Assembly: GCF_014076415.1 (NCBI RefSeq)
Contig: NZ_CP043568.1
Location: forward strand, 3,658,001 to 3,722,000
From: Comamonas testosteroni
GTDB lineage: Bacteria; Pseudomonadota; Gammaproteobacteria; Burkholderiales; Burkholderiaceae_C
DNA: 64,000 nucleotides
Direction of reading: 5' to 3'
Made by a program: the position numbers and the translations under genes. Position 1 is the first letter of the stretch, and every line of letters begins with the position of its first letter. This document shows, in pieces, positions 1 to 64,000 of the stretch. A model generated the notes under the pieces. That model worked only from the letters and a program-made list of their open reading frames with translations, was not told the origin of the DNA and searched no databases.

Positions 1-447
1 AAGCACATTTTGATTCCTACGGACGGCTCTAAGCTCTCTGAGGCCGCGCTGCGCGCGGGCATACAACTGGCCAAGGAACAAGGCGCACAGGTGACGGCGC
101 TGTATGTGATGCCGGATTACGCAGCCATGATTTACGGAGCCGAGGCGCTGATCGCCTACAACTCTGCAGAGTTCGACAAGAGCGCCCAGAAGGAAGCAGA
201 TCAGGTGTTGCAAGCTGCCCTGGACATTGCCAAGACCGAGGGCGTGGCCTGCCAGACGGTGCGGGTAACGAATATCTCCATCAATCAGGCCATCATCAAG
301 CAGGCGCAGGAGGGTAACTGCGATCTGATCTGCATGGCATCACACGGCCGCAAGGGCATTGCCGGCATTTTGCTGGGCAGCGAGACCCAGCGCGTACTGG
401 TCAACAGCAGCATTCCGGTTCTGGTGCATCGCCCGGTTCAAGCCTGA
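1..447 (+). CDS. Universal stress protein, UspA family (5' end outside window)
   Basis: The reading frame is open from base 1 (KHILIPTDGS...), so the true start lies just upstream and only the first residue or so is missing. The fragment has the Usp fold signature: an N-terminal ILIPTDGS strand-loop, and the C-terminal nucleotide-binding stretch SHGRKGIAGILLGSETQRVL followed by IPVLVHR. Length (about 148 aa) fits a single-domain cytoplasmic Usp. Such proteins bind ATP or AMP and are induced by starvation or stress. A hairpin terminator follows about 45 bases after the stop, so it is probably the last gene of its unit. Confidence 0.9.
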   Translation, partial: KHILIPTDGSKLSEAALRAGIQLAKEQGAQVTALYVMPDYAAMIYGAEALIAYNSAEFDKSAQKEADQVLQAALDIAKTEGVACQTVRVTNISINQAIIKQAQEGNCDLICMASHGRKGIAGILLGSETQRVLVNSSIPVLVHRPVQA

Positions 448-493
448 TTGACTGCGGCGCAGCCACTTCCCGGCCGCTCTCATAATACAAACA

Positions 494-529
494 GCGCCCC
501 ATCGCCCTCGTGCGGTGGGGCGCTTTTTC
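494..529 (+). terminator. Rho-independent terminator after the usp gene
   Basis: Stem GCGCCCCA (494-501) pairs perfectly with TGGGGCGC (516-523), loop of 14 bases, followed by TTTTT. It separates the usp gene from the amidohydrolase operon. Confidence 0.85.
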
Positions 530-636
530 ATGGCCGATCGTCGTGTAGCATCGGTGCATCAAATTGTGAGCCTTTGGTTCCATTTGTCACGCCGGCAGCG
601 GCGTCTCTTGTTCATTTTGAAAAAAGGGAAAAGCAG

Positions 637-2115
637 ATGAGTCACGCAATCGCAACCGATGCCGGCCTGACGTGGCAGACCGGCCCGATTCGCCCCAGAG
701 CCTGCACCTGCGGCAGCGTGGTGTGCCAGTTGCTGCATGAGCGGGTGATGAGCGATATGTCGCGCCGCATGTTTGTCGGTGGTGTGGCAGCGACGATGGC
801 TCCGTTTGTAGGCCTGCATGCGGCCGAGCCCGGTGCCGGCGGCACGCCCCAGCAGGCCGACCGCCCCGTGTTGCTGACCAATCTGCGCCTGTTTGACGGT
901 ACGGGCAAGTCGGTGCGCCAAGGCGTGCAGGTGCTGATCCAGGGCAAGCTGATTGCCGCCCTGCCCTCTGCCGGCGAGAAGGTAGAAGGTGCGCAAGTGA
1001 TCGACTGCCAGGGCAAGCTGGTGATGCCGGGCATGATCGATACGCACTGGCACACCATGCTGGCGGCCGTGCCGCAAATGACGGCCATGACGGCAGATCT
1101 GGGCTATCTGTACATCTCCGCCGCACAAGAGGCGCAGCGCACGCTGATGCGCGGCTTCACTGCGGTTCGCGACGCGGGCGGCCCCGCCTTTGCGCTCAAG
1201 CGCGCGATCGACGAGGGCATGATCCCGGGCCCGCGCATCTATCCGAGCGGGGCGATGATTTCTCAGACCTCGGGCCATGGCGACTTCCGCCTTCGCAGCG
1301 ATATTCCACGTGCAGCGAACGAGCCGCTGAGCATGGTGGAGCAAACCGGCGTGTCCATGATTGCGGACGGCGAGGCCGAGGTGCTGCGCCGCGTGCGCGA
1401 GCAGTTGATGCTGGGGGCATCGCAAATCAAGATGCTGGCAGGCGGCGGCGTGGCATCGCTGTACGACCCGCTGGACAGCACCCAGTTCACCGAGAAGGAG
1501 CTGCGCGCCGGCGTGGAAGCCGCCGCAGACTGGAACACCTATGTAATGTCGCATGTTTACACGCCCAAAGGCATCAAGCGGGCCATCAAGGCGGGCGTGA
1601 AGAGCATCGAACACGGCCAGTTGGCCGACGAGGAAAGCGTGCGCATGATGCGCGACGAGGGCGTGTGGTGGAGCCTGCAGCCGTTTCTGCAGGACGAGGA
1701 CGCCAACCCCTACACCGATGCGGTGCGCCGCGAGAGCCAGTCGCGCGTGGCCCAGGGCACGGTGCGCGCCTATGAGATGGCGCAGAAGTACGGCATCAAG
1801 ACGGGCTGGGGCACGGACATTCTGTTCAGCCCCAGGGGCACTGTCACACAAGGCAAGCAACTGGCCAAGCTGACGCGCTTTTACGACCCGATGACGCTGC
1901 TGAAGCAGGCCACAGGCACCAACGGCGAACTGCTGGCCCTGTCGGGCGAGCGCAACCCCTACCCCCAGCCTCTGGGCCGCATCGCCCCTGGCGCATTTGC
2001 CGATCTTCTGGTGGCCGATGGCGACCCGACGGTGAATCTGGACTTCCTGAGCCACCCGGAACAGAACCTGCGCCTGATCATGAAGGACGGCAAGGTACAC
2101 AAGAACACGCTGTAA
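637..2115 (+). CDS. Exported amidohydrolase, imidazolonepropionase/prolidase-like
   Basis: A 492-aa metal-dependent amidohydrolase. Metal ligands are visible: HxH in DTHWH (about residues 137-139), a Lys in QIKMLAGGG, His in SHVYT and IEHG, and Asp in WGTD. Near residue 42 is a twin-arginine-like motif (MSRRMFVGG) followed by a hydrophobic stretch ending HAAEPG, so it is likely Tat-exported. I chose ATG 637 (purine-rich AAAAAGGGAAAAGCAG upstream); ATG 748 (MSDMSRRMF) would place the Tat motif at the usual distance from the N-terminus and is the main alternative. If 637 is right, a Cys-containing prefix (CTCGSVVC) precedes the signal. The substrate (Xaa-Pro dipeptide or cyclic amide) cannot be told. 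It is co-transcribed with the barrel protein 9 bases downstream. Confidence 0.85.
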   Translation: MSHAIATDAGLTWQTGPIRPRACTCGSVVCQLLHERVMSDMSRRMFVGGVAATMAPFVGLHAAEPGAGGTPQQADRPVLLTNLRLFDGTGKSVRQGVQVLIQGKLIAALPSAGEKVEGAQVIDCQGKLVMPGMIDTHWHTMLAAVPQMTAMTADLGYLYISAAQEAQRTLMRGFTAVRDAGGPAFALKRAIDEGMIPGPRIYPSGAMISQTSGHGDFRLRSDIPRAANEPLSMVEQTGVSMIADGEAEVLRRVREQLMLGASQIKMLAGGGVASLYDPLDSTQFTEKELRAGVEAAADWNTYVMSHVYTPKGIKRAIKAGVKSIEHGQLADEESVRMMRDEGVWWSLQPFLQDEDANPYTDAVRRESQSRVAQGTVRAYEMAQKYGIKTGWGTDILFSPRGTVTQGKQLAKLTRFYDPMTLLKQATGTNGELLALSGERNPYPQPLGRIAPGAFADLLVADGDPTVNLDFLSHPEQNLRLIMKDGKVHKNTL

Positions 2116-2124
2116 GGAAGACAA

Positions 2125-2886
2125 ATGACCCAGCACATCAACACCACTCCGGGCATGGCAGCGGCGGCGCTGGCCGTGGGACTGCTGGCAGGCACGCAGG
2201 CCTGGGCGCAGGACAAGGCGGCGGCCGATGCATGGCGCTATCAGCTCACGCCCTATGTATGGATGACGGGGCTGGACGGCAGCGTCCGCCCGTTCAGAGG
2301 CGCGCCCACGGTCGACGTGAACAAGTCGTTTTCGGACATTCTGGAGAATCTGGACGCAGCAGCCTTTGTGAACGGCACGGCGCGCAAGGGAAGCTATGTG
2401 CTGCAGGGCGACTTCAGCCATGCAGCCACATCGGACCAGGCCGCCCTGCCCCTGGGTCTGAGTGCCAATGCCAAGATTCGTCAGACCTCGCTGACTATGA
2501 CCGGCGGGCACAACTGGATGCTGAGCCCCCAGTCGAGCTTCGACCTGATGGCGGGTCTGCGCCTGTGGCAGATCAGGGCCGAAGTGAATGTGCCAGGGGT
2601 GGCGTCCGCGCAGTCCAACACCTCGTTCATCGACCCCGTGGTCGCCGCACGCTGGCGCTACGACATTGCGCCGCGCTGGTCCGGCTTGCTGTATGCCGAT
2701 ATGGGCGGGCTGGATGTGGGTTCGAAGTTCACCTGGCAGGTTCATGCCTCGGTGAACTACCAGGTCAAGGAAAACATTTTTGTGTCCATAGGCTACCGCC
2801 ACCTGAGCGTGGACTACCGTGACAATGGCAAGCGACTGGACTTCAGCCAGAGCGGCCCGATCGTCGGAGCGACGCTCAGGTTCTGA
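2125..2886 (+). CDS. Putative outer-membrane beta-barrel protein
   Basis: 253 aa with a clear signal peptide (MTQHINTTPG... cleavage near AWAQ at about residue 32) and alternating amphipathic strands ending in the C-terminal aromatic VGATLRF, typical of outer-membrane proteins recognised by BamA. It has motifs such as YQLTPYVWMTGLDG and FVSIGYRHLSVDY found in small barrel proteins of unassigned function. The start follows AAGGAAGACAA and lies 9 bases after the amidohydrolase stop, so both are one operon; a role in uptake of the amidohydrolase substrate is only inference. Confidence 0.75.
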   Translation: MTQHINTTPGMAAAALAVGLLAGTQAWAQDKAAADAWRYQLTPYVWMTGLDGSVRPFRGAPTVDVNKSFSDILENLDAAAFVNGTARKGSYVLQGDFSHAATSDQAALPLGLSANAKIRQTSLTMTGGHNWMLSPQSSFDLMAGLRLWQIRAEVNVPGVASAQSNTSFIDPVVAARWRYDIAPRWSGLLYADMGGLDVGSKFTWQVHASVNYQVKENIFVSIGYRHLSVDYRDNGKRLDFSQSGPIVGATLRF

Positions 2887-3004
2887 TCACCACCGGCGGC
2901 TGCATTGCCACATACAGCAATCGCTGCGGGCGAACTGCGCTGCGTCAGGCCCTCAATAGCGCTGGATTAACCGGTGCGCGATCTCACTCAGTTTCAGCGC
3001 ATGG

Positions 3005-3030
3005 AGTCTCCTCAACGACATGAGGAGACT
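3005..3030. repeat. Perfect 10-bp inverted repeat (hairpin) with 6-base loop
   Basis: AGTCTCCTCA (3005-3014), loop ACGACA, TGAGGAGACT (3021-3030). No T-run on either strand, so it is not an ordinary terminator; an operator or mRNA-processing structure is possible. It sits in the 298-base region 2887-3184 that otherwise holds nothing I can identify. Confidence 0.6.
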
Positions 3031-3184
3031 TAGCCTGAAAAAGCGCTCGCAACACCACCGCAGCGTAACTCCGGGGCGTGGGCACTCATTGCTGCAGTCC
3101 GCCTTTAGCCGCCCGCGCCGGGCGACAATGTCAAAGCCGCACCAACTGAGCAAAACAGGAAATCCGACAGGCCACGAGGCGTCA

Positions 3185-4045
3185 ATGAATCGCACCGAAT
3201 TTCTGCAACAGCCCGAAGTCATCGGCTTTACCGACTGGCTTGCAGCCACACTCCCCCAGCGACAGATTCAGTTGAACATTCGCTCTTCCAGCTACGTACC
3301 CAAGGGTTTGGCAGCCACCACCCGTTTTGCCGATCTGGTACCTCGCCACTACCGCTGGCGAGCGACCGGCCTGGCAACGGGCGACTGGGCCGAATCCTGC
3401 ATCAAGACAAGCGCTCTTTCTGCCAAGCTGCGCGCTGCCGTGCAGGCCAACGATGCGGCAGCCACCCTGGCCGCCTGTAGCGATGTGCTGGACTGGGGCG
3501 GCGAACGCAACCCCAAAGAAGGCGCGCGGCCCTTTCTTGTGGGCCTTGGCACGAACATCTGCCACTACATTGCCCAGACCCATCAGGAGATGGCGCTTGG
3601 CTCGGCCAGCCTGTGCACCGGCTTTCCGACAGTGCAGCTCATGAACTCCATGCTCACCAAGGTGCACGCCTTTTATTCGGCCGAAGGCTTGCCCATCTAT
3701 GACTCGCGGGTCAGTGCTGCAGCGGCTGCACTGGTGGAGTTTTGGCGCCGCAGCAGCGGCACGCGTCACCTGCCCGATACGCTGAGCTTCCCGCTGGCCG
3801 GCGGCAGCCAGAAGCCCCAGCATAAACTGGCTTGCCTCTTTGACCAGCCACCGTCGCCGGGCACCCTGCTCTACACCAGCCAGAGCACGCCCCAGCGCTG
3901 GGCTGGCGCCAAGGTACGGCTGGCCTGGGTAATGGCCGAAACCCTGCGCAAGACCCCTAGCCTGTTTTCAGGCCAGCCCGATCGCATGCGCGCCATGGAA
4001 GCTTCACTCTTCATGGTGGGTTACGACCTGAACTGCCTGGCCTGA
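3185..4045 (+). CDS. Conserved hypothetical protein, 286 aa
   Basis: The frame is open from 3020, but ATG 3185 (MNRTEFLQQPEV) is preferred because GAGG lies about 8 bases upstream and coding character begins there; ATG 3128 is an alternative. No signal peptide or membrane segment is visible; the protein is soluble and moderately basic, with a Trp/Arg-rich centre (RHYRWRATGL, LDWGGERNP). I do not recognise the family. A terminator-like hairpin follows at once, so it appears monocistronic. Confidence 0.6.
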   Translation: MNRTEFLQQPEVIGFTDWLAATLPQRQIQLNIRSSSYVPKGLAATTRFADLVPRHYRWRATGLATGDWAESCIKTSALSAKLRAAVQANDAAATLAACSDVLDWGGERNPKEGARPFLVGLGTNICHYIAQTHQEMALGSASLCTGFPTVQLMNSMLTKVHAFYSAEGLPIYDSRVSAAAAALVEFWRRSSGTRHLPDTLSFPLAGGSQKPQHKLACLFDQPPSPGTLLYTSQSTPQRWAGAKVRLAWVMAETLRKTPSLFSGQPDRMRAMEASLFMVGYDLNCLA

Positions 4046-4047
4046 AC

Positions 4048-4088
4048 AGAAAAACCCCTGCCAAGCAGTAGCTGCGGGGGCTTTTTTC
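4048..4088 (+). terminator. Probable terminator after the 286-aa hypothetical gene
   Basis: Imperfect stem ACCCCTGC / GCGGGGGCT separated by about 15 bases and followed by TTTTTT, starting directly after the stop codon at 4045. Confidence 0.65.
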
Positions 4089-4120
4089 TCCGCACCCAGG
4101 AATCCGCGGTAAACAGGCCT

Positions 4121-4160
4121 CCGGCGCTTATCCATCAAGCGCCGGAAGCTATCAAAACGG
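4121..4160. repeat. Dispersed palindromic repeat, copy 1
   Basis: CCGGCGCTT (4121-4129), loop ATCCATC, AAGCGCCGG (4137-4145), then AAGCTATCAAAAC. The same core (AAGCGC...AGCTATCAAAA) recurs elsewhere in this window in gaps between genes. The rest of the gene-free stretch 4089-4561 shows no supported feature. Confidence 0.7.
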
Positions 4161-4561
4161 CTAGTTCTGGGAAAAGCCAATGGGGCCTGTCGAATATGGA
4201 CAAGGGCAAAACAGCAAGGCTGGCAGGAATCACGGCAGCGCCCTCCGCCAAAGCACAAGACCAGCCGGTGGACCCGATCCAGGGTACTGCGATTGACACG
4301 ACTTGCATCAGGGCGGCAGAAACCGCAACCCTGAATGGGCCCGTAACCCACCGCATCCCGCTGCGTGTCCTGATGAATACTGTGAGGAATATCGAGAGTT
4401 CCGCCTCAAACGTAAACCAAATGCTACGTAATGGCCATGAACTCACAGAATTCAGCGTTGCGCCACCTTCTCCTACAGAAGGGTTTTCCATGACTCGGCG
4501 ACCATGCACCCACAGCAAGCCAACCCGGTTTGCTGGTCACCAACCTGAAGGAGTGAAGGAA

Positions 4562-4759
4562 ATGACGCAACAAGCGAACCAGCAGCACAGCCCCAGCCAG
4601 CAGGACAAGCAGCAACAGCAGCAGCAAAACCCCGGGCAACGCCAACCAGGCCAGAGCACCAGTCAGCCCGGCCAGCAGCAACAGCAAACCCCAGGACAGC
4701 AGAAGAACCCTGCTCAGCAACAGCAGCCAGGGCAGCAGCACAAAACTCCCCAGCAGTGA
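4562..4759 (+). CDS. Small Gln-rich low-complexity protein, 65 aa
   Basis: The start ATG 4562 (MTQQANQQHS) has an excellent ribosome-binding site, GAAGGAGTGAAGGAA, directly upstream, which argues that it is translated although the frame is open from 4196. About half of the residues are Gln, the rest mostly Pro, Gly, Ser, Asn and Lys, in QQQQQ and PGQQ-type runs; no hydrophobic core, so it is predicted to be disordered. It lies 68 bases before the PRC-barrel gene and may be expressed with it. Function unknown; hydrophilic Gln-rich proteins of this kind are sometimes stress-related, but nothing here proves that. Confidence 0.6.
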   Translation: MTQQANQQHSPSQQDKQQQQQQNPGQRQPGQSTSQPGQQQQQTPGQQKNPAQQQQPGQQHKTPQQ

Positions 4760-4827
4760 AAGGGAGCGCCTCAGCGCTGGCCCACCTAACCAGCGTTGTT
4801 ATGTACCACGCAAAGAAAGGAGCAGGA

Positions 4828-5175
4828 ATGCAATTAGCCTCACCTGTCATCTCATCCGATCGTGTCAACGGCACCAACGTCTACAACCCCAACGGCGACA
4901 AGCTGGGAGCTATCGACTCTCTGATGATCGACAAGCTCACCGGCAAGATTCGATATGCAGTGATGCAGTTTGGCGGTTTCCTGGGCATAGGCTCAGATCT
5001 CTACCCACTGCCGTGGGATAGCCTCAAATACGAACCCAGCCAAGGCGGGTACGTGGTCTCCGTTACCAAGGAGCGGCTTGAAGACGCCCCTCACTACAAG
5101 GGAGGCACATTGCCCGAATACACCGACGACTATGGCCGCCGTGTTTATGACCACTACGGTGTGCCCTTTGTCTAA
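4828..5175 (+). CDS. PRC-barrel domain protein, 115 aa
   Basis: The start ATG 4828 follows AAAGGAGCAGGA. Residues about 5-75 match the PRC-barrel pattern: RVNGTNVYNPNGDKLGAIDSL, KLTGKIRYAVMQFGGFLGIG, YPLPWDSLKYE. The tail (ERLEDAPHYKGGTLPEY...DHYGVPFV) is common in stand-alone PRC-barrel proteins of proteobacteria. These small proteins are thought to be adaptors that bind RNA or other proteins; several are induced by stress. It is preceded by the Gln-rich gene and shares its orientation. Confidence 0.85.
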   Translation: MQLASPVISSDRVNGTNVYNPNGDKLGAIDSLMIDKLTGKIRYAVMQFGGFLGIGSDLYPLPWDSLKYEPSQGGYVVSVTKERLEDAPHYKGGTLPEYTDDYGRRVYDHYGVPFV

Positions 5176-5576
5176 ACTCGGCACGCAGCCACACATGCGC
5201 TAGTGCCCATACTCAAGAAGAACCGCAGGCCGGTCAATGCCGGCCGCCAACCAGTCAAAGTTCAGCCCACCTCGCGGTCGGCTTTTTTTTCGCGGAGATT
5301 TTCAAATGTAGCCTCCTGGCCCCGCGGGCCTCAAGCGCGACCTCTCCCCGCAGGGTCAAGCGGGGCCATCCGGTGTGATTGTTCCTGGTACAAGGTATTG
5401 CCCAAAATCGAGGCTGGAAATACGCTTTGCCAATACCGTAGTGCACAAGCTGTGAGCTGCACTCTGAGCGGTCACACCAGATGGTGACGTTACCCATCGC
5501 TTTCTGCCGAGCCTGAGGTTCTCTATCCTCCCTCCGCTTCCCCAGGCACGCCGCAAGGCATCGGCCTTTACGCATA

Positions 5577-5607
5577 AGCCCACCCGCCAACGCCGGTGGG
5601 CTTTTTC
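5577..5607 (+). terminator. Strong orphan terminator
   Basis: AGCCCACC (5577-5584), loop of 10 bases, GGTGGGCT (5595-5602), then TTTT. There is no recognisable coding gene between 5176 and this point, so it may end an untranslated RNA or a long read-through from the PRC-barrel gene. A second T-run (5282-5288) after a GC-rich stretch is a weaker terminator candidate for the PRC gene. Confidence 0.75.
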
Positions 5608-5658
5608 TTTGCAGGCAGACACTCGGTGCGGCCACGCAACACATGGGGTCGACGTCTG

Positions 5659-5723
5659 TTGACGCGCTGTACAGGGCAAAATTAAACTACTGTACAAATG
5701 AACAGCACTGATGAAAATAACAG
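5659..5723 (+). promoter_or_regulatory. SOS promoter with two tandem LexA-type boxes
   Basis: A promoter-like TTGACG (5659-5664), 18-base spacer and TAAACT (5683-5688) is followed at once by CTGTACAAATGAACAG (5690-5705), an exact CTGT-N8-ACAG LexA box with the flanking TA of the E. coli consensus. A second site, CTGATGAAAATAACAG (5708-5723), matches with one change (CTGA for CTGT) and has flanking A and TA. Centres are 18 bases apart. The first box covers the expected transcription start, as in repressible SOS promoters. Consensus recalled from enterobacterial and betaproteobacterial LexA. Confidence 0.75.
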
Positions 5724-5871
5724 TAAAATTCAAAGCAACAGCTTGCTGCGCCAGAGCGCGAAGCGCATTCCCTCCATACCTTTGTTGATTTCGCCTGCTC
5801 TCAAGAGCGCTGGACTTTTTTATCCGCCCCCGCCCATCCAGCGGGCCTGCTTCTCGCCAAAAGGAGACTCC

Positions 5872-5946
5872 ATGCTGTACAGCACCGTTCCTCAACCCGT
5901 TGATGAAGACCTCGTGCAGCGCCTGCGCGAGAAGGGAGGCCTGTGA
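5872..5946 (+). CDS. Micro-ORF 1 of the SOS unit, 24 aa
   Basis: ATG 5872 (MLYSTVPQPVDEDLVQRLR) is placed 6 bases after AAAAGGAGAC, a strong ribosome-binding site. The peptide is short, soluble and charged at its C-terminus (VQRLREKGGL). The frame is open back to 5698, but that upstream ATG lies inside the LexA box and could not have a leader. It is the first translated unit after the LexA-type boxes; its 3' end carries the ribosome-binding site of the next frame (GGGAGG), suggesting translational coupling. It could be a leader peptide. Family unknown. Confidence 0.5.
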   Translation: MLYSTVPQPVDEDLVQRLREKGGL

Positions 5947-6032
5947 AATGGCCACACATCCCCACCGCCCTGCTCGCGCTGCTCCTGACAGTCCTGCTTT
6001 TGATCGCCCCGGCCTTGGAGCAAAGCTACTGA
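5943..6032 (+). CDS. Alternative overlapping hydrophobic peptide, 29 aa
   Basis: GTG 5943 overlaps the TGA of micro-ORF 1 (GTGA). The frame reads VKWPHIPTALL... with about 18 consecutive hydrophobic residues and ends LEQSY, the layout of a membrane-inserting peptide. The GGGAGG site is only 3 bases upstream, closer than ideal, which favours the overlapping ATG 5948 frame. Listed because two frames with membrane character in the same 90 bases are unusual. Confidence 0.25.
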   Translation: MKWPHIPTALLALLLTVLLLIAPALEQSY

Positions 6033-6127
6033 CCGCCGCGCAATGGGGCCTCGGCCTTCTGGGGATCATTGGCCTCATCGGCGTGGCCGTCGTCATTGCC
6101 ACCACCCCGGAAGCCTGGCCGCTGTGA
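5948..6127 (+). CDS. Small single-span membrane protein of the SOS unit, 59 aa
   Basis: ATG 5948 lies one base after the stop of micro-ORF 1, with GGGAGG 8 bases upstream (good spacing). The N-terminal 24 residues are basic and Pro/Ala-rich (MATHPHRPARAAPD), followed by a hydrophobic helix (about residues 33-51, GLGLLGIIGLIGVAVVIAT) and a short tail TPEAWPL. Predicted inner-membrane peptide. A second frame over the same bases (5943-6032, start GTG overlapping the previous stop) also encodes a strongly hydrophobic peptide, so the exact product is uncertain. Position behind a LexA-type promoter recalls SOS-induced membrane peptides such as TisB, without visible homology. Confidence 0.5.
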   Translation: MATHPHRPARAAPDSPAFDRPGLGAKLLTAAQWGLGLLGIIGLIGVAVVIATTPEAWPL

Positions 6128-6195
6128 ACGGTCAACCTCATCGATTTTGATAGCCACAGGCGTTTTCCTGACAAGCGCCAGACCGGAGAAATATC

Positions 6196-6390
6196 ATGGA
6201 AAAGATCATCGAATCCCTGATCCTCGTCGCCGCCATCTTCATGGGCGTACTGTGGCTTGCCACCCCCAACGCCCAGGCTGACGAACCCACCACTCTCACC
6301 AAATCCGTGCGCGACGAGTTCGCTTGCCCGGGTATGCATGCCGAATGGCTGGACGCCCACACCGTCCAGTGCCTGCGTGAAAAGCCCTGA
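6196..6390 (+). CDS. Small secreted or membrane-anchored protein, 64 aa
   Basis: ATG 6196 follows CGGAGAA with a 5-base gap. Residues 1-29 form a signal peptide or signal anchor (MEKIIESLILVAAIFMGVL...) ending in NAQA, a good signal peptidase I site. The mature part would be about 35 aa, hydrophilic, with two Cys (FACPGMHAEW, HTVQCLREKP) that could form a disulfide in the periplasm. Unknown family. It is the last supported gene downstream of the LexA-type promoter and lies before the terminator at 6617-6655, in the same orientation as the micro-ORFs. Confidence 0.55.
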   Translation: MEKIIESLILVAAIFMGVLWLATPNAQADEPTTLTKSVRDEFACPGMHAEWLDAHTVQCLREKP

Positions 6391-6616
6391 TCGACTGCCC
6401 CGCTGCCCCCGCGAACAGCCCGTGCCCCATCGACACCGTACGGCAACAGCTACAGCACCGCGACAGCCAACACGGGCGACTGCTGCCTGCTATGGAAAGC
6501 AAAGCTGCTAGTTCAATCCAGACAATGCCATCAGTAGCAGCACACTTTCAAATGCAGATAGGGCAAGCGCAACGCGATCACCAATTCAGAAGTTCGGAAG
6601 CGCCCGCCAAGCAGAC

Positions 6617-6655
6617 AAAAGCCCGCAAGGCTCAAGACCTAGCAGGCTTTTTGCC
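6617..6655 (+). terminator. Probable terminator of the SOS micro-operon
   Basis: AAAAGCCCGC pairs imperfectly with GCAGGCTTTTT across a loop of about 15 bases. It is the first terminator-like hairpin after the gene at 6196-6390; the 226 bases between hold no convincing gene. Confidence 0.5.
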
Positions 6656-6721
6656 AAGTGGTTGGCATGTACTACCGCTACCTCAATCTGCTATGGCAGG
6701 CCGCAAGCACTTGAGCGAGCC

Positions 6722-7082
6722 TTACTCGGAAGGTTTTGCGTAGACCTCTGCACTCAGCACCTCAAGGCCGACAAAGGGTTCTGTCCCTTCGACCCAGGCA
6801 TCGTGACCGGGTGGGATGGCGTAGGACTTCCCTGCGCTGAGCATTTTCTGAGAGCCGTCCTGCATTTGAACAGTGAGCTTTCCCGAGACGACGGGCCCCA
6901 CATGCGAGAGTTGCCAGTATTCGGTCTTCACCACGGGCTTGATGCATTCGGACCAGCGCCATCCGGGCTCAAAGTTGAAGCGTCCAATCGTGTAGACTTG
7001 GAGCTTTGCTAGGTGTGCGAAGTTCATCGGGCTCGCTGTGTGACCTGACTTCTAGCTTCTCAACGCTGACTGGAGTGGCCAT
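6722..7082 (-). pseudogene. Cupin-domain protein gene with a frameshift
   Basis: The C-terminal frame (stop at 6722) encodes a typical small cupin: TIGRFNFEPGWRWSECIKPV, GPVVSGKLTVQM, SYAIPPGHDAWVEG. The expected N-terminus (MATPVSVEKLEVRS...DELRTPSK) is in a different frame starting at ATG 7082, which has a strong site AAGGAGAAGGTC. The frames meet around 7003-7010 (AAAGC); removing one A would join DELRTPS to KLQVYTIGRF, as family members read. So either a one-base insertion has broken the gene, or the assembly has an error, or an internal ATG (7027) yields a short cupin. Cupins bind metals in a beta-barrel; substrate unknown. Region 7083-7535 shows no supported gene. Confidence 0.65.
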
Positions 7083-7535
7083 GACCTTCTCCTTCATAAG
7101 AGCTGCACCTTGAGCCCCCAAGGAATTCTTCAGGTATAGCTGGTGAGCCGAAGGACAGGTGAAAAAATTCATCACTACGTCATTCGCATGGCATTGCCAG
7201 AAGTACTTATCAGTTACCAATTGCTGCATGCGGCACGGCACTGCCCGCGCCGCCCAATCCACGGCTGGCAGCAAAAAGCATGCTTTGACATACAGGGGGC
7301 CTACGCGGCCCATCTAAAGCGCTACAAGTTCGCACAAGTTTCAACGCCCTACCCATTGCTAAAGCTGGCTGAACTGTCCAGACCCCGCCCACCCAGCCTG
7401 CGCCATATGGGCTTTTTTGTTTGCTGTTCGCGGAGGCACGATGGGACGCACCGACCCCTTGGCCTCAGCGAGGCACATGCCCGAGTCATCCGCCGCGCAC
7501 CAAGAGCCTACTAGCACTTGAGCCCGCCGGCTCGG

Positions 7536-7781
7536 CTACTGTGCAGGGTGGTCGCGGCGGAACAGCTCCCACTCGTCGATTTCCGTGCCGTTGGGCAGCA
7601 CGCAGATGCCGCGCTCTCCGGCAGCGGTCTTCTCGATGCGGGACTTGCCGTCCAGCTTGGCGCAGTACACCGATGCGGAGTTGGCCATGCCGATCACAGG
7701 CGCAGCGGACTGAGGCTGGGCGCAACCGCTGATGGCAAGTGCAGAAAGTACTGCGCTGGTGGTTCCAAGTGCTTTTTTCAT
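7536..7781 (-). CDS. DUF333 lipoprotein (putative hemolysin-type)
   Basis: ATG 7781 gives MKKALGTTSAVLSALAISGC with a lipobox (LAISGC) and so an outer- or inner-membrane lipoprotein of about 61 mature residues. The mature part matches the DUF333 pattern: SASVYCAKLDGK, GERGICVLPNGTEIDEWELFRRDH. The open frame extends 11 codons further upstream (MKKGGICYIES), but the shorter start gives a normal signal peptide. Family members are short, periplasmic and of unknown function; the hemolysin label in databases is not experimentally grounded. Isolated gene. Confidence 0.8.
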   Translation of the reverse strand: MKKALGTTSAVLSALAISGCAQPQSAAPVIGMANSASVYCAKLDGKSRIEKTAAGERGICVLPNGTEIDEWELFRRDHPAQ

Positions 7782-8102
7782 GGACTCAATGTAGCAAATG
7801 CCGCCTTTTTTCATTGAGCTGCAAGAAATCCTGACTCACATCAATCCCTCGTTTCCTTCATACATATGGGCTAAGGGTTGGCACCGACGATGCTGGCGGC
7901 ACTCTGTCAGCAAATGTCACTTTTAGTTATTTCACCTCCAAAAGAGGAAAAGTGAACTGTCGGAAATCGCAGGAAGTTGTTAATTTCTAATCCGGAAGAT
8001 GAGCGGCTGACACATTACAGGCCGCCTTGGCATTTAGATTTGACTAGAGATATGGCCAGTCTGGCCTGTCTGTTGGTGATCACTAGCAGAAGGGCTGTGT
8101 GT

Positions 8103-9320
8103 ATGCATACGAGCTACGACCACATCTTTGTGTTGATGCCATCTCTGTCCCTGCTCTTCCTGGCCGGCCTGCTGGGAGTGTGCTGGGCAATCCAGCCCAA
8201 GCAACGCTTTCTACTCTGGCTGTGCGCCTCTTTCCTGCTAACCGCAATGTCCATCAGCATTCGCAGCGTGCTGAAGTTTGAAGTCCTCAATCACTATGTG
8301 GTTCTCGTCAACGCACTGTTTCTGGCGGGAGCCTGGTGTTTTTCCAAGAGCTTTTCGGAGCGTCGAAGCGTACCCACATATCCGCTTGCAGCCCTTGTCT
8401 TGTGTGCCGCGACGCTGGCCTCGCTCTACTATTTCGCCAATGTGGTACAGAATCAGGCGGGTCGGCTGCACACATTCGGTATAGGCGTAGCTCTGATGCT
8501 CTTGCTGCCTGTGCCGGCAGTTCTCAAACGAGGCCTCACCAACGACTGGCTGGATAGGATTTTGCTGTGGTCCTATATATCTTATGCAGTCTTTACCATG
8601 CTGCGCCCGACGCTGATCGCAACTTTCGCGCATAACGGTCTCGGCGATGCCATGGATGCCAGCTCAACCTATTGGCTGACAACGTTGGTGAGTATTTTAC
8701 TTTTTGCATTGCTCTTCACGGTTTTAGTCTGCGCAGTCACCATCAGGGACATAGTCCGTCAACTGCGCACTGAACGCGACCTGGATGCCCTGACCCAGAT
8801 ACTGAATCGCCGCGCATTCAGTGAAGCCGCACAGCATCGCCTGGCCGACCAGCGCCTGTATCCCATGGCGCTCCTGGCCAGCGATATTGATCATTTCAAA
8901 CGCATCAACGACAACTGGGGGCATGACAAAGGTGACGAGGTCCTGCAGTTTGTCGCCAGAGCGATGCAGCACAATGTGCGCAGCAATGATCTGGTTGCAC
9001 GCTTTGGCGGTGAAGAGTTTATGGTTCTACTGACAAAGATCGATTTGCAAGGCGCCGAGCAAGTCGCCAAGCGTATTGGCCTGGAGTTGAGAAATGACCA
9101 GGAGCTACTGCCGAAAGGGCCGGCCCTGACGCTGAGCTTTGGCATCACGTCAATCAGCAATGCCGACCAGCTTGAAGGTGCACTGAGGCAAGCCGACCAG
9201 TTGCTGTACAGCGCCAAAAATGCTGGCCGAGACCGCGTTCATGTGGAGGGCCGCACTTACCCAGACATCAGCTTTGAACACACCTTACCGGCAGACCACC
9301 CCATGGCATTGCTGATGTAA
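8103..9320 (+). CDS. Membrane-bound diguanylate cyclase (GGDEF), copy A
   Basis: 405 aa from ATG 8103 (AGAAGGG upstream); the frame is open from 7977. Residues about 10-220 form six or seven membrane helices, then a linker (RDIVRQLRTERDLD) and a GGDEF domain starting ALTQILNRRAF. The active site is GGEEF (ARFGGEEFMVLL) and the product-inhibition I-site RxxD is present (RSND, five residues before GGEEF), so it should make cyclic di-GMP and be feedback-inhibited. The membrane domain closely resembles that of the minus-strand cyclase at 10265-11431, indicating paralogy. The stretch 7815-8102 shows no supported gene. Confidence 0.92.
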   Translation: MHTSYDHIFVLMPSLSLLFLAGLLGVCWAIQPKQRFLLWLCASFLLTAMSISIRSVLKFEVLNHYVVLVNALFLAGAWCFSKSFSERRSVPTYPLAALVLCAATLASLYYFANVVQNQAGRLHTFGIGVALMLLLPVPAVLKRGLTNDWLDRILLWSYISYAVFTMLRPTLIATFAHNGLGDAMDASSTYWLTTLVSILLFALLFTVLVCAVTIRDIVRQLRTERDLDALTQILNRRAFSEAAQHRLADQRLYPMALLASDIDHFKRINDNWGHDKGDEVLQFVARAMQHNVRSNDLVARFGGEEFMVLLTKIDLQGAEQVAKRIGLELRNDQELLPKGPALTLSFGITSISNADQLEGALRQADQLLYSAKNAGRDRVHVEGRTYPDISFEHTLPADHPMALLM

Positions 9321-9470
9321 GCCGGTGAATTCGCTGACCAATGCCATCGCGCACTAGGCAGCTCACGTATCCAAGTTGGCCCACAATGATTCCTGCATGG
9401 TCGCTGGCAAACCAATTTGTCAGCATTGATGCACCCCGTCATGGGTGCACTTTTGTCAGTGGAATCCTTG

Positions 9471-10250
9471 ATGCGCAGACTTCGCCATCTCACCAACCGG
9501 CATCGTACGCCGTCCACCAATATCGCACTGGGTCTGCTGCTGGCCTTTAACGCGGGCGCGGTCAACGCTGGCGGCTTTCTTGTGCTGCGGATGTATACCT
9601 CGCACATGACGGGCTTTGCCTCTCAACTGGCTGACGGCCTGGTGCTTGAGAACGCCAAGCTGCTGCTGAATGCGCTTGGTGCCATCATCGCCTTTACAAC
9701 GGGCGCGGCCGTTTGCGCGTTGCTGGTGAACTGGGGGCGCAAACGCCATCTGTACAGCGTCTATGCCCTGCCGCTGATGCTGGAGGCCGTCATGCTGATT
9801 GCCTTCGGCCTGATGGGCACAGTCACCTTGACATGGAACACGCCCTTCGCAGTGCCGCTGACCGTGCTGCTGCTGTCCTTCATGATGGGTTTGCAGAATG
9901 CCGTGGGTTCCAAGACATCCGGCGGCAGCACTCGCACCACGCACATGACCGGCAATTTCACGGATCTTGGCATGGAGCTGGGCAAGATGTTCTTCTGGAG
10001 GCGCCACGCCCAGGCCGGCCTTCCATTGCCGTCCCAGATCAGACACGACTGGCGCCGCATGAAGGTTTCGGCAGGTCTGATCGTGATGTTCGTGCTGGGC
10101 GGCGTCACCGGCGCACTGGGCTTCAAGCACATAGGCTTTATCTGCGTGGTGCCGCTGGCGGCACTTTTGCTGGCGCTGTCCGTGCCGCCATTTCTGCGCG
10201 ATGCCGCGCAGGCGGCCGAGCGACCGTCACTCTTCGGCAAGAAGAGCTGA
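9471..10250 (+). CDS. DUF1275 (YoaK-type) membrane protein
   Basis: About 259 aa from ATG 9471 (MRRLRHLTNRHR); the frame is open from 9417. It shows the DUF1275 signature: ALGLLLAFNAGAVNAGGFLVL, YTSHMTGF, and GLQNAVGSKTSGGSTRTTHMTGN, with about six membrane helices. The family is widespread and its substrate is unknown; a transport role is assumed in databases. It lies between two paralogous diguanylate cyclases, converging with the second (15-base gap), but nothing links it to cyclic di-GMP directly. Confidence 0.88.
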   Translation: MRRLRHLTNRHRTPSTNIALGLLLAFNAGAVNAGGFLVLRMYTSHMTGFASQLADGLVLENAKLLLNALGAIIAFTTGAAVCALLVNWGRKRHLYSVYALPLMLEAVMLIAFGLMGTVTLTWNTPFAVPLTVLLLSFMMGLQNAVGSKTSGGSTRTTHMTGNFTDLGMELGKMFFWRRHAQAGLPLPSQIRHDWRRMKVSAGLIVMFVLGGVTGALGFKHIGFICVVPLAALLLALSVPPFLRDAAQAAERPSLFGKKS

Positions 10251-10264
10251 GTGGATCCGGCATC

Positions 10265-11431
10265 TCACGCCGCTGCCGCAACGCCCTCTGCTCGATGCAC
10301 GACGACCTGATCGCGCCCGAGCTCCTTGGCCTTGTAGAGTTGCTGGTCAGCCCGCATTACGGCTTCGCGCAGATCGCTGCCGAATGGACAGGCCACGATA
10401 CCCATGCTCAAGGTCACGCGCTGACCATCGGGCAATGGCGCAATGATCTCGACCGCTCCGGCACGAATACGCTGTGCCACACGTTGTGCAGTCTCGATGT
10501 CTGTTTGGGTCAACAGCAGCACAAATTCTTCGCCTCCAAAGCGAGCTACTAGGTCGGCACCGCGGACACTTGCCTGCATGACTTCCGCGACGGCCTTGAG
10601 TACTCCGTCGCCATACTCGTGTCCCCAGCTGTCGTTGACCCGCTTGAAGTGATCCAGATCCGCCACCACGATGGAAAACGGTTGCGCTTTTCGATCCCGG
10701 GTCAGCGGGTCTGCAAACTCCCAGAAGCCGCGACGATTCAACACGCCAGTCAGCATGTCGTGATTGCGCTCGTCTCTGAGTGTTGCCATTGCATCCCTCA
10801 TCGAAACGATGAGCATGAGGCCCGAGAACACCAGGCTGAACAATAGCGAGCCCAGCATGGTGACCAACCAGTATATGGAGCTGAGCATGTCCTGGAGCTC
10901 AGTGAATCCAAGAAACAGCACCATGATGGGCCTGAGCACCGTATAGATCGCAAAGGCCCCGTAGGACCGGTATAGCAGCTTATCCAGACCGTCACGTCTG
11001 ACTTTTTTGAGCGCGATGGCAGGAAACGGAATGAAGTGAATGATGCCAAGCCCTGTGTTCAGCCACAGCACGCGCGCAGCAATGTTGTCCTGCACGATGC
11101 TGTACTCATAAAGAGCAGCAACCACAATGAACGATACCAGGGCCGAGATCTTGGGATATGAGGAGACGGAAAACTTTTGAGCGACGCCCCAGGTACAGAG
11201 CCAGGCACCAAGCAGATAAATGAGCCCGGTGTAAACAGCCCACCGAACCAGTTGTCCGTGAGGTGTCAAGCATTGCCAAGCCAAGGCAAGCCCCGTAAGT
11301 GTCAACCCACAAGCCGTCGAGAGCAGAAACACTGAGCGGCGCTGTGCAAGCCAGCAAAAAGCCATGAGTGCGCCCAGTGCCGTTATGCATACCGGCGCGA
11401 CCAACAAGTAGAGTTGCAAATTGCTAGGCAT
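10265..11431 (-). CDS. Membrane-bound diguanylate cyclase (GGDEF), copy B
   Basis: 388 aa with six or seven N-terminal membrane helices (MPSNLQLYLLVAPV...) and a C-terminal GGDEF domain beginning MLTGVLNRRGF. Catalytic GGEEF (ARFGGEEFVLLL) and I-site RGAD are intact. The membrane domain aligns with copy A at several points (for example GLDKLLYRSY...TVLRPIMV against WLDRILLWSY...TMLRPTLI), so the two arose by duplication. Expected to be an inner-membrane cyclic di-GMP synthase with an unidentified signal. Confidence 0.92.
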   Translation of the reverse strand: MPSNLQLYLLVAPVCITALGALMAFCWLAQRRSVFLLSTACGLTLTGLALAWQCLTPHGQLVRWAVYTGLIYLLGAWLCTWGVAQKFSVSSYPKISALVSFIVVAALYEYSIVQDNIAARVLWLNTGLGIIHFIPFPAIALKKVRRDGLDKLLYRSYGAFAIYTVLRPIMVLFLGFTELQDMLSSIYWLVTMLGSLLFSLVFSGLMLIVSMRDAMATLRDERNHDMLTGVLNRRGFWEFADPLTRDRKAQPFSIVVADLDHFKRVNDSWGHEYGDGVLKAVAEVMQASVRGADLVARFGGEEFVLLLTQTDIETAQRVAQRIRAGAVEIIAPLPDGQRVTLSMGIVACPFGSDLREAVMRADQQLYKAKELGRDQVVVHRAEGVAAAA

Positions 11432-11589
11432 GAGTCAGCCGATCAGTAAAGCTCATTCGCGCGGCTACACATTGGTGGCTATCCATGCTCTGAGGTTAGG
11501 AGGAGCAGCCCGTTTGATCAGTGGACTGTTGAATTCGGGGCGATGTTAGCAAGTGTCCAAAAGCCGAGAAATCAATTTCCCGACAAATA

Positions 11590-12972
11590 TCAGTTACCGG
11601 CTCCGGTGCGCGGGACGGGCCAGGCGTCACGAGAGCCATCCCTGCTGCGCTCGAGTTCGTCGCCCCGGCCCGGATAGCGAGCCCTCCGGACCTGATTGCG
11701 GCCAGAACTCTTGGCTCGATACAAGGCCATGTCGGTGCGGCGCAGCAGTTGCGCAGAGGTTTCACCAGCCTGCCAGCCGCCCACGCCGAACGACATGGTG
11801 ATGGTTCCTGCCGCCGCGTAGCTGTGCGATGCGATGCTGCGGCGCAGCCGCTCGGCCAGCTCCAGGGCCGCCTGCAGGCCGACGCCCGGTACGATGATCA
11901 GGAATTCCTCGCCACCCCAACGCGCAACATGCTCCGAGGACCGTACGGTGCTCCTGAGGACTTTTGCGATCTGCTGCAGAACCTGGTCGCCAGCCTCATG
12001 GCCGAACTGATCGTTGACCTGCTTGAACAGATCGACGTCGCACATGATTAGTGCATAGGGAACGCCTTGACGCTCAGCAATTCGCTGGCAATTTTCCAGT
12101 TCATAACTTCCGGCACTGCGGTTGGGCAAGCCGGTCAGATCATCCCGGTAGGCCCGTACCAGCAGTTCCTGTTCACGCTGAACCAGGTCGCTGATGTCTT
12201 TGGAAATGCTCACATAGTGCGTTATCCGGTGCCTGGCATCGCGCAGCGCCGAAATACTCTGGGCGGCATGGTAGAGCTCGCCATCCTTGCGCCGGTTGAC
12301 AAAAGTCCGGCTGAAGTTTTCTCCGCGCGCCAAGGCATCGCGCAACTCGGCATAAAACTGTGCCGTATGTGAGCCGGAGTGCAGCATGGCCGGCGTGCGA
12401 CCCATTACTTCGGCTGCGCAATAACCCGTCTGATGCTCAAAAGCATGATTGACAAACACGAGATAGCCATTGCGATCGGTAATGAATACCGGCGCATTGG
12501 CCGAGTTCAATGCCTGGATCATCAAATCCCGCTGCCTTTCGCCTTCCACCTGCCGCGTCACATCCTGCTGCACGGATACAAAATGCGTGATCTTCCCGTC
12601 TACATCCCGCACGGCAGAGATATTCCAGGACACGTGGTATGGCGTTCCATCCTTGCGGTAATTGACTGCACTGCCTTGAAAAAAACGTCCCTCGGCCAGG
12701 CATTGGCGCAATTGCTCAATCACCTGCGGATCCGTCTCGGGGCCTTGCAATATGCGCGGAGACCGGCCCAGCAGCTCCTCTGTGGAGTAACCGGTCATGC
12801 TGGTAAATGCCTTGTTGCAATAGCTGATGAACGGGCCACCGCCAGCCATTTCGGCATCGGTTATCACCACGGCATTAAATGCCTGGGCCACAGCCACCTC
12901 AAGCAGTTGCGATTGGGTATCCAGGCGAGAATCAGAAAGTGACGAAAGATAACTATTCTTCTCCATCGCCAC
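11590..12972 (-). CDS. Soluble PAS-PAS-GGDEF diguanylate cyclase
   Basis: 460 aa, no membrane segments. First PAS domain about residues 25-145 (NAVVITDAEM, NKAFTSMTGYSTEELLGR, FQGSAVNYRKDG), second about 150-270 (APVFITDRNGYLVFVN, HQTGYCAAEVMGRTP), each with a PAC motif (ITHFVSVQQDVT, ITHYVSISKDIS). The GGDEF domain starts DDLTGLPNRS and has GGEEF (ARWGGEEFLIIV). The position of the I-site reads RSSE instead of RxxD, so feedback inhibition may be weak. GTG 12972 lies 7 bases after AAGG; ATG 12966 is the alternative start. First PAS resembles flavin or redox sensors but ligand residues are unproven. Confidence 0.92.
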   Translation of the reverse strand: MAMEKNSYLSSLSDSRLDTQSQLLEVAVAQAFNAVVITDAEMAGGGPFISYCNKAFTSMTGYSTEELLGRSPRILQGPETDPQVIEQLRQCLAEGRFFQGSAVNYRKDGTPYHVSWNISAVRDVDGKITHFVSVQQDVTRQVEGERQRDLMIQALNSANAPVFITDRNGYLVFVNHAFEHQTGYCAAEVMGRTPAMLHSGSHTAQFYAELRDALARGENFSRTFVNRRKDGELYHAAQSISALRDARHRITHYVSISKDISDLVQREQELLVRAYRDDLTGLPNRSAGSYELENCQRIAERQGVPYALIMCDVDLFKQVNDQFGHEAGDQVLQQIAKVLRSTVRSSEHVARWGGEEFLIIVPGVGLQAALELAERLRRSIASHSYAAAGTITMSFGVGGWQAGETSAQLLRRTDMALYRAKSSGRNQVRRARYPGRGDELERSRDGSRDAWPVPRTGAGN

Positions 12973-13095
12973 ATTTTCACCTTGATCGGGAACGCAGCGA
13001 TATATTAATTTCTGACCGGCCCTGACACGCCCGCGCAGTCACCGATATCTGTGCCGGTATTGAGCAGGCGGCCGGCTGAGTTTTAGATGATTGGA

Positions 13096-13112
13096 CATAT
13101 ATGCAATATATG
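13096..13112. promoter_or_regulatory. Perfect 17-bp AT-rich palindrome, operator candidate
   Basis: CATATAT (13096-13102), GCA, ATATATG (13106-13112). It lies upstream of the PAS-GGDEF gene in the roughly 700-base region 12973-13687, which has no confident gene. Confidence 0.35.
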
Positions 13113-13237
13113 GCCAGCGTTTTGCCTCCATGACCCGGTTTGCGACCGGGCTGCATTTGGCAGCGCACCGGAAATGGCTGCACGACCAGCCGACCGGACG
13201 CGCCTCCGGCTCAAGCAGAAGAGATTGCCAAGCCAGG

Positions 13238-13582
13238 TCACATCGGCCGGGCTCGAAAGGTCGGGCCTGGAACAGCCATGCCGCAGATGCCACGAGTGCC
13301 CGGCAGCCTGGCATTTGCGGATCGTGCTGCCTCGATGCGCTGACGCACCGGTTGTCTGCGTACCGGCGCGGGCGTACCGGCGCGGGCGTACCGGTAAACC
13401 CCAGTTTTGCCGGTCACAGCCACTGCAAGCCACAGACCGTCTCCGGCCTGGATCACAATGACATTGCAACCCTGAGCTTTTTGCTGCATCGCCATCAAGC
13501 GCCTGCAAATACCATGCGTCAGCCTGGCTTTCAAAACCGGTGCCCAACCTGAGCTAAGCTCTGGTATGTGTAGGGTGTGCAC
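13238..13582 (-). CDS. Doubtful small ORF, 114 aa
   Basis: GTG 13582 begins a frame whose first 75 residues (MHTLHIPELSSGWAPVLKA..., CNVIVIQAGDGLWLAVAVTG) have plausible composition, but the C-terminal third is arginine-rich and spans a short tandem DNA repeat. No recognised domain and no good ribosome-binding site. It could be a remnant or chance ORF. Confidence 0.2.
   Translation of the reverse strand: MHTLHIPELSSGWAPVLKARLTHGICRRLMAMQQKAQGCNVIVIQAGDGLWLAVAVTGKTGVYRYARAGTPAPVRRQPVRQRIEAARSANARLPGTRGICGMAVPGPTFRARPM
13359..13394. repeat. Tandem repeat, 14-bp unit, about 2.6 copies
   Basis: CGTACCGGCGCGGG occurs at 13359-13372 and 13373-13386, followed by CGTACCGG. Two identical full units and one partial. 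Confidence 0.8.
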
Positions 13583-13696
13583 GCAGGGAATCTGGTGGCG
13601 TCGATTTGGCGTAAGTTTTCACGAGAGCAATCCTAAGCCTTTGATCGCATTGAATTTCATTCAATAAACTCAGCCACTTACTTAAGGATGCCAGTG

Positions 13697-14716
13697 GTGA
13701 ACATCGTTATCCTGGACGATTACCAAGACGCGGTTCGCAAGCTCGATTGCGCCAAGCTGCTAGATGCCTTCAACGCCAAGGTCTACACCAACACCATCAA
13801 GGGTGTGGGACAGCTATCAGTCCGGCTGCGCGATGCGGATGTCATCGTCCTGATTCGCGAGCGCACCCAGATCTCGCGCCAGCTGCTCGATAAATTGCCC
13901 CGGCTCAAGCTGATTGCCCAGACGGGCAAGGCTGGCGCCCATATCGATGTGCAGGCCTGCAGCGAGCGTGGCGTGGCGATTGCGGAAGGCGTGGGCTCTC
14001 CCATTGCTCCGGCAGAGCTGACCTGGTCGCTGATCATGTCGGCCATGCGCCGCCTGCCGCAGTACATCTCCAATCTCAAACATGGTGCATGGCAACAGTC
14101 CGGTCTCAAGGCTGCCTCCATGCCGCCCAACTTCGGACTGGGCAGCGTGCTGCGCGGACGCATGCTGGGTATCTGGGGCTACGGCCGCATCGGGCAACTG
14201 GTGGCGGGTTATGGCAAGGCCTTCGGCATGCAGGTCTGTGTCTGGGGCAGCGAAGCCTCGCGCCGCAAGGCCGAGGCCGATGGTTACCTGAGCGCCCCGT
14301 CCAAGGAAGCTTTTTTTGAACAATGCGATGTGCTGTCGCTACATCTGCGCCTGCACGATGCGACGCGCGGTATTGTGACGGCGCAGGACCTGGCACGGAT
14401 GAAGCCGACCGCCCTGTTCGTCAACACCTCGCGCGCCGAGTTGGTGGAGCCCGAAGCCCTGCTCTGCGCCCTGAACCGCGGCCGCCCCGGCCTGGCCGCC
14501 ATCGATGTCTTCGAAAGCGAGCCGATACTGCAAGGCCATGCCCTGCTGAGGCTGGAGAACTGCATATGCACACCCCATATCGGCTATGTGGAACAGGACA
14601 GCTATGAGCTGTATTTCCGCGCGGCGTTCGAGAACGTGGTGAACTTTGCCAACGGCCAGCCCAGCAATATTCTGAACCCCGAGGTTTTCAACGGTCCGCT
14701 GCGCCTGAACCGCTAG
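13697..14716 (+). CDS. D-2-hydroxyacid dehydrogenase family protein
   Basis: NAD(P)-dependent oxidoreductase of about 339 aa. The Rossmann motif is GIWGYGRIGQLVAGYG, and the catalytic Arg (NTSRAELV), Glu (FESEP) and His (CTPHIGY) of the family are all present. The open frame begins at ATG 13688, but TAAGG abuts that codon; GTG 13697 is 9 bases from AAGG and gives the usual N-terminus (M)NIVILDDYQDAVRKL, so I prefer it. Likely reduces a 2-keto acid to its D-hydroxy acid or the reverse (phosphoglycerate dehydrogenase-like); the substrate is not evident. Stands alone. Confidence 0.88.
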   Translation: MNIVILDDYQDAVRKLDCAKLLDAFNAKVYTNTIKGVGQLSVRLRDADVIVLIRERTQISRQLLDKLPRLKLIAQTGKAGAHIDVQACSERGVAIAEGVGSPIAPAELTWSLIMSAMRRLPQYISNLKHGAWQQSGLKAASMPPNFGLGSVLRGRMLGIWGYGRIGQLVAGYGKAFGMQVCVWGSEASRRKAEADGYLSAPSKEAFFEQCDVLSLHLRLHDATRGIVTAQDLARMKPTALFVNTSRAELVEPEALLCALNRGRPGLAAIDVFESEPILQGHALLRLENCICTPHIGYVEQDSYELYFRAAFENVVNFANGQPSNILNPEVFNGPLRLNR

Positions 14717-14745
14717 GCCGGGATGCCGCGGCCAGCGGCTATCGG

Positions 14746-15552
14746 CTATTTCCGGGTCTGCTGAGCAAGCTCGGCCTCCACGGCCTCGTAGACCGATTGA
14801 CGTACCACGGTCTCCACCTCTTCACGCAGGCGCAGCACCATGGATCGGGTCTGCGCTTCCACGACCTGCGCTATCGCTTCCCTGAGCTTCTGCTCCAGCA
14901 CCAGATCCACCCGCTGCATGAGTCTGTGGACCAGATACTCTTCGGTCACCACGGCACCGTGCGCATCCGGTGTCTGCTGCAGGCCGGCTGCCCCAAAGAC
15001 CGGGGCGGGTTCAACGACCTGCTCCACATCCTGTGCCTGGACGAGTGGCTCGGCAGCTTCCTCATCGAGTGCCTCAGACCCGGATTGAAGTCCTTCATCC
15101 CGGGGTTGGCCAGCGTCCGTAACGGATGGCTGCTCCGCCTGGTCTGCAAGCGGCAATGCCTCCACGAGTTCGGCAGCTACCAACTCAGTCTCAGGCTCCA
15201 CCTGCCCGGCCGATATGGCTTCTACCACCTCCCCAGCCATGCTCTGCGCAAATGACTGCTGCGGCGGCAAGGAGTCCGGCAAAGGGGGCAACTGATGCGG
15301 AATACCTGCAGGCCGGCTGCGGCCGTAGAGACCATCCGCCAGCCATGAGGTGTGAAATGACGGCCTCGCCAGAGGGACAACGCTGTCTCCCAGCGTCCGC
15401 GGGCCTAGCACCTGCTGCGCAGCTACCTGAGACTGCTGCGGCGGCGCCGACTGAGCGCTGTCCGCAGTGTCTTCGAGCGCGGCAGCTTCGGGCTGAACCA
15501 CCTCGGTCAGGGTAGGGACGAAGCGTGGCGGAACTTTGGATGAAGAGTTCAT
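14746..15552 (-). CDS. Hypothetical acidic protein, 268 aa, downstream of holC
   Basis: The N-terminal 190 residues are low in complexity and rich in Ala, Gln, Glu, Pro and Val (predicted disordered). The last 70 residues (EEYLVHRLMQRVDLVLEQKLREAIAQ...) form a predicted amphipathic helix or coiled coil ending LAQQTRK. No signal peptide. It begins 3 bases after the holC stop, so it is co-transcribed with pepA-holC. I do not recognise a functional family; a partner-binding helix with a disordered arm is the visible design. Confidence 0.7.
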   Translation of the reverse strand: MNSSSKVPPRFVPTLTEVVQPEAAALEDTADSAQSAPPQQSQVAAQQVLGPRTLGDSVVPLARPSFHTSWLADGLYGRSRPAGIPHQLPPLPDSLPPQQSFAQSMAGEVVEAISAGQVEPETELVAAELVEALPLADQAEQPSVTDAGQPRDEGLQSGSEALDEEAAEPLVQAQDVEQVVEPAPVFGAAGLQQTPDAHGAVVTEEYLVHRLMQRVDLVLEQKLREAIAQVVEAQTRSMVLRLREEVETVVRQSVYEAVEAELAQQTRK

Positions 15553-15555
15553 GAC

Positions 15556-15987
15556 CTAGCCCTTGAGATTCAGGTCGTGCCGGACGATGGAAAAACCACG
15601 CGCTGCATAGTCGCGCCAGCGGGCACGCGCATCCTGGCGATCCATCTCATCGCCGGAAGACACGATTTCCACCACGCGCGCGAAGCGCTCAAACCCCGAC
15701 GGCACCTGCGGCGTGAGATTGACCAGCACATCGTAATGAGGCAAGTCCTGCAGGTGTTCGGTCAGGATGACGGGAGAAGCAGCAAGCATCTGCGCGCCAT
15801 CAGACTCAGAAGCATGCGCAAGAAAATCCGTGGCCGACACGCTCCACAAACGGGGCGAAAGCCGGCTCAGCGCAGCTCCATCGCCCAGAACCACGATGCG
15901 CGCACCATGACGCAGGGCCTTGCGCACGAATCGGCACACATAGCCCAGCTTGTCTGGTGCATTGAAATGAAAGGCAATTTCTGTCAC
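15556..15987 (-). CDS. holC: DNA polymerase III chi subunit
   Basis: 143 aa, matching HolC in length and pattern: MTEIAFHFN at the start, CRFVRKALRHGARIVVLGDG, FLAHAS, SPVILTE, VLVNLTPQVPSGFERFARVVEIVS, and RWRDYAARGFSIVRHDL at the end. Chi links the clamp-loader to SSB through psi. It follows pepA by about 50 bases, the usual pepA-holC arrangement in proteobacteria, and precedes the hypothetical acidic gene. Confidence 0.93.
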   Translation of the reverse strand: MTEIAFHFNAPDKLGYVCRFVRKALRHGARIVVLGDGAALSRLSPRLWSVSATDFLAHASESDGAQMLAASPVILTEHLQDLPHYDVLVNLTPQVPSGFERFARVVEIVSSGDEMDRQDARARWRDYAARGFSIVRHDLNLKG

Positions 15988-16039
15988 AGCTCTTGGCGGC
16001 AGAGACGCCCTGAAATCAGGCCGCCCCTGCCGGCTTTTC

Positions 16040-17599
<1,560 letters not shown>

Positions 17600-17622
17600 A
17601 ATCGGTGTTTTCCTTTTAGCCA

Positions 17623-18732
17623 ATGTTATTCGATTCATCCATACGCAAAGAGCTGGCCCGCAGCTTTGGTGCGACGGCCGTGGTTCTGATCACTGTGGTG
17701 ATGACCATGATGCTGATCCGCACCCTGGGCCAGGCTTACAAGGGCAGTGTCAGCCCTTCCGACGTGATGCTGGTCATGGGTTTCACCGTGCTCGGACAAC
17801 TCCCGACCATTCTGGGCCTGAGTCTGTTTGTTGCCATTGTGGGATCTCTTTCCCGCATGTACCGCGACAGCGAGATGGTCATCTGGTTTGCCGCCGGCCA
17901 GGGTCTGGCCAGTTTACTCAAGCCTCTGCTGCGCTTTGCCTGGCCGGTGATCCTCATCACGGCCGTCCTGGCCCTGGGCGTGCTGCCCTGGTCCTATCAG
18001 CAAATCGAGCAGATCAAGACCCAGTTCCAGCAGCGCAGCGACCTGGACCGCATCGCTCCCGGCGAGTTCCAGGAATCGGCGGGCGGCACACGCGTGTTCT
18101 TCGTCGACAAGGATTCCCCTTCGGACATGGCTGCCAGCAACGTCTTCGTGGTCTCGCGCGATCCCGGCAAGGAATCCGTGACCTCGGCCAAGGGTGCGCA
18201 TCTGGCCGTCATCAAGGGCCAGCGCATGGTGATTCTCGAGGACGGCCAGCGCATGGAGACACGCAGTGACGACGGCTCGGTACGTATCACCGAATTCAAG
18301 GAATACGGCGTGCAGGTCGACAACGACAACCCCGTCACCATCGAAGAAATGGCTGCACGCAGCATGCCCACCAAGGACTTGATCGGCAAGGACGAACCGA
18401 TTGCCCGCTCCGTGCTGGCATGGCGCCTAGGCCTGCCCTTTGCCGCGCTGAATTTTGTCATCCTGGGCCTGGCCATCTCCAGCGTGAACCCGCGTGCGGG
18501 CAATAGCAGCAGCCTGATGATCGCCCTTTTCGCCTTTATCGTTTACTACAACCTCATGACCCTGGGCGAGAGCTGGGTCAGCGCCAACAAGATAGGCATG
18601 TGGGGCCTGCTGGGCGTGCTGCACGGCAGCATCCTCACGGTCAGCGTGCTGGTGCTGCTGGCGCGCCATTTCCGCTGGTCGCCGCGCGATCTGCTGCAGC
18701 GCTCGGGCACCCGCAAGGAGGCCGCACGATGA
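17623..18732 (+). CDS. lptF: LPS export ABC transporter permease LptF
   Basis: 369 aa. N-terminal MLFDSSIRKELARSFGATAVVL and four membrane helices before, two or three after, a large periplasmic domain (about residues 125-270) are the LptF/LptG layout. With LptG and the ATPase LptB it extracts LPS from the inner membrane and passes it to LptC/A. Divergent to pepA, the conserved arrangement. Its stop overlaps the lptG start (ATGA). No strong ribosome-binding site is seen upstream. Confidence 0.95.
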   Translation: MLFDSSIRKELARSFGATAVVLITVVMTMMLIRTLGQAYKGSVSPSDVMLVMGFTVLGQLPTILGLSLFVAIVGSLSRMYRDSEMVIWFAAGQGLASLLKPLLRFAWPVILITAVLALGVLPWSYQQIEQIKTQFQQRSDLDRIAPGEFQESAGGTRVFFVDKDSPSDMAASNVFVVSRDPGKESVTSAKGAHLAVIKGQRMVILEDGQRMETRSDDGSVRITEFKEYGVQVDNDNPVTIEEMAARSMPTKDLIGKDEPIARSVLAWRLGLPFAALNFVILGLAISSVNPRAGNSSSLMIALFAFIVYYNLMTLGESWVSANKIGMWGLLGVLHGSILTVSVLVLLARHFRWSPRDLLQRSGTRKEAAR

Positions 18733-19832
18733 AAGTCCTGCGCAACCTGATCTATCGCGAAGTCATACAGGCCGTCCTGTATGTCTCGCTGGCCTTTCTG
18801 GCGCTGTTCTTCTTCTTTGACCTGGTCGATGAAATGCGCTGGGTGGGCAGCGGCAGTGCCGGCTACACCGCCACGCGCGCGCTGCTGTTTGTGGCCCTGT
18901 CCATTCCGGGCCACCTCTACGAGCTGATGCCGATTGCCGTGCTGATCGGCGCCATCTTCGTGATGGCCAAGTTCGCCCAGAGCTCGGAATTCACCATCAT
19001 GCGCACCAGCGGCATGGGCCCCTGGCTGGCATTGCGCACGCTGCTGATTCTGGGCATGAGCTTTGTGCTGCTCACCGTGCTGGTGGGTGACTATATTGCC
19101 CCTGCTGCCGACAACTTCAGCCAGAAACTGCGCGTGGTCAGCAAGGGCCAGATCTCCCGGGGCGCCACCGGTGCCTGGCTCAAGGAGAAACAGGGTGATC
19201 ACTCCGTCGCCATCAACGTCGGCGCCGTCAAGAGTCCTGGCGATTTCGTCAATGTGCGCATCTTCGAGTTCGACAGCAAGGGCCGCATCGCCGCGCAGAT
19301 CAATGCTCAATCAGCCCAGGTCGATGAAGACAATGAACAGTGGACGTTGAAGGGTGTGCAAGGCAGCAAGGTCGCTCAAGAAGGCGATGTCACCAAGCTC
19401 AGCCCAATCAGCGAAGCCAGCATGAACTGGCCCACCAAGGTCACTGCGGCCATGGTCTCGGGCGCGCTGCTCAAGCCCGATCGCATGACCACGATTGCAC
19501 TTTTCCAGTTCGTACGTCACCTGCAGGACAACGGCCAGGCGGCGCAGAAGTACGAAATCGAGTTCTGGCGCAAGGTCTTCTACCCGTTGAGCTGCCTGGT
19601 GATGGTGGTTCTCGCCCTGCCTTTTGCCTATCTGCATTTCCGCTCGGGCGGTATCACGGCCTATGTGTTTGGCGGGGTGATGGCCGGCATCAGCTTCTTC
19701 CTGCTCAACAACGTGTTCGGCTATATCGGCACCCTGCAGTCCTGGTGGCCCTGGCTGGCCGCCGCAGCGCCGGGCATGCTCTACACCGCGCTATCGCTCT
19801 CGGCCTTTGGCTGGCTGGTACTGAGGCGCTAG
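18729..19832 (+). CDS. lptG: LPS export ABC transporter permease LptG
   Basis: 367 aa from ATG 18729, which overlaps the lptF stop by 4 bases; the frame is open further upstream inside lptF but the overlap start gives the family N-terminus MKVLRNLIYREVIQAVLYV. Motifs include ELMPIAVLIGAIFVMAKFAQSSEFTIMRTSGMG near the first helices and FWRKVFYPLSCLVMVVLALPFA near the last. Partner of LptF in the LptB2FG extractor. Confidence 0.95.
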   Translation: MKVLRNLIYREVIQAVLYVSLAFLALFFFFDLVDEMRWVGSGSAGYTATRALLFVALSIPGHLYELMPIAVLIGAIFVMAKFAQSSEFTIMRTSGMGPWLALRTLLILGMSFVLLTVLVGDYIAPAADNFSQKLRVVSKGQISRGATGAWLKEKQGDHSVAINVGAVKSPGDFVNVRIFEFDSKGRIAAQINAQSAQVDEDNEQWTLKGVQGSKVAQEGDVTKLSPISEASMNWPTKVTAAMVSGALLKPDRMTTIALFQFVRHLQDNGQAAQKYEIEFWRKVFYPLSCLVMVVLALPFAYLHFRSGGITAYVFGGVMAGISFFLLNNVFGYIGTLQSWWPWLAAAAPGMLYTALSLSAFGWLVLRR

Positions 19833-19835
19833 GCC

Positions 19836-20264
19836 ATGGTTGATGCTGCCAACCACTCTCCAGGCCGGGCCGGTCTGATCTTGCTGGCCCATGGCTCCAG
19901 AGACCCGCTCTGGCGCCAGCCCATAGAGGCCGTGCACCAACTGCTACAGGCAATGCAGCCCGGCCTGCCCTGCATCTGTGCCTATCTGGATGCCTGCGCC
20001 CCGGATCTGCCTGCCGCCACGCAGACCCTGATTGCCCAGGGCGTCAAACATCTGATCGTGCTGCCGCTGTTCCTCGGTACCGGCAAACATGCGCGCGAAG
20101 ACATTCCGCGCCTGCTGGACGAATTGCGCCGCCAGCATCCTGGCTGCCGGTTCGATCTGCAGACTGCGGCGGGTGAGAATCCGCGCGTCACGGCCCTGTT
20201 GGCGCAGCTGGCGATAGAGGCCGCCTGCGGCACCGAAACGCTCAAACATACAGATTTCAAATAA
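19836..20264 (+). CDS. CbiX/SirB-type chelatase
   Basis: 142 aa: LILLAHGSRDPLWRQPIEAV carries the metal-binding His of class II chelatases, and VLPLFLGTGKHAREDIP the second conserved His. A single CbiX-like half (about 120 aa core) suggests a homodimeric sirohydrochlorin ferro- or cobaltochelatase. Three bases after lptG, probably in the same transcript, and directly before cysB; siroheme is needed for sulfite reductase, which fits the CysB neighbour. Confidence 0.88.
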   Translation: MVDAANHSPGRAGLILLAHGSRDPLWRQPIEAVHQLLQAMQPGLPCICAYLDACAPDLPAATQTLIAQGVKHLIVLPLFLGTGKHAREDIPRLLDELRRQHPGCRFDLQTAAGENPRVTALLAQLAIEAACGTETLKHTDFK

Positions 20265-20322
20265 AAAATAGCTTCTTTAGATATTTGAAGCATAATGATG
20301 CAAGTTCTTAGTCCATGCCGTC

Positions 20323-21264
20323 ATGAACCTGCATCAATTCCGCTTCGTCCAGGAAGCCGCCCGCCGCAACCTCAATCTCACCGAGGCAGCCAAGGCCCTG
20401 CACACCTCCCAGCCCGGAGTCTCCAAAGCCATCATCGAGCTTGAGGAAGAACTGGGCATCGATATCTTTGCGCGCCACGGCAAGCGCCTCAAGCGCATCA
20501 CCGAGCCAGGGCAGGAAGTCCTCAAGAGCATAGAGCTGATCATGCGCGAAGTGGGCAATCTCAAGCGCATCGGCGAGCAATACAGTGCCCAGGACAGCGG
20601 CACGCTGAGCATCGCCACCACCCACACCCAGGCCCGCTATGTGCTGCCGCCCGCCGTGGCACGCCTGCGCGAGCTCTACCCCAAGGTCACCATCAGCCTG
20701 CACCAGGCCACGCCCGCCGAAGTCGCGCGCATGGTGATCGACGAAGTGGCCGAGATCGGCATGGCCACCGAATCGCTGGCCGACTACCCCGATCTGGTGA
20801 CCCTGCCCTGCTACGAATGGCAGCATGTGCTGGTCATCCCCACGGGCCACCCGCTGGCTCAGAAAGAGCGCATCACGCTGGAGGACATCGCCCAGGAGGC
20901 CCTGATCACCTACCACCCGTCCTTTACCGGACGCGGCAAGATCGACCATGCCTTCGAGATGCGCCGCCTGCATCCGCATATCGTGCTGGAGGCCATCGAT
21001 GCCGACGTGATCAAGACCTATGTGCGTCTGGGCCTGGGCATCGGCATCGTGGCCGAGATGGCCATGCGCGACGACACCGTCAACGACCTGGTGGTGCGCC
21101 CCGTCGGCCATCTGTTCGGCACCAGCGTGGCCCGTGTTGCCATCAAGCGCGGCGCATACTTGCGCAACTTCGTCTACCGGTTTGCCGAGTTGCTCAGCGA
21201 TCGTCTCTCGCGAGACCTCATCATGCGCGCCATGAACGGCAGCGTGGACGACTTCGGGCTCTGA
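20323..21264 (+). CDS. cysB: LysR-type regulator of sulfur assimilation, CysB family
   Basis: 313 aa: N-terminal winged helix (MNLHQFRFVQEAARRNLNLTEAAKALHTSQPGVSK) with the CysB-specific start, then IGEQYSAQDSGTLSIATTHTQARY and the inducer pocket region. CysB family proteins activate sulfate and thiosulfate assimilation genes in response to N-acetylserine. AT-rich DNA with a partial direct repeat (20265-20300) precedes it. Following a siroheme-type chelatase supports the assignment; Cbl-type paralogues cannot be excluded. Confidence 0.92.
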   Translation: MNLHQFRFVQEAARRNLNLTEAAKALHTSQPGVSKAIIELEEELGIDIFARHGKRLKRITEPGQEVLKSIELIMREVGNLKRIGEQYSAQDSGTLSIATTHTQARYVLPPAVARLRELYPKVTISLHQATPAEVARMVIDEVAEIGMATESLADYPDLVTLPCYEWQHVLVIPTGHPLAQKERITLEDIAQEALITYHPSFTGRGKIDHAFEMRRLHPHIVLEAIDADVIKTYVRLGLGIGIVAEMAMRDDTVNDLVVRPVGHLFGTSVARVAIKRGAYLRNFVYRFAELLSDRLSRDLIMRAMNGSVDDFGL

Positions 21265-21305
21265 TCCGGCCCTGCCTAAAGGGCCGGCGCCTGTGCGCCC
21301 GGCCC

Positions 21306-22472
21306 ATGCATTGCAAGACTATCGTGACTCCCAACTTCCCCAGCAAGCTGCCCAATGTGGGCACCACCATTTTCACCGTCATGTCGGCGCTGGCCGCCGA
21401 GCACCAGGCCGTCAATCTGGGCCAGGGCTTCCCCGACTTCGGCTGCGACCCCAGGCTGCTCGACGCTGTCAACGATGCCATGCGCGCCGGTCACAACCAG
21501 TACCCGCCCATGGCGGGCTGGCCCGCGCTGCGCGAGGCAGTGGCTGCCAAGATCGAAGCGCTGCACGGCCGCCGCTATGACGCGGGCAGCGAAATCACCA
21601 TTACCGCCGGCGCCACCCAGGCCATTCTCACCGCCATCCTGGCCACCGTGCATGCAGGCGACGAAGTCATCGTGCTCGACCCCTGCTACGACAGCTATGT
21701 GCCCAATATCGAGATGGCCGGCGGCGTGGCCGTGCGGGTGCCGCTGACGCCCGGCAGCTTCCGCCCCGACTTTGCCTCGATCGCGGCCGCCATCACGCCG
21801 CGCACGCGCCTGCTGATCATCAACAGCCCGCACAATCCCAGCGCCACCATCTGGACCGATGCGGAAATGCGCCAGCTCGAGGCCCTGCTGGCACCCACCA
21901 ATGTGCTGCTGATCAGCGACGAGGTCTACGAGCACATGGTCTTCGACGGCGCCCAGCATCTGAGCAGCGCCCGCTACCCGGGCCTGGCCGAGCGCGCCTT
22001 CATCGTCTCCAGCTTTGGCAAGACCTACCATGTCACGGGCTGGAAGGTCGGCACCGTGGCAGCGCCCGCTGCCCTCAGCGCCGAATTCCGCAAGGTGCAC
22101 CAGTTCAATGTGTTCACCGTGAACACTCCCATGCAGGCGGGCCTTGCGCAGTACATGCAGGACCCTGCGCCCTATCTGGAGCTGTCGGCCTTCTATCAGG
22201 CCAAGCGCGATCTGTTCCTCGGCGGCCTGCAGGGCTCGCGCCTGAAGCTGCTGCCCACGGCCGGCACCTATTTCCTGTGTGCCGACATCTCCTCGGTCTC
22301 GGATCTCAACGAGGCCGAGTTCTGCCAGTGGCTGGTCAAGGAAATCGGCGTGGCCGCGATTCCGCTGTCGGCCTTCTACGGCGACGGTTTCGATCAGCGC
22401 GTGGTGCGTTTTTGCTTTGCCAAAAAGGACGAAACCCTGATCGAGGCTGCCGCGCGCCTGCGCCAGCTCTGA
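21306..22472 (+). CDS. PLP-dependent aminotransferase, methionine aminotransferase (YbdL)-like
   Basis: 388 aa from ATG 21306 (MHCKTIVTPNFPSKLPNVG). Class I/II aminotransferase hallmarks: NLGQGFPDF, INSPHNPSATIW, SDEVYEHMVFDG, and the Schiff-base lysine in SSFGKTYHVTGWK. The closest family by pattern is the methionine/kynurenine-oxoglutarate transaminase YbdL group, so it may recycle 2-keto-4-methylthiobutyrate to Met. 41 bases after cysB; a terminator follows. Confidence 0.9.
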   Translation: MHCKTIVTPNFPSKLPNVGTTIFTVMSALAAEHQAVNLGQGFPDFGCDPRLLDAVNDAMRAGHNQYPPMAGWPALREAVAAKIEALHGRRYDAGSEITITAGATQAILTAILATVHAGDEVIVLDPCYDSYVPNIEMAGGVAVRVPLTPGSFRPDFASIAAAITPRTRLLIINSPHNPSATIWTDAEMRQLEALLAPTNVLLISDEVYEHMVFDGAQHLSSARYPGLAERAFIVSSFGKTYHVTGWKVGTVAAPAALSAEFRKVHQFNVFTVNTPMQAGLAQYMQDPAPYLELSAFYQAKRDLFLGGLQGSRLKLLPTAGTYFLCADISSVSDLNEAEFCQWLVKEIGVAAIPLSAFYGDGFDQRVVRFCFAKKDETLIEAAARLRQL

Positions 22473-22488
22473 AACGCTGTGGCCCTTA

Positions 22489-22517
22489 AAAAAGGAGCGC
22501 CTACCGCGCTCCTTTTC
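22489..22517 (+). terminator. Terminator after the aminotransferase
   Basis: GGAGCGC (22494-22500), short loop, GCGCTCC (22506-22512), flanked by AAAAAA and TTTT. Confidence 0.85.
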
Positions 22518-22550
22518 TCGTTTTCAACATGTTTTCATACTGAATCTGTT

Positions 22551-22583
22551 TATCAGCAAGCGCAAGCAGCTATCAAAGTTATT
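22551..22583. repeat. Dispersed repeat, copy 2 (half-element)
   Basis: TATCAGCAAGCGCAAGCAGCTATCAAAGTT; shares AAGCGC...AGCTATCAAA with other copies in this window. Confidence 0.6.
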
Positions 22584-22588
22584 AGGCT

Positions 22589-23698
22589 TCATGCCGTCTC
22601 TGCCAGATGGCGCAGCATCAGCACCGCCCCCAGCACAATGCCGGCCAGCGCCACAAAGCTGCCCAGGCTGAGCATGGAAATCGCACTGATGCCCTGGCCC
22701 ACGGTGCAGCCCATGGCCGTCACCCCGCCCACGCCCATCATCAGTCCTCCCAGCAGATGACGGGCCAGATCGCCGCGATCGGCAAAGCCCTGCCACTGGA
22801 AGTCCCGGCGCCACTGCGCATGGACAAAGCTGCCCAGGACCACGCCTGCCACCGAGGCAATGCCCCAGGTCAGCACCTTGTTGCGGTCGCTGAAGAACAT
22901 CAGCCAGTCCAGCGTGTGCGCCACCGGCGTGACAAAGCTGAAGGCCTCGATGCGCCCGCTATAGGTCGCGGCATAGACCTGCTCCAGCGTCTCGGGGTGT
23001 TCGGCCACCAGCGCCAGATGGCCGCCTAGCCACCAGGCCGCCGTCACGCACAGGCCAACCAGCAGCCCGCCCAGCAGCACGACCCGGCTGCGCTCGGCGC
23101 CGGGCCGGGGATCGAAGGCCAGCAGCAACAGCAAGGCCCCCAGACCCAGGCCCAGCACGCCGCGCAGCAGCGTCAAGGGCCAGGCCATATGGCCGGCCAG
23201 CCATTCGGGCAGCAGGGCCGGTGCCGCGAATTCCAGATGCACGCTGTCCAGCCAGCGCACCCGAGCCACGGCGGTAATGCCCTTGAGCGTGGCAAAGGCG
23301 GCCACGCCCATGACCAGCAGCACCACCAGCGCCTTGAGGCTGCCGCTGCCCAGCCGGGTCAGATTCCTGGCCCCGCAACCCGATGCCAGCACCATGCCGC
23401 CGCCAAACAGCAACCCTCCGGCCAGGGCCGACAGCCACAGCAGGCGGCGGCCGGCATACAGGGCATCGCCCACCTGCAGCTGGCCGTACAGCGCCAGTAC
23501 CGTAAAACCCAGCATGCTCACGGCGATGGCCATGCACCATTGGCGCGCCCGCCCCCAGTCCTGCAGATAGACCACATCGCTGATGGCGCCCACGGTGCAA
23601 AAGCGGGTCTCGCGCATCACAAAGCCCAGCACGGCGGCCAGCAACAAAATGGCCACCAGAACGGTGGCCGTCAGGGAATCAAACTCGGCAGGACTCAT
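22589..23698 (-). CDS. YeeE/YedE (TsuA-like) thiosulfate transporter
   Basis: 369 aa with about ten hydrophobic helices. Conserved cysteines of the family are seen in ETRFCTVGAI, ASGCGARNLTRLG and TAMGCTVGQGIS, the residues that relay thiosulfate through the pore in characterised TsuA. It follows soxB on the same strand (96-base gap), so import of thiosulfate or related sulfur species for assimilation or for the Sox pathway is likely. A fused sulfur-transport family protein; no TusA domain attached. Confidence 0.88.
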   Translation of the reverse strand: MSPAEFDSLTATVLVAILLLAAVLGFVMRETRFCTVGAISDVVYLQDWGRARQWCMAIAVSMLGFTVLALYGQLQVGDALYAGRRLLWLSALAGGLLFGGGMVLASGCGARNLTRLGSGSLKALVVLLVMGVAAFATLKGITAVARVRWLDSVHLEFAAPALLPEWLAGHMAWPLTLLRGVLGLGLGALLLLLAFDPRPGAERSRVVLLGGLLVGLCVTAAWWLGGHLALVAEHPETLEQVYAATYSGRIEAFSFVTPVAHTLDWLMFFSDRNKVLTWGIASVAGVVLGSFVHAQWRRDFQWQGFADRGDLARHLLGGLMMGVGGVTAMGCTVGQGISAISMLSLGSFVALAGIVLGAVLMLRHLAETA

Positions 23699-23794
23699 GC
23701 GGGCATTGGACGGCGCGGTCCGACTTCAAGGCAATGGCATATACCCCAGCCCGCGCGCTAACACTGTCTTAATCGGCTTTCTAATAGGCTCTCC

Positions 23795-25528
23795 TCAGGC
23801 CTTGGCCAGCCCCTGATTGCCGCCGACATTGATCAGTCTGGGCTCGTCAAGCCGGCGCGGCCCCAGCGTCTTGCGGTCCTTGAGCCAGGGCTCGACCAGC
23901 TCCCAGATAGGCTTGTTGCCGGCAGTCCTGGCTTCTTCGGCCACCGGCGCCCAGCCGGCCACCTTGTATTTCTTGTCCGCCTCCAGCAGTTGACCGTTCA
24001 GGCGCATGTCGCTGATGCGCCGGCCCGCGCCGGCCACCGGGTCGCACTGGTATTGCAGGCCGCCCACGCGCACCATGTCGCCGCCCTGCTGGTAGTAGGG
24101 ATCGGGATTGAAGAGATTGTCGGCCACGTCCTCGAGCACGGTCTTGATCGTGGCGCCCGTCATCTCGGTCACCGTGGCGTAGGAATAGGTGGTGGCCGTC
24201 ATGTCCATCAGCCATTCGCGCGTGATGTCCTGCCCGGCCAGCAGCGACGTCCCCCAGCGAAAGCCCGGCGAGAAGGCAATCGGCGCATTCTGCATCTCCA
24301 TCATGGCATCCAGCAGCAACTGGTCGCCCGTGCCGTTGAAGTTGCCACGGCGGTACAGCGTGCCATCGGTACGTGCCAGCACTTCGCCCAGCCGGCTTTC
24401 ATAGGGCGCGCGCACCCGGGTGATCAGCGCCTGCATCTGGGCATCGGCAGGCAGGATGCTGGCGAACACCGGCAGCAGCCGGTACTGGAAGCCGCGCACC
24501 TGGCCATCCCGGACATCGAAGTCGAGCACCCCGAGAAACTTGCCGTTCGAGCCCGCGTTGGTGACGATGGTCTTGCCGCCTGCGTTCTGCACCAGCGTGG
24601 GCACGGGCATGCCGTCATGCGTGTGGCCGCCCAGGATGGCGTCCATGCCGCGAACGCGGCTGGCCATCTTGAGGTCCACATCCATGCCGTTGTGCGAGAG
24701 CACGACCACCACCCTGGCGCCCTTGGCGCGAACCTCGTCCACCATCTTCTGCAGATTGTCGTCCTGGATGCCGAAGCTCCAGTCCGCCACCATATAGCGC
24801 GGGTTGGCGATCGGCGTATACGGAAAGGCCTGGCCGATGATGGCCACGGGCACGCCGTTGATCTCGCGGATCACATAGGGCTTGAACACCGGATCGCCGA
24901 AATCGGCCGTCTTGACGTTTTGCGCCACAAAGTCGAGCTTCGTGCCGAAATCCTTGTCGATGATCTCCTGCACGCGCTGCATGCCGTAGGTGAATTCCCA
25001 GTGGCCCGTCATCACGTCCACGCCCAGCAGCTTGCAGGCATCCACCATGTCCTGGGCATTGGTCCATAGCGAAGTGGCCGAGCCCTGCCAGGTATCGCCG
25101 CCGTCCAGCAGCAATGCCCCGGGACGCGAGGCGCGCATGCGCTTGACCAGCGTGGACAGATGGGCAAACCCGCCCACCTTGCCGTAGCGCCTGGCCGCCG
25201 CCTCGAAGTCCAGATAGCTGAAGGCATGAGCCGACGCCGTGCCTGGCTTGATGCCCACCGAACGCAGCAGATGCTCGCCCACCAGATGCGGGCGCTGGTT
25301 CTTCATCGCAGCGATACCGAGATTGACACTGGGCTCGCGGAAGTGAATCGGGTTGAGCTGAGCATGGCAGTCCGTCATATGCAACAGGGACACATTGCCG
25401 AACGGCGCCACCTCATACAAGGCCTTGTCGGCCAGCGACTGATCGGCGTAGGCATAGCGCTGCAAGCCCATGCCCGAGACACTGGCGGCAGCCAGCACTT
25501 GCAGAAATTCACGTTTGGAAAGACTCAT
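23795..25528 (-). CDS. soxB: Thiosulfohydrolase SoxB
   Basis: 577 aa from ATG 25528 (MSLSKREFLQVLAAAS); the open frame extends 59 codons upstream without family character. Metallophosphoesterase-type metal sites: LLHMTDCHAQL, DGGDTWQGS, and AILGGHTHDGMP; the 5'-nucleotidase-like C-terminal domain follows (FSPGFRWG, GGDMVRVGG). SoxB hydrolyses the sulfonate from SoxY-bound S-sulfocysteine as sulfate in the periplasm. The Tat-type signal reads SKREFL, that is KR rather than RR. Last catalytic gene of the sox operon. Confidence 0.97.
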   Translation of the reverse strand: MSLSKREFLQVLAAASVSGMGLQRYAYADQSLADKALYEVAPFGNVSLLHMTDCHAQLNPIHFREPSVNLGIAAMKNQRPHLVGEHLLRSVGIKPGTASAHAFSYLDFEAAARRYGKVGGFAHLSTLVKRMRASRPGALLLDGGDTWQGSATSLWTNAQDMVDACKLLGVDVMTGHWEFTYGMQRVQEIIDKDFGTKLDFVAQNVKTADFGDPVFKPYVIREINGVPVAIIGQAFPYTPIANPRYMVADWSFGIQDDNLQKMVDEVRAKGARVVVVLSHNGMDVDLKMASRVRGMDAILGGHTHDGMPVPTLVQNAGGKTIVTNAGSNGKFLGVLDFDVRDGQVRGFQYRLLPVFASILPADAQMQALITRVRAPYESRLGEVLARTDGTLYRRGNFNGTGDQLLLDAMMEMQNAPIAFSPGFRWGTSLLAGQDITREWLMDMTATTYSYATVTEMTGATIKTVLEDVADNLFNPDPYYQQGGDMVRVGGLQYQCDPVAGAGRRISDMRLNGQLLEADKKYKVAGWAPVAEEARTAGNKPIWELVEPWLKDRKTLGPRRLDEPRLINVGGNQGLAKA

Positions 25529-25710
25529 GGTGATATCCGTTGGTACTTGTGCCGACCAGGGGCAGGCACGGGCATTTCCGTCGGCAGGACGCCCCGCGCT
25601 ATCCGAACTGGCACAAGCCATGTCCGCAATGCTGCATCGCCCGGTCTCGTCCCCTTGCCGGACGGCTCGGCACGGCGAGGCGGGCAAGCAGCGGCGCCGC
25701 TTCAAGAAAG

Positions 25711-26364
25711 CTACTTGTTGACGGGAGAGGCCGGATCGACCAGCAGCGCGACAAGATCCCGCGTCTGCGCTTCGGTGAGGATGCCGGAGTGACCAAAGCG
25801 GGGCATGCCCGAGCAGGCGTTGTAGGCCTTGGCGTTCCAGATCTTGCCCCAGGTGTACTCGACGATGGCTCTGGATTCGGGGCTGGCCGGATCCTTGATG
25901 CCGCGAATCTTGCCGTAGTTGTAGAGACTGGGGCCCAGCGTGCCAAAGGAGATTTCTTCCTTGCTGATCTGGTGGCAGTTGTAGCAGTTGCCGCCATTGG
26001 CACTGCCAGCCTTGTCGCTCCAGGTCATGCCTCTACCGTTCTGGGCGATTTTTTCTCCCTCCTTCCAGTCGCCGAGCAGCTTGCCATCCCGAGGCCATTT
26101 GACGGTCTTGAGGTTGGCAGCTTCGATGGCTTGCGCACGCGCAGGCACCAGCGGCTTGCCGGATGCATCGGCAGCGCTGCAGGCTGCATTCGATTCGTCC
26201 TGCTGCAGGCGATCGACCTTGGCGATGCCCTGATCGCGGAAAGAGGCCTGCACCATCTTGGCCGTCAAGGCATCGATGTCCGCCGCCCCGTCGACGGAGG
26301 CACAGCCCAGCACCAGCAACGATGCGGCCACGGCCAGGTACGGCATGTGTTTTTGCTTGCGCAT
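25711..26364 (-). CDS. soxX: Sulfur oxidation cytochrome c SoxX
   Basis: 217 aa with lipoprotein-like signal (LLVLGCASVDG), one class I heme site (NCYNCHQIS) and a distal Met candidate in SGMPRFGHSGILT. An N-terminal extension of about 70 residues precedes the cytochrome core, as in the longer SoxX type. SoxX pairs with SoxA (9-base gap) to attach thiosulfate to SoxY oxidatively, passing electrons onward. Confidence 0.93.
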   Translation of the reverse strand: MRKQKHMPYLAVAASLLVLGCASVDGAADIDALTAKMVQASFRDQGIAKVDRLQQDESNAACSAADASGKPLVPARAQAIEAANLKTVKWPRDGKLLGDWKEGEKIAQNGRGMTWSDKAGSANGGNCYNCHQISKEEISFGTLGPSLYNYGKIRGIKDPASPESRAIVEYTWGKIWNAKAYNACSGMPRFGHSGILTEAQTRDLVALLVDPASPVNK

Positions 26365-26373
26365 AGGGCCTCC

Positions 26374-27183
26374 TTATCGCTTGATGGCCGGTGCGGTCGA
26401 CATCCCGCCCTTGCCGTTGACGCCCATGAACACGCCCAGCGCCACAGTCACGTCGCTGGCGTAGCCGGGATAGGGAAAGCGCTGCTGACGGAAGCAGTCG
26501 TTGAGGCGGCGCTGCATGCTCCAAAGCTCGCCCGATGAGACCCGATAGGCGGGCCAGGCGCCAAAGCCTTCCGCTGCGCCGGGGTTCCTGGTCAGATTGG
26601 GCAGATCCTGCATGCGGATGCGCTTGCCATCCGCACCATGGCAGGAGGCACAGGCAAAGTCATGCGGGCCACCGCGCATGTAGAACATGCGCTTGCCCGC
26701 CTCGTACATCTGCCTTTCCTGCACATGGCCCTGGGGCAGATTGAACTTCATGCCTTTGGACTGCGATGAAATCCAGGCCACCAGCCCTTCCATGTTCTTT
26801 TGCTCGTCCTTGCCGAACGCTGTTGCCGCAATCTTTTGCACATCCAGCCCCTGCAGCCTGTCCATGCAGGTCAGCAGGCGCGACTCCAGATCCTGCACCT
26901 TGCCCGTGTCGGCAAAATAGCGCGGCAACTCTACAAATGCGCCCTTGACCACGCCCGGCCCCTTGCCCAGATCGCACTGCTCCATGGACGCCTTGCGGGG
27001 GCCGCGCTTTTGCTTCCACAACTCCTCGCCCTTCATCTCGAACAGCTCGGCGGGGTTGCCGTCCTGCAGCATCTCGCGGTACTCGGCAATGCCGTCGGCC
27101 GTGGACTTTTGCGCCAGCACCGGCGCGGCCATGCACAAGGCCAGCACGGCGGCAGCCGCCTGGCCCGGGGAGGAATGTCTCAT
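26374..27183 (-). CDS. soxA: Sulfur oxidation cytochrome c SoxA (one-heme type)
   Basis: 269 aa with signal peptide (cleavage after APVLAQ). Only one CxxCH is present (DFACASCHGADG); the first heme site of diheme SoxA is missing and two cysteines remain (MEQCDLG, LLTCMDR), which in one-heme SoxA form a disulfide. The active-site cysteine that becomes a persulfide ligand is in LNDCFRQQRFPYPGY. Catalyses formation of the SoxY thiosulfonate with SoxX. Confidence 0.94.
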   Translation of the reverse strand: MRHSSPGQAAAAVLALCMAAPVLAQKSTADGIAEYREMLQDGNPAELFEMKGEELWKQKRGPRKASMEQCDLGKGPGVVKGAFVELPRYFADTGKVQDLESRLLTCMDRLQGLDVQKIAATAFGKDEQKNMEGLVAWISSQSKGMKFNLPQGHVQERQMYEAGKRMFYMRGGPHDFACASCHGADGKRIRMQDLPNLTRNPGAAEGFGAWPAYRVSSGELWSMQRRLNDCFRQQRFPYPGYASDVTVALGVFMGVNGKGGMSTAPAIKR

Positions 27184-27261
27184 GGGGCACCTCTCTGTTT
27201 TTTGATTGATTCTGGACTGGGGTGAAGGCTGGCCGGCGGCCAGCCACTGTCTGCGCCGTGC

Positions 27262-27573
27262 TCAGCTCACGGTCGCTTCATCCGTACGGGTCTCGCCCTT
27301 GTTGTCCTTCCAGCTCACCGAGATCTTGTCTCCCGCCTTGGCACCCTTGACCACGAACTGCAGAAACGGGTTCTTGGAAACCGCCGGCCCCCATTCGGCC
27401 TGCAGCACCTGCTTGCCGTTGTGCGCGGCCGTCACCTCCTGGATAAACCAGGCGGGCACGGTCTTGCCTTCCGCATCCTTGCGCTGGCCGGTCTCCATCT
27501 CATGGGACATCAGCACGCGCACGGTGGTCTTGTCACCCGCAGCCTGGGCACGAATACGCATTGGATCAGCCAT
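27262..27573 (-). CDS. soxZ: Sulfur carrier complex protein SoxZ
   Basis: 103 aa from ATG 27573 (MADPMRIRAQAAGD); the frame extends 11 codons upstream but the shorter start is the family start. Features: VRVLMSHEMETGQRKD, IPAWFI-like VPAWFIQEVT, and WGPAVSKNPFLQFVVKGAKAGD. Cytoplasm-folded partner exported with SoxY through SoxY's Tat signal. Confidence 0.95.
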   Translation of the reverse strand: MADPMRIRAQAAGDKTTVRVLMSHEMETGQRKDAEGKTVPAWFIQEVTAAHNGKQVLQAEWGPAVSKNPFLQFVVKGAKAGDKISVSWKDNKGETRTDEATVS

Positions 27574-27605
27574 GTTCTTCTCCTGATTCAGATGATTGCT
27601 TGCCA

Positions 27606-28061
27606 TCAGCCGCCGCAGCCACCGAGGGTGACCTTGACTTCCTTCTTGGCATAGAAAGCCTTGCCGTCATTGGTGATGGCCACGGCATAGACATCGGAGG
27701 ACTGGCCCAGCTTGGCGCGGGTCAGGAAATTGGCTTCCAGCGCCTCGTTGACGGTGAAGGCCGCCACCAGCGTGTTGGGGTTCTTTTCCACCAGCACCAG
27801 CATCTGCTTCACATTGGGCAGGCTGGTCGCTGCGCCCAGGGGCACGACGGCACCATTTTCGGCAATGTCGGGCGCCGTCAGCGTCACGTCCTTGCTCTCG
27901 ACAGGTGCAGCGGCTCCCATGGCCTTGAGCACATCGGCCACGGTCTTGGCGTCGAAAGCGGCCTTGTTATAGGCCGCCTGCGCAGCCTGCGGCAGCAGGC
28001 CTGCGGCCATCAGCATGCCGAGCACGGCCGCGCTGTTCTTGAGGGCGTCTCTACGTTTCAT
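27606..28061 (-). CDS. soxY: Sulfur carrier protein SoxY
   Basis: 151 aa from ATG 28061 with a twin-arginine signal (MKRRDALKNSAAVLGML) and the C-terminal swinging-arm GGCGG whose Cys carries the sulfur intermediate; both ends are intact. It forms SoxYZ with the downstream gene product and is the substrate carrier for SoxAX, SoxB and SoxCD. Confidence 0.96.
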   Translation of the reverse strand: MKRRDALKNSAAVLGMLMAAGLLPQAAQAAYNKAAFDAKTVADVLKAMGAAAPVESKDVTLTAPDIAENGAVVPLGAATSLPNVKQMLVLVEKNPNTLVAAFTVNEALEANFLTRAKLGQSSDVYAVAITNDGKAFYAKKEVKVTLGGCGG

Positions 28062-28097
28062 CGTTGTCTCCTTTTCATTCACATCACACAAGCGGGC

Positions 28098-29168
28098 TCA
28101 GGGCTTGGCCCCGGCAGCCAGCCACTGGGCAATCACCCTGGCATCAGCATCGCTGAGATTGGGCTGGGGCGGCATGGGTGTTGATCCCCAGACGCCCGAG
28201 CCTCCTGACTTGACCTTGCCGGCCAGATAGTCCGACTGGCCGCCGTGCTTGCCGGCGATGTCGCTGAAGGCCGGGCCGACGAGTTTCTGCGTCATGCCAT
28301 GGCAGGCCATGCAGGCGTTCTTTTCCAGCAAGGCCGTCGGTGCCGCACTGCCCGATTTCCCGGCGGCCGCTGGCTGCGCGGCCTTGCTGGCACCGCCATC
28401 GGTGGCGATGCCGCGCTGGGCACCGACCAGCCGGTTCTGCTGGGCCAGATTGCCGTGGTTGTTGCTGGCATGCTCGGGCAAGGCCGAGCGCAGCGTGGGT
28501 GCGGGGCCGCAGTTGCTCATGCAGGCAGTGGCCAGCACATCGGGCCTGGCGTCTTTGCCGAACTCGTTGCCGGGCCACAGCGCATGCCGGGTCGTCATGC
28601 CATTGCGGTTGGGCAGCTTCTGCTGTACTTCGGCGATATTCCTGTCGCTGAGCGTGAAGTTCTCGGGCACCACGCCGCCGAGGTTGAGCAGATAGGCCGT
28701 GACGGCATACACCTCTTCGGTGGACAGCGACTTGGGCGCATTCCAGGGCATGGCACGATTGATGTAATCCCACAGCGTGGAGACCGTGGCCACCTTCATC
28801 AAGGTCGTGCGGCCCGGAAAGGCCGGATCCTTGAGCCGCGCCACATGTCCTGTCCTGATGTCCTCGGCCGTGGTGCCGCCGATCAGCGGACTGAACACCT
28901 CGTTGGATTCGCCGAACACCCCGTGGCAGGACGCGCACTTCGCCTCCCACACGTCCATGCCTTTTTGCACGGACCCCGAGCCCGGAGGCAGCCCCTTGAA
29001 ATCCGGGCGCACGTCGATATCCCAGGCCAGAACCTCCTTGCCCGTGGCATTGCGACCCACGCCGGGATAGCGGTCTTCGGCAGACTTGCCCTGCGCCGCA
29101 GCGGGCCCGGCAGCCACGCCCATGGCCAGCAGCGCCAGCAGCGCCAGCGGTTTACGCAAGCTGAACAT
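28098..29168 (-). CDS. soxD: Diheme cytochrome c SoxD
   Basis: 356 aa from ATG 29168 (MFSLRKPLALLALLAMG), overlapping the soxC stop by 17 bases; signal peptide ends near GPAAAQG. Two cytochrome c domains: CASCHG (about residue 80) and CMACHG (about 290), the second resembling the small cytochrome c encoded upstream of soxC. A CMSNCG pair lies between them. SoxD takes electrons from the molybdenum enzyme SoxC. Confidence 0.93.
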   Translation of the reverse strand: MFSLRKPLALLALLAMGVAAGPAAAQGKSAEDRYPGVGRNATGKEVLAWDIDVRPDFKGLPPGSGSVQKGMDVWEAKCASCHGVFGESNEVFSPLIGGTTAEDIRTGHVARLKDPAFPGRTTLMKVATVSTLWDYINRAMPWNAPKSLSTEEVYAVTAYLLNLGGVVPENFTLSDRNIAEVQQKLPNRNGMTTRHALWPGNEFGKDARPDVLATACMSNCGPAPTLRSALPEHASNNHGNLAQQNRLVGAQRGIATDGGASKAAQPAAAGKSGSAAPTALLEKNACMACHGMTQKLVGPAFSDIAGKHGGQSDYLAGKVKSGGSGVWGSTPMPPQPNLSDADARVIAQWLAAGAKP

Positions 29169-30504
29169 TCGCGACCTCCCCGTTGGCACGTACCGCCCAG
29201 GACTGGATGGAATTGTTGTGATAGATGGAGCGTGTGCCGCGCGCAGCACGCAGCTGCTGGTAGCTGGGCTGCACATAGCCCGTCTCATCCATGGCGCGGC
29301 TCTGGATGATGCATTCCTCGCCATTCCAGACCCAGTCCAGATGAAAGCGCGTCAGGCACTTGTCCATCACCGGCCCTTCGAGCCGGGCCGTGCGCCAGTT
29401 GCGGCCGCCGTCCACGCTCACATCCACGCGCCTGACCTTGCCGCGCCCCGACCAGGCCAGGCCCGTGATGTTGTAGAAGCCCTTGTCCAGCAGCATCTGC
29501 CCGCCGGACGGCGTGGTGACCACGCTCTTGCATTCCTGAATGCTCGAGTACTGGCGGTGCTGTCCGTCCGGCATCAGATCGACATAGTGGATCGCCTCGT
29601 CCTTGGCTGCATAAGGCATGTCGCCCACTTCGATGCGGCGCAGGTATTTCACCCAGCTCACGCCCTGCACGCCCGGCACCACCAGGCGCAGCGGATAGCC
29701 CTGCTCGGGCCTCAGCATCTCGCCGTTCTGGCCATAGGCGACCAGCACCTCGCCGGAAGTGATCAACTCCACGGGAATGGTGCGCGTCATCGACGAGCCG
29801 TCCGCCCCCTCGGCCAGGATGAAACGGCCTTTTTTCAGATCGGCCCCGGCCATCTCCAGCAGGGTGATCAGGGGCACACCCGTGAACTCGCTGCACGACA
29901 GCATGCCGTGCGTGTACTGCACCGTGGGCACGGCCACATTGCCCCACTCCATGCCGGTGTTGGCGCCGCATTCGATGAAGTGAAAGCGCGACACCGAAGG
30001 CAGACGCATGATCTCGTCCATGGTGAAGACCTTGGGATTCTTCACCAGACCGTTGATCATCAGCCTGTGCTTGGAAGGGTCGATATCCCACCAGCCCTGA
30101 TGGTGGCGCTCGAAATGCAGACCGCTGGGCGTGACGATGCCAAACAGCGACTGCAGCGGCGCAAACGATACCGAGGCCTGCTTGGTCTGGGTCAGACCAG
30201 GGCTCTGGCGGCGCTGCACATTGGCCTCGTATCTGGAGGGCTTGCCGTAGCCGTCGGTGACCACCGGCTGGCCCAGGCCCTTGCTGTGCGCGGGCAGCTC
30301 CAGAATATTGGGGTCTCCCTCAGCACTCACGGCCTGCCTACCCTGCGCATGGACGGCTGAAGCGCCGGCCGCTGCGGCTGCGAAAGCCCCGCGAATGAAG
30401 TCACGCCGACCTGCCCTGGCTTCGGCAAACACCGTACCTACATCGTCCGCCCGCACAAAATTCTCGGGTGCCTTGCGCACCTTGCCCGTCAACTGGCTTT
30501 GCAT
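29152..30504 (-). CDS. soxC: Sulfane dehydrogenase molybdoprotein SoxC
   Basis: 450 aa from ATG 30504 (MQSQLTGKVRKAPENF); the frame is open 88 codons further upstream inside the cytochrome region. A Tat signal (RRDFIRGAFAAAAAG) lies about residue 33. Sulfite oxidase-type molybdopterin domain with the probable Mo-ligand Cys in FHFIECGANTGMEW, and a C-terminal Mo-co dimerisation domain (VDVSVDGGRNW). Oxidises the SoxY-bound sulfane sulfur, so a cell with SoxCD can oxidise thiosulfate to sulfate without storing sulfur. Confidence 0.95.
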   Translation of the reverse strand: MQSQLTGKVRKAPENFVRADDVGTVFAEARAGRRDFIRGAFAAAAAGASAVHAQGRQAVSAEGDPNILELPAHSKGLGQPVVTDGYGKPSRYEANVQRRQSPGLTQTKQASVSFAPLQSLFGIVTPSGLHFERHHQGWWDIDPSKHRLMINGLVKNPKVFTMDEIMRLPSVSRFHFIECGANTGMEWGNVAVPTVQYTHGMLSCSEFTGVPLITLLEMAGADLKKGRFILAEGADGSSMTRTIPVELITSGEVLVAYGQNGEMLRPEQGYPLRLVVPGVQGVSWVKYLRRIEVGDMPYAAKDEAIHYVDLMPDGQHRQYSSIQECKSVVTTPSGGQMLLDKGFYNITGLAWSGRGKVRRVDVSVDGGRNWRTARLEGPVMDKCLTRFHLDWVWNGEECIIQSRAMDETGYVQPSYQQLRAARGTRSIYHNNSIQSWAVRANGEVANVQLA

Positions 30505-30559
30505 AAGCTCTCTCTTTGATCGTTGATGGCGCTTACCGGGAAAGCACGACACGCCTGTT

Positions 30560-30880
30560 TCATTTGGAACCCTTGAGAATCCAGGCTGCCAGCGTCTGGG
30601 TGTCGGCCTCGCTGAGTGCTGGCTGAGCGGGCATGGGCACCGGCCCCCACTTACCGGAGCCACCGGCCTTGATGCTTTTGACCAGATAGGACTGGGCATC
30701 GGCCTGGGCCGCATATTTTCTGGCCACATCCTGGAACGCCGGGCCCACCAGTTTCTTGTCCGCCGCATGGCAGGCCATGCAGGCGTTCTTCTGTGCCAGC
30801 GCCTGATCTGCCTGCGCCATTGCAGGAACAGCCAGCCCCAGCAACACCGTCAAGCCACCCAGCCAGGATGCAGTCTTCAT
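30560..30880 (-). CDS. Small class I cytochrome c (c551/c552 type)
   Basis: 106 aa with signal peptide ending AMAQA, heme site NACMACHAADKKLVGP and distal Met in PVPMPAQPALS. The start follows AAGGAGGCGAAGCG, an unusually strong ribosome-binding site, and the gene is first after the AT-rich promoter region. Likely the electron acceptor for SoxCD or SoxAX, delivering to a terminal oxidase. Confidence 0.9.
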   Translation of the reverse strand: MKTASWLGGLTVLLGLAVPAMAQADQALAQKNACMACHAADKKLVGPAFQDVARKYAAQADAQSYLVKSIKAGGSGKWGPVPMPAQPALSEADTQTLAAWILKGSK

Positions 30881-30894
30881 CGCTTCGCCTCCTT

Positions 30895-30926
30895 ATATTT
30901 ATATATAAGCATGTTGTTATTTAAAG
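30895..30926 (-). promoter_or_regulatory. AT-rich operator/promoter of the sox operon
   Basis: The + strand reads ATATAAGCA (30903-30911), 7 bases, ATTTAA. The same two blocks occur at 32602-32625 (9-base spacing) in the dsrE/MBL intergenic region. The 125-base gap 30881-31005 carries the promoter of the cytochrome-sox operon. Candidate site for the nearby ArsR-type regulator. Confidence 0.5.
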
Positions 30927-31005
30927 TATCCAACAGCTCGTCAGATTTGAGATCCCGCGCTAACCCTTGTTATTCCAAATAGGAACAGCGATACCCATCC
31001 CCGGC

Positions 31006-31500
31006 TCAGCGCCCCTGCACCGCAGCCCGGGCAATCTTCATGCGCCCATCCAGATAAGCGCCATAGAAATCGGGGATGGAGCTGCCAATCAGGCGATCAG
31101 CCACTTCCCGCCGCCCTGCCCCATAAAAAAGCACGGTGGGAGCAACCTCGATCTCCAGTTGCCTGACCATGCCGCCATGCGTGGTCGCCACGCCATTCCA
31201 GTCCCGCAAAGGCTCCGGCGACAAAAAATGAATCTGGGTCACCACAGCCCCGGACTGCTGCAACGGCAGCAGGTAATGCTCGCGCACCAGCTTGCAGAAC
31301 GGGCAGCCGTGCAGGCTTGCCATCACCACCAGCGGCTGCTTGCCAGCCTGCGCCAAGGCCAGGTCGTGCTGCAGGCTCTGGCTGGTGGGCAGCAGGCGCT
31401 CCGAGGCATCGAGCGCCGCCCACGCCGGGGCCGCGCCCGCCAGCAGCAACTGCAAGCACAGTCTTCTACGGGCACGAAAGGAGCTGGCTGTTTCCATCAC
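31006..31500 (-). CDS. Periplasmic thioredoxin-fold protein (SoxW-like)
   Basis: 164 aa with an N-terminal signal (RARRRLCLQLLLAGAAPAWAA) and a redox motif HGCPFC (about Cys66/Cys69) followed by KLVREHYLLPL; VAPTVLFYG carries the cis-Pro. Start overlaps the stop of the MBL gene (ATGA), so the two are coupled. In sox clusters such proteins keep SoxY's cysteine reduced; that role is inferred. Confidence 0.8.
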   Translation of the reverse strand: MMETASSFRARRRLCLQLLLAGAAPAWAALDASERLLPTSQSLQHDLALAQAGKQPLVVMASLHGCPFCKLVREHYLLPLQQSGAVVTQIHFLSPEPLRDWNGVATTHGGMVRQLEIEVAPTVLFYGAGRREVADRLIGSSIPDFYGAYLDGRMKIARAAVQGR

Positions 31501-32501
31501 GGCTTTTCCTGCTCCATCAGCAAGAAGGTGTTGTAGGCATTCATGCGATTGGCTTCCTTGAATAGCGGGTAGACCGAGAACCTGGACCAGTCCGTCGCCT
31601 GATAGGCCTCGTCGAATGGGTCGAGGTTGGCTGCGGCCTTGCCCATGGCCTCGCGCAGATAGTGCAGATAGTCTCGCGTCAGCTGCATATCCTGGCGCGG
31701 CTGCTCGGAGGCCGGACCGTGGCCCGGCACCATGACCTTTACGGGCAGCTTGAGCAGCTCATCAAGTGCGGCAATCCAGTGGCGACTGTCGGCCTGGCCC
31801 ACATAGGGAATGCGGTTGCGAAACACCACATCGCCAATGAACAGCACACCGCTTTGCGGCAGGAAGATGGCCGTATCCTCCGGCGTATGCGATGGCCCCA
31901 TATGCTGCAGCACAAAGTCCACGCCCCCCACCTTCAGCGTGGAACTGTCGCCCGACACCCATTGACTCGCCGGCACCAGGCGCGTGCTCCGGTCGACCCA
32001 GGGTGCCAGATCCTTGCGCGAAGCCTCAAGCCGCAGATGCGCGGTTTCCGAGTTGATGTATTCACGCGCCTGAACATGGGCCACGATCTTTGCGCCCAGC
32101 GCCTCGAACACCTGCAGGCCATAGATGTGGTCGGCGTGATAGTGGGTCAGCAGCACATGGCTGATGGGCTTGGGCGTCAGCGTACGGATTTTCTGCACCA
32201 GCTCCTCGGCCAGTGCGGGCGAACCCAGCGCATCGATCACGACCACGCTGTCATGGGTGATGACAAAGCCTGCATTGGAGATGAAGTTGCGATTGGCCGG
32301 ACTGCCCAGCGCCGATACACCCTGCACAAAAAACACATTGGCAGCCACCTGTTGCAACTCCATCATGTGCTTGCTGACCGCTTGCGGCATGAGCGGCCGG
32401 GGGGCTGCATCATGCGCTGCCGCTGTACCTGGCGCTGCGATGGCCGCTGCGATTGCCATTCCTGCAAAGCTCCTCAGCGCCGCCCCTGCCCAGCTTGTCA
32501 T
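31497..32501 (-). CDS. Periplasmic MBL-fold hydrolase (SoxH-like)
   Basis: 334 aa from ATG 32501 (MTSWAGAALRSF), preceded by GGGAGACAAAGCC; the frame is open 11 codons further. Signal peptide ends near GTAAAHD. Metal-binding motif LTHYHADHIYGL, further ligands in MGPSHTPEDT, FIGDVVF and VMVPGHGPA. Related to SoxH and quinoprotein-relay MBL proteins found beside sox genes; substrate not established. Divergent from the dsrE gene and coupled to the thioredoxin-like gene. Confidence 0.85.
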   Translation of the reverse strand: MTSWAGAALRSFAGMAIAAAIAAPGTAAAHDAAPRPLMPQAVSKHMMELQQVAANVFFVQGVSALGSPANRNFISNAGFVITHDSVVVIDALGSPALAEELVQKIRTLTPKPISHVLLTHYHADHIYGLQVFEALGAKIVAHVQAREYINSETAHLRLEASRKDLAPWVDRSTRLVPASQWVSGDSSTLKVGGVDFVLQHMGPSHTPEDTAIFLPQSGVLFIGDVVFRNRIPYVGQADSRHWIAALDELLKLPVKVMVPGHGPASEQPRQDMQLTRDYLHYLREAMGKAAANLDPFDEAYQATDWSRFSVYPLFKEANRMNAYNTFLLMEQEKP

Positions 32502-32598
32502 GGCTTTGTCTCCCTTGCATGGGCAGCGCGTCATGCATGAATGCCGCCACTAATGTCGCCACTAGCGCTTGCCCTATTTTTGAATGTTTGCGTCATCG

Positions 32599-32625
32599 TT
32601 AATATAAGCAAGTGGCAATATTTAA
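32599..32625. promoter_or_regulatory. Operator-like inverted repeat between MBL and dsrE genes
   Basis: TTAATATAAGCA (32599-32610) and AATATTTAA (32617-32625) form an imperfect inverted repeat and share the blocks ATATAAGCA and ATTTAA with the sox promoter region at 30903-30924. Placed in the 171-base divergent intergenic region. Confidence 0.5.
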
Positions 32626-32672
32626 CCAGCAGCATCTTCCCTGATGCCTACAGACACCACAGGAAACCTTCG

Positions 32673-33086
32673 ATGAAGCGCCAACTTGTTGCCCTGAGCT
32701 TTGCCCTGTGTACGGCGATTGCCGCCGCTCAGGATGTGAAAGTGGTCTATCACGTCAACACCGGAGTGGAGACCGCGGCCGCCATACTCGCTAATATCAC
32801 CAACGAACTCAATGCCTCGCCCACGGACAAGATCGTGGTGGTCACCCATGGGCCCGGCATAGACTTTCTGCTGAACAATGCCAAGGACAGCAGGGGCCGC
32901 GAGTTCAGCGGCCAGGTCAGCGCACTGGCGGGGCGCGGCGTGGAGTTCAAGGTCTGCAACAACACGCTGCAGACACGCAAGCTCGAAGCCTCCAGCCTGC
33001 TGATGGAAGCCTCGGTCGTCCCCTCCGGGGTGGCCGAAGTGGCGCGCCTGCAGGCCAGGGAGGGCTTTGTCTACCTCAAGCCCTGA
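32673..33086 (+). CDS. Periplasmic DsrE-family protein
   Basis: 137 aa from ATG 32673 with signal peptide (MKRQLVALSFALCTAIAAAQ). The DsrE/DsrF-like fold shows in KVVYHVNTG, IVVVTHGPGIDFLL and the conserved Cys in VEFKVCNNTL. Such proteins bind or relay sulfane sulfur. Divergent from the MBL/thioredoxin/sox genes and next to the ArsR regulator, which supports a role in periplasmic sulfur handling. Confidence 0.85.
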   Translation: MKRQLVALSFALCTAIAAAQDVKVVYHVNTGVETAAAILANITNELNASPTDKIVVVTHGPGIDFLLNNAKDSRGREFSGQVSALAGRGVEFKVCNNTLQTRKLEASSLLMEASVVPSGVAEVARLQAREGFVYLKP

Positions 33087-33102
33087 GGCGCATACGGCCA
33101 TG

Positions 33103-33131
33103 AAAAAAGGCGCCTGGTGCGCCTTTTCTTT
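33103..33131. terminator. Bidirectional terminator between dsrE and arsR
   Basis: GGCGC (33109-33113), CTGGT, GCGCC (33119-33123), flanked by AAAAAA on the left and TTTTCTTTTT on the right, so it can stop transcription from both converging genes. Confidence 0.85.
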
Positions 33132-33147
33132 TTCAGGGGTCAAGCCA

Positions 33148-33456
33148 TCAGTTCTGTTCGATGGCAATCTGCACGCAGATGGTGCGGCACATATGGACGA
33201 CCTTCTCGTTGGCGATGAAGTAGTAGATGCTGACCCCTTCGCGCCTGCGCCCCAGAATGCCGGACTGGTACAGCGTGTTCAGATGCTGCGACATATTGGG
33301 CTGGGTCGTGTCTATGGAGGCCAGCAGCTCGGAGACGTTTTTCTCTCCGTTGCACAACGCGCTGATGATCTTCAGCCGCATGGGCGCGGCCATGGCCTTG
33401 AACAACTCGGCCGCACTCTCGAAAACGCTGTCATCCTCAAGCTCTGACGATTCCAT
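33148..33456 (-). CDS. ArsR-family regulator, BigR/SqrR-like persulfide sensor
   Basis: 102 aa. Winged helix with recognition segment TTQPNMSQHLNTLYQSGILGRRREG. Cys35 (IISALCNGEKNV) in the second helix and Cys90/Cys94 (HMCRTICV) in the C-terminal helix occupy the places of the redox cysteine pair of SqrR and BigR, which sense sulfane sulfur by forming a tetrasulfide bridge; the metal-site motif of classic ArsR (ELCVCDL) is absent. Probably represses the neighbouring sox and dsrE promoters in the absence of reduced sulfur. Confidence 0.8.
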   Translation of the reverse strand: MESSELEDDSVFESAAELFKAMAAPMRLKIISALCNGEKNVSELLASIDTTQPNMSQHLNTLYQSGILGRRREGVSIYYFIANEKVVHMCRTICVQIAIEQN

Positions 33457-33673
33457 GAAACACTCCTGAACACCGCTTCAGACTGCAACCTTCATTCAAA
33501 TAGAGGTGGCACGCCATGGTGCATGGCACCAGTTTATAGGAAGGTCATGCTGTGTCTGTCATCACCCGACGACAAACACTGGCCGGTATCAGGCAATCCC
33601 GAAAAAGAAGCAGCTAGCGCCTGACCGGCATGAATTTCAGGCACTTTCATAGCTGAAACCCATTTTTAACGTA

Positions 33674-33693
33674 CGCAAGCAGCTATCAAAAAG
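33674..33693. repeat. Dispersed repeat, copy 3 (half-element)
   Basis: CGCAAGCAGCTATCAAAAAG, nearly identical to the right arm of copy 2 (22561-22577). It abuts the stop of the NUDIX gene. Nothing else is recognised in 33457-33673. Confidence 0.65.
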
Positions 33694-34287
33694 TCAAGCC
33701 GGCTTCCACTCCAGGGACCAGGCACCGCTTTGCACATTCTGCAGCCACAGACAGCAGCTCAAGGTCTTGGCATCGGTGACCTGGCCGCTACGCACGCCGT
33801 CCAGCAGCTCGGCAGCCGTCATGCTGCAGACATCGAGAAACTCGTCGGCATCGAGCTGGCGCTCGCCTGCAGTCAGGCCGCGCGCGAAGAAGATGTGAAT
33901 GATCTCGTCGGAGTAGCCGATCGCCAGGTGCATGGGCCCGGCATAGGCCCATTCGCGCGCGCTGTAACCGGTCTCCTCCAGCAGCTCGCGCTGGGCGCAG
34001 AGCAGCGGCTGCTCGCCCGCATCGAGCTTGCCTGCGGGAAACTCCGTCATGACCCGGCCCACGGGGTAGCGGAACTGCCGCTCCAGCAGCACGCGGCCAT
34101 CGTCGAGCAGGCCTATCACCACCACGGCGCCGGGGTGCACCACATACTCACGCGTGGCCTGCCCGCCATGGGGCAGGCGCACGGTATCGAGCCTCACCTG
34201 CAGAAAACTGCCCTGATGCACCAGCTCGCTTTTGATGGGGTGCTCGATCAGATGGGCTTCCTGAGCCTGTTTGTCCTGTTGGGTCAT
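33694..34287 (-). CDS. NUDIX hydrolase (ADP-ribose pyrophosphatase-like)
   Basis: 197 aa from ATG 34287 (MTQQDKQAQEAHL); the open frame extends 15 codons. A full Nudix box is present: GKLDAGEQPLLCAQRELLEETGY, with PAG upstream (FPAGKLDAGE) as in ADP-ribose or nucleoside-diphosphate-sugar hydrolases. Cytoplasmic. Isolated between the repeat and the broken MBL gene. Confidence 0.9.
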   Translation of the reverse strand: MTQQDKQAQEAHLIEHPIKSELVHQGSFLQVRLDTVRLPHGGQATREYVVHPGAVVVIGLLDDGRVLLERQFRYPVGRVMTEFPAGKLDAGEQPLLCAQRELLEETGYSAREWAYAGPMHLAIGYSDEIIHIFFARGLTAGERQLDADEFLDVCSMTAAELLDGVRSGQVTDAKTLSCCLWLQNVQSGAWSLEWKPA

Positions 34288-34383
34288 CTCCGACTCGTCT
34301 TTCAAAGCGCTGTGGTGACAGCGCAAATACATCCAAGGTCTTAATCTTCGCAGAAGCCGGCTTCACTTTCCTGCTCTCAGACC

Positions 34384-35322
34384 ATGATGCATCCCATCGA
34401 CACAGCCCAGACAGACATACGGCGCCACCAGTTTGGCCGCGTGACGGTGTTTCGCGGCGCCAAGGGCGGCAAGTATCCGGACGGCAACCAGATCATGATT
34501 CGCGGCAGCGATACGCTGGCAGCGCTGGATACGCCTATCGTTGCCAACCATATCGGGGCCGAGTTCGATGCCGCCGAGCTGGTGGTGATGGGCCATGTGC
34601 ATGAGGACCATATGGCCGGCCTGCACCGCCTGCCAGACGCACAGGTCTTTGCTCACGTCGGCGATCTGGCGGCCTTGTAAAGCTGGGAGGGTCTGGTTGC
34701 CACCTTCGGCTGGGCCGATTCTGCGCAGGCCAGCATCATGCGCAGCAAGCTGGAGAGCGATTTCTTCTACGCCCCCAGACCCGATGCCTGCGGCTACGAA
34801 GATGGAGCCGTCTGGGAGCTGGGCCAGTCGCAGATTCACGCTATTCATATGCCTGGCCATACCGCCGGCCATACCGTGCTGCTGATCGAGCCCGAGGGTG
34901 TTGCCTTTATCGGCGATATCGACCTGACGGGCTTCGGGCCCTATTATGGCGACGCCTGCTCCTGTCTGGCGGACTTTCGCCGCAGCCTGGCACGGCTGCC
35001 GGAGATCGATGCCCAGGTCTGGGTGACTTCTCACCACAAGGGCATTTACACCGAGCGTGAGACGTTTCTGCGAGACCTCAAGCGCTTTGCTGCGGTCATT
35101 GACGAGCGCGGTGCACGCATTCTCGAATGGCTGGCGCAGCGGCCCCTGACGCTCTCGCAGATGGTGGAGCAGCGCCTGCTCTACCCGCAAGGCTTTGATG
35201 CGCCCTGGGTGCTGGGGGCCGAGAAGCGCAGCATCTCCCAGCATCTGGACGAGCTGCTGGCGGCCGGAGAAATCCTGCGGGAGTGCAATGTGCGTGGCGA
35301 AGACCTTTATCTGCGGGCTTGA
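34384..35322 (+). pseudogene. MBL-fold hydrolase gene interrupted by one in-frame stop
   Basis: A single frame runs from ATG 34384 to TGA 35322 (312 codons plus stop) apart from one TAA at 34678-34680. Upstream: VTVFRGAKGGKYPDGNQIMI and the metal motif GHVHEDHMAGL; downstream: IHMPGHTAGHTVLLIE, VAFIGDIDLTGFGPYYG, VTSHHKGIY and a winged C-terminal helix (LDELLAAGEILRECN). One base change (CAA to TAA would give LQSWEG) restores a full protein of the glyoxalase II-like family. No compensating start is evident until ATG 34738, which lacks the HxHxDH site. Probable recent pseudogene. Confidence 0.85.
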
Positions 35323-35332
35323 ATCCAGAAGA

Positions 35333-35364
35333 ATAAAAAAGCCGACTTCTCAAGGAAGTCGGCG
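35333..35364 (-). terminator. Terminator of the DUF849 gene
   Basis: GCCGACTTC and GAAGTCGGC pair perfectly over a 5-base loop; on the minus strand they are followed by TTTTTTATTC. Confidence 0.8.
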
Positions 35365-35465
35365 GGGCCAGGCGCCTGGCCACGCATCCACCAGGCAAGC
35401 GTGACAAGCGCACAGCGGCTAGCCCTTGGCTGATGAGCCGGGCCCAGTCATCCGAGCTTTGAGAC

Positions 35466-36536
35466 TCAGGCCATAGCGTCCATGGGCTTGCGCAGAAAGC
35501 CCTGGTTGGCGCCCTTGCGGTTGGGCGCGAAGCCGTTCCTGGCCAGGGTTTCGTCGGCGGTTTCGTAGAACACGCCGATCTGCTTGATCTCGCGGGCCTG
35601 CCGGGCCGTGGCAATCGGGCGACCAAACTCGCCCGCAATGCGCACCAGCTGCCTGATCTGCTCCACAGTGCTCATCTTGCCGGTGCGGGTCTGGTTCCAC
35701 AACACGTCTTCGATACCGCAGCGCACATGCAGACCCAGGGCCATGCCGATCATGTTGATGGGCAGCACGTTCAGCACCGAGCTCTCCACGGTCACGATGG
35801 CGTTGTCGGGCACGGCGCGCAGCATATTGGCCAGGTTGTAGATATTGGCCTGGTCCATGCCGCCGCTGATGGCGACCCAGTTCATGACCAGCGGGCCCTT
35901 GTAGACGCCGCGGCGGATCATGCGCTCTATGGTCTCGAAACTGTTGATGTTGTAGACCTGGAAGGCGCTCTGGATGCCCTTTTCGGACAGGCGGCGGATA
36001 TGTTCTTCGACAAAGCTGGGGTTCGAAGGAACAATCATGTCCTTGTAGGTCTTGTGCAGATGCGGGAAGCCGCGCGAGACACCGCGGAAGTCATCTTCGC
36101 CGGCATGCTCGGTCACGTTCATCTGCGTGGTGTTGACGGTCACCGTCACCTGATCGGGCACGGGTGTCAGCTCGGCCAGCATATGGCGGGTATCGTCGGA
36201 GAGCCACTTGGCTTCGCCGTCCGGGCCTTCAGGCGCAAAGCTGATGGAGCCGCCCACCTGGATGATCATCTCGGGCACACGCTCACGCACACCGGCAATC
36301 AGCTCGTTGAACTTGGACAGACGCTTGCTGCCCTTGCCGTCGTCTTCACGCACATGCAGGTGCAGCACGGTAGCGCCTGCCTCATAGCAGTCCACGGCCT
36401 TCTGGATCTGCTCTTCCATGGTGATGGGGATGTCCTCGGGAAAGTCCGAGGGAATCCAGCCCGGCGCGTAGGGAGCCGCAGTGATGATCAGCGGCTGCTG
36501 GTTTTCGGGATACAGGTGACCGTCGAGAAAGTTCAT
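35466..36536 (-). CDS. Beta-keto acid cleavage enzyme (DUF849/BKACE family)
   Basis: 356 aa. Family marks: PLIITAAPYAPGW at the N-terminus, EAGATVLHLHVRED with the zinc His pair, QVGGSISF, NWVAISGGM and GLHVRCGIEDVLW. Characterised members (3-keto-5-aminohexanoate cleavage enzyme Kce and relatives) split a beta-keto acid with acetyl-CoA into acetoacetate and a CoA ester; the substrate varies widely. Adjacent TTT and dioxygenase genes suggest a catabolic locus. The 583-base gap to 37119 shows no supported gene. Confidence 0.9.
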   Translation of the reverse strand: MNFLDGHLYPENQQPLIITAAPYAPGWIPSDFPEDIPITMEEQIQKAVDCYEAGATVLHLHVREDDGKGSKRLSKFNELIAGVRERVPEMIIQVGGSISFAPEGPDGEAKWLSDDTRHMLAELTPVPDQVTVTVNTTQMNVTEHAGEDDFRGVSRGFPHLHKTYKDMIVPSNPSFVEEHIRRLSEKGIQSAFQVYNINSFETIERMIRRGVYKGPLVMNWVAISGGMDQANIYNLANMLRAVPDNAIVTVESSVLNVLPINMIGMALGLHVRCGIEDVLWNQTRTGKMSTVEQIRQLVRIAGEFGRPIATARQAREIKQIGVFYETADETLARNGFAPNRKGANQGFLRKPMDAMA

Positions 36537-37119
36537 GGTTGTTGTCTCCGGTTTGAGTGCGAAAAATCAGTGTCTGGACAAACTGCATCAGCCGATTTCA
36601 GGCCATTGCCGATGCGTGATGCCAGTATCAAATGCCGTGTGAGATGCCACTTTGCATTTCAAGACACGCGCTTTCTCAAACGCGACAACACCGGCAAACC
36701 ATGCCTGAAGGTGATTGGGGCAGGCAACAGAGAGACGACAGCGGTTCATGCACTGCAAAAGCCCAGACAAGTGCTGCGCAGCATCGGCAACCTGCTATCT
36801 CCCCCTCCTCGCAGCTCCGATTGCAAGGCGCCCATACCGCGCCTCAAGCACGCTCGAAGCCATGCAGGCTGCAGCCCAGCATCGGGTAAGTGCGGAGTAC
36901 TGCAGTCATCAAATGCGAAGTCGCAGGCATGAAACGCCAAGTCACCGAACTTGCGGGCCTCCATCATGAATTGGTGCATTCCTACACCCCAAGCACAAGA
37001 GCGCAGGGACATGCCGGCAGCTTCAGCGGATCAACTATTTGTTGGGTCTGCCCCCCTGCGAGACAGAGATCGGCGTCATGCCGAATGTCTGCCCCCATGA
37101 AAAACGACAGGAGACCTCA

Positions 37120-38172
37120 ATGACAAGCGCTGTGAATCTCGCAGACCCCGCCACACCATCACGCAAGCACCCCATGCGCAGCGTGGTTCAAAACCTGCGT
37201 TCCTGCGCCACCGTTCTATGCGCCGGCATGATGGCCATCACGGCGGCACAGGCCCAGACCCCAACACCTGTCTGGCCTACCAAACCCATTCGCCTCATCG
37301 TTCCAGCGCCTCCAGGTGGCATCACCGATGGTGTGGCGCGCCTGGTGGCCGATCATCTGCAGACCAATCTGGGCCAGCCCGTGGTCGTCGACAACAAACC
37401 CGGCGGATCGGCCGTGATTGCCGAGCGCGCCGTGATGAACGCACCTGCCGACTGGCACACGCTGATGATTGCGCCCTCCAGCATCTGGACCGACTTTCCA
37501 CTCACCGTGAAGACGCCGTTTGACGTGCGCAAGACATTCACCTATGTCTCGGATGTTGCCTCCATGGTGCATATGCTGGTGGCCAACAACAGCTTCCCCC
37601 CCAACAGGATTCAGGAGGTGCTGGACTATGCAAAAAAGAGCTCCGGCACTATCAATGTCGCCAACCTGAGCCCCGGCACCCGTTCCGACATGCTGGGTGA
37701 GCTGCTGAGCGAGAAAAGCGGCGGCAAGATCACCGCCGTACCCTACAAAGGCTCGGCCCCTGCCATCGTCGACCTGATCGGCAATCAGGTACAGCTGACC
37801 TTTGAAGTGGTGACCAATGCAGCCCCGCTGGTCAAGGCCGGCAAGGTCAAGGCCCTGGGCGTAGTCTCGCCCAACCGCTCGCGCCTGCTACCCGATGTAC
37901 CCAGCTTTGCCGAGCAGAACATGCCCGACTTCGTGCTGCCCGATGCCAGTGTGGGACTGTTCGTGCTCAGCAGCACGCCCCCGGCCCTGATCCAGAAGGT
38001 GCGCCAAGAAATGGACAAGGTGACTCAATCCGCCAGGTTTCAGGCGCAGCTCAAAACCCAGGGCTTTGACGCACCCCAGCCCAGCACGATGACGGAGCTG
38101 CAACAGAAAATGCTGAACACGGTGGAGCAGAACCGCAAAATTCTGAGCAAGCTCAGAATCGCCGGCACCTGA
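37120..38172 (+). CDS. Bug-type TTT solute-binding protein 1
   Basis: 350 aa from ATG 37120 preceded by CAGGAGACCTCA. Signal peptide after an N-terminal extension (VLCAGMMAITAAQAQ). Bug family motifs: WPTKPIRLIVPAPPGGITDGVARLVADHL, PVVVDNKPGGSAVIAER, and DLIGNQVQLTFE. Periplasmic binding of a small carboxylate for a tripartite tricarboxylate carrier whose membrane subunits are not in this window. Neighbour of the BKACE gene (opposite strand). Confidence 0.9.
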   Translation: MTSAVNLADPATPSRKHPMRSVVQNLRSCATVLCAGMMAITAAQAQTPTPVWPTKPIRLIVPAPPGGITDGVARLVADHLQTNLGQPVVVDNKPGGSAVIAERAVMNAPADWHTLMIAPSSIWTDFPLTVKTPFDVRKTFTYVSDVASMVHMLVANNSFPPNRIQEVLDYAKKSSGTINVANLSPGTRSDMLGELLSEKSGGKITAVPYKGSAPAIVDLIGNQVQLTFEVVTNAAPLVKAGKVKALGVVSPNRSRLLPDVPSFAEQNMPDFVLPDASVGLFVLSSTPPALIQKVRQEMDKVTQSARFQAQLKTQGFDAPQPSTMTELQQKMLNTVEQNRKILSKLRIAGT

Positions 38173-38227
38173 AGGACGCTGGCGTAGCCGCCCTCTCCCT
38201 GGGGGCGGTACTTTGGTAGTGTGTTTG

Positions 38228-38252
38228 GCGGGCCCCTGCGGCCCGCTTTTTT
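38228..38252 (+). terminator. Terminator after Bug protein 1
   Basis: GCGGGCC (38228-38234) pairs with GGCCCGC (38240-38246), followed by TTTTTT. It reaches the converging AraC stop. Confidence 0.85.
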
Positions 38253-39273
38253 ATGCGCCGCCTGTGCCTTCCGTCTGCCCCTTGGCACGGCTGTCCTTGG
38301 CACTGCAGCCAAACTGGCTCAGATACCAGCGTGAAAAACTGCTGGGAGCGGTAAAGCCCAGCAGCTCTGCCACTTCGGTCAGAGAGCGGTTGGTCTCGAA
38401 CACATAACGCACGGCCAGCTCCTTGCGGATATCGTTCATCAGCGAGGAAAAGCTCTGGCCCTTTTCCATCAGCCGGCGCTGAATGGTGCGTGGCACCACA
38501 CCCAGGTGCTCGCTGACTTTCTCAATGCTGCAGCGACCACTGGGCAACAGCAGCAAGATGGTGCGGCGCACATCGTCCAGCACTGCTTCCTCGCTGATGG
38601 GAGCCACGGACTCCAGCAGCTTCTGGGCGTAGCGCACCATGGCGGGGTCGGCAAACTCGTTGCGCGTATCGAGATCGGCCTTGGCGCAAACAATGCAGTT
38701 GAACTCTTGATTGAACTCCACGCGCGGGCCGAACATCAGGTGATGCATGCTCAGGTCCTTGGGCGCCGCGTGCTCGAAACACACCATGCGAGGCTGCCAG
38801 TCGCGACCTATCAGCTGCCGAATGGCGCGCACCATCACGCCCAGCGCCAGCTCCACGCGCTGACGCGTAGGCTCATGGGCACGGCCGGCCAGCAACAGCT
38901 CACGGATCAGCACCGTGTCGGCCTGCTCGTCCAGCTCCAGCGTCATGGCGCCGTTGAGCAGGGCCAGATGACGCACCAGCAGATTCAACGAATCGCGCAG
39001 CGTGGCCTGATCGCGAATCAGCAGGCCCACCGGCCCCATATTCGACAGCAGGCGCGAGCGCGCCATGCACAGACCGAAGCTTTCATTGCCCGACTGCGTG
39101 GCCGAGGCCTGCAGCAAACGCCCCACCTTGTCCACCGGAATCATCAGATCCGGCTCGTCGAGCACACCAGGGCTCAGGCCGGCATCGAGCAGCATGCGCG
39201 CGCCATTCAGCCCCGAAGCCTGGGCGACTTCGGCGTAATTGGTCAGGCAGGCTGCGCGAACGAGAGAGGCCAT
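38251..39273 (-). CDS. AraC-family regulator with arabinose-binding-like N-domain
   Basis: 340 aa. N-terminal domain of the PF12625 type (LLDAGLSPGVLDEPDLMIPVDKVGRLL...), C-terminal AraC helix-turn-helix pair (SIEKVSEHLGVVPRTIQRRL; RSLTEVAELLGFTAPSSFSRWYLSQFG). Divergent from the TauD operon with a 110-base gap that contains GTCATGTAATGAC (39311-39323), a palindrome that could be its site. Likely activator of the dioxygenase/Bug/porin operon. Confidence 0.9.
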   Translation of the reverse strand: MASLVRAACLTNYAEVAQASGLNGARMLLDAGLSPGVLDEPDLMIPVDKVGRLLQASATQSGNESFGLCMARSRLLSNMGPVGLLIRDQATLRDSLNLLVRHLALLNGAMTLELDEQADTVLIRELLLAGRAHEPTRQRVELALGVMVRAIRQLIGRDWQPRMVCFEHAAPKDLSMHHLMFGPRVEFNQEFNCIVCAKADLDTRNEFADPAMVRYAQKLLESVAPISEEAVLDDVRRTILLLLPSGRCSIEKVSEHLGVVPRTIQRRLMEKGQSFSSLMNDIRKELAVRYVFETNRSLTEVAELLGFTAPSSFSRWYLSQFGCSAKDSRAKGQTEGTGGA

Positions 39274-39310
39274 GGGGTTTCACTAACTTGGCACTAATTG
39301 CAAAGCACCA

Positions 39311-39323
39311 GTCATGTAATGAC
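39311..39323. promoter_or_regulatory. Palindrome in the araC/tauD divergent gap
   Basis: GTCAT GTA ATGAC, a perfect 5-3-5 palindrome about 60 bases before the tauD start. Candidate regulator site only. Confidence 0.35.
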
Positions 39324-39383
39324 AAGCGCCGATCGAGGGGAGTTTTCACACTGGCGACATTGATTCTATAAGGAGACTTCCCC

Positions 39384-40295
39384 ATGAAAAACGAGGTTGG
39401 CGCAGCACCCGCCCTTATCCGCTCCAGCTCTTTGACCCGCTCGCTGGAAGTCAATCCTCTGACCTGCTCCATCGGTGCGGAGCTGTCCAATGTTCACCTG
39501 GGAGCAGCCGCCGAGGACGAAGGCCTGATGGCCGAAATCCGCCAGGCACTGCTCAAGCACCGCGTGATCTTTTTCCGCGACCAGGACATCACACGCGCCG
39601 AGCATGTGGCGTTTGCGCGCAGATTTGGCGAGCTGGAAGACCACCCGGTGGTGGGAAGCCACCCCGAGTACCCTGGCCTGGTGCAGATCTACAAGACTCC
39701 CGACAATCCTCTGGACCGCAACGAGAACTCCTGGCACACCGATGCCACCTGGCGCGAGCAGCCCCCCATGGGTTGCGTGCTGCGCTGCGTTGAATGCCCG
39801 CCCGTGGGCGGCGACACCATGTGGGTGAACATGGTGATGGCCTATGAGAACCTGCCAGCCGACATCAAGGTCAAGATCGAGCATCTGCGTGCCCGCCACA
39901 GCATCGAAGCGAGCTTTGGTGCCGTCATGCCTATCGAAAAACGCCTGGCACTCAAGGCCCAATACCCCGACGCCGAGCACCCCGTGGTCCGCATCCACCC
40001 CGAAACCGGCGAGAAGATTCTGTTCGTCAACAGCAGCTTCACCACCCATTTCACCAACTACAACACACCTGCCAATGTGCGCTTCGGCCTGGACAAATCG
40101 CCCGGCTCCTCGCAACTGCTCAATTACCTGACCAGCCAGGCCATGATTCCCGAGTACCAGGTGCGCTTCAAATGGAGCAAAAACAGCGTGGCCTTCTGGG
40201 ACAACCGCTCCACCCAGCACTACGCCGTGATGGACTACCAGCCCTGCCACCGCAAGATGGAACGCACCGCCATCATCGGCGGCCCCACGGACTGA
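39384..40295 (+). CDS. TauD/TfdA-family Fe(II)/2-oxoglutarate dioxygenase
   Basis: 303 aa, start after AAGGAGACTTCCCC. The iron ligands HxD (WHTD, His118/Asp120) and distal His (TQHYAV, about 279) and the 2-oxoglutarate Arg (HRKMER, about 290-294) are visible, with HPETGEKILFVN typical of the family. It hydroxylates an organic substrate with O2 and 2-oxoglutarate; sulfonate (taurine-like) or aryloxyacetate substrates are both possible. First gene of an operon with an alpha/beta hydrolase, a Bug protein and a porin. Confidence 0.92.
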   Translation: MKNEVGAAPALIRSSSLTRSLEVNPLTCSIGAELSNVHLGAAAEDEGLMAEIRQALLKHRVIFFRDQDITRAEHVAFARRFGELEDHPVVGSHPEYPGLVQIYKTPDNPLDRNENSWHTDATWREQPPMGCVLRCVECPPVGGDTMWVNMVMAYENLPADIKVKIEHLRARHSIEASFGAVMPIEKRLALKAQYPDAEHPVVRIHPETGEKILFVNSSFTTHFTNYNTPANVRFGLDKSPGSSQLLNYLTSQAMIPEYQVRFKWSKNSVAFWDNRSTQHYAVMDYQPCHRKMERTAIIGGPTD

Positions 40296-40310
40296 GCCAG
40301 GAGACAGAAG

Positions 40311-40913
40311 ATGACCTTGAAGCACACGATTCTCATCATCCCCGGCCTGCGCGACCATGTGGAAGAGCACTGGCAGACGCTGCTGGCCAAGGAGCTGACT
40401 GCGCAGTCCGTCCCCTGCGTCACCGTGCCACCGCTGGAGCAGGACAAGCTCAGTTGCCAGGCCCGCCTGGACGCGATCGACCGCGCACTGGACGGTATCG
40501 ACGGCCCCGTCATCATCGTGGCACACAGCGCCGGATGCATGATGGTCGCGCACTGGGCGCTGCGCCGGGCCCGCCCCATTCTCGGAGCCTTGCTTGCAGC
40601 CCCAGCCGATGTGGAAACCCAGATGCCTGCCGGCTACCCCACCAAGGATGTGCTGGCAGCGCACGGCTGGACGCCCATCCCGCGTCAGCGCCTGCCATTT
40701 CCCACACTGCTGGCAGCCAGCAGCAATGACCCGCTGACCCAGTTGGAGCGCGCGCGTGGCTTTGCGCGCGACTGGGGCAGCGAGCTGGTGGAGCTGGGCC
40801 CCCAGGGCCACCTGAACCCGGCCTCGGGCCACGGCCCCTGGCTGCAGGCAAAACAGCTGCTCGAGGATTTGCAGGCTCGGATCGAAGCCCGACAGCCCGA
40901 GCCAACGGCCTGA
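40311..40913 (+). CDS. RBBP9/YdeN-type alpha/beta hydrolase
   Basis: 200 aa. Nucleophile elbow AHSAGC, N-terminal ILIIPGLRDHVEEHWQ typical of the RBBP9/YdeN family, catalytic Asp in SSNDPLTQ and His in GPQGHLNPASGHG. Serine hydrolase of unknown substrate, 15 bases after the dioxygenase, so probably acting in the same pathway. Confidence 0.9.
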   Translation: MTLKHTILIIPGLRDHVEEHWQTLLAKELTAQSVPCVTVPPLEQDKLSCQARLDAIDRALDGIDGPVIIVAHSAGCMMVAHWALRRARPILGALLAAPADVETQMPAGYPTKDVLAAHGWTPIPRQRLPFPTLLAASSNDPLTQLERARGFARDWGSELVELGPQGHLNPASGHGPWLQAKQLLEDLQARIEARQPEPTA

Positions 40914-40975
40914 GCCGCCTGAAGACCATCACGATGAATGCGCAGCCACCCACAAGATATAAAAGGTGCGCGCAG

Positions 40976-40997
40976 ATGGGGAGCCAGATCTCCCCAT
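40976..40997 (+). promoter_or_regulatory. Perfect 8-bp mRNA hairpin just before a ribosome-binding site
   Basis: ATGGGGAG, loop CCAGAT, CTCCCCAT. It ends one base before GAAGGAG of Bug protein 2, with no T-run; likely a transcript-stabilising or translation-modulating element inside the operon. Confidence 0.45.
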
Positions 40998-41012
40998 TGA
41001 AGGAGACAAGCA

Positions 41013-42050
41013 ATGAAGGCAACGACACCCGCCTCACGCAATTCAGTGGACACCGCAGGTTCTCGCGCACTGCGCCGGAAACTAGGCCTGGCCGTCATGG
41101 CCGTGGCCGCCAGCCTGGCCTTGCCCGCACAGGCCGAGCAGAACGTGGACTGGCCGACCAAGCCCATACGCCTGATCGTCACCGGGCCTGCCGGCGGCAC
41201 GGCCGACACCCTGGCCCGTCTGCTGGCAGAGGGCATGCAGCAAGAGCTCAAACAGCCCGTGATCGTGGAATCCAAGGCCGGTGCCTCGGGGGCCATCGGC
41301 ATCCAGGACCTCAAGTCGCATGGAAAGAGCGGCTATACCTTCCTCGTGATCCAGGACGGAGCGCTGAGCGAGGCGCCCCTGGCCCAGAAAGTCAGTTTCG
41401 ACCCGTTCAAGGACCTGACGCCGCTGGCCCAGCTCACACGCACCGGACTGGTCATGGTCGCCAACAAGGATCTGCCGTTCCAGACCCTGCCCGAATTCGT
41501 CAGCTACGCCAGACAGCAACGCGACGGCGTGGACTTTGCCTCCTACGCCACGGGCCTGAAGGGTCACACCTCGGGCATGCTGCTGGGGCAGTTGGCCAAG
41601 ATCAATATGCGCCATGTGGGCTACAAGGGTTCGCCCCCTGCGCTGGTCGACCTCATGGGGGGTCATATCCCGGTGATGTTCGATGGCGTCACTACTTCGC
41701 TGTCCCTGATTCGCAGCGGCAAGATCAAGGCACTGGCCGCCGTCTACCCGACCCGCCTGCAGGCCCTGCCCGACGTGCCGACGTTCACGGAGCTGGGCTA
41801 TTCCCAGCTGTCCAAACCCGGCTGGTTCGCCCTGTGGTCCCACCCTCAAACCCCGGCCGTCATCCAGCAGAAGCTGCAGGATGTGGCGCTGGCACATTTC
41901 CGCAAGGAGTCCGTGCTCAGACAGCTCGCCACGGTGGGCATGGAGCCCGGCCAGCCCCTTACCACGGCAGAAATGACGGCCGACCTCAAAGAGGCCAGCC
42001 GCAAGCAGGCAGCCCTGCTCAAGTCCATAGGCTACAAGCCCGGAAACTGA
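41013..42050 (+). CDS. Bug-type TTT solute-binding protein 2
   Basis: 345 aa, start after AAGGAGACAAGC. Signal peptide (KLGLAVMAVAASLALPAQAEQ). Motifs WPTKPIRLIVTGPAGGTADTLARLL, PVIVESKAGASGAIG and YKGSPPALVDLMGGHIPVMFD. Periplasmic carboxylate binder in the TauD operon; about 30-40 percent similar in pattern to Bug protein 1, not a recent duplicate. Confidence 0.92.
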   Translation: MKATTPASRNSVDTAGSRALRRKLGLAVMAVAASLALPAQAEQNVDWPTKPIRLIVTGPAGGTADTLARLLAEGMQQELKQPVIVESKAGASGAIGIQDLKSHGKSGYTFLVIQDGALSEAPLAQKVSFDPFKDLTPLAQLTRTGLVMVANKDLPFQTLPEFVSYARQQRDGVDFASYATGLKGHTSGMLLGQLAKINMRHVGYKGSPPALVDLMGGHIPVMFDGVTTSLSLIRSGKIKALAAVYPTRLQALPDVPTFTELGYSQLSKPGWFALWSHPQTPAVIQQKLQDVALAHFRKESVLRQLATVGMEPGQPLTTAEMTADLKEASRKQAALLKSIGYKPGN

Positions 42051-42287
42051 GGCCCGGGCCCTTGAGCAGTTGCTCTCAAGCGGCTCCATTACTTATCTGA
42101 TTCAAGACCTCTGTCCGGTGCCCCCCTTGGCACCGTGGGCAGTTGCACCCGGCTCAAGTCCTTTTGCGGGATTAGCGCTGGAGGCTTGCCTGCGCCCTCA
42201 ACCCATCCCCAGGCCCGACCTTTCCATGCTGTGTTTTTCGTCGGTTTGCCATCAGGCATCTTTTTTCAACGGTTCAAGGAGACATGA

Positions 42288-43400
42288 ATGACTACAAAAA
42301 AAATGGCTTTCAATGCACTGAGCGCTATCGCATGCACGCTGGCGCCGCTGGCGGCCTCGGCACAATCGTCCGTGCAGGTCTATGGCGTGGTGGATATGGC
42401 CGTATCCAATTACCGCGGCGCAGGTGCGGGCTCGCGCCAGATGCTGACCTCCAGCGGCAATCAGGCCAGTCGCCTGGGCTTCAAGGGTCGCGAAGACCTC
42501 GGCAGCGGCCTGGCCGCCGGCTTTGATCTGGAAGCAGGACTCAACACCGACAACGGAACCGGCCAGGCCTCCAACACCAACAACCAGCCTTCGGGAGCAG
42601 GCAGCAGCAACGGCCTGAGCTTCAACCGCAAGGCCCTGGTCTATCTGCAGAGCAAGCAATGGGGCGAAGTGCGCCTGGGCCGCGACTATGTACCCGCCTT
42701 CTGGAACATGTTCAACTACGACCCTTTCCGCCTGGGCGTGGGCATGAGCCTGCATGTGCTGCACGGCACCACGGTGACGGGCTTTCGGGCATCGAACAGC
42801 ATTGGCTACCTCTCGCCCGGCTGCTCCAGCTCCAGCTGCAAGGGCCTGTTCTATCAGTTGATGACGGCATTCGGCGAAAACGATGCCGACCCCAACCGTC
42901 AGGACGGCCGCGTCTATGGTGCACGCCTGGGCTATGGAGGCGATAACTGGGATGCCGCCGTCGCCATCACGACCACCAAGAACCGCGCCGCAGACGATTA
43001 CAGGCAGATCAATGCCGCCGCCTCCTACCTCTGGGAAGGCCACCGCCTCATGGTTCTGGCTGCCGATCACCGCACCGGCAACCGCCTCGCAGGCCTGGAC
43101 AATGCCGACCATGTCCGCTACTGGCAGCTGGGTGCCATCTGGAAGGTCGGCAACGGCAACATTCCCATGAGCTTCATGCGCCTGACCCGCAATGACAACA
43201 GCGGCAGCAGCTCCAACAAGTACGCCGTGGGCTATGTGCACAACCTCTCCAAGCGCACCGCACTCTACGGCACCTATGCCTATGTAGACAACCGCGGCAG
43301 CATCAACCTGCCGGTAGCCACGGGCGCACTGCAAGGCCCGATTCCAGTCGCAGGCGGCAATGCTTCGGGCTTTGACATCGGCATTCGCCACACGTTCTGA
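42288..43400 (+). CDS. General (trimeric) porin
   Basis: 370 aa with signal peptide (SAIACTLAPLAASAQSSVQVYGVVDMAVS) and the betaproteobacterial porin pattern SRLGFKGREDLGSGLAAGFDLE, RKALVYLQSKQWGEVRLGRDY, and C-terminal GFDIGIRHTF. Outer-membrane uptake channel; last gene of the dioxygenase/Bug operon. A second ATG at 42284 in another frame overlaps the ribosome-binding region but has no support. The 237-base gap before it shows no other gene. Confidence 0.92.
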   Translation: MTTKKMAFNALSAIACTLAPLAASAQSSVQVYGVVDMAVSNYRGAGAGSRQMLTSSGNQASRLGFKGREDLGSGLAAGFDLEAGLNTDNGTGQASNTNNQPSGAGSSNGLSFNRKALVYLQSKQWGEVRLGRDYVPAFWNMFNYDPFRLGVGMSLHVLHGTTVTGFRASNSIGYLSPGCSSSSCKGLFYQLMTAFGENDADPNRQDGRVYGARLGYGGDNWDAAVAITTTKNRAADDYRQINAAASYLWEGHRLMVLAADHRTGNRLAGLDNADHVRYWQLGAIWKVGNGNIPMSFMRLTRNDNSGSSSNKYAVGYVHNLSKRTALYGTYAYVDNRGSINLPVATGALQGPIPVAGGNASGFDIGIRHTF

Positions 43401-43464
43401 GCCCCATCCATGGCAACCGGCGCCTGCCGGTTGCTGCCAGAGGACATCAATCCTGAAACCATGG

Positions 43465-43499
43465 AAAAAGGCCCGCAGAGAAAATCCGCAGGCCTTTTC
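43465..43499 (+). terminator. Terminator after the porin
   Basis: AAAAAGGCCCGC and GCAGGCCTTTTC, one mismatch, loop of about 9 bases. Confidence 0.65.
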
Positions 43500-43522
43500 A
43501 TCGCACATCAGCGCTCGATGGC

Positions 43523-43876
43523 TTATCGGCAGTTGTCAGGCGGCTTGAGCCAGAGCAGTCCCTGTCTGACAAGAACTTCGTAGAGAGGGATCGTCATCTG
43601 CGGCGATGCCGTGCACTTGCCGCTGCGGATATCGAACTTGAGTCCATGCGCGGGGCAGCTCAGCACATGCGCATCGCAATTGCCGCCGGCCATGGAGGCA
43701 CCCGCATGCGGGCAGCTGTTCTCCAAGGCATAGAACTCGCCTTCGACATTCAGCAGCAAGATGCTCTGGCCACCAGGCGTGAAGACCAGCTTTCGCCCGC
43801 CCGGCGGCAAATCCCGCACGGCGCCGGCGGCCAGCAATGCGGAATCAGGCGAAGATGCTGTCGGCAACACGGGCAT
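43523..43876 (-). CDS. Rieske [2Fe-2S] ferredoxin-like protein
   Basis: 117 aa. Cluster ligands CPHAG and CPAHG (Cys-x-His ... Cys-x-x-His) and the flanking ALENSCPHAGASM and SCPAHGLKFD. Soluble electron carrier. Its start overlaps the DsbA-like gene stop by 32 bases, so the two are co-translated or at least co-transcribed. Confidence 0.88.
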   Translation of the reverse strand: MPVLPTASSPDSALLAAGAVRDLPPGGRKLVFTPGGQSILLLNVEGEFYALENSCPHAGASMAGGNCDAHVLSCPAHGLKFDIRSGKCTASPQMTIPLYEVLVRQGLLWLKPPDNCR

Positions 43877-44501
43877 GCTCCATGGCGCGCAGCAGCTCTG
43901 CGGGCGCCACAGCGCCCGTCACCTGCAGGCGCTGGTTGAACACCATATGCGGTACGCCGCCGGTATGGCCGGCCTCGCTTTGGTAGCGCAGCGCATCAAA
44001 GCGGGAAGGATTCCAGTCCAGTGCTGCCGAGTGCGCCAGCTGCTGCAGCACCATGACCGAGCCTATATCGCGGCCCTGCACAAAGTAGGCGGCAAAGATG
44101 GACTCCACAAAGCGGATCATGGATTCGCCGTCGAGCAGAGTCTGGGCGTAGTTGACCAACGCACAGACCAGGCGCGTGCTGGGGAAGGTCTCAATCAGCG
44201 CATGATTGATCTGCAGGCCCGCCGCGTGGGCCGCCGAGCGCACCTGGGCACGGCGAACCTCCACGGCCCTGGGACCGCCCAGTCTCGCTTCGTAGAAGGC
44301 CTGGTAAGGCACTCCATGCTCCGGGATCTGGGGCAGCAGAGCATCTGCATGCCAATGGATGGTCAGCGGCTGATCAGGGTATCTGGTCAGCAACATTTCG
44401 CGGGCGGCCAGCAGATTGCGCAGACCGATCCAGCACCAGGGGCAGATCAGGTCCAGCGAAAAGTCGACCTGCAATGTCGTTGCAGCAGAGCTTTGAGTCA
44501 T
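43845..44501 (-). CDS. DsbA-family (FrnE-like) oxidoreductase
   Basis: 218 aa from ATG 44501 (MTQSSAATTLQVDFSLD); the frame extends seven codons. Active-site CPWC in DLICPWCWIGLRNL, and the GVPHMVFNQR cis-Pro loop; no signal peptide, so a cytoplasmic FrnE/2-hydroxychromene isomerase-type protein. Followed by the overlapping Rieske gene. Confidence 0.9.
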   Translation of the reverse strand: MTQSSAATTLQVDFSLDLICPWCWIGLRNLLAAREMLLTRYPDQPLTIHWHADALLPQIPEHGVPYQAFYEARLGGPRAVEVRRAQVRSAAHAAGLQINHALIETFPSTRLVCALVNYAQTLLDGESMIRFVESIFAAYFVQGRDIGSVMVLQQLAHSAALDWNPSRFDALRYQSEAGHTGGVPHMVFNQRLQVTGAVAPAELLRAMEHARVADSIFA

Positions 44502-44538
44502 GGCATTTATTTCTTTGGGCAATCACCGGGGTTGATGC

Positions 44539-44567
44539 AAAAAGGGCTGAATGGCTCAGCCCTTCTC
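44539..44567 (-). terminator. Terminator of the quinone reductase gene
   Basis: GGGCTGA (44544-44550) pairs with TCAGCCC (44556-44562); on the minus strand followed by TTTTTGC. Confidence 0.7.
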
Positions 44568-44592
44568 ATATCGCCCTGCTGCCTTCGGTATC

Positions 44593-45573
44593 TCAGAGCG
44601 TGAAGATGGCCGATCCCACAATCTTGCGGGCTTCCAGGTCGCGGTGAGCCTGCACGGCGTCTTCCAGCACATAGCGCTTGCTGATGTCCACCTTGATGCG
44701 GCCTTCGGCCACATGGGCGAACAGCTCGTTGGCCAGTTCTGCACGCTCCAGAGGGTCGGCGATGTAATGCGCCGATGCAGGACGCGTCAGGAAGAGCGAG
44801 CCTTTGCCGGCCAGAATCTGCGGGTTGAATGGCGCAATGGAGCCCGAGGCCGTACCCAGACAGACCATCAGCCCGCGCACCTTCAGGCTGTTGAGCGAAC
44901 CCTCGAAAGTGTCCTTGCCCACGCTGTCGAAGACGGCATTCACACCCACACCGTCCGTCAGTTCACGCACGCGCTTGGCCACGTCTTCATGGCTGTAGTT
45001 GATGGTGTGAACGCAGCCGTTGGCCTTGGCCACTTCGGCCTTGGCATCGCTGGAGACTGTGCCGATCACGTTCAGGCCTTCCAGCCTTGCCCACTGCGAC
45101 ACCAGCAGGCCCACACCACCGGCCGCAGCATGCAGCAAAATGGTGTCGCCCTTCTTGAAGTCCCAGATGCGACGCATAAGGTAAGCCGCCGTCAGCCCAC
45201 GCATGGTGATCGCTGCTGCAGTTTCAAAGCTGATGTTGTCAGGCAGACGGATCAGGGGGGCAGCAGAAATCAGGCGCTCCGTGGCGTAAGCGCCGATGGT
45301 GTTCAGTGCGCCGGTATAGGTCACGCGGTCGCCGACCTTGAAATCCGTCACGCCGTCGCCCACGGCCGTGATCGTGCCGCAAGCCTCGCTGCCCACACCC
45401 GCGGGCAAAGGAGCGGGATACAGGCCTGAGCGGAAATAGGTATCGGCAAAGTTCAAGGCCACAGCGCCTTGCTTGAGACGGACCTGGCCCGGACCGGGTT
45501 GGCCGACTTCAATTTCTTCCTGTCGCAACACCTCGGGGCCGCCAACTTCGTGATAGCGGATTACTTTAGCCAT
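44593..45573 (-). CDS. NADPH:quinone reductase (QOR family)
   Basis: 326 aa, zinc-free medium-chain dehydrogenase: N-terminal MAKVIRYHEVGGPEVLRQEE, nucleotide site AAAGGVGLLVSQWA, and YFRSGLYPAPLPAGVGSEACG. One- or two-electron reduction of quinones in the cytoplasm. Divergent from the acyl-CoA dehydrogenase gene. Confidence 0.92.
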   Translation of the reverse strand: MAKVIRYHEVGGPEVLRQEEIEVGQPGPGQVRLKQGAVALNFADTYFRSGLYPAPLPAGVGSEACGTITAVGDGVTDFKVGDRVTYTGALNTIGAYATERLISAAPLIRLPDNISFETAAAITMRGLTAAYLMRRIWDFKKGDTILLHAAAGGVGLLVSQWARLEGLNVIGTVSSDAKAEVAKANGCVHTINYSHEDVAKRVRELTDGVGVNAVFDSVGKDTFEGSLNSLKVRGLMVCLGTASGSIAPFNPQILAGKGSLFLTRPASAHYIADPLERAELANELFAHVAEGRIKVDISKRYVLEDAVQAHRDLEARKIVGSAIFTL

Positions 45574-45890
45574 ACAAACTCCCAGTCAGATACCAATCAA
45601 AAGGTGATACGGCACACGGCCTCACCTCGAACAGAAGCAATACGAATCAATGACTTAAGCCATATCCCCGGTATTCCTCCATTCAGACTGGGTTGAATTT
45701 AAGGGAATTCGTCTCCAGGACATTTCCCGGGAACGCCGCTCTCTTGTCTTTACGCGACACCACGGGTAAATACCAGGCGCAAAAAGTTAACTTCAAAGTT
45801 TCTCTTTGATTGAAAGCTTGCCGCAAGCGTTGGCCACCATATTGCGCGTCTGCGACTGCGACAAGCCCGTCTCAGCCTCTAGAATCATTC

Positions 45891-45904
45891 CGTTTACGTA
45901 AACG
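45891..45904. promoter_or_regulatory. Perfect palindrome CGTTTACGTAAACG upstream of the acyl-CoA dehydrogenase
   Basis: 14-base perfect palindrome, extended on the right by TCAAA. From memory it resembles operators of MerR-type LiuR regulators of branched-chain and fatty acid degradation. About 150 bases before the start codon. No regulator gene is adjacent. Region 45574-46057 otherwise holds no supported gene. Confidence 0.55.
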
Positions 45905-46057
45905 TCAAACCAATGCGAGGGCCTGGCATTCTTGTCAGGCACCGGACATGAAGTCGAGGGAAGCCCCTGCCGTCGGTGGCAGGCAACATCCCCAACAATC
46001 CAAGGCACAACCCAGGTCTGGCAGCCAGCCGGGCCAGTATTCAAGGAAACAGAGACG

Positions 46058-47848
46058 ATGACCTACAAAGCGCCCATCAAAGACATGCTGTTCGACATGG
46101 AGCACCTGGCCCAGATCGAGCAGGTCGCCCAGATTCCCGGCTTTGAAGATGCAGGGCTGGAAACCGCGCAGGCCGTTCTCGAAGAATGCGCCAAGCTTTG
46201 CGAAGGCGTGGTCGCCCCCCTGAATGTTCCCGGCGACCTCAACCCCTCTTCCTTCAAGGATGGTGTGGTCACGACGACTCCCGGCTTCGCCGATGCCTTC
46301 AGGCAGTACGCCGAAGGCGGCTGGCAGGGTCTGCAGCATCCTGCCGACTTTGGCGGCCAGGGCCTGCCCAAGACCATTGGCGCGGCCTGCATCGAGATGC
46401 TCAACAGCGCCAACCTGAGCTTTGCGCTGTGCCCGCTGCTGACCGACGGCGCCATTGAGGCGCTGCTGACTGCGGGCAGCGACGCGCTCAAGTCCACCTA
46501 CCTGGAAAAGCTGGTCACCGGCGAGTGGACCGGCACCATGAACCTGACCGAGCCCCAGGCCGGCTCCGACCTGGCCCTGGTGCGCACCAGGGCCGAACCC
46601 CAGGGCGACGGTTCTTACAAGGTCTTCGGCACCAAGATCTTCATCACCTATGGCGAGCACGATATGGCGGACAACATCGTCCACCTGGTGCTGGCCCGCG
46701 TGGCCGGCGCCCCCGAAGGCGTCAAGGGGATCAGCCTGTTTGTCGTGCCCAAGTTCCTCGTGAACCAGGACGGCTCCCTGGGCAAGCGCAACGATGTGCA
46801 CTGCGTCAGCATCGAGCACAAGATGGGCATCAAGGCCTCGCCCACGGCCGTGCTGCAATTTGGCGACAACGGGGGAGCCATCGGCTACCTCGTGGGCGAG
46901 GAGAACCGCGGTCTCGAATACATGTTCATCATGATGAACGCCGCGCGCTATGCCGTGGGCCTGCAGGGCCTGGCCGTGGCCGAGCGGGCCTACCAGCACG
47001 CCGTGGCCTACGCCAAGGAGCGCGTGCAAAGCCGCCCCGTCGACGGCTCGGTCAAGGCCAGCGCCACCATCATCCACCACCCCGATGTGCGCCGCATGCT
47101 GATGACCATGCGTGCCAGCAACGAGGGCTGCCGCGCCATGGCCACCACGGCTGCTGCCGCCTACGATGCCGCCCACCACCACCCGGATGCCGAAGTGCGC
47201 CAGGCCAACCAGAGCTTCTATGAATTCATGGTGCCCCTGGTCAAGGGCTACAGCACCGAGATGAGCCTGGAGGTCACCAGCCTGGGCGTGCAGGTGCATG
47301 GCGGCATGGGCTTCATCGAGGAGACCGGCGCCGCCCAGTACTACCGCGACGCCAAGATCCTGACCATCTATGAAGGCACGACCGCCATCCAGGCCAATGA
47401 CCTGGTCGGCCGCAAGACCGCACGTGATGGCGGCCAGACCGCCAAGGCCATTGCCGCCCAGATCGAGAAGACCGAGGCAGCCCTCATCGCCAGCGGAACC
47501 GATACGGCCAAGGCCGTTGCCAGGAATCTGGCCCAGGCCCGCCAGGCCTTTGTGCAGGTGGTGGACTTCATCGTGGCCAAGGCCAAGGCCGACCCCAATG
47601 CGGCCTATGCCGGCAGCGTCCCCTATCTGATGCTCACCGGCAATCTGGTCGCCGGCTGGCAGCTGGGCCGCTCGGTGCTGGCCGCGCAGGACCTGCTGAC
47701 CAAGGGCCAGGACACGGCCTTCATGCAGGCCAAGCTGGCCACGGCACAGTTCTACGCCGAACATATCCTGACCCGCGTGCCCGGCCAGGCCGATGCCGTG
47801 ATCAACGGCGCCGCCAGCGTGATGGCATTGCCCATGGATCTGTTCTGA
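46058..47848 (+). CDS. Long acyl-CoA dehydrogenase (FadE/DmdC-like)
   Basis: 596 aa from ATG 46058 (MTYKAPIKDMLFDMEHL); the frame is open upstream from 45932. Acyl-CoA dehydrogenase motifs: TGTMNLTEPQAGSDL, GVKGISLFVVPKF, GVQVHGGMGFIEETGAAQYYRDAKILTIYEGTTAIQ (FAD and catalytic base region), then an extra C-terminal helical domain seen in the roughly 600-aa class that includes 3-methylmercaptopropionyl-CoA dehydrogenase. Cytoplasmic, passes electrons to ETF. Substrate not evident. Confidence 0.93.
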   Translation: MTYKAPIKDMLFDMEHLAQIEQVAQIPGFEDAGLETAQAVLEECAKLCEGVVAPLNVPGDLNPSSFKDGVVTTTPGFADAFRQYAEGGWQGLQHPADFGGQGLPKTIGAACIEMLNSANLSFALCPLLTDGAIEALLTAGSDALKSTYLEKLVTGEWTGTMNLTEPQAGSDLALVRTRAEPQGDGSYKVFGTKIFITYGEHDMADNIVHLVLARVAGAPEGVKGISLFVVPKFLVNQDGSLGKRNDVHCVSIEHKMGIKASPTAVLQFGDNGGAIGYLVGEENRGLEYMFIMMNAARYAVGLQGLAVAERAYQHAVAYAKERVQSRPVDGSVKASATIIHHPDVRRMLMTMRASNEGCRAMATTAAAAYDAAHHHPDAEVRQANQSFYEFMVPLVKGYSTEMSLEVTSLGVQVHGGMGFIEETGAAQYYRDAKILTIYEGTTAIQANDLVGRKTARDGGQTAKAIAAQIEKTEAALIASGTDTAKAVARNLAQARQAFVQVVDFIVAKAKADPNAAYAGSVPYLMLTGNLVAGWQLGRSVLAAQDLLTKGQDTAFMQAKLATAQFYAEHILTRVPGQADAVINGAASVMALPMDLF

Positions 47849-47902
47849 TCAAGCCCCTGACGGCGGGGCGGCAACGCCCTGCCCCATCATGAAATGCATG
47901 GA

Positions 47903-47947
47903 AATAGCGGCTGGCGCTTATGGATAAAGCGCTAGCCGCTATTTTTT
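47903..47947. repeat. Dispersed repeat, copy 4, acting as terminator
   Basis: AATAGCGGCTGGCGCTT, loop ATGGAT, AAAGCGCTAGCCGCTATT and then TTTTT. Nearly complete palindrome with 17 paired positions, right after the acyl-CoA dehydrogenase; it doubles as a Rho-independent terminator. Confidence 0.8.
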
Positions 47948-48052
47948 TGAATCTCTACAACGCACCTGCCAGGACTTGTGCAAACAAGATTGCAGCAACG
48001 ACCTGCTCCTGAGGCAGTCATCCTGCCTGAACCCGTTTTGTGTAAGTCGTGA

Positions 48053-49798
48053 CTATGCTGCAGCCTGCTCTACCCATGCCTGCGCCAGCTGGGTTTGGGT
48101 GCGGCGCGCCTGGGTGAGCTTGTCGCGCAACCGCTGGCACAGGGCGCGTAGCTCGGTGACACGGGCGACGATGCGGGATTGTTCGGCGAGGGGGGGAATA
48201 GGAATCCGTATTGACTCAAGGATTTCTAAATTGATATTTTTCTGAGCTGTTGCAGGTGCGTAAGCACTAATTTCTGCTTTTGCCGTTTCCATAAATGCCA
48301 AGTAATAATTATTCGTCTCTTTCTCTGAAAATGGGATAAAACCAACAACACTATCCGGAAAACAAGCATCAAACCCAAGTATTGCTGCATCTGCAATATT
48401 GGCAGCGATTGTTATGCACAAAGTCCCTTTAGGCCAAAGACGACTTTGCGCTAGGCCGAAATCACTGTATTTTGAGTGAACCTCATTAATAATTCTTTTT
48501 GCTCTAGCCACCTCACCCGTTTGAATCAGTGGATATATTGGAGGATCAAAAAGCTGTGGGTCATTTCTTGGACGATGCTTTGACTTACCACGACCAAACT
48601 CACCAAGCTCAGGAAAGCTTGCCCATACCCAACCATTAGGCAAAGGGAATGGCTTTACCGATTTATCGTTCAAGCTAGTTTTTTTATCTTTCTTGATTTT
48701 CCCCTCGGTAATCAAGCGATCCTTCTCAGCCCGAATCTTCTTCAATAGTTCACTCGCAGGCTCATCGCTCGCATCCTGTTCCACCAGCAAGCCGCGCACC
48801 GCGAGTTGAAGAATGGTTTGCTCCAGCGCGTCCACGGCTTCGGGGCGGTCGATGAGCAGGTCAAAGTGCTGCGCCAGCCGCTGCCAGTGGCGCGCCAGCT
48901 CATGGGCATTGGTGGTTTGGGTAAGGCTATCCAGCAAGGCTTGCAATAGTTGCTGGTGCTGGGTGTGTTCCAGCCGGCCTTTTTCCTCCAGCGCATCGCA
49001 CAGGCGCATCAGTTCTTCGACACGAGCGACGATGCGGGATTGTTCGGCTAGAGGGGGAAGTGGAAAAGCCAATGGCCTTAATTTCGCCAGTGAGATATTT
49101 GCAATATTTGTTGTTTGAGATGCGCTATCAATCAATATTGATCGTGCATAAGAGGTTCGCAGCACATTCATTACATATACCGGAGCCAAGAAATATGGCC
49201 TCAATACAGATAAAAAACCGCCAAAAGTTGCCAAGCCAGTTGGAATTCCTCGTACTAATGCAACTTTCCCAACAAGCTCCCTACTATTTGCCATTGACAT
49301 GACAATATCTGCGTCTTTAAGCTCTTGTTCTTCACGAGATATAAAATCGTTTGATACATAAAGCATGTCATGCCATTCAACTTCTTGTTGAATGTTCGCA
49401 GTTCTTAGGCAAGCTATTCTTCCTTCTGCAGGCTCTCTTGTTTTTTCATTCGCTGGAAATGTTATTCCGCGAATGACATCAATTACTTCGCCCAGCGGTG
49501 TCCACTCCCACCCCACCGGCATTTCAAACGGCTTTTCCTGTTCTGTAATTGCCGCCAGCGGCTTGTCCCTTTTAATCTTGCCTATTGCAATCAGCCGGTC
49601 TTTTTCCGCCCGAATTTTCTTCAGCAACTCACTCGCAGGTTCATCATTCGCATCCTGCGGCACCAGCTTGCCTTGTACGGCCAGCGTCAAAATCAGCTCG
49701 CGCAGGCGGGCCACGCCGCCGGGGGCCTGGGCCGTGGTGGCAAATAGTTGATCAAAGTTTGGTAGCAGCTTGCGCTGGTCATTACTGGTATTCAGCAT
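48053..49798 (-). CDS. hsdS: Type I restriction-modification specificity subunit
   Basis: 581 aa with two target-recognition domains (about residues 95-245 and 375-545) joined and flanked by conserved helical repeats. The same segments occur twice: DEPASELLKKIRAEKDRLI near residues 53 and 346, and PPLAEQSRIVARV near 250 and 540. The recognition domains are AT-richer than the flanks, as expected for exchanged specificity modules. Determines the DNA target of the HsdM/HsdR complex. Starts 43 bases after hsdM. Confidence 0.92.
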   Translation of the reverse strand: MLNTSNDQRKLLPNFDQLFATTAQAPGGVARLRELILTLAVQGKLVPQDANDEPASELLKKIRAEKDRLIAIGKIKRDKPLAAITEQEKPFEMPVGWEWTPLGEVIDVIRGITFPANEKTREPAEGRIACLRTANIQQEVEWHDMLYVSNDFISREEQELKDADIVMSMANSRELVGKVALVRGIPTGLATFGGFLSVLRPYFLAPVYVMNVLRTSYARSILIDSASQTTNIANISLAKLRPLAFPLPPLAEQSRIVARVEELMRLCDALEEKGRLEHTQHQQLLQALLDSLTQTTNAHELARHWQRLAQHFDLLIDRPEAVDALEQTILQLAVRGLLVEQDASDEPASELLKKIRAEKDRLITEGKIKKDKKTSLNDKSVKPFPLPNGWVWASFPELGEFGRGKSKHRPRNDPQLFDPPIYPLIQTGEVARAKRIINEVHSKYSDFGLAQSRLWPKGTLCITIAANIADAAILGFDACFPDSVVGFIPFSEKETNNYYLAFMETAKAEISAYAPATAQKNINLEILESIRIPIPPLAEQSRIVARVTELRALCQRLRDKLTQARRTQTQLAQAWVEQAAA

Positions 49799-49814
49799 GG
49801 ATTAACCTTGAAAT

Positions 49815-49846
49815 CCTTATCTATCAAGCGCTAGCAGCTATTAATT
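49815..49846. repeat. Dispersed repeat, copy 5, between hsdM and hsdS
   Basis: TTATCTATCAAGCGCTAGCAGCTATTAA, related to the AAGCGC...AGCTAT core of the other copies. Confidence 0.6.
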
Positions 49847-51331
49847 CTTAGATCCGACAGTAGCCACACTACCACCCAAAGACTGAGCCAGCATGGCTTT
49901 CAACTGGCTGCGCAGTGCCTGCGCATCGGCTTGCAACTGGGTGTATTGCGCCAGCAGTTCGTCCGGGTCATGGCTGACTTGCTCGCCCACATGGGGGTTT
50001 TTCTGGTCCAGGTTCCAGTTGGCGGCGCGCAGGGTGTCGATGCTCACCGTCCATGCTTGCTCACTGCCTTCGCGGCTGGCGTAGCCGTCTGCGGCGCTGC
50101 CCCACCAGGCTTTTTCTGCATCAAACTCCTTGATGTTGATGGGCTTGGTTTTGTTGTAGTTTTTCACGCCCACAGGGTATGGGTGCTCGTAGTACCAGAC
50201 GTCTTGCGTAGGCTGGCCCTTGGCGAAGAACAGGATATTGGTCTTGATGCCGGTGTAGGGATTGAACACGCCATTGGGCAGGCGCACGATGGTGTGCAAG
50301 TTGCACTCGGTGAGCAGCTTTTCCTTGATGCGGCTTTTGCTGCCTTCGCCAAACAAAAAGCCGTCGGGCAGCACCACGGCGGCACGACCACCGTCCTTGA
50401 GCAGCTTCATGATGAGAATCATGAACAGGTCGGCCGTTTCGCGGCTGCGCAGGTCGGCAGGAAAGCCGTCTTCAATGCCGGGCTCTTCCGTTCCGCCAAA
50501 GGGCGGGTTGGTGAGGATGACGTCCACCTGGTCGGCCCGGCCGTAGTCGCGCAGCGGGCGGCTCAAGGTGTTGTCATTCCTGATCTGGCTGGGCACTTCA
50601 ATGCCGTGCAGCATGAGGTTGGTCACACACAGGCTGTGGGGCAGCGGCTTTTTCTCCACGCCGCGCACGGCGGTTTGCAGCAGGGTCTGCTGCTCGGGTG
50701 TCTGGGCTTGCTGGCGCAAATGCTCGATGGCGCAGACCAGAAAGCCGCCGGTGCCAGTGGCGGGGTCCATGACGGTTTCGCCCAGCTGGGGGTTGACGAT
50801 ATCGGTCATGAACTGGGTGACGGCGCGGGGCGTGTAGAACTCGCCCGCATTGCCTGCGGCCTGCAGGTCTTTGAGCAGCTTTTCGTACAGGTCGTTGAAC
50901 TGGTGGCGCTCGGCCTGGCGGTTGAAGTCGATGACGGCCAGCTTGTTGATGACCTGGCGCAGCAGGTGGCCGCTTTTCATGTAGTTGTAGGTGTCATCGA
51001 ACACGCTGCGCAGCACATAGGCGCGCGGGTTTTGTTCGATGCTGCCGGGCAGATTGGCGAGCGTGGGGATGAGCTGGTTGTCCACAAAGTCCAGCAAGGC
51101 TTCGCCCGTCATGCCTTCTTCGTCAGCCGCCCAGTTGCGCCAGCGCAGTGCTTCGGGGATAGGGCTTTGGTAGTTGTCTCGGGTCAACTCCAGCTCTTCT
51201 TCCAGGGCATCAAACACCTTCAAGAACAGCAGCCAGGTCAATTGGGACAGCCGCTGGGCATCTCCATCCACCCCGCTGTCCTGGCGCATGGTGTCTTGGA
51301 TGGATTTGATGATGGATGACAGATTGGACAT
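49841..51331 (-). CDS. hsdM: Type I restriction-modification N6-adenine methyltransferase
   Basis: 496 aa. SAM-binding DPATGTGGFLV (about residue 189) and catalytic NPPFGG (about residue 285); N-terminal HsdM helical domain and AGEFYTPRAVTQFM, all typical. Second in the R-M-S order. A strong hairpin terminator lies between hsdR and this gene, so hsdMS may have its own promoter. Confidence 0.95.
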   Translation of the reverse strand: MSNLSSIIKSIQDTMRQDSGVDGDAQRLSQLTWLLFLKVFDALEEELELTRDNYQSPIPEALRWRNWAADEEGMTGEALLDFVDNQLIPTLANLPGSIEQNPRAYVLRSVFDDTYNYMKSGHLLRQVINKLAVIDFNRQAERHQFNDLYEKLLKDLQAAGNAGEFYTPRAVTQFMTDIVNPQLGETVMDPATGTGGFLVCAIEHLRQQAQTPEQQTLLQTAVRGVEKKPLPHSLCVTNLMLHGIEVPSQIRNDNTLSRPLRDYGRADQVDVILTNPPFGGTEEPGIEDGFPADLRSRETADLFMILIMKLLKDGGRAAVVLPDGFLFGEGSKSRIKEKLLTECNLHTIVRLPNGVFNPYTGIKTNILFFAKGQPTQDVWYYEHPYPVGVKNYNKTKPINIKEFDAEKAWWGSAADGYASREGSEQAWTVSIDTLRAANWNLDQKNPHVGEQVSHDPDELLAQYTQLQADAQALRSQLKAMLAQSLGGSVATVGSKN

Positions 51332-51351
51332 GCTGCGAACTCTGGATATCT

Positions 51352-51397
51352 GAATAAAAAATGCTGCCCACGCCTTTCAGAAAAGCGTGGGCAGCTA
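51352..51397 (-). terminator. Strong terminator hairpin between hsdR and hsdM
   Basis: GCTGCCCACGC (51363-51373) pairs perfectly with GCGTGGGCAGC (51385-51395), loop of 11; on the minus strand it is followed by ATTTTTTATT. Directly after the hsdR stop. Confidence 0.85.
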
Positions 51398-51411
51398 TAC
51401 ATTTTGCAGGC

Positions 51412-54033
51412 TTATGGATGGCCTGGCTGATAGATGGCTTGGCCCAGATGGGCGATGGCAGTCTGGTAATTGAGCTTGGAGCCGCCAAAGCTCTTGATCA
51501 ACTCCACTGGCGAGCCCATCTGGCTCAAGGGCTGGACCTTGAGCACATCGGTATTTTCAATGGCAGCAATGCCCTCGTCTGCGTACTTGTCGATCAAGGC
51601 GTCCAGCACCTTGCGGGCGGTTTCACCGTACCTGGCGTAGATGCCATCGTCGTGCAGCTTCTTCCTGGCCCGCTTGGCCCGTTCACTGCGGGTGAGTATG
51701 GGCTGGTCATAGGCAACGTGCAGCAGCACGTCGAACGGGTCAGCCCCTTGCAGGCTGCTGCCGTCGCCCTTTTCCAGTGCCAACTCTTCGGCCAGCACAT
51801 CGAGCAGCACGCCATGGTGCTGCAACTCCTCGATCAAGGCCTGCTTGCGGTCGGCGCTGCTCCAGGCCTGCATGAAGGCGTCCAGCGATTCGTATTTTTT
51901 GGCCAGGTTGATGCGGGTGAAGTCGCGCAGGCTTTCTGTGACCAGCTTGCCGTTGGCATCCAGGTATTGCACGCGCTCGCGGGCAATGGCCACGGTGACG
52001 CGGCTGCCTATCTGGTATTTGCGGGGCTTGTCCGCGCCGCCTGCCGCGCCAGCGCTACCACCAGCCCCATCGCCATAGATGCCTGCCGGGTCCTTGGTGT
52101 TGCCGGCCGGCACGGAGCTGCCGTCACCCTGGCCATCGCCATCCGCGTCTGGCAACCAGTTGTCGCCGTCGGTCACGGTGCTTTCATCATCCGTGGGCGG
52201 TGGTGGTGGTGGCACCACATCGTCATCACCCGTAGGCTGGTAGATCTGCACGGGCTCACCGTCAAAGTCCTTGTCTGCAAACAGCTCCGTGGCACGCTTG
52301 AAATCCAAAATCGTGAAGAACTGCTTGCCATGCTCTTCGTTCAACCGCGTGCCACGCCCAATGATTTGCTTGAACAGCGTCATGGACTTGATGTTCTGAT
52401 CCAGAACCACGAGCTTGCAGGTCTGGGCATCCACACCAGTGCTCATCAGCTTGCTGGTGACGGCAATCACAGGGTCTGGGCTGTCAGGGTCGATGAAGTT
52501 GTCCAGCTCGCGCTTGCCTACCTCGTTGTCGCCAGTGATCTGCATCACGTATTTGTGGCGGGTCGCGCAGATGTCTTTGTTGGCCTGCGCCAGCGCGGCC
52601 GTCATGCGCTGGGCGTGGTCCACGTCTTCGCAGAAGACAATGGTTTTGGCGTTGCGGTCTGTGCCCTTGAGGTATTCGGTAATTTTGCCCGCCACCACGC
52701 GGTCGCGCAGGCCCAGCACCAGGTTGCGGTTCATGTCAGCCGCGTTGTAGATACGGTCTTCAATGGGGTGTCCGTTGTCGTCCAGCATGCCCTTGGGGGG
52801 CCGCCAGCCGAAGGTGTCACGATCCAGATCGACGCGCACAACTTTGTACGGGGCCAGGAAGCCGTCTTCAATGCCTTCCTTGAGGGTGTAGGTGTAGACG
52901 GGCTCGCCAAAGTAGTGGATGTTGGAGGCATCTTCGGTTTCTTTGGGCGTAGCCGTCAGCCCGACCTGCGTAGCACTGCTGAAGTAGTCCAGAATCTCGC
53001 GCCATGCCGAATCTTCATTGGCGCTGCCACGGTGGCATTCGTCAATGATGATGAGGTCAAAAAAGTCCGCACTGAACTGTTTGTACACATCATCCGTACC
53101 GCTCTTGCCGGTAACGGCCTGGTACAGGCCCAGATACACCTCATAGGCTTTGTTGACTTGCTTGCCACCTGTGCTTTTCTTGCCTTTGGTGACTGCCAGC
53201 TCCAGCTCATCCACTGTGGTGACTCCATTGGCATCCACACGCTCAATGCCCTTGGCGTTGGGACTGAGCTTGGCCATGCCGCCCTTGAAGGGCTTGAAGT
53301 CGCCCACCATGGTCTGGTCCACCAGGATGTTTCGGTCGGCGAGGAACAACACCCGCTTTTTTGCCCCGCTTTTGAGCAGGCGCCAGATGATCTGGAAGGC
53401 GGTATAAGTTTTGCCGGTGCCAGTGGCCATGACAAGCAATACACGGTCTTGCCCTGCAGCTACCGCCTCTAGTGTGCGGTTGATGGCGTGCAACTGGTAA
53501 TAGCGCGGTACACGGCCGTTGTCGCCTTGGTGGTAGGCGAAGCCATTCACACGGGTCTGTTCAGCTGACCAGCCTTTCCATTGCTGAAATAGCGCCCAAA
53601 GCCGCGCAGGCGATGGGAATTCGTCCATTCGGAGGTCGGTCAACAACTGCCCGTTGAAAAGCAAGCTGGCATCCCTGAATACAAAACCGTCGCCGTTGCT
53701 GGCAAAGGCAAAAGGCACTCCCATGCGCTCGGCATATTCAGCGGCTTGTTGCATGCCCGCGCCGACGGTATGGCAGTTATCTTTGGCCTCAATAACAGCC
53801 AAAGGCTGACCATACTGATGGCATAGCAAGTAATCTGCACGCAAAACTGACTGCAGATTACGCTGGGCCTTCTGCCCTCTGACCACAATACGCCCTGGAG
53901 CAATGGTGTACTCACGGTAGATCTGGTCCAACTCGCTCCAACCAGCATTCAGCACAGCCGGGCTGATGAATTTCGCACAAATGTCGGCTTCGCTAAGCTG
54001 CTTCTTGTCCATGCCATCCTCATTGCTTTTCAC
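51412..54033 (-). CDS. hsdR: Type I restriction endonuclease subunit
   Basis: 873 aa. N-terminal PD-(D/E)xK nuclease (DYLLCHQYGQPLAVIEAKDN), then a superfamily 2 translocase: Walker A MATGTGKTYTAFQ, DECH box LIIIDECHRGS, FLADRNILVDQ, and motif VI QIIGRGTRL. A Pro/Asp/Gly linker (PPPPPPTDDEST...) connects to the EcoEI-type C-terminal domain. Cleaves unmethylated DNA after translocation with HsdM/HsdS. The start ATG 54033 gives MKSNEDGMDKKQLSEADI; ATG 54012 (MDKKQ) is possible. Gap 54034-54262 is AT-richer and without gene. Confidence 0.95.
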   Translation of the reverse strand: MKSNEDGMDKKQLSEADICAKFISPAVLNAGWSELDQIYREYTIAPGRIVVRGQKAQRNLQSVLRADYLLCHQYGQPLAVIEAKDNCHTVGAGMQQAAEYAERMGVPFAFASNGDGFVFRDASLLFNGQLLTDLRMDEFPSPARLWALFQQWKGWSAEQTRVNGFAYHQGDNGRVPRYYQLHAINRTLEAVAAGQDRVLLVMATGTGKTYTAFQIIWRLLKSGAKKRVLFLADRNILVDQTMVGDFKPFKGGMAKLSPNAKGIERVDANGVTTVDELELAVTKGKKSTGGKQVNKAYEVYLGLYQAVTGKSGTDDVYKQFSADFFDLIIIDECHRGSANEDSAWREILDYFSSATQVGLTATPKETEDASNIHYFGEPVYTYTLKEGIEDGFLAPYKVVRVDLDRDTFGWRPPKGMLDDNGHPIEDRIYNAADMNRNLVLGLRDRVVAGKITEYLKGTDRNAKTIVFCEDVDHAQRMTAALAQANKDICATRHKYVMQITGDNEVGKRELDNFIDPDSPDPVIAVTSKLMSTGVDAQTCKLVVLDQNIKSMTLFKQIIGRGTRLNEEHGKQFFTILDFKRATELFADKDFDGEPVQIYQPTGDDDVVPPPPPPTDDESTVTDGDNWLPDADGDGQGDGSSVPAGNTKDPAGIYGDGAGGSAGAAGGADKPRKYQIGSRVTVAIARERVQYLDANGKLVTESLRDFTRINLAKKYESLDAFMQAWSSADRKQALIEELQHHGVLLDVLAEELALEKGDGSSLQGADPFDVLLHVAYDQPILTRSERAKRARKKLHDDGIYARYGETARKVLDALIDKYADEGIAAIENTDVLKVQPLSQMGSPVELIKSFGGSKLNYQTAIAHLGQAIYQPGHP

Positions 54034-54262
54034 CGGGATTATGACGCGGATGTACAGGCCTTCAGTCAGGCCTCGTGGTCATTTGGATTCGCAGGAATTT
54101 CCATTTAATCCGTAGGCGTCGCCTAACTTCCCACACTCCTGCTATTTGGTAATGGCAAATGCAAGTAAATCAGTTTGGAGAAGTTGGGCAACAAATTCCT
54201 TTGAGCATTGTCTGAATTTGGAAAATGATTTCCAAATCAAATGACACTGAATGCATGCTCAC

Positions 54263-55750
54263 TCAAAGCAGAACAATGTCATATTGCTCCTGCGCCATCG
54301 CAGTCTCGGCCTGCAGGGAGATCGGCTTGCCGATGAAGTCGGAAAGGCTGGCCAGATGCTGGCTTTCCTCGTCGAGGAACATCTCCACCACCTTGGGGGA
54401 TGCCACGACGCGGAACTCATGCGGATTGAACTGGCGCGCTTCGCGCAGGATTTCACGCAGGACCTCGTAGCAGATGCTGCGCGCGGTCTTGACGTTGCCC
54501 TTGCCGGAGCAGGCCGCACAGGGCTCGCACAGCATATGGGCCAGCGACTCGCGCGTACGCTTGCGCGTCATCTCCACCAGGCCCAGCTGCGAGAAGCCGC
54601 CAGCCATGGTCTTGACGCGGTCGCGCGCCAGCTGGCGGCGGAATTCGGAGAGCACCTCGCCCTGATGCTCCTCGCGCACCATGTCGATAAAGTCCACGAT
54701 GACGATGCCGCCCAGATTGCGCAGCCGCAACTGCCGCGCAATGGCGTGCGCTGCTTCCAGGTTGGTCTTGAAGATGGTGTCGTCAAAATTGCGCGCACCG
54801 ACATAGCCGCCCGTGTTCACATCGATGGTGGTCAGGGCCTCGGTCTGATCGACGATCAGATAGCCACCCGACTTCAGATCCACACGCCGCCCCAGTGCAC
54901 GCGCGATTTCCTCGTCGATGTTGTAGAGGTCGAAAATCGGCCGCTCGCCCTTGTACAGCGCCAGCTTGGGTACTGCCGCCGGCATGTATTCCTGGCCAAA
55001 GCTCTTGAGCAGCGCAAACTGCTCGCGCGAATCGATGCGAATGCTCTGGGTGTTCTCGCCGACCAGGTCCCGCAGCACTCGCTGCAGCAGGTTCAGGTCC
55101 TGATGCAGCACCGACATGACGGGCAGCTTCTGCGCCGCATCCTTGATGCGCGCCCAGGTCTTGCGCAGATAACGGATGTCATCGGCCAGCTCGGCATCGC
55201 TGGATTCCTCGCCATTGGTGCGCAGAATGAAGCCGCCGCCCCCGCCACCGTCCTTGGTGCCGACCAGCTCCTGCAGACGGGCCCGCAAGGCGTCGCGCTC
55301 GTTCTGGGGAATTTTCTGGGAGATGCCGATATGGTCGTCCTGCGGCAGAAACACCAGCAGACGCCCCGCAATGCTGATCTGTGTCGACAGGCGCGCACCC
55401 TTGGTACCTATGGGGTCCTTGATGACCTGCACCATGATGGACTGCCCCTCGAACACCTGCTTTTCGATGGGTGTCATCGGCTGGTCCTTGCGCGCAAACA
55501 TCGGGGCTTCGCCGTTTTCCTGACGCTGCCAGACATCGGCCACATGCAAAAAGGCCGCACGCTCGAGGCCGATATCGATGAAGGCGGACTGCATGCCGGG
55601 CAGCACGCGCGAGACCTTGCCCAGATAGATGTTGCCGACGAGCCCCCGCTCCAGCGGGCGCTCCATGTGCAGCTCCTGCACGGCACCATTCTCGACAATC
55701 GCCACCCGCGTTTCCTGCGGCGACCAGTTGATCAGAATATCTTGCTGCAT
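54263..55750 (-). CDS. rng: Ribonuclease G
   Basis: 495 aa. MQQDILINWSPQETRVAIVENG starts the protein; S1 domain (GLVGNIYLGKVSRVLPGMQSAFIDIG), catalytic region DQTEALTTIDVNTGGYVG and DFIDM, and zinc-link CEPCAACSGKG are intact. No C-terminal degradosome scaffold, so RNase G rather than RNase E. Endonuclease for 16S rRNA 5' maturation and mRNA decay. Last gene of the purD-to-rng block. Confidence 0.95.
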   Translation of the reverse strand: MQQDILINWSPQETRVAIVENGAVQELHMERPLERGLVGNIYLGKVSRVLPGMQSAFIDIGLERAAFLHVADVWQRQENGEAPMFARKDQPMTPIEKQVFEGQSIMVQVIKDPIGTKGARLSTQISIAGRLLVFLPQDDHIGISQKIPQNERDALRARLQELVGTKDGGGGGGFILRTNGEESSDAELADDIRYLRKTWARIKDAAQKLPVMSVLHQDLNLLQRVLRDLVGENTQSIRIDSREQFALLKSFGQEYMPAAVPKLALYKGERPIFDLYNIDEEIARALGRRVDLKSGGYLIVDQTEALTTIDVNTGGYVGARNFDDTIFKTNLEAAHAIARQLRLRNLGGIVIVDFIDMVREEHQGEVLSEFRRQLARDRVKTMAGGFSQLGLVEMTRKRTRESLAHMLCEPCAACSGKGNVKTARSICYEVLREILREARQFNPHEFRVVASPKVVEMFLDEESQHLASLSDFIGKPISLQAETAMAQEQYDIVLL

Positions 55751-55890
55751 TGACTGTCGTTCTTTCTTTATATGTCCTGGCTTTTGCTGCGCCCAGTGTG
55801 CGACGCACGCATGGCTGGCGCAAGACAGCTGCCATGCAGAACTTCCCTCGGGGGAAGCCTCAAGAACAGAGTGTCGATTGCGCCAAAGGT

Positions 55891-56505
55891 TCAGAGCGGC
55901 CAGCCCAGCTGGCGCAAAAGCTCGGCAGTTTCGTAAACGGGCAGGCCCATGATGGACGAATAGCTGCCACGGATCTCTGCAATATGTGCGGCCGCCCTGC
56001 CCTGTATGCCATAGGCACCGGCCTTGCCCATGGGCTCGCCCGTGAGCACATAGGCATCGATCTGGGCCTCGGTCATGGGCGCAAAGCGCACGGTCGATAC
56101 CGACAGGGCCTGCAGACGCATGGCACCGCTTTGCAGCGCCACGGCCGTCAGCACCTCATGTTCGGCCCCGGAGAGCAGACGCAGGATGCGTCGCGCATCT
56201 TCGGCATCGGCGGGCTTTCCGAGAATCTGCTTGCCCAGTGCCACGGTGGTGTCGGAGCACAGAATGGGCGCTGCCGGCAGACCGCGCCGCGCATGGCGAG
56301 CCACGGCTGCATCGAGCTTGCCGGCCGTCACGCGCTGCACATAGTCATGGGGGTCTTCCCCGGCCAGCTCGGCCTCTATGGCCTCGGCATCCTCGGCGAT
56401 ATCACCGGCTGCATTGGGCAGCAGCAATTCATGCGCCACGCCCAGCTGCTCGAGCAGCTGACGACGGCGGGGACTTTGGGATGCAAGATAGAGAAATGGC
56501 GCCAT
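55891..56505 (-). CDS. maf: Maf-family nucleotide pyrophosphatase
   Basis: 204 aa. [35 protein letters not shown] and [27 protein letters not shown] are the Maf signatures. Hydrolyses non-canonical or modified nucleotides (dTTP/UTP type). Upstream of rng by about 140 bases. Confidence 0.94.
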
Positions 56506-56515
56506 GATTTTGATT

Positions 56516-56570
56516 AAAAATGGCCTCTAGCGCCCATATATAAAGCGCAAAAGGCTATCAAAATCATAGT
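56516..56570. repeat. Dispersed repeat, copy 6
   Basis: TGGCCTCTAGCGCCCATATATAAAGCGCAAAAGGCTATCAAAATCA-type element between maf and rlmH, imperfect palindrome with the AAGCGC...GCTATCAAAA core. Confidence 0.65.
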
Positions 56571-56615
56571 ATCACGCACTGCGCGAAATTGCACGCAGAG
56601 TCCGGTCACAAGCGC

Positions 56616-57083
56616 TTATTCGCGGTGGTAGGGGTGACCGGCATTGACCGACCAGGCGCGGTAGAGCTGCTCGATCAGCAACACGCGCACCATGGCATGC
56701 GGCAGGGTCAGGTCGGAGAGACGGATGCGCTCGTGTGCCGAGGCCTTGAACTCGGGGTCCAGCCCGTCGGGGCCTCCGATGACCAGAGCCACATCATCGC
56801 TCTCGAGCTGCCAGCCCTTGAGACGCTGGGCCAGCGCCTTGGTGGTCAGATTGGTGCCGCGCTCGTCGAGCACCACGATGCGGGTGCCTCTGGGGATGGC
56901 GGCTTCGATACGCTTGCGCTCTGCCGCATACAGGGTCTCCAGCGTCTTGGAGCCGCGCGGCTCGGTCTTGACGGCCTTGAGTTCGACCTTGAGTTCGGGC
57001 GGAAAGCGCTTGGCGTAATCGTCGTAGGCCGTCTGCGCCCAGTCGGGCACATGCAGGCCTACAGCCACGATGGTCAGCTTCAT
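56616..57083 (-). CDS. rlmH: 23S rRNA pseudouridine-1915 N3-methyltransferase
   Basis: 155 aa SPOUT methyltransferase: [40 protein letters not shown] and the C-terminal [25 protein letters not shown]. Stop of rsfS abuts its start. Same length as E. coli RlmH. Confidence 0.95.
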
Positions 57084-57761
57084 TTAGGCCTTGGCGCGGG
57101 GAGCACGCTTGGCTGCGGGTTTGACCGCAACCGGCTTGGCAGTACGGGGCGTGCTGGGCTTGACGACCACGGTCTTGACCGTCTTGGCGGCGGCGGACTT
57201 GGCAGCAGGCTTCTTGGCTACAGGCTTGGCACTGGCAGCCGTCTTGGTGGCGGGCTTCTTGGCCGCAGCCTTCTTGGCGGCAGGCTTTTTCGCGACCACG
57301 GTGTTTTCCGCAGCAGCCTTTTCCACCGCCAGCTTGGCAGCCAGCTTCTTGGCGGCCACTTCGGCGGGCTTGGGCTTGGCGGCACCGATCTTCATGCGCA
57401 CCGGTGTCTCGCCCCAGATTTCTTCCAGGCGGTAGTACTGGCGGATGGCCGGCTGCATGATGTGGCAGACCACCGAGCCGCAGTCCACGATGATCCATTC
57501 GCCGTTTTGCTCACCTTCCTGACGGGGCACGGGAAACCCTGCTTCCTTGACGGCTTCGCGCACGCTGGAGGCAAGTGCCTTGGTCTGGCGGTTGGAAGTA
57601 CCCGAGGCCACGATCACGCGCTCGAACAGCGGGGACAGTGCTTCGGTGTTGAACACCTGGATGTCGTGGGCCTTGACGTCTTCGAGTCCGTCAACAATGG
57701 CTCGCTGGAGTTTGGTGACGTCGCGCTTGGCTGCGGAATCCGATTTGGTGGAGGTGGTCAT
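57084..57761 (-). CDS. rsfS: Ribosome silencing factor with a long basic tail
   Basis: 225 aa. Residues 1-120 match RsfS (LQRAIVDGLEDVKAHDIQVFNTEALSPLFERVIVASGTSNRQTKALASSV, GEQNGEWIIVDCGSVVCHIMQPAIRQYYRLEEIW), which binds uL14 and blocks subunit joining. Beyond it a tail of about 100 residues is rich in Lys and Ala (AAKKPAAKKAAAKKPATK), like histone H1 or AlgP; normal RsfS stops near residue 115. Followed directly by rlmH. Confidence 0.93.
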   Translation of the reverse strand: MTTSTKSDSAAKRDVTKLQRAIVDGLEDVKAHDIQVFNTEALSPLFERVIVASGTSNRQTKALASSVREAVKEAGFPVPRQEGEQNGEWIIVDCGSVVCHIMQPAIRQYYRLEEIWGETPVRMKIGAAKPKPAEVAAKKLAAKLAVEKAAAENTVVAKKPAAKKAAAKKPATKTAASAKPVAKKPAAKSAAAKTVKTVVVKPSTPRTAKPVAVKPAAKRAPRAKA

Positions 57762-57990
57762 CAGGCGATGGAATCAGTAAATGATGGGATCAATATAGCG
57801 TGTGCTGCGCCACACCCGTATCAGGGTTGGGTTAGCGTCTGCGTACAGGCCCCTAAGACCTGCGCTCTTCACGCCTTGAAAAAGGTTGACGCGCCAGTCG
57901 ATAGCGCGCATCCAGCTATGGAAATTATAGTTTTCTAAAAATTTCCCTGCTGACAGGGCTTTATGCGCTGCCGGCAAGGAAACAGACTGA

Positions 57991-58944
57991 TTACAGCCAG
58001 TCGCGGCGAATCAGGAATTTATCCAGCAAATCACGCTCAGGGGTACCCGGTGCATCCTCGCGCTGATAGCTCCAGTCCGCATGGGGCGGCATGGACAGCA
58101 AAATGGATTCGGTACGGCCGCCCGACTGCAGCCCGAAATGCGTGCCGCGGTCCCAGACCAGGTTGAATTCCACATAGCGGCCACGGCGGTAGCGCTGGAA
58201 ATCCACCTGCTGCGGTGTGTACTCCGCATTCCGGCGGCGCTCCACGATGGGCAGATAGGCCTTCAGAAAGGCATCGCCAACCGAGCGCAGCATGGCAAAG
58301 CTCTGCCGCTGACCCAGTTCGCTGAAATCATCGAAGAAGATGCCGCCAATGCCGCGCTGCTCGTTGCGATGCTTGAGAAAGAAGTACTCGTCGCACCATT
58401 GCTTGAAACGCGGGTAGAGCTGCTCGCCAAATGGCGCCAGCGCATCGTGGCAGACCTGATGGAAATGCACGGCATCTTCTTCAAAGCCGTAGACCGGCGT
58501 CAAATCCATGCCACCACCAAACCAGCAGGTCTTGGGCTGCCCCTCATGCCCGGCCGAGATCATGCGCACATTCATGTGCACCGTGGGCACCAGGGGATTG
58601 CGCGGGTGAAATACCAGCGACACGCCCATGGCCTCAAACGGCGCACCCGCCAGCTCGGGCCGGTGCTGTGTGGCCGAAGGCGGCAGTTGCGGCCCGCGCA
58701 CATGCGAGAAACCGCAGCCTGCGCGCTCGAACACGCGCCCGCCCTCCATGATCCTGGTGACGCCGTTGCCTTGCAGCTTTTCGCCCGGCTCCTTGTGCCA
58801 GGCGTCTGCCAGAAAACGCGCACCACCCTCGCCTTCGATCGCTTCCAGCGCCTCGGTGATGCGGGTCTGCAGACCCACCAGGTACTCACGCACCTCGGCC
58901 GCAGGCAGCTGATCAGCCACAGAAGATGAGGATGTCTGGTTCAT
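57991..58944 (-). CDS. hemF: Oxygen-dependent coproporphyrinogen III oxidase
   Basis: 317 aa. [51 protein letters not shown] and [11 protein letters not shown] are HemF signatures. Converts coproporphyrinogen III to protoporphyrinogen IX in heme synthesis. Its ATG overlaps the purD stop by one base (TGATG). The 229-base gap to rsfS, where related genomes usually carry nadD, shows no gene. Confidence 0.95.
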
Positions 58945-60236
58945 CAGTCGGCCTTCTTGACGGCACGGAAGCCAATGTCGCGGCGATACTGGGCTCCATC
59001 GAAATGGATGCCACGTGCCACGTCATACACCTTCTGCTGCGCCTGCTTGACGCTGTCGGCCAGCACGGTCACGCACAGCACGCGACCACCGCTGGTCACT
59101 GGCTGGCCGTCATCGCCCAGCTGGGTACCGGCATGGAAGACCATGGCATCGTCGGCTGCGGCGGGCAGACCGGTGATGGCATCGCCCTTGCGCGGGTCTT
59201 CGGGGTAGCCGGCAGCAGCCATGACTACGCCCAATGCGGTACGGCGGTCCCACTGCAACTCCAGCTGATCCAGCTTGCCTTCGCAGGCTGCCAGCATCAC
59301 GTCCACCAGATCGCTCTTGAGACGCATCATGATGGGCTGGGTTTCCGGATCGCCCATGCGGCAGTTGAATTCCAGCGTCTTGAGATGGCCGACCTTGTCG
59401 ATCATCAGACCTGCGTACAGGAAGCCCGTATAGGGCACGCCGTCTTTTTCCATGCCGCGGATGGTGGGCAGGATGATCTCGCGCATGGCGCGGGCATGCA
59501 CATCGGCCGTCACCACGGGCGCAGGCGAATAAGCGCCCATGCCGCCGGTATTGGGGCCCTGGTCGCCATCCTTGAGGCGCTTGTGATCCTGGCTGGTCGC
59601 CAGCGCCAGCACGCTCTTGCCGTCGCACAGCACGATGAAGCTGGCTTCCTCGCCTTCGAGGAACTCCTCGATCACGACGCGTGCACCGCCTTCGTTGTGC
59701 TGAACACCGTACTTGTTGTCCACCAGCATGAAGTCCACGGCATCATGGGCTTCCTGCAGCGACATGGCCACCACCACTCCCTTGCCGGCAGCCAGGCCGT
59801 CGGCCTTGATGACGATGGGAGCGCCCAGACGATCCACATAGGCGTGGGCCGCGACCGCGTCGGTGAAGGTTTCATATTGCGCCGTGGGGATGCTGTGGCG
59901 CGCCATGAAGTCCTTGGAAAAGGCCTTGGAAGACTCCAGCTGGGCTGCAGTCTTGGTAGGGCCGAAGACCTTGAGTCCGTGAGCACGGAACTCATCGACC
60001 ACACCGGCCGCCAGCGGAGCCTCGGGCCCCACCACGGTCACGGCAATTTTTTCGGCCTGGGCCCATTCGCGCAGAGCCTTCACATCGGTGATGTTGAGGT
60101 TCTCCAGCTTGCCGCCAGCCAGGGCAGTGCCACCGTTACCGGGAGCCACATAGACCTTGGTCGCCTTGGGCGATTCGGCCAACTTCCACGCCAGAGCGTG
60201 CTCACGGCCACCGCCGCCAATCACAAGAATTTTCAT
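58944..60236 (-). CDS. purD: Phosphoribosylamine-glycine ligase
   Basis: 430 aa ATP-grasp enzyme: [63 protein letters not shown] and [12 protein letters not shown]. Second step of purine synthesis. Overlaps yebC upstream by 4 bases and hemF downstream. Confidence 0.96.
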
Positions 60237-60952
60237 AGTTCTGCGTTGTGGTAGACGTCCTGAACGTCATCCAAGTCTTCAATCATGTCCAGCAGCTTCT
60301 GCATACGAGCTGCATCATCGCCTTCGAGAGCGATTGTATTTTCGGGGCGCATGGTCACCTCGGCCATGTCGGCGGTAAAGCCGGCGGCCTGAAGTGCGTC
60401 ACGCACGGCCTCAAAGTCGCCGGGGGCAGTCAGCACCTCGATGCCACCTTCGTCATCGGTGATCACATCATCGGCACCGGCCTCCAACGCGATCTCCATG
60501 ACTTTTTCTTCGTCCGTGCCGGGGGCGAACATGATCTGACCCACATGCTTGAACTGGAAGGCCACCGAGCCTTCGGTGCCCATATTGCCACCGTACTTGC
60601 TGAATGCATGGCGAACATCGGCCACCGTACGTACGCGATTGTCCGTCATTGTGTCCACAATGATGGCGGCGCCGCCGATGCCATAGCCTTCGTAACGGAT
60701 TTCCTCGTAGGTCACGCCGTCGAGGTTGCCCGTGGCCTTGTCGATATTGCGCTTGATATTGTCGGCCGGCATATTGGCGGCCTTGGCCTTGTCCACCGCC
60801 AGGCGCAGACGCGGGTTGGCACTCAGATCGCCGCCGCCTTGGCGGGCGGCAACCATGATTTCACGAATGATGCGCGTCCAGATGCGGCCACGTTTTTCAT
60901 CCTGGCGACCCTTGCGGTGCTGGATGTTGGCCCATTTGCTGTGTCCTGCCAC
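60233..60952 (-). CDS. YebC/PmpR family protein
   Basis: 239 aa. [22 protein letters not shown] at the start, [24 protein letters not shown] and the C-terminal DDVQDVYHN are diagnostic. Members act as transcription regulators or, as more recently shown, aid translation through proline stretches. First gene of the minus-strand block leading to rng. Confidence 0.95.
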
Positions 60953-61032
60953 AGGGAATCCTTTGATATTTGATTTAACCTAGCGGGAGCGATTTTACTT
61001 TTGACTGCATGCCCCCCCAGAGGAAACCCGAA

Positions 61033-62568
61033 ATGGCTTCACCCCTTTTGATTGCCCAGCACTCTGCCACAGAATGTGCCCTGCTGCCCGGACTGGCCAA
61101 TCGGCATGGCCTGATCACAGGTGCCACCGGCACCGGCAAGACTGTCACACTGCAGAAACTGGCCGAAAGTTTCTCGCAGATCGGCGTGCCGGTTTTCATG
61201 GCCGACGTCAAAGGAGACCTGAGCGGCATCAGCCAGGCCGGCAAGATCGAAGGCAAGCTGGCGGCCTCGCTCAAGGATCGCGGCCTGGCTCTGCCCCAAC
61301 CCCTGGCCTGCCCAGCCACGCTATGGGATGTGTTCGGCGAGCAGGGCCACCCGGTGCGCGCCACCATCTCGGACATGGGCCCGCTGCTCATCGGCCGCAT
61401 GCTGAATCTGAACGAGACCCAGATGGGCGTGCTCAACCTGGTGTTCAAGATTGCGGACGACAACGGCATGCTGCTGCTGGATCTCAAGGATCTGCGTGCC
61501 ATGCTGAACTTTGTGGGCGACAACGCCAAGCAGTTCACCACCCAGTACGGCAACATCAGCTCGGCCAGCGTGGGAGCCATACAGCGCGGCCTGCTGACCA
61601 TTGAAAGCCAGGGCGGCGACAAGTTCTTTGGCGAGCCCATGCTCGACATCAACGATCTGATGCAGACCGATGCCAACGGCATGGGCGTGATCAACGTGCT
61701 GGCAGCCGACAAGCTGATGAATGCGCCGCGCCTGTACTCGACCTTTTTGCTCTGGCTTCTGTCCGAGCTGTTCGAGCAACTGCCGGAAATCGGCGACCCC
61801 GAGAAGCCCAAGCTGGTGTTTTTCTTTGACGAGGCCCACCTGCTGTTCAACGATGCGCCCAAGGTGCTGATCGAGCGCATCGAGCTGGTCGTGCGCCTGG
61901 TGCGCTCCAAGGGCGTGGGCGTGTACTTCGTCACCCAGAACCCACTGGACGTTCCCGACAGCGTGCTCGGCCAGCTGGGCAACCGCGTGCAGCACGCCCT
62001 GCGCGCCTTCACCCCGCGCGACCAGAAAGCCGTGGCCTCGGCCGCCTCCACCATGCGCCCCAACCCGGGCCTGGACATTGCCGCCGCCATCACCGAGCTG
62101 GCCGTGGGTGAGGCCCTGATCAGCTTCCTCGACGAAAAAGGCCGCCCCAGCGTGACCGAGCGTGTGTTCGTGATTCCGCCCGGCAGCCAGCTCGGCCCCA
62201 TCACGGCCGAACAGCGCAGGGCGCTGATCGCCGGTTCCCTGGTCGCCGGCGTCTATGAGAAAGCCGTGGACCGTGAATCGGCCTTCGAGATATTGCGCGA
62301 CCGCACTGCGAGCGCCACGCCCGCCAAGCCCGGCGATGCCCCTGCCGCTGCCACAGCGGCCGGAACGCCCCCGCCAGGCAGCGCCACGGACTCCATGATG
62401 GACGGACTCAAGGAGCTGCTGTTCGGTCGCACCGGCCCGCGCGGCGGCCAGCACGACGGTCTGGTGCAGACCATGGCCAAATCCACGGTACGCACCGTGG
62501 GCAACAGCCTGGGCAAGGAGATTCTGCGTGGCGTGCTGGGCGGCATTCTGGGCAACAAGAAGCGCTGA
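61033..62568 (+). CDS. HerA/DUF853 (YjgR) ATPase
   Basis: 511 aa from ATG 61033 ([17 protein letters not shown]); the frame begins 8 codons earlier. Walker [15 protein letters not shown], Walker [13 protein letters not shown], and [21 protein letters not shown]-terminal Gly-rich tail [21 protein letters not shown]853 proteins are HerA-like hexameric ATPases with unclear cellular role. Divergent from yebC. Confidence 0.92.
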
Positions 62569-62593
62569 TTCCAGCCCACTCTCTCGCTCCAAG

Positions 62594-62617
62594 GGCCTGC
62601 TTCCGCAGGCCTTTTTT
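62594..62617 (+). terminator. Terminator after the DUF853 gene
   Basis: GGCCTGC (62594-62600), TTCC, GCAGGCC (62605-62611), TTTTTT. Confidence 0.9.
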
Positions 62618-62639
62618 GTGGCCGCCGCACAGAAAGCGC

Positions 62640-62666
62640 TCAAGGCGGCACGCATTATGTCGATAC
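62640..62666 (+). promoter_or_regulatory. FliA (sigma-28) type promoter before the chemoreceptor gene
   Basis: TCAAGGCG (62640-62647), 11-base spacer, GTCGATAC (62659-62666), close to the consensus TAAAGTTT-N11-GCCGATAA recalled for flagellar late promoters. Located about 160 bases before the receptor start. Confidence 0.55.
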
Positions 62667-62827
62667 ATAATAAATCCGGCTCCTGGTGCCTGCCACCAGT
62701 CTCTTGGACATGTGCTGTTGCCTGCAGGCACAGCCGCCTCTTTCCTCTACGCTAACCACGCTGCCCGGTCTTGCCGCAGACCACCAGTTCGCTCCGGTCG
62801 GGCAGTGCTTTTGCAAATTTTCAGCCA

Positions 62828-64000
62828 ATGCAATTCAATCAATGGCGTGTATCCACCAAGCTGTGGTGCACTTTGGGCGGGCTTCTGGCCATGATGCTGG
62901 CCGTCTCGCTATGGAACCAGCACTCATCCACCCAGGCCCTGCAGGCCGGCATGCAGACCCTGACCGACTATGACAATCGCATCAATCTCGCCCTTCAGTG
63001 GAAAGGTGCCACCGAGACCACGGGCGAGCGCGTGCTCACCAGCAATATGACCTCCGACGAAGCGCTGACCCAGCGCATGGACGAGCGCGTCAGCGAAGGC
63101 GTGGCCGTCAATGGGGCGCTGCAGGCACAGGTCATCAAACTGGCTCAAAGCGATGCCGACAAGGCTGCCCTGCAAAAGATCGCAGCCGTGCGCGCCGAAG
63201 TTCTGGCGCTGAACAAGCAGGCGCGGGAGATCAAGCTGAGCGGCGATATCGAAGCCATGCGCGACTTCATCCGCCTGCAGTATCTGGGCGCCATCGGCCG
63301 TTATGTCGATTCGCTGCAGGACTTTGTGAAGCTGCAGGAGCAGCAGCGCGACGCTGCCAGCCTTCAGCTGCAGCAAGACCAGCAAAAAGCGATCTGGCTG
63401 TCCTGGGTGGTGCAGGCTCTGGTGCTGACCGCCGCTCTGGGCCTGGCGCTGGCCCTCACCCGCTCCATCACCCAGCCTCTGAATGAAGCCGTGGAGCTGA
63501 CCCAGGCCATTGCACAGGGCGATCTCACGGTAACTGCCGGCAACGACCGCCATGACGAGTTCGGCCGCCTGCTGAGCTCCGTCTCGACCATGGCGGCCCA
63601 GCTGCGCAGCCTGGTGGCCGATGTACGCACCAGCGTGCACTCCATCAGCACCGCCTCGGCCGAAATCGCTACCGGCAACCACGACCTGTCTGCACGCACC
63701 GAGCAGACCGCCGCCAATCTAGAGGAAACCGCGGCCAGCATGGAGCAGCTGACCGCCACCGTCGCCCAGGCCTCGGACACCGCCCGCCAGGCCAACCACC
63801 TGGCAGGCAATGCCGCACAGGTGGCTCAGCGCGGCGGCCATGTGGTGCAGTCCGTGGTCAGCAGCATGGGGCGCATCAGCGACAGCGCACACCGCATCTC
63901 CGACATCATCGGCGTGATCGACTCCATCGCCTTCCAGACCAATATCCTGGCCCTGAATGCAGCTGTCGAAGCCGCCCGTGCCGGCGAGCAAGGCCGAGGC
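62828..64000 (+). CDS. Methyl-accepting chemotaxis protein (3' end outside window)
   Basis: ATG 62828 opens a frame of 391 codons to the end of the window without a stop. First membrane helix about residues 12-32 ([18 protein letters not shown]), a helical periplasmic domain of about 150 residues (four-helix bundle type), second membrane helix near 190-212 ([18 protein letters not shown]), HAMP ([23 protein letters not shown]) and the signalling domain up to [32 protein letters not shown]. Tar/Tsr-type receptor signalling to CheA; ligand unknown. A FliA-like promoter precedes it. Confidence 0.92.

What the first reader, a model, noticed from the sequence alone, without database searches (positions are those of the whole stretch)
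5659..6390. Tandem LexA-type boxes driving a micro-operon of tiny membrane or secreted peptides
An exact CTGT-N8-ACAG box at 5690-5705 sits just after a promoter-like TTGACG-N18-TAAACT, and a second near-match (CTGA-N8-ACAG) follows at 5708-5723. Downstream are only very small frames: a 24-aa peptide, a 59-aa single-span protein, and a 64-aa protein with signal peptide and two cysteines, each with its own ribosome-binding site. SOS-induced small membrane peptides (TisB type) and SOS-linked bacteriocin or phage lysis genes are the known analogues, but none is visibly homologous. It could be a new SOS-controlled toxin, dormancy or cell-division-blocking unit, or a prophage remnant.
Basis: partly seen in the sequence, partly recalled or inferred. 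Interest (0 to 1): 0.72.

Follow-up and report, generated by a model that had tools for sequence, protein, structure and literature searches.

The report
SOS-controlled prophage-derived micro-protein operon
A tiny set of overlapping genes for membrane and secreted mini-proteins, probably inherited from a bacterial virus, sits behind the same kind of DNA-damage switch that the bacterium uses for its own recA gene, so it is probably turned on when DNA is damaged; what the mini-proteins do is still unknown.

Summary
Tandem LexA boxes (5690-5705, 5708-5723) follow TTGACG-N18-TAAACT in a Comamonas chromosome. The layout matches this genome's own recA promoter; lexA also uses a CTGA-type box. The unit recurs in 15 of 53 Comamonas genomes. 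Box arms are nearly invariant while cores and flanks drift. Of 31 exact tandem sites in those genomes, 26 lie at recA or at this unit.

The frames behave as genes: p24, an overlooked 29-aa frame (p29, 5943-6032), p59, and a secreted-type two-cysteine p64 (pN/pS 0.20). Selection sits on p29 in the p29/p59 overlap and on p59 after it. No significant match in the family libraries searched.

The cassette belongs to Comamonas prophages: of 30 viral-collection loci, 25 have rdgC downstream and 19 a CI-type repressor upstream. Most prophage copies lack the adjacent boxes, but seven have a LexA box at an upstream gene, and one integrase-bearing prophage carries the boxed unit. The window copy is best read as a retained, LexA-controlled piece of a prophage left arm. 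An envelope-acting SOS effector (division block, dormancy, exclusion) is plausible but untested.

The parts
5583..5600 (+). terminator-like hairpin plus T run just upstream of the LexA promoter
   Evidence: scan (2 found against 1.5 +/- 1.3 in shuffles, so weak alone); by eye, similar hairpins precede the p59 gene in prophage copies L067 and L032
5659..5688 (+). sigma-70-like promoter TTGACG-N18-TAAACT
   Evidence: 9 of 12 matches; mean pairwise identity over 14 genomes 0.88 (-35) and 0.91 (-10) against 0.68 in the spacer
5690..5705 (+). LexA box 1, CTGTACAAATGAACAG
   Evidence: arms 1.00 and 0.96 identical, core 0.72; one mismatch from the box CTGTACATATGAACAG at a UmuD-like gene of the same genome
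5708..5723 (+). LexA box 2, CTGATGAAAATAACAG
   Evidence: arms 1.00 and 0.96 identical, core 0.87; same CTGA-N8-ACAG form as in this genome's lexA (CTGATTAAAAATACAG) and recA (CTGAATGCAAAAACAG) promoters
5706..5871 (+). untranslated leader after box 1, 144-325 nt in the 14 genomes measured, no convincing shared fold
   Evidence: the competing 82-aa ORF from 5698 is intact in 4 of 15 and its part upstream of p24 has pN/pS 0.69
5872..5946 (+). p24, MLYSTVPQPVDEDLVQRLREKGGL; its last codons also hold the GGGAGG before p29/p59
   Evidence: open in 15 of 15; pN/pS 0.29-0.30
5943..6032 (+). p29, 29-aa hydrophobic peptide; GTG start overlaps the p24 stop
   Evidence: intact in 14 of 15 (broken by a deletion in G034); over the overlap pN/pS 0.41 in its frame, 1.47 in the p59 frame, 0.79 in the third
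5948..6127 (+). p59, one hydrophobic span; only the part after the overlap is conserved (..TPEAWPL)
   Evidence: pN/pS 0.37 for 6035-6124, other frames 1.29 and 1.29; broken in G034 and G011; relatives in 29 of 30 viral-collection loci
6196..6390 (+). p64, signal-peptide-like N-terminus with AQA|DE cleavage-like site (by eye), then about 36 residues with two invariant Cys
   Evidence: pN/pS 0.20, 0.12 among the seven genomes grouped as chromosomal-site; invariant columns in A2; no Pfam hit
4828..5175 (+). PRC-barrel protein gene next to the boxed unit in 11 of 15 genomes
   Evidence: PF05239; synteny
7536..7814 (-). DUF333 protein gene, also present beside the integrase of the G048 prophage
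   Evidence: PF03891; 77% identical in L192
7977..9320 (+). GGDEF protein gene; 49-51% identical GGDEF genes follow the cassette in 4 of 30 viral-collection loci
   Evidence: PF00990

Best explanation
The locus is a LexA-repressed, DNA-damage-inducible micro-operon that descends from the left arm of Comamonas temperate phages. LexA dimers on two boxes cover the promoter start region. When RecA triggers LexA cleavage, one transcript would be made. On it, p24 is translated, and ribosomes ending at its TGA can restart at the overlapping GTG (p29) or at the ATG just after it (p59); p64 follows with its own RBS. The products are two single-span membrane micro-proteins and a secreted two-cysteine peptide. 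They most likely act together on the cell envelope during SOS, as a host-takeover, division-block or exclusion function inherited from the phage. Shown by computation: the boxes, their conservation, coding selection, prophage relatives. Inferred: LexA binding, induction, translational coupling, membrane and periplasmic location. The envelope function is a guess (about 0.3).
For: Boxes and promoter. Same tandem layout as own recA, and a CTGA-type box in lexA. Three UmuD-like genes and a gene I recognise as an integron integrase (name recalled) carry single boxes of this type. Genus-wide tandem pattern: 34 rows = 31 distinct sites in 30 of 53 genomes, control 0; 12 sites are this unit, 14 recA, 4 neither, 1 not examined. 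Footprint. Exact box within 800 bp in 14 of the 15 unit copies and in 0 of the 30 other p64-like matches read in the same script. Selection. Prophage homologues: rdgC downstream in 25 of 30 and CI-type repressor upstream in 19 of 30 viral-collection loci. All 7 loci found with the 185-aa gene (of 48 searched) have an exact LexA box before it, upstream of the cassette on the same strand. The G048 prophage has portal, tape measure, CI, Ant and integrase around the boxed unit.
Against: No expression or binding data. The family is nearly confined to one genus (1 of 141 genera; 2 of 158), and 33 of 53 Comamonas genomes have no p64 match, so it is dispensable. p59 is broken in 2 of 15 unit copies and p29 in 1. 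The first box of G020 has TCAG for ACAG, and the second box of G048 has CCAG. Among the chromosomal-site genomes p24 and p29 have higher pN/pS (0.40, 0.51) than in the four genomes grouped as prophage-site (0.00, 0.34), which may mean relaxed constraint on them; p64 goes the other way (0.12 against 0.32). Several CI-type hits counted are only 23-27% identical. Some neighbours of the window copy (cupin, universal stress protein) are not phage genes, so the extent of phage DNA is unclear. The p64 tree does not firmly separate boxed from unboxed copies (support 47/93): the G022 p64 falls among prophage copies and two long-branched unboxed copies fall with the boxed ones.
Confidence: 0.75

Rival explanations
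1. It is a decaying prophage relic. The LexA promoter is left over and the peptides no longer matter to the host.
For: Prophage homologues; frame breaks in G034 and G011; truncated integrase about 1 kb downstream of the unit in G034; p24 and p29 pN/pS 0.40 and 0.51 in the chromosomal-site group.
Against: p64 pN/pS 0.12 among the seven genomes grouped as chromosomal-site; box arms 0.96-1.00 identical while cores and flanks drift.
Confidence: 0.2
2. It is an SOS-induced type I toxin or dormancy unit like TisB or DinQ, with p29 as the toxin.
For: LexA-type control, 29-residue single-span peptide.
Against: No Rfam hit in 4500-8000 and no minus-strand promoter-like site in 5400-6700, though one minus-strand terminator-like site (5749-5735) was listed. 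p24 was found in 10 of 30 viral-collection loci, and L067 keeps p59-p64 without p29, so the toxin would be the optional part. Two further conserved proteins are unexplained.
Confidence: 0.15
3. It is an SOS cell-division inhibitor that acts on septal wall enzymes, as SidA does, or a Kil-like phage takeover function.
For: LexA-type control; a 29-aa membrane peptide, the size of Caulobacter SidA (PMC4211646, passages); position upstream of a recombination gene in the phage left arm.
Against: No family match in the searches run; direct comparison with SidA or Kil was not made; other division inhibitors of this genome were not looked for.
Confidence: 0.25
4. The LexA unit controls prophage induction itself (p24 or a partner as a small antirepressor), as in Gifsy phages where LexA directly controls small antirepressor genes.
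For: Gifsy precedent, including terminator-like palindromes before the LexA box (PMC3121763, passages); an Ant-like gene lies downstream of the unit in the G048 prophage; LexA boxes recur in prophage left arms.
Against: Ant is more than 3 kb away and separated by other genes; selection and co-occurrence centre on membrane/secreted proteins, not on a cytoplasmic binder.
Confidence: 0.1
5. The tandem boxes are chance or belong to another regulator.
For: Single exact boxes are common (58 against 32 control).
Against: Tandem pattern specificity, recA-like layout and arm conservation.
Confidence: 0.03

Closest known systems
SOS-regulated small membrane peptides of E. coli (TisB, DinQ)
   Same: LexA-type promoter, single-span peptide of about the same size (search listing)
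   Different: no family match, no known antisense RNA seen, four-gene overlapping operon with a secreted-type partner, prophage relatives
SidA of Caulobacter (29-aa SOS division inhibitor)
   Same: SOS-type control and a 29-aa membrane peptide (PMC4211646, passages)
   Different: extra genes; division effect untested; no direct sequence comparison made
lambda left arm small genes (Kil) upstream of recombination genes
   Same: small genes between repressor and recombination gene of a temperate phage (lambda gene order recalled; Kil paper passages)
   Different: recombination gene is RdgC-type, LexA-type control, membrane/secreted products
Gifsy prophage LexA-controlled antirepressor units
   Same: prophage transcription unit placed directly under LexA behind a terminator-like hairpin (PMC3121763, passages)
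   Different: products are membrane/secreted micro-proteins; no antirepressor similarity found

Membership tests
LexA (SOS) regulon of this host | host has LexA, and boxes of the form CTGN-N8-NCAG at SOS genes | tested here: met
   lexA (TIGR00498, 219.6 bits); boxes at recA, lexA and three UmuD-like genes
LexA (SOS) regulon of this host | box overlaps the promoter and is conserved in relatives | tested here: met
LexA (SOS) regulon of this host | LexA binding and damage induction | not testable with these tools
   needs experiments
Comamonas prophage left-arm cassette | homologous p59-p64 genes next to phage repressor and rdgC | tested here: met
   met for the relatives in prophages; the window copy itself has no repressor or rdgC recognised beside it
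type I toxin-antitoxin (TisB/IstR type) | antisense RNA antitoxin | tested here: inconclusive
   no Rfam match, no minus-strand promoter-like site; an unknown RNA is not excluded
type I toxin-antitoxin (TisB/IstR type) | toxic membrane peptide | not testable with these tools
   hydrophobic 29-aa frame under selection but toxicity unknown
SOS division inhibitors (SidA, YneA, SosA) | blocks division at the septal wall machinery | not testable with these tools
   no family match
phage antirepressor | similarity to known antirepressor families | tested here: not met
   PHROGs: no match for p29, p59 or the 82-aa ORF that contains p24 in frame; p64 only weak hits, E 0.017 and above (the direct p24 reference in that call was out of frame)

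The most novel reading that the evidence does not exclude
A new class of SOS effector: a prophage-born, LexA-wired micro-operon in which one 24-aa gene feeds ribosomes at its stop codon into two out-of-frame overlapping membrane micro-proteins, which work with a secreted disulfide peptide to reshape the envelope during DNA damage. Comamonas phages use it at induction, and C. testosteroni has kept it as its own damage-response gene.
Probability: 0.25. Interest if true: 0.75.

Novelty: new variant of a known kind. Interest (0 to 1): 0.52.

Why it matters
SOS-induced membrane micro-proteins are known from E. coli, Caulobacter, Bacillus subtilis and Staphylococcus aureus (search listings). This would be a separate, phage-derived set in Comamonas with a recA-like control region. 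It offers a ready test of how prophage early genes are wired to, or kept on, the host damage switch. The p24/p29/p59 overlap is also a compact case for stop-codon re-initiation in two frames.

Tried and rejected
Looked for a SOS-induced small RNA in the leader: single-sequence folds of the last 135 nt of 15 leaders show no shared structure by eye and Rfam gives nothing; rejected. Considered the 82-aa ORF from 5698 (start inside box 1) as the real gene: pN/pS 0.69 upstream of p24 and intact in only 4 of 15; rejected in favour of p24. The promoter scan also listed CTGACA-N18-TATCAT at 6168-6197 (10 of 12); its second hexamer overlaps the p64 ATG, so I do not count it as the p64 promoter. DNA search of phage and plasmid collections with the locus and tblastn with p64 gave no match. 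A profile search of the PDB gave only two hits, E 0.5 and 0.89, matching profile positions 9-50. The AlphaFold2 model of p64 is poor (mean pLDDT 68, pTM 0.29; helix 2-22, a short helix and two short strands), so no fold search was run. NCBIfam gave p64 only DsbE at 13.9 bits against a cut-off of 359.

Flaws in my own calls: in the p64 tree my box label failed (a wrong pattern; no row was labelled), so the grouping of boxed copies was read by eye. The first alignment mixed orientations for four minus-strand hits; searches replaced it. In one search the p24 reference was out of frame (p24 was covered there only through the 82-aa ORF; Pfam had the right frame). In one search the GGDEF query was out of frame, so its GGDEF rows show DNA similarity only; the GGDEF percentages in this report are.

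Papers: the searches 'Comamonas testosteroni'+'LexA', 'Comamonas'+'prophage'+'SOS' (12 of 17 listed) and 'LexA box'+'prophage'+'betaproteobacteria' (none) showed no title or abstract start that describes this unit; only listings were read for these.

Full report
What is there. The window lies at C1:3658001-3722000 of a 5.95-Mb genome. The 12 loci from named records that hold a relative of the 64-aa protein are all Comamonas, mostly C. testosteroni. At 5659-5688 there is TTGACG-N18-TAAACT, then CTGTACAAATGAACAG (5690-5705) and CTGATGAAAATAACAG (5708-5723). Four frames follow: p24 (5872-5946), p29 (GTG, 5943-6032), p59 (5948-6127) and p64 (6196-6390).

More than chance. One exact CTGT-N8-ACAG is not much: 4 in the window against 0.81 expected, 58 in the genome against 32 for the reversed pattern. 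The pair is another matter. The pattern CTGT-N8-ACAG-N(1-3)-CTG-N9-ACAG, searched in 53 Comamonas genomes, gave 34 rows in 30 genomes, and the control pattern gave none. Three sites are palindromic and listed twice, so there are 31 distinct sites. Protein comparison around 30 of them assigns 12 to this unit and 14 to recA. Four matched none of the four query proteins (three of these precede related unnamed ORFs), and one site had no locus and was not examined. This genome has one site, the window's; its own recA is not matched because its first box ends in CCAG.

Same switch as recA and lexA. The genome has a clear lexA (219.6 bits) and recA. Its recA promoter reads TAAACTACTGTTCAAGCATCCAGCCTGAATGCAAAAACAG, and lexA is preceded by CTGATTAAAAATACAG and CTGGATGAACACACAG. 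The window reads TAAACTACTGTACAAATGAACAGCACTGATGAAAATAACAG. The 'near-match' CTGA-N8-ACAG is therefore a form used at the host's own recA and lexA. Three UmuD-like genes carry the same type of single box, as does a gene that I recognise as an integron integrase (name recalled).

Conservation of the boxes. Fifteen of 53 genomes hold the unit. Over the 14 aligned at the promoter, mean pairwise identity is 1.00/0.96 for the arms of box 1 and 0.72 for its core, 1.00/0.96 and 0.87 for box 2, 0.88 and 0.91 for the -35 and -10, and 0.66 for the flanks. In the fifteenth, G011, the two boxes are present in swapped order. Exceptions: the right arm of box 1 is TCAG in G020 and that of box 2 is CCAG in G048. 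Among 45 distinct p64-like matches that could be read in the loci given to the script (44 with 800 bp upstream), an exact box lies within 800 bp in 14, all of them unit copies; the other unit copy (G020) and the 30 non-unit matches have none. Matches listed for which no locus was held were not examined.

The frames are genes. Pairwise pN/pS over 13 genomes (G011 and G034 dropped): p64 0.20 (shifted frames 1.66 and 1.88), p24 0.29 (0.66, 1.83), p59 after the overlap 0.37 (1.29, 1.29). Within the p29/p59 overlap the p29 frame has 0.41, the p59 frame 1.47 and the third frame 0.79. So selection acts on p29 first and on p59 only after p29 ends. p24 is intact in 15 of 15, p29 in 14, p59 in 13, p64 in 15. 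I grouped seven genomes as chromosomal-site (shared neighbours; G049 placed by PRC synteny) and four as prophage-site (G022, G037, G042, G048; only G048 was examined as a prophage). In the first group p64 has 0.12, p59 after the overlap 0.38, p24 0.40 and p29 0.51; in the second 0.32, 0.29, 0.00 and 0.34. Strong constraint on p64 argues against simple decay; the higher p24 and p29 values allow some relaxation. The GGGAGG at 5934-5939, inside the p24 gene, is 8 nt from the p59 ATG and 3 nt from the p29 GTG, which overlaps the p24 stop; re-initiation at the p24 stop is my inference.

The proteins. p29 is a 29-residue hydrophobic peptide. p59 has one hydrophobic span and ends TPEAWPL. p64 has a hydrophobic N-terminus, an AQA|DE site of the signal-peptidase type and two invariant cysteines. 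Span and cleavage readings are by eye, not by a predictor. Pfam gave nothing for the four. PHROGs gave only weak hits to p64, E 0.017 and above; NCBIfam and PADLOC gave nothing significant for p29, p59 and p64. A PDB profile search and an AlphaFold2 model gave no lead.

Where it comes from. p64 relatives are abundant in a viral collection: 21 loci with the protein, 30 with the profile. In these 30 loci, rdgC follows on the same strand within 3.5 kb in 25, a CI-type repressor lies upstream on the same strand in 19 (several at only 23-27% identity), p24 is present in 10, and a GGDEF gene follows in 4; some of these loci are near-duplicates. Two rdgC copies match a PHROGs 'exonuclease recombination-associated' family. 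The window genome holds further, partly degenerate, copies, three of four examined having rdgC or GGDEF neighbours. The unit with LexA boxes also lies inside an integrase-bearing prophage of C. testosteroni NFYY023 (G048, identified through the record of the same length): portal, tape measure and CI on one side, Ant and integrase on the other; its ends were not mapped. In viral contig L107 the aligned unit lies about 5 kb from a gene that resembles the G048 portal by eye. In the window the flanking PRC-barrel, DUF333 and GGDEF genes have counterparts in such prophages, but no repressor, rdgC or integrase was recognised near it in the ORF lists that I read; no dedicated search for remnants was run. 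The boxed unit is next to the PRC gene in 11 of 15 genomes and elsewhere in G011, G020, G037 and G047.

LexA in the prophages. In the first 21 viral loci no exact box ends upstream of the p64 match within 900 bp; one, with a G+C-rich core, straddles the start of the truncated match in L086. Over 29 whole loci (L107 left out) there are 17 exact boxes in 14 loci. The 185-aa gene was found in 7 of 48 loci searched, always on the same strand and 1.4-4.5 kb upstream of p64, and all 7 have an exact LexA box in its promoter, as TTGACC-N17/18-hexamer-ACTGT-N8-ACAG; the seven fall into a few near-identical sequence types. Direct LexA control of this arm thus seems to occur in at least two forms. Whether the window form is a rewiring or the older state is open: the p64 tree is too weak.

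Range. Close p64 relatives are nearly limited to Comamonas: 3 of 299 genomes of the family, 1 of 141 genera; with the profile 4 of 399 genomes of the order, 2 of 158 genera; within the genus 20 of 53.

How it most likely works. Undamaged cells: LexA on both boxes shuts the promoter. Damage: LexA is cleaved, the operon is expressed together with recA, and membrane and periplasmic micro-proteins appear. Their target is unknown. The phage position (between repressor and recombination gene) and the membrane/secreted character favour an envelope-directed takeover or protection function; SidA (29-aa SOS division inhibitor, PMC4211646, passages) and the lambda Kil peptide (PMC3961180, passages) are functional precedents, not shown relatives. 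Gifsy phages are a precedent for prophage units put directly under LexA (PMC3121763, passages).

Verdict. Observation confirmed, SOS control well supported by sequence, prophage origin well supported, function open. A new family of micro-proteins in a known kind of circuit.

Noticed in passing
L075, L076, L085, L109, L110, L113, L115 (185-aa gene MNCRLGDLAIVVND...): An uncharacterised prophage gene upstream of the small-peptide cassette has an exact LexA box in its promoter in 7 of the 7 loci where it was found (of 48 searched); no PHROGs, NCBIfam or PADLOC match. Candidate LexA-controlled antirepressor or takeover gene.
   Followed up: partly
L215, L225, L228 (G016, G031, G038): Tandem LexA-type boxes precede related unnamed ORFs (MTDTLPARTFRIELCDTPELTDALRERAEARYARVLERQLG... 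and similar) starting 7 nt after the boxes in three Comamonas genomes of 2.3-3.2 Mb.
   Followed up: no
G000:C1:3651950-3652594: lexA lies only about 11 kb left of the unit in the window genome. Probably coincidence: in G048 the unit sits inside a prophage.
   Followed up: no
G022 (L135): The p64 gene behind the LexA boxes of G022 falls among prophage-type p64 copies, suggesting gene conversion between the unit and prophage cassettes.
   Followed up: no
G042, G048, G034, G037, G022 leaders (A1 columns 301-440): Extra 100-150 bp with inverted ends (CATCAAGAAAGAGTGC... / ...GCACTCTTCCTTGATGG) sits between boxes and p24. Looks like a small interspersed repeat.
   Followed up: no
L103 (G000:C1:3840700-3842200): An integron-integrase-like gene with a LexA box and a dihydrofolate-reductase-like ORF on the other side (names recalled from the sequence, not from a family search).
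   Followed up: no
window 10501, 11053, 60939: Three other exact CTGT-N8-ACAG sites with G+C-richer cores, all overlapping long ORFs; likely chance.
   Followed up: no
L033:5431-5700: A lipoprotein-like variant (..LMGGCKSESG..CPGMTAIWVSENIVKCVREEH) shares the two-cysteine motif of p64, next to a normal p64 copy.
   Followed up: no
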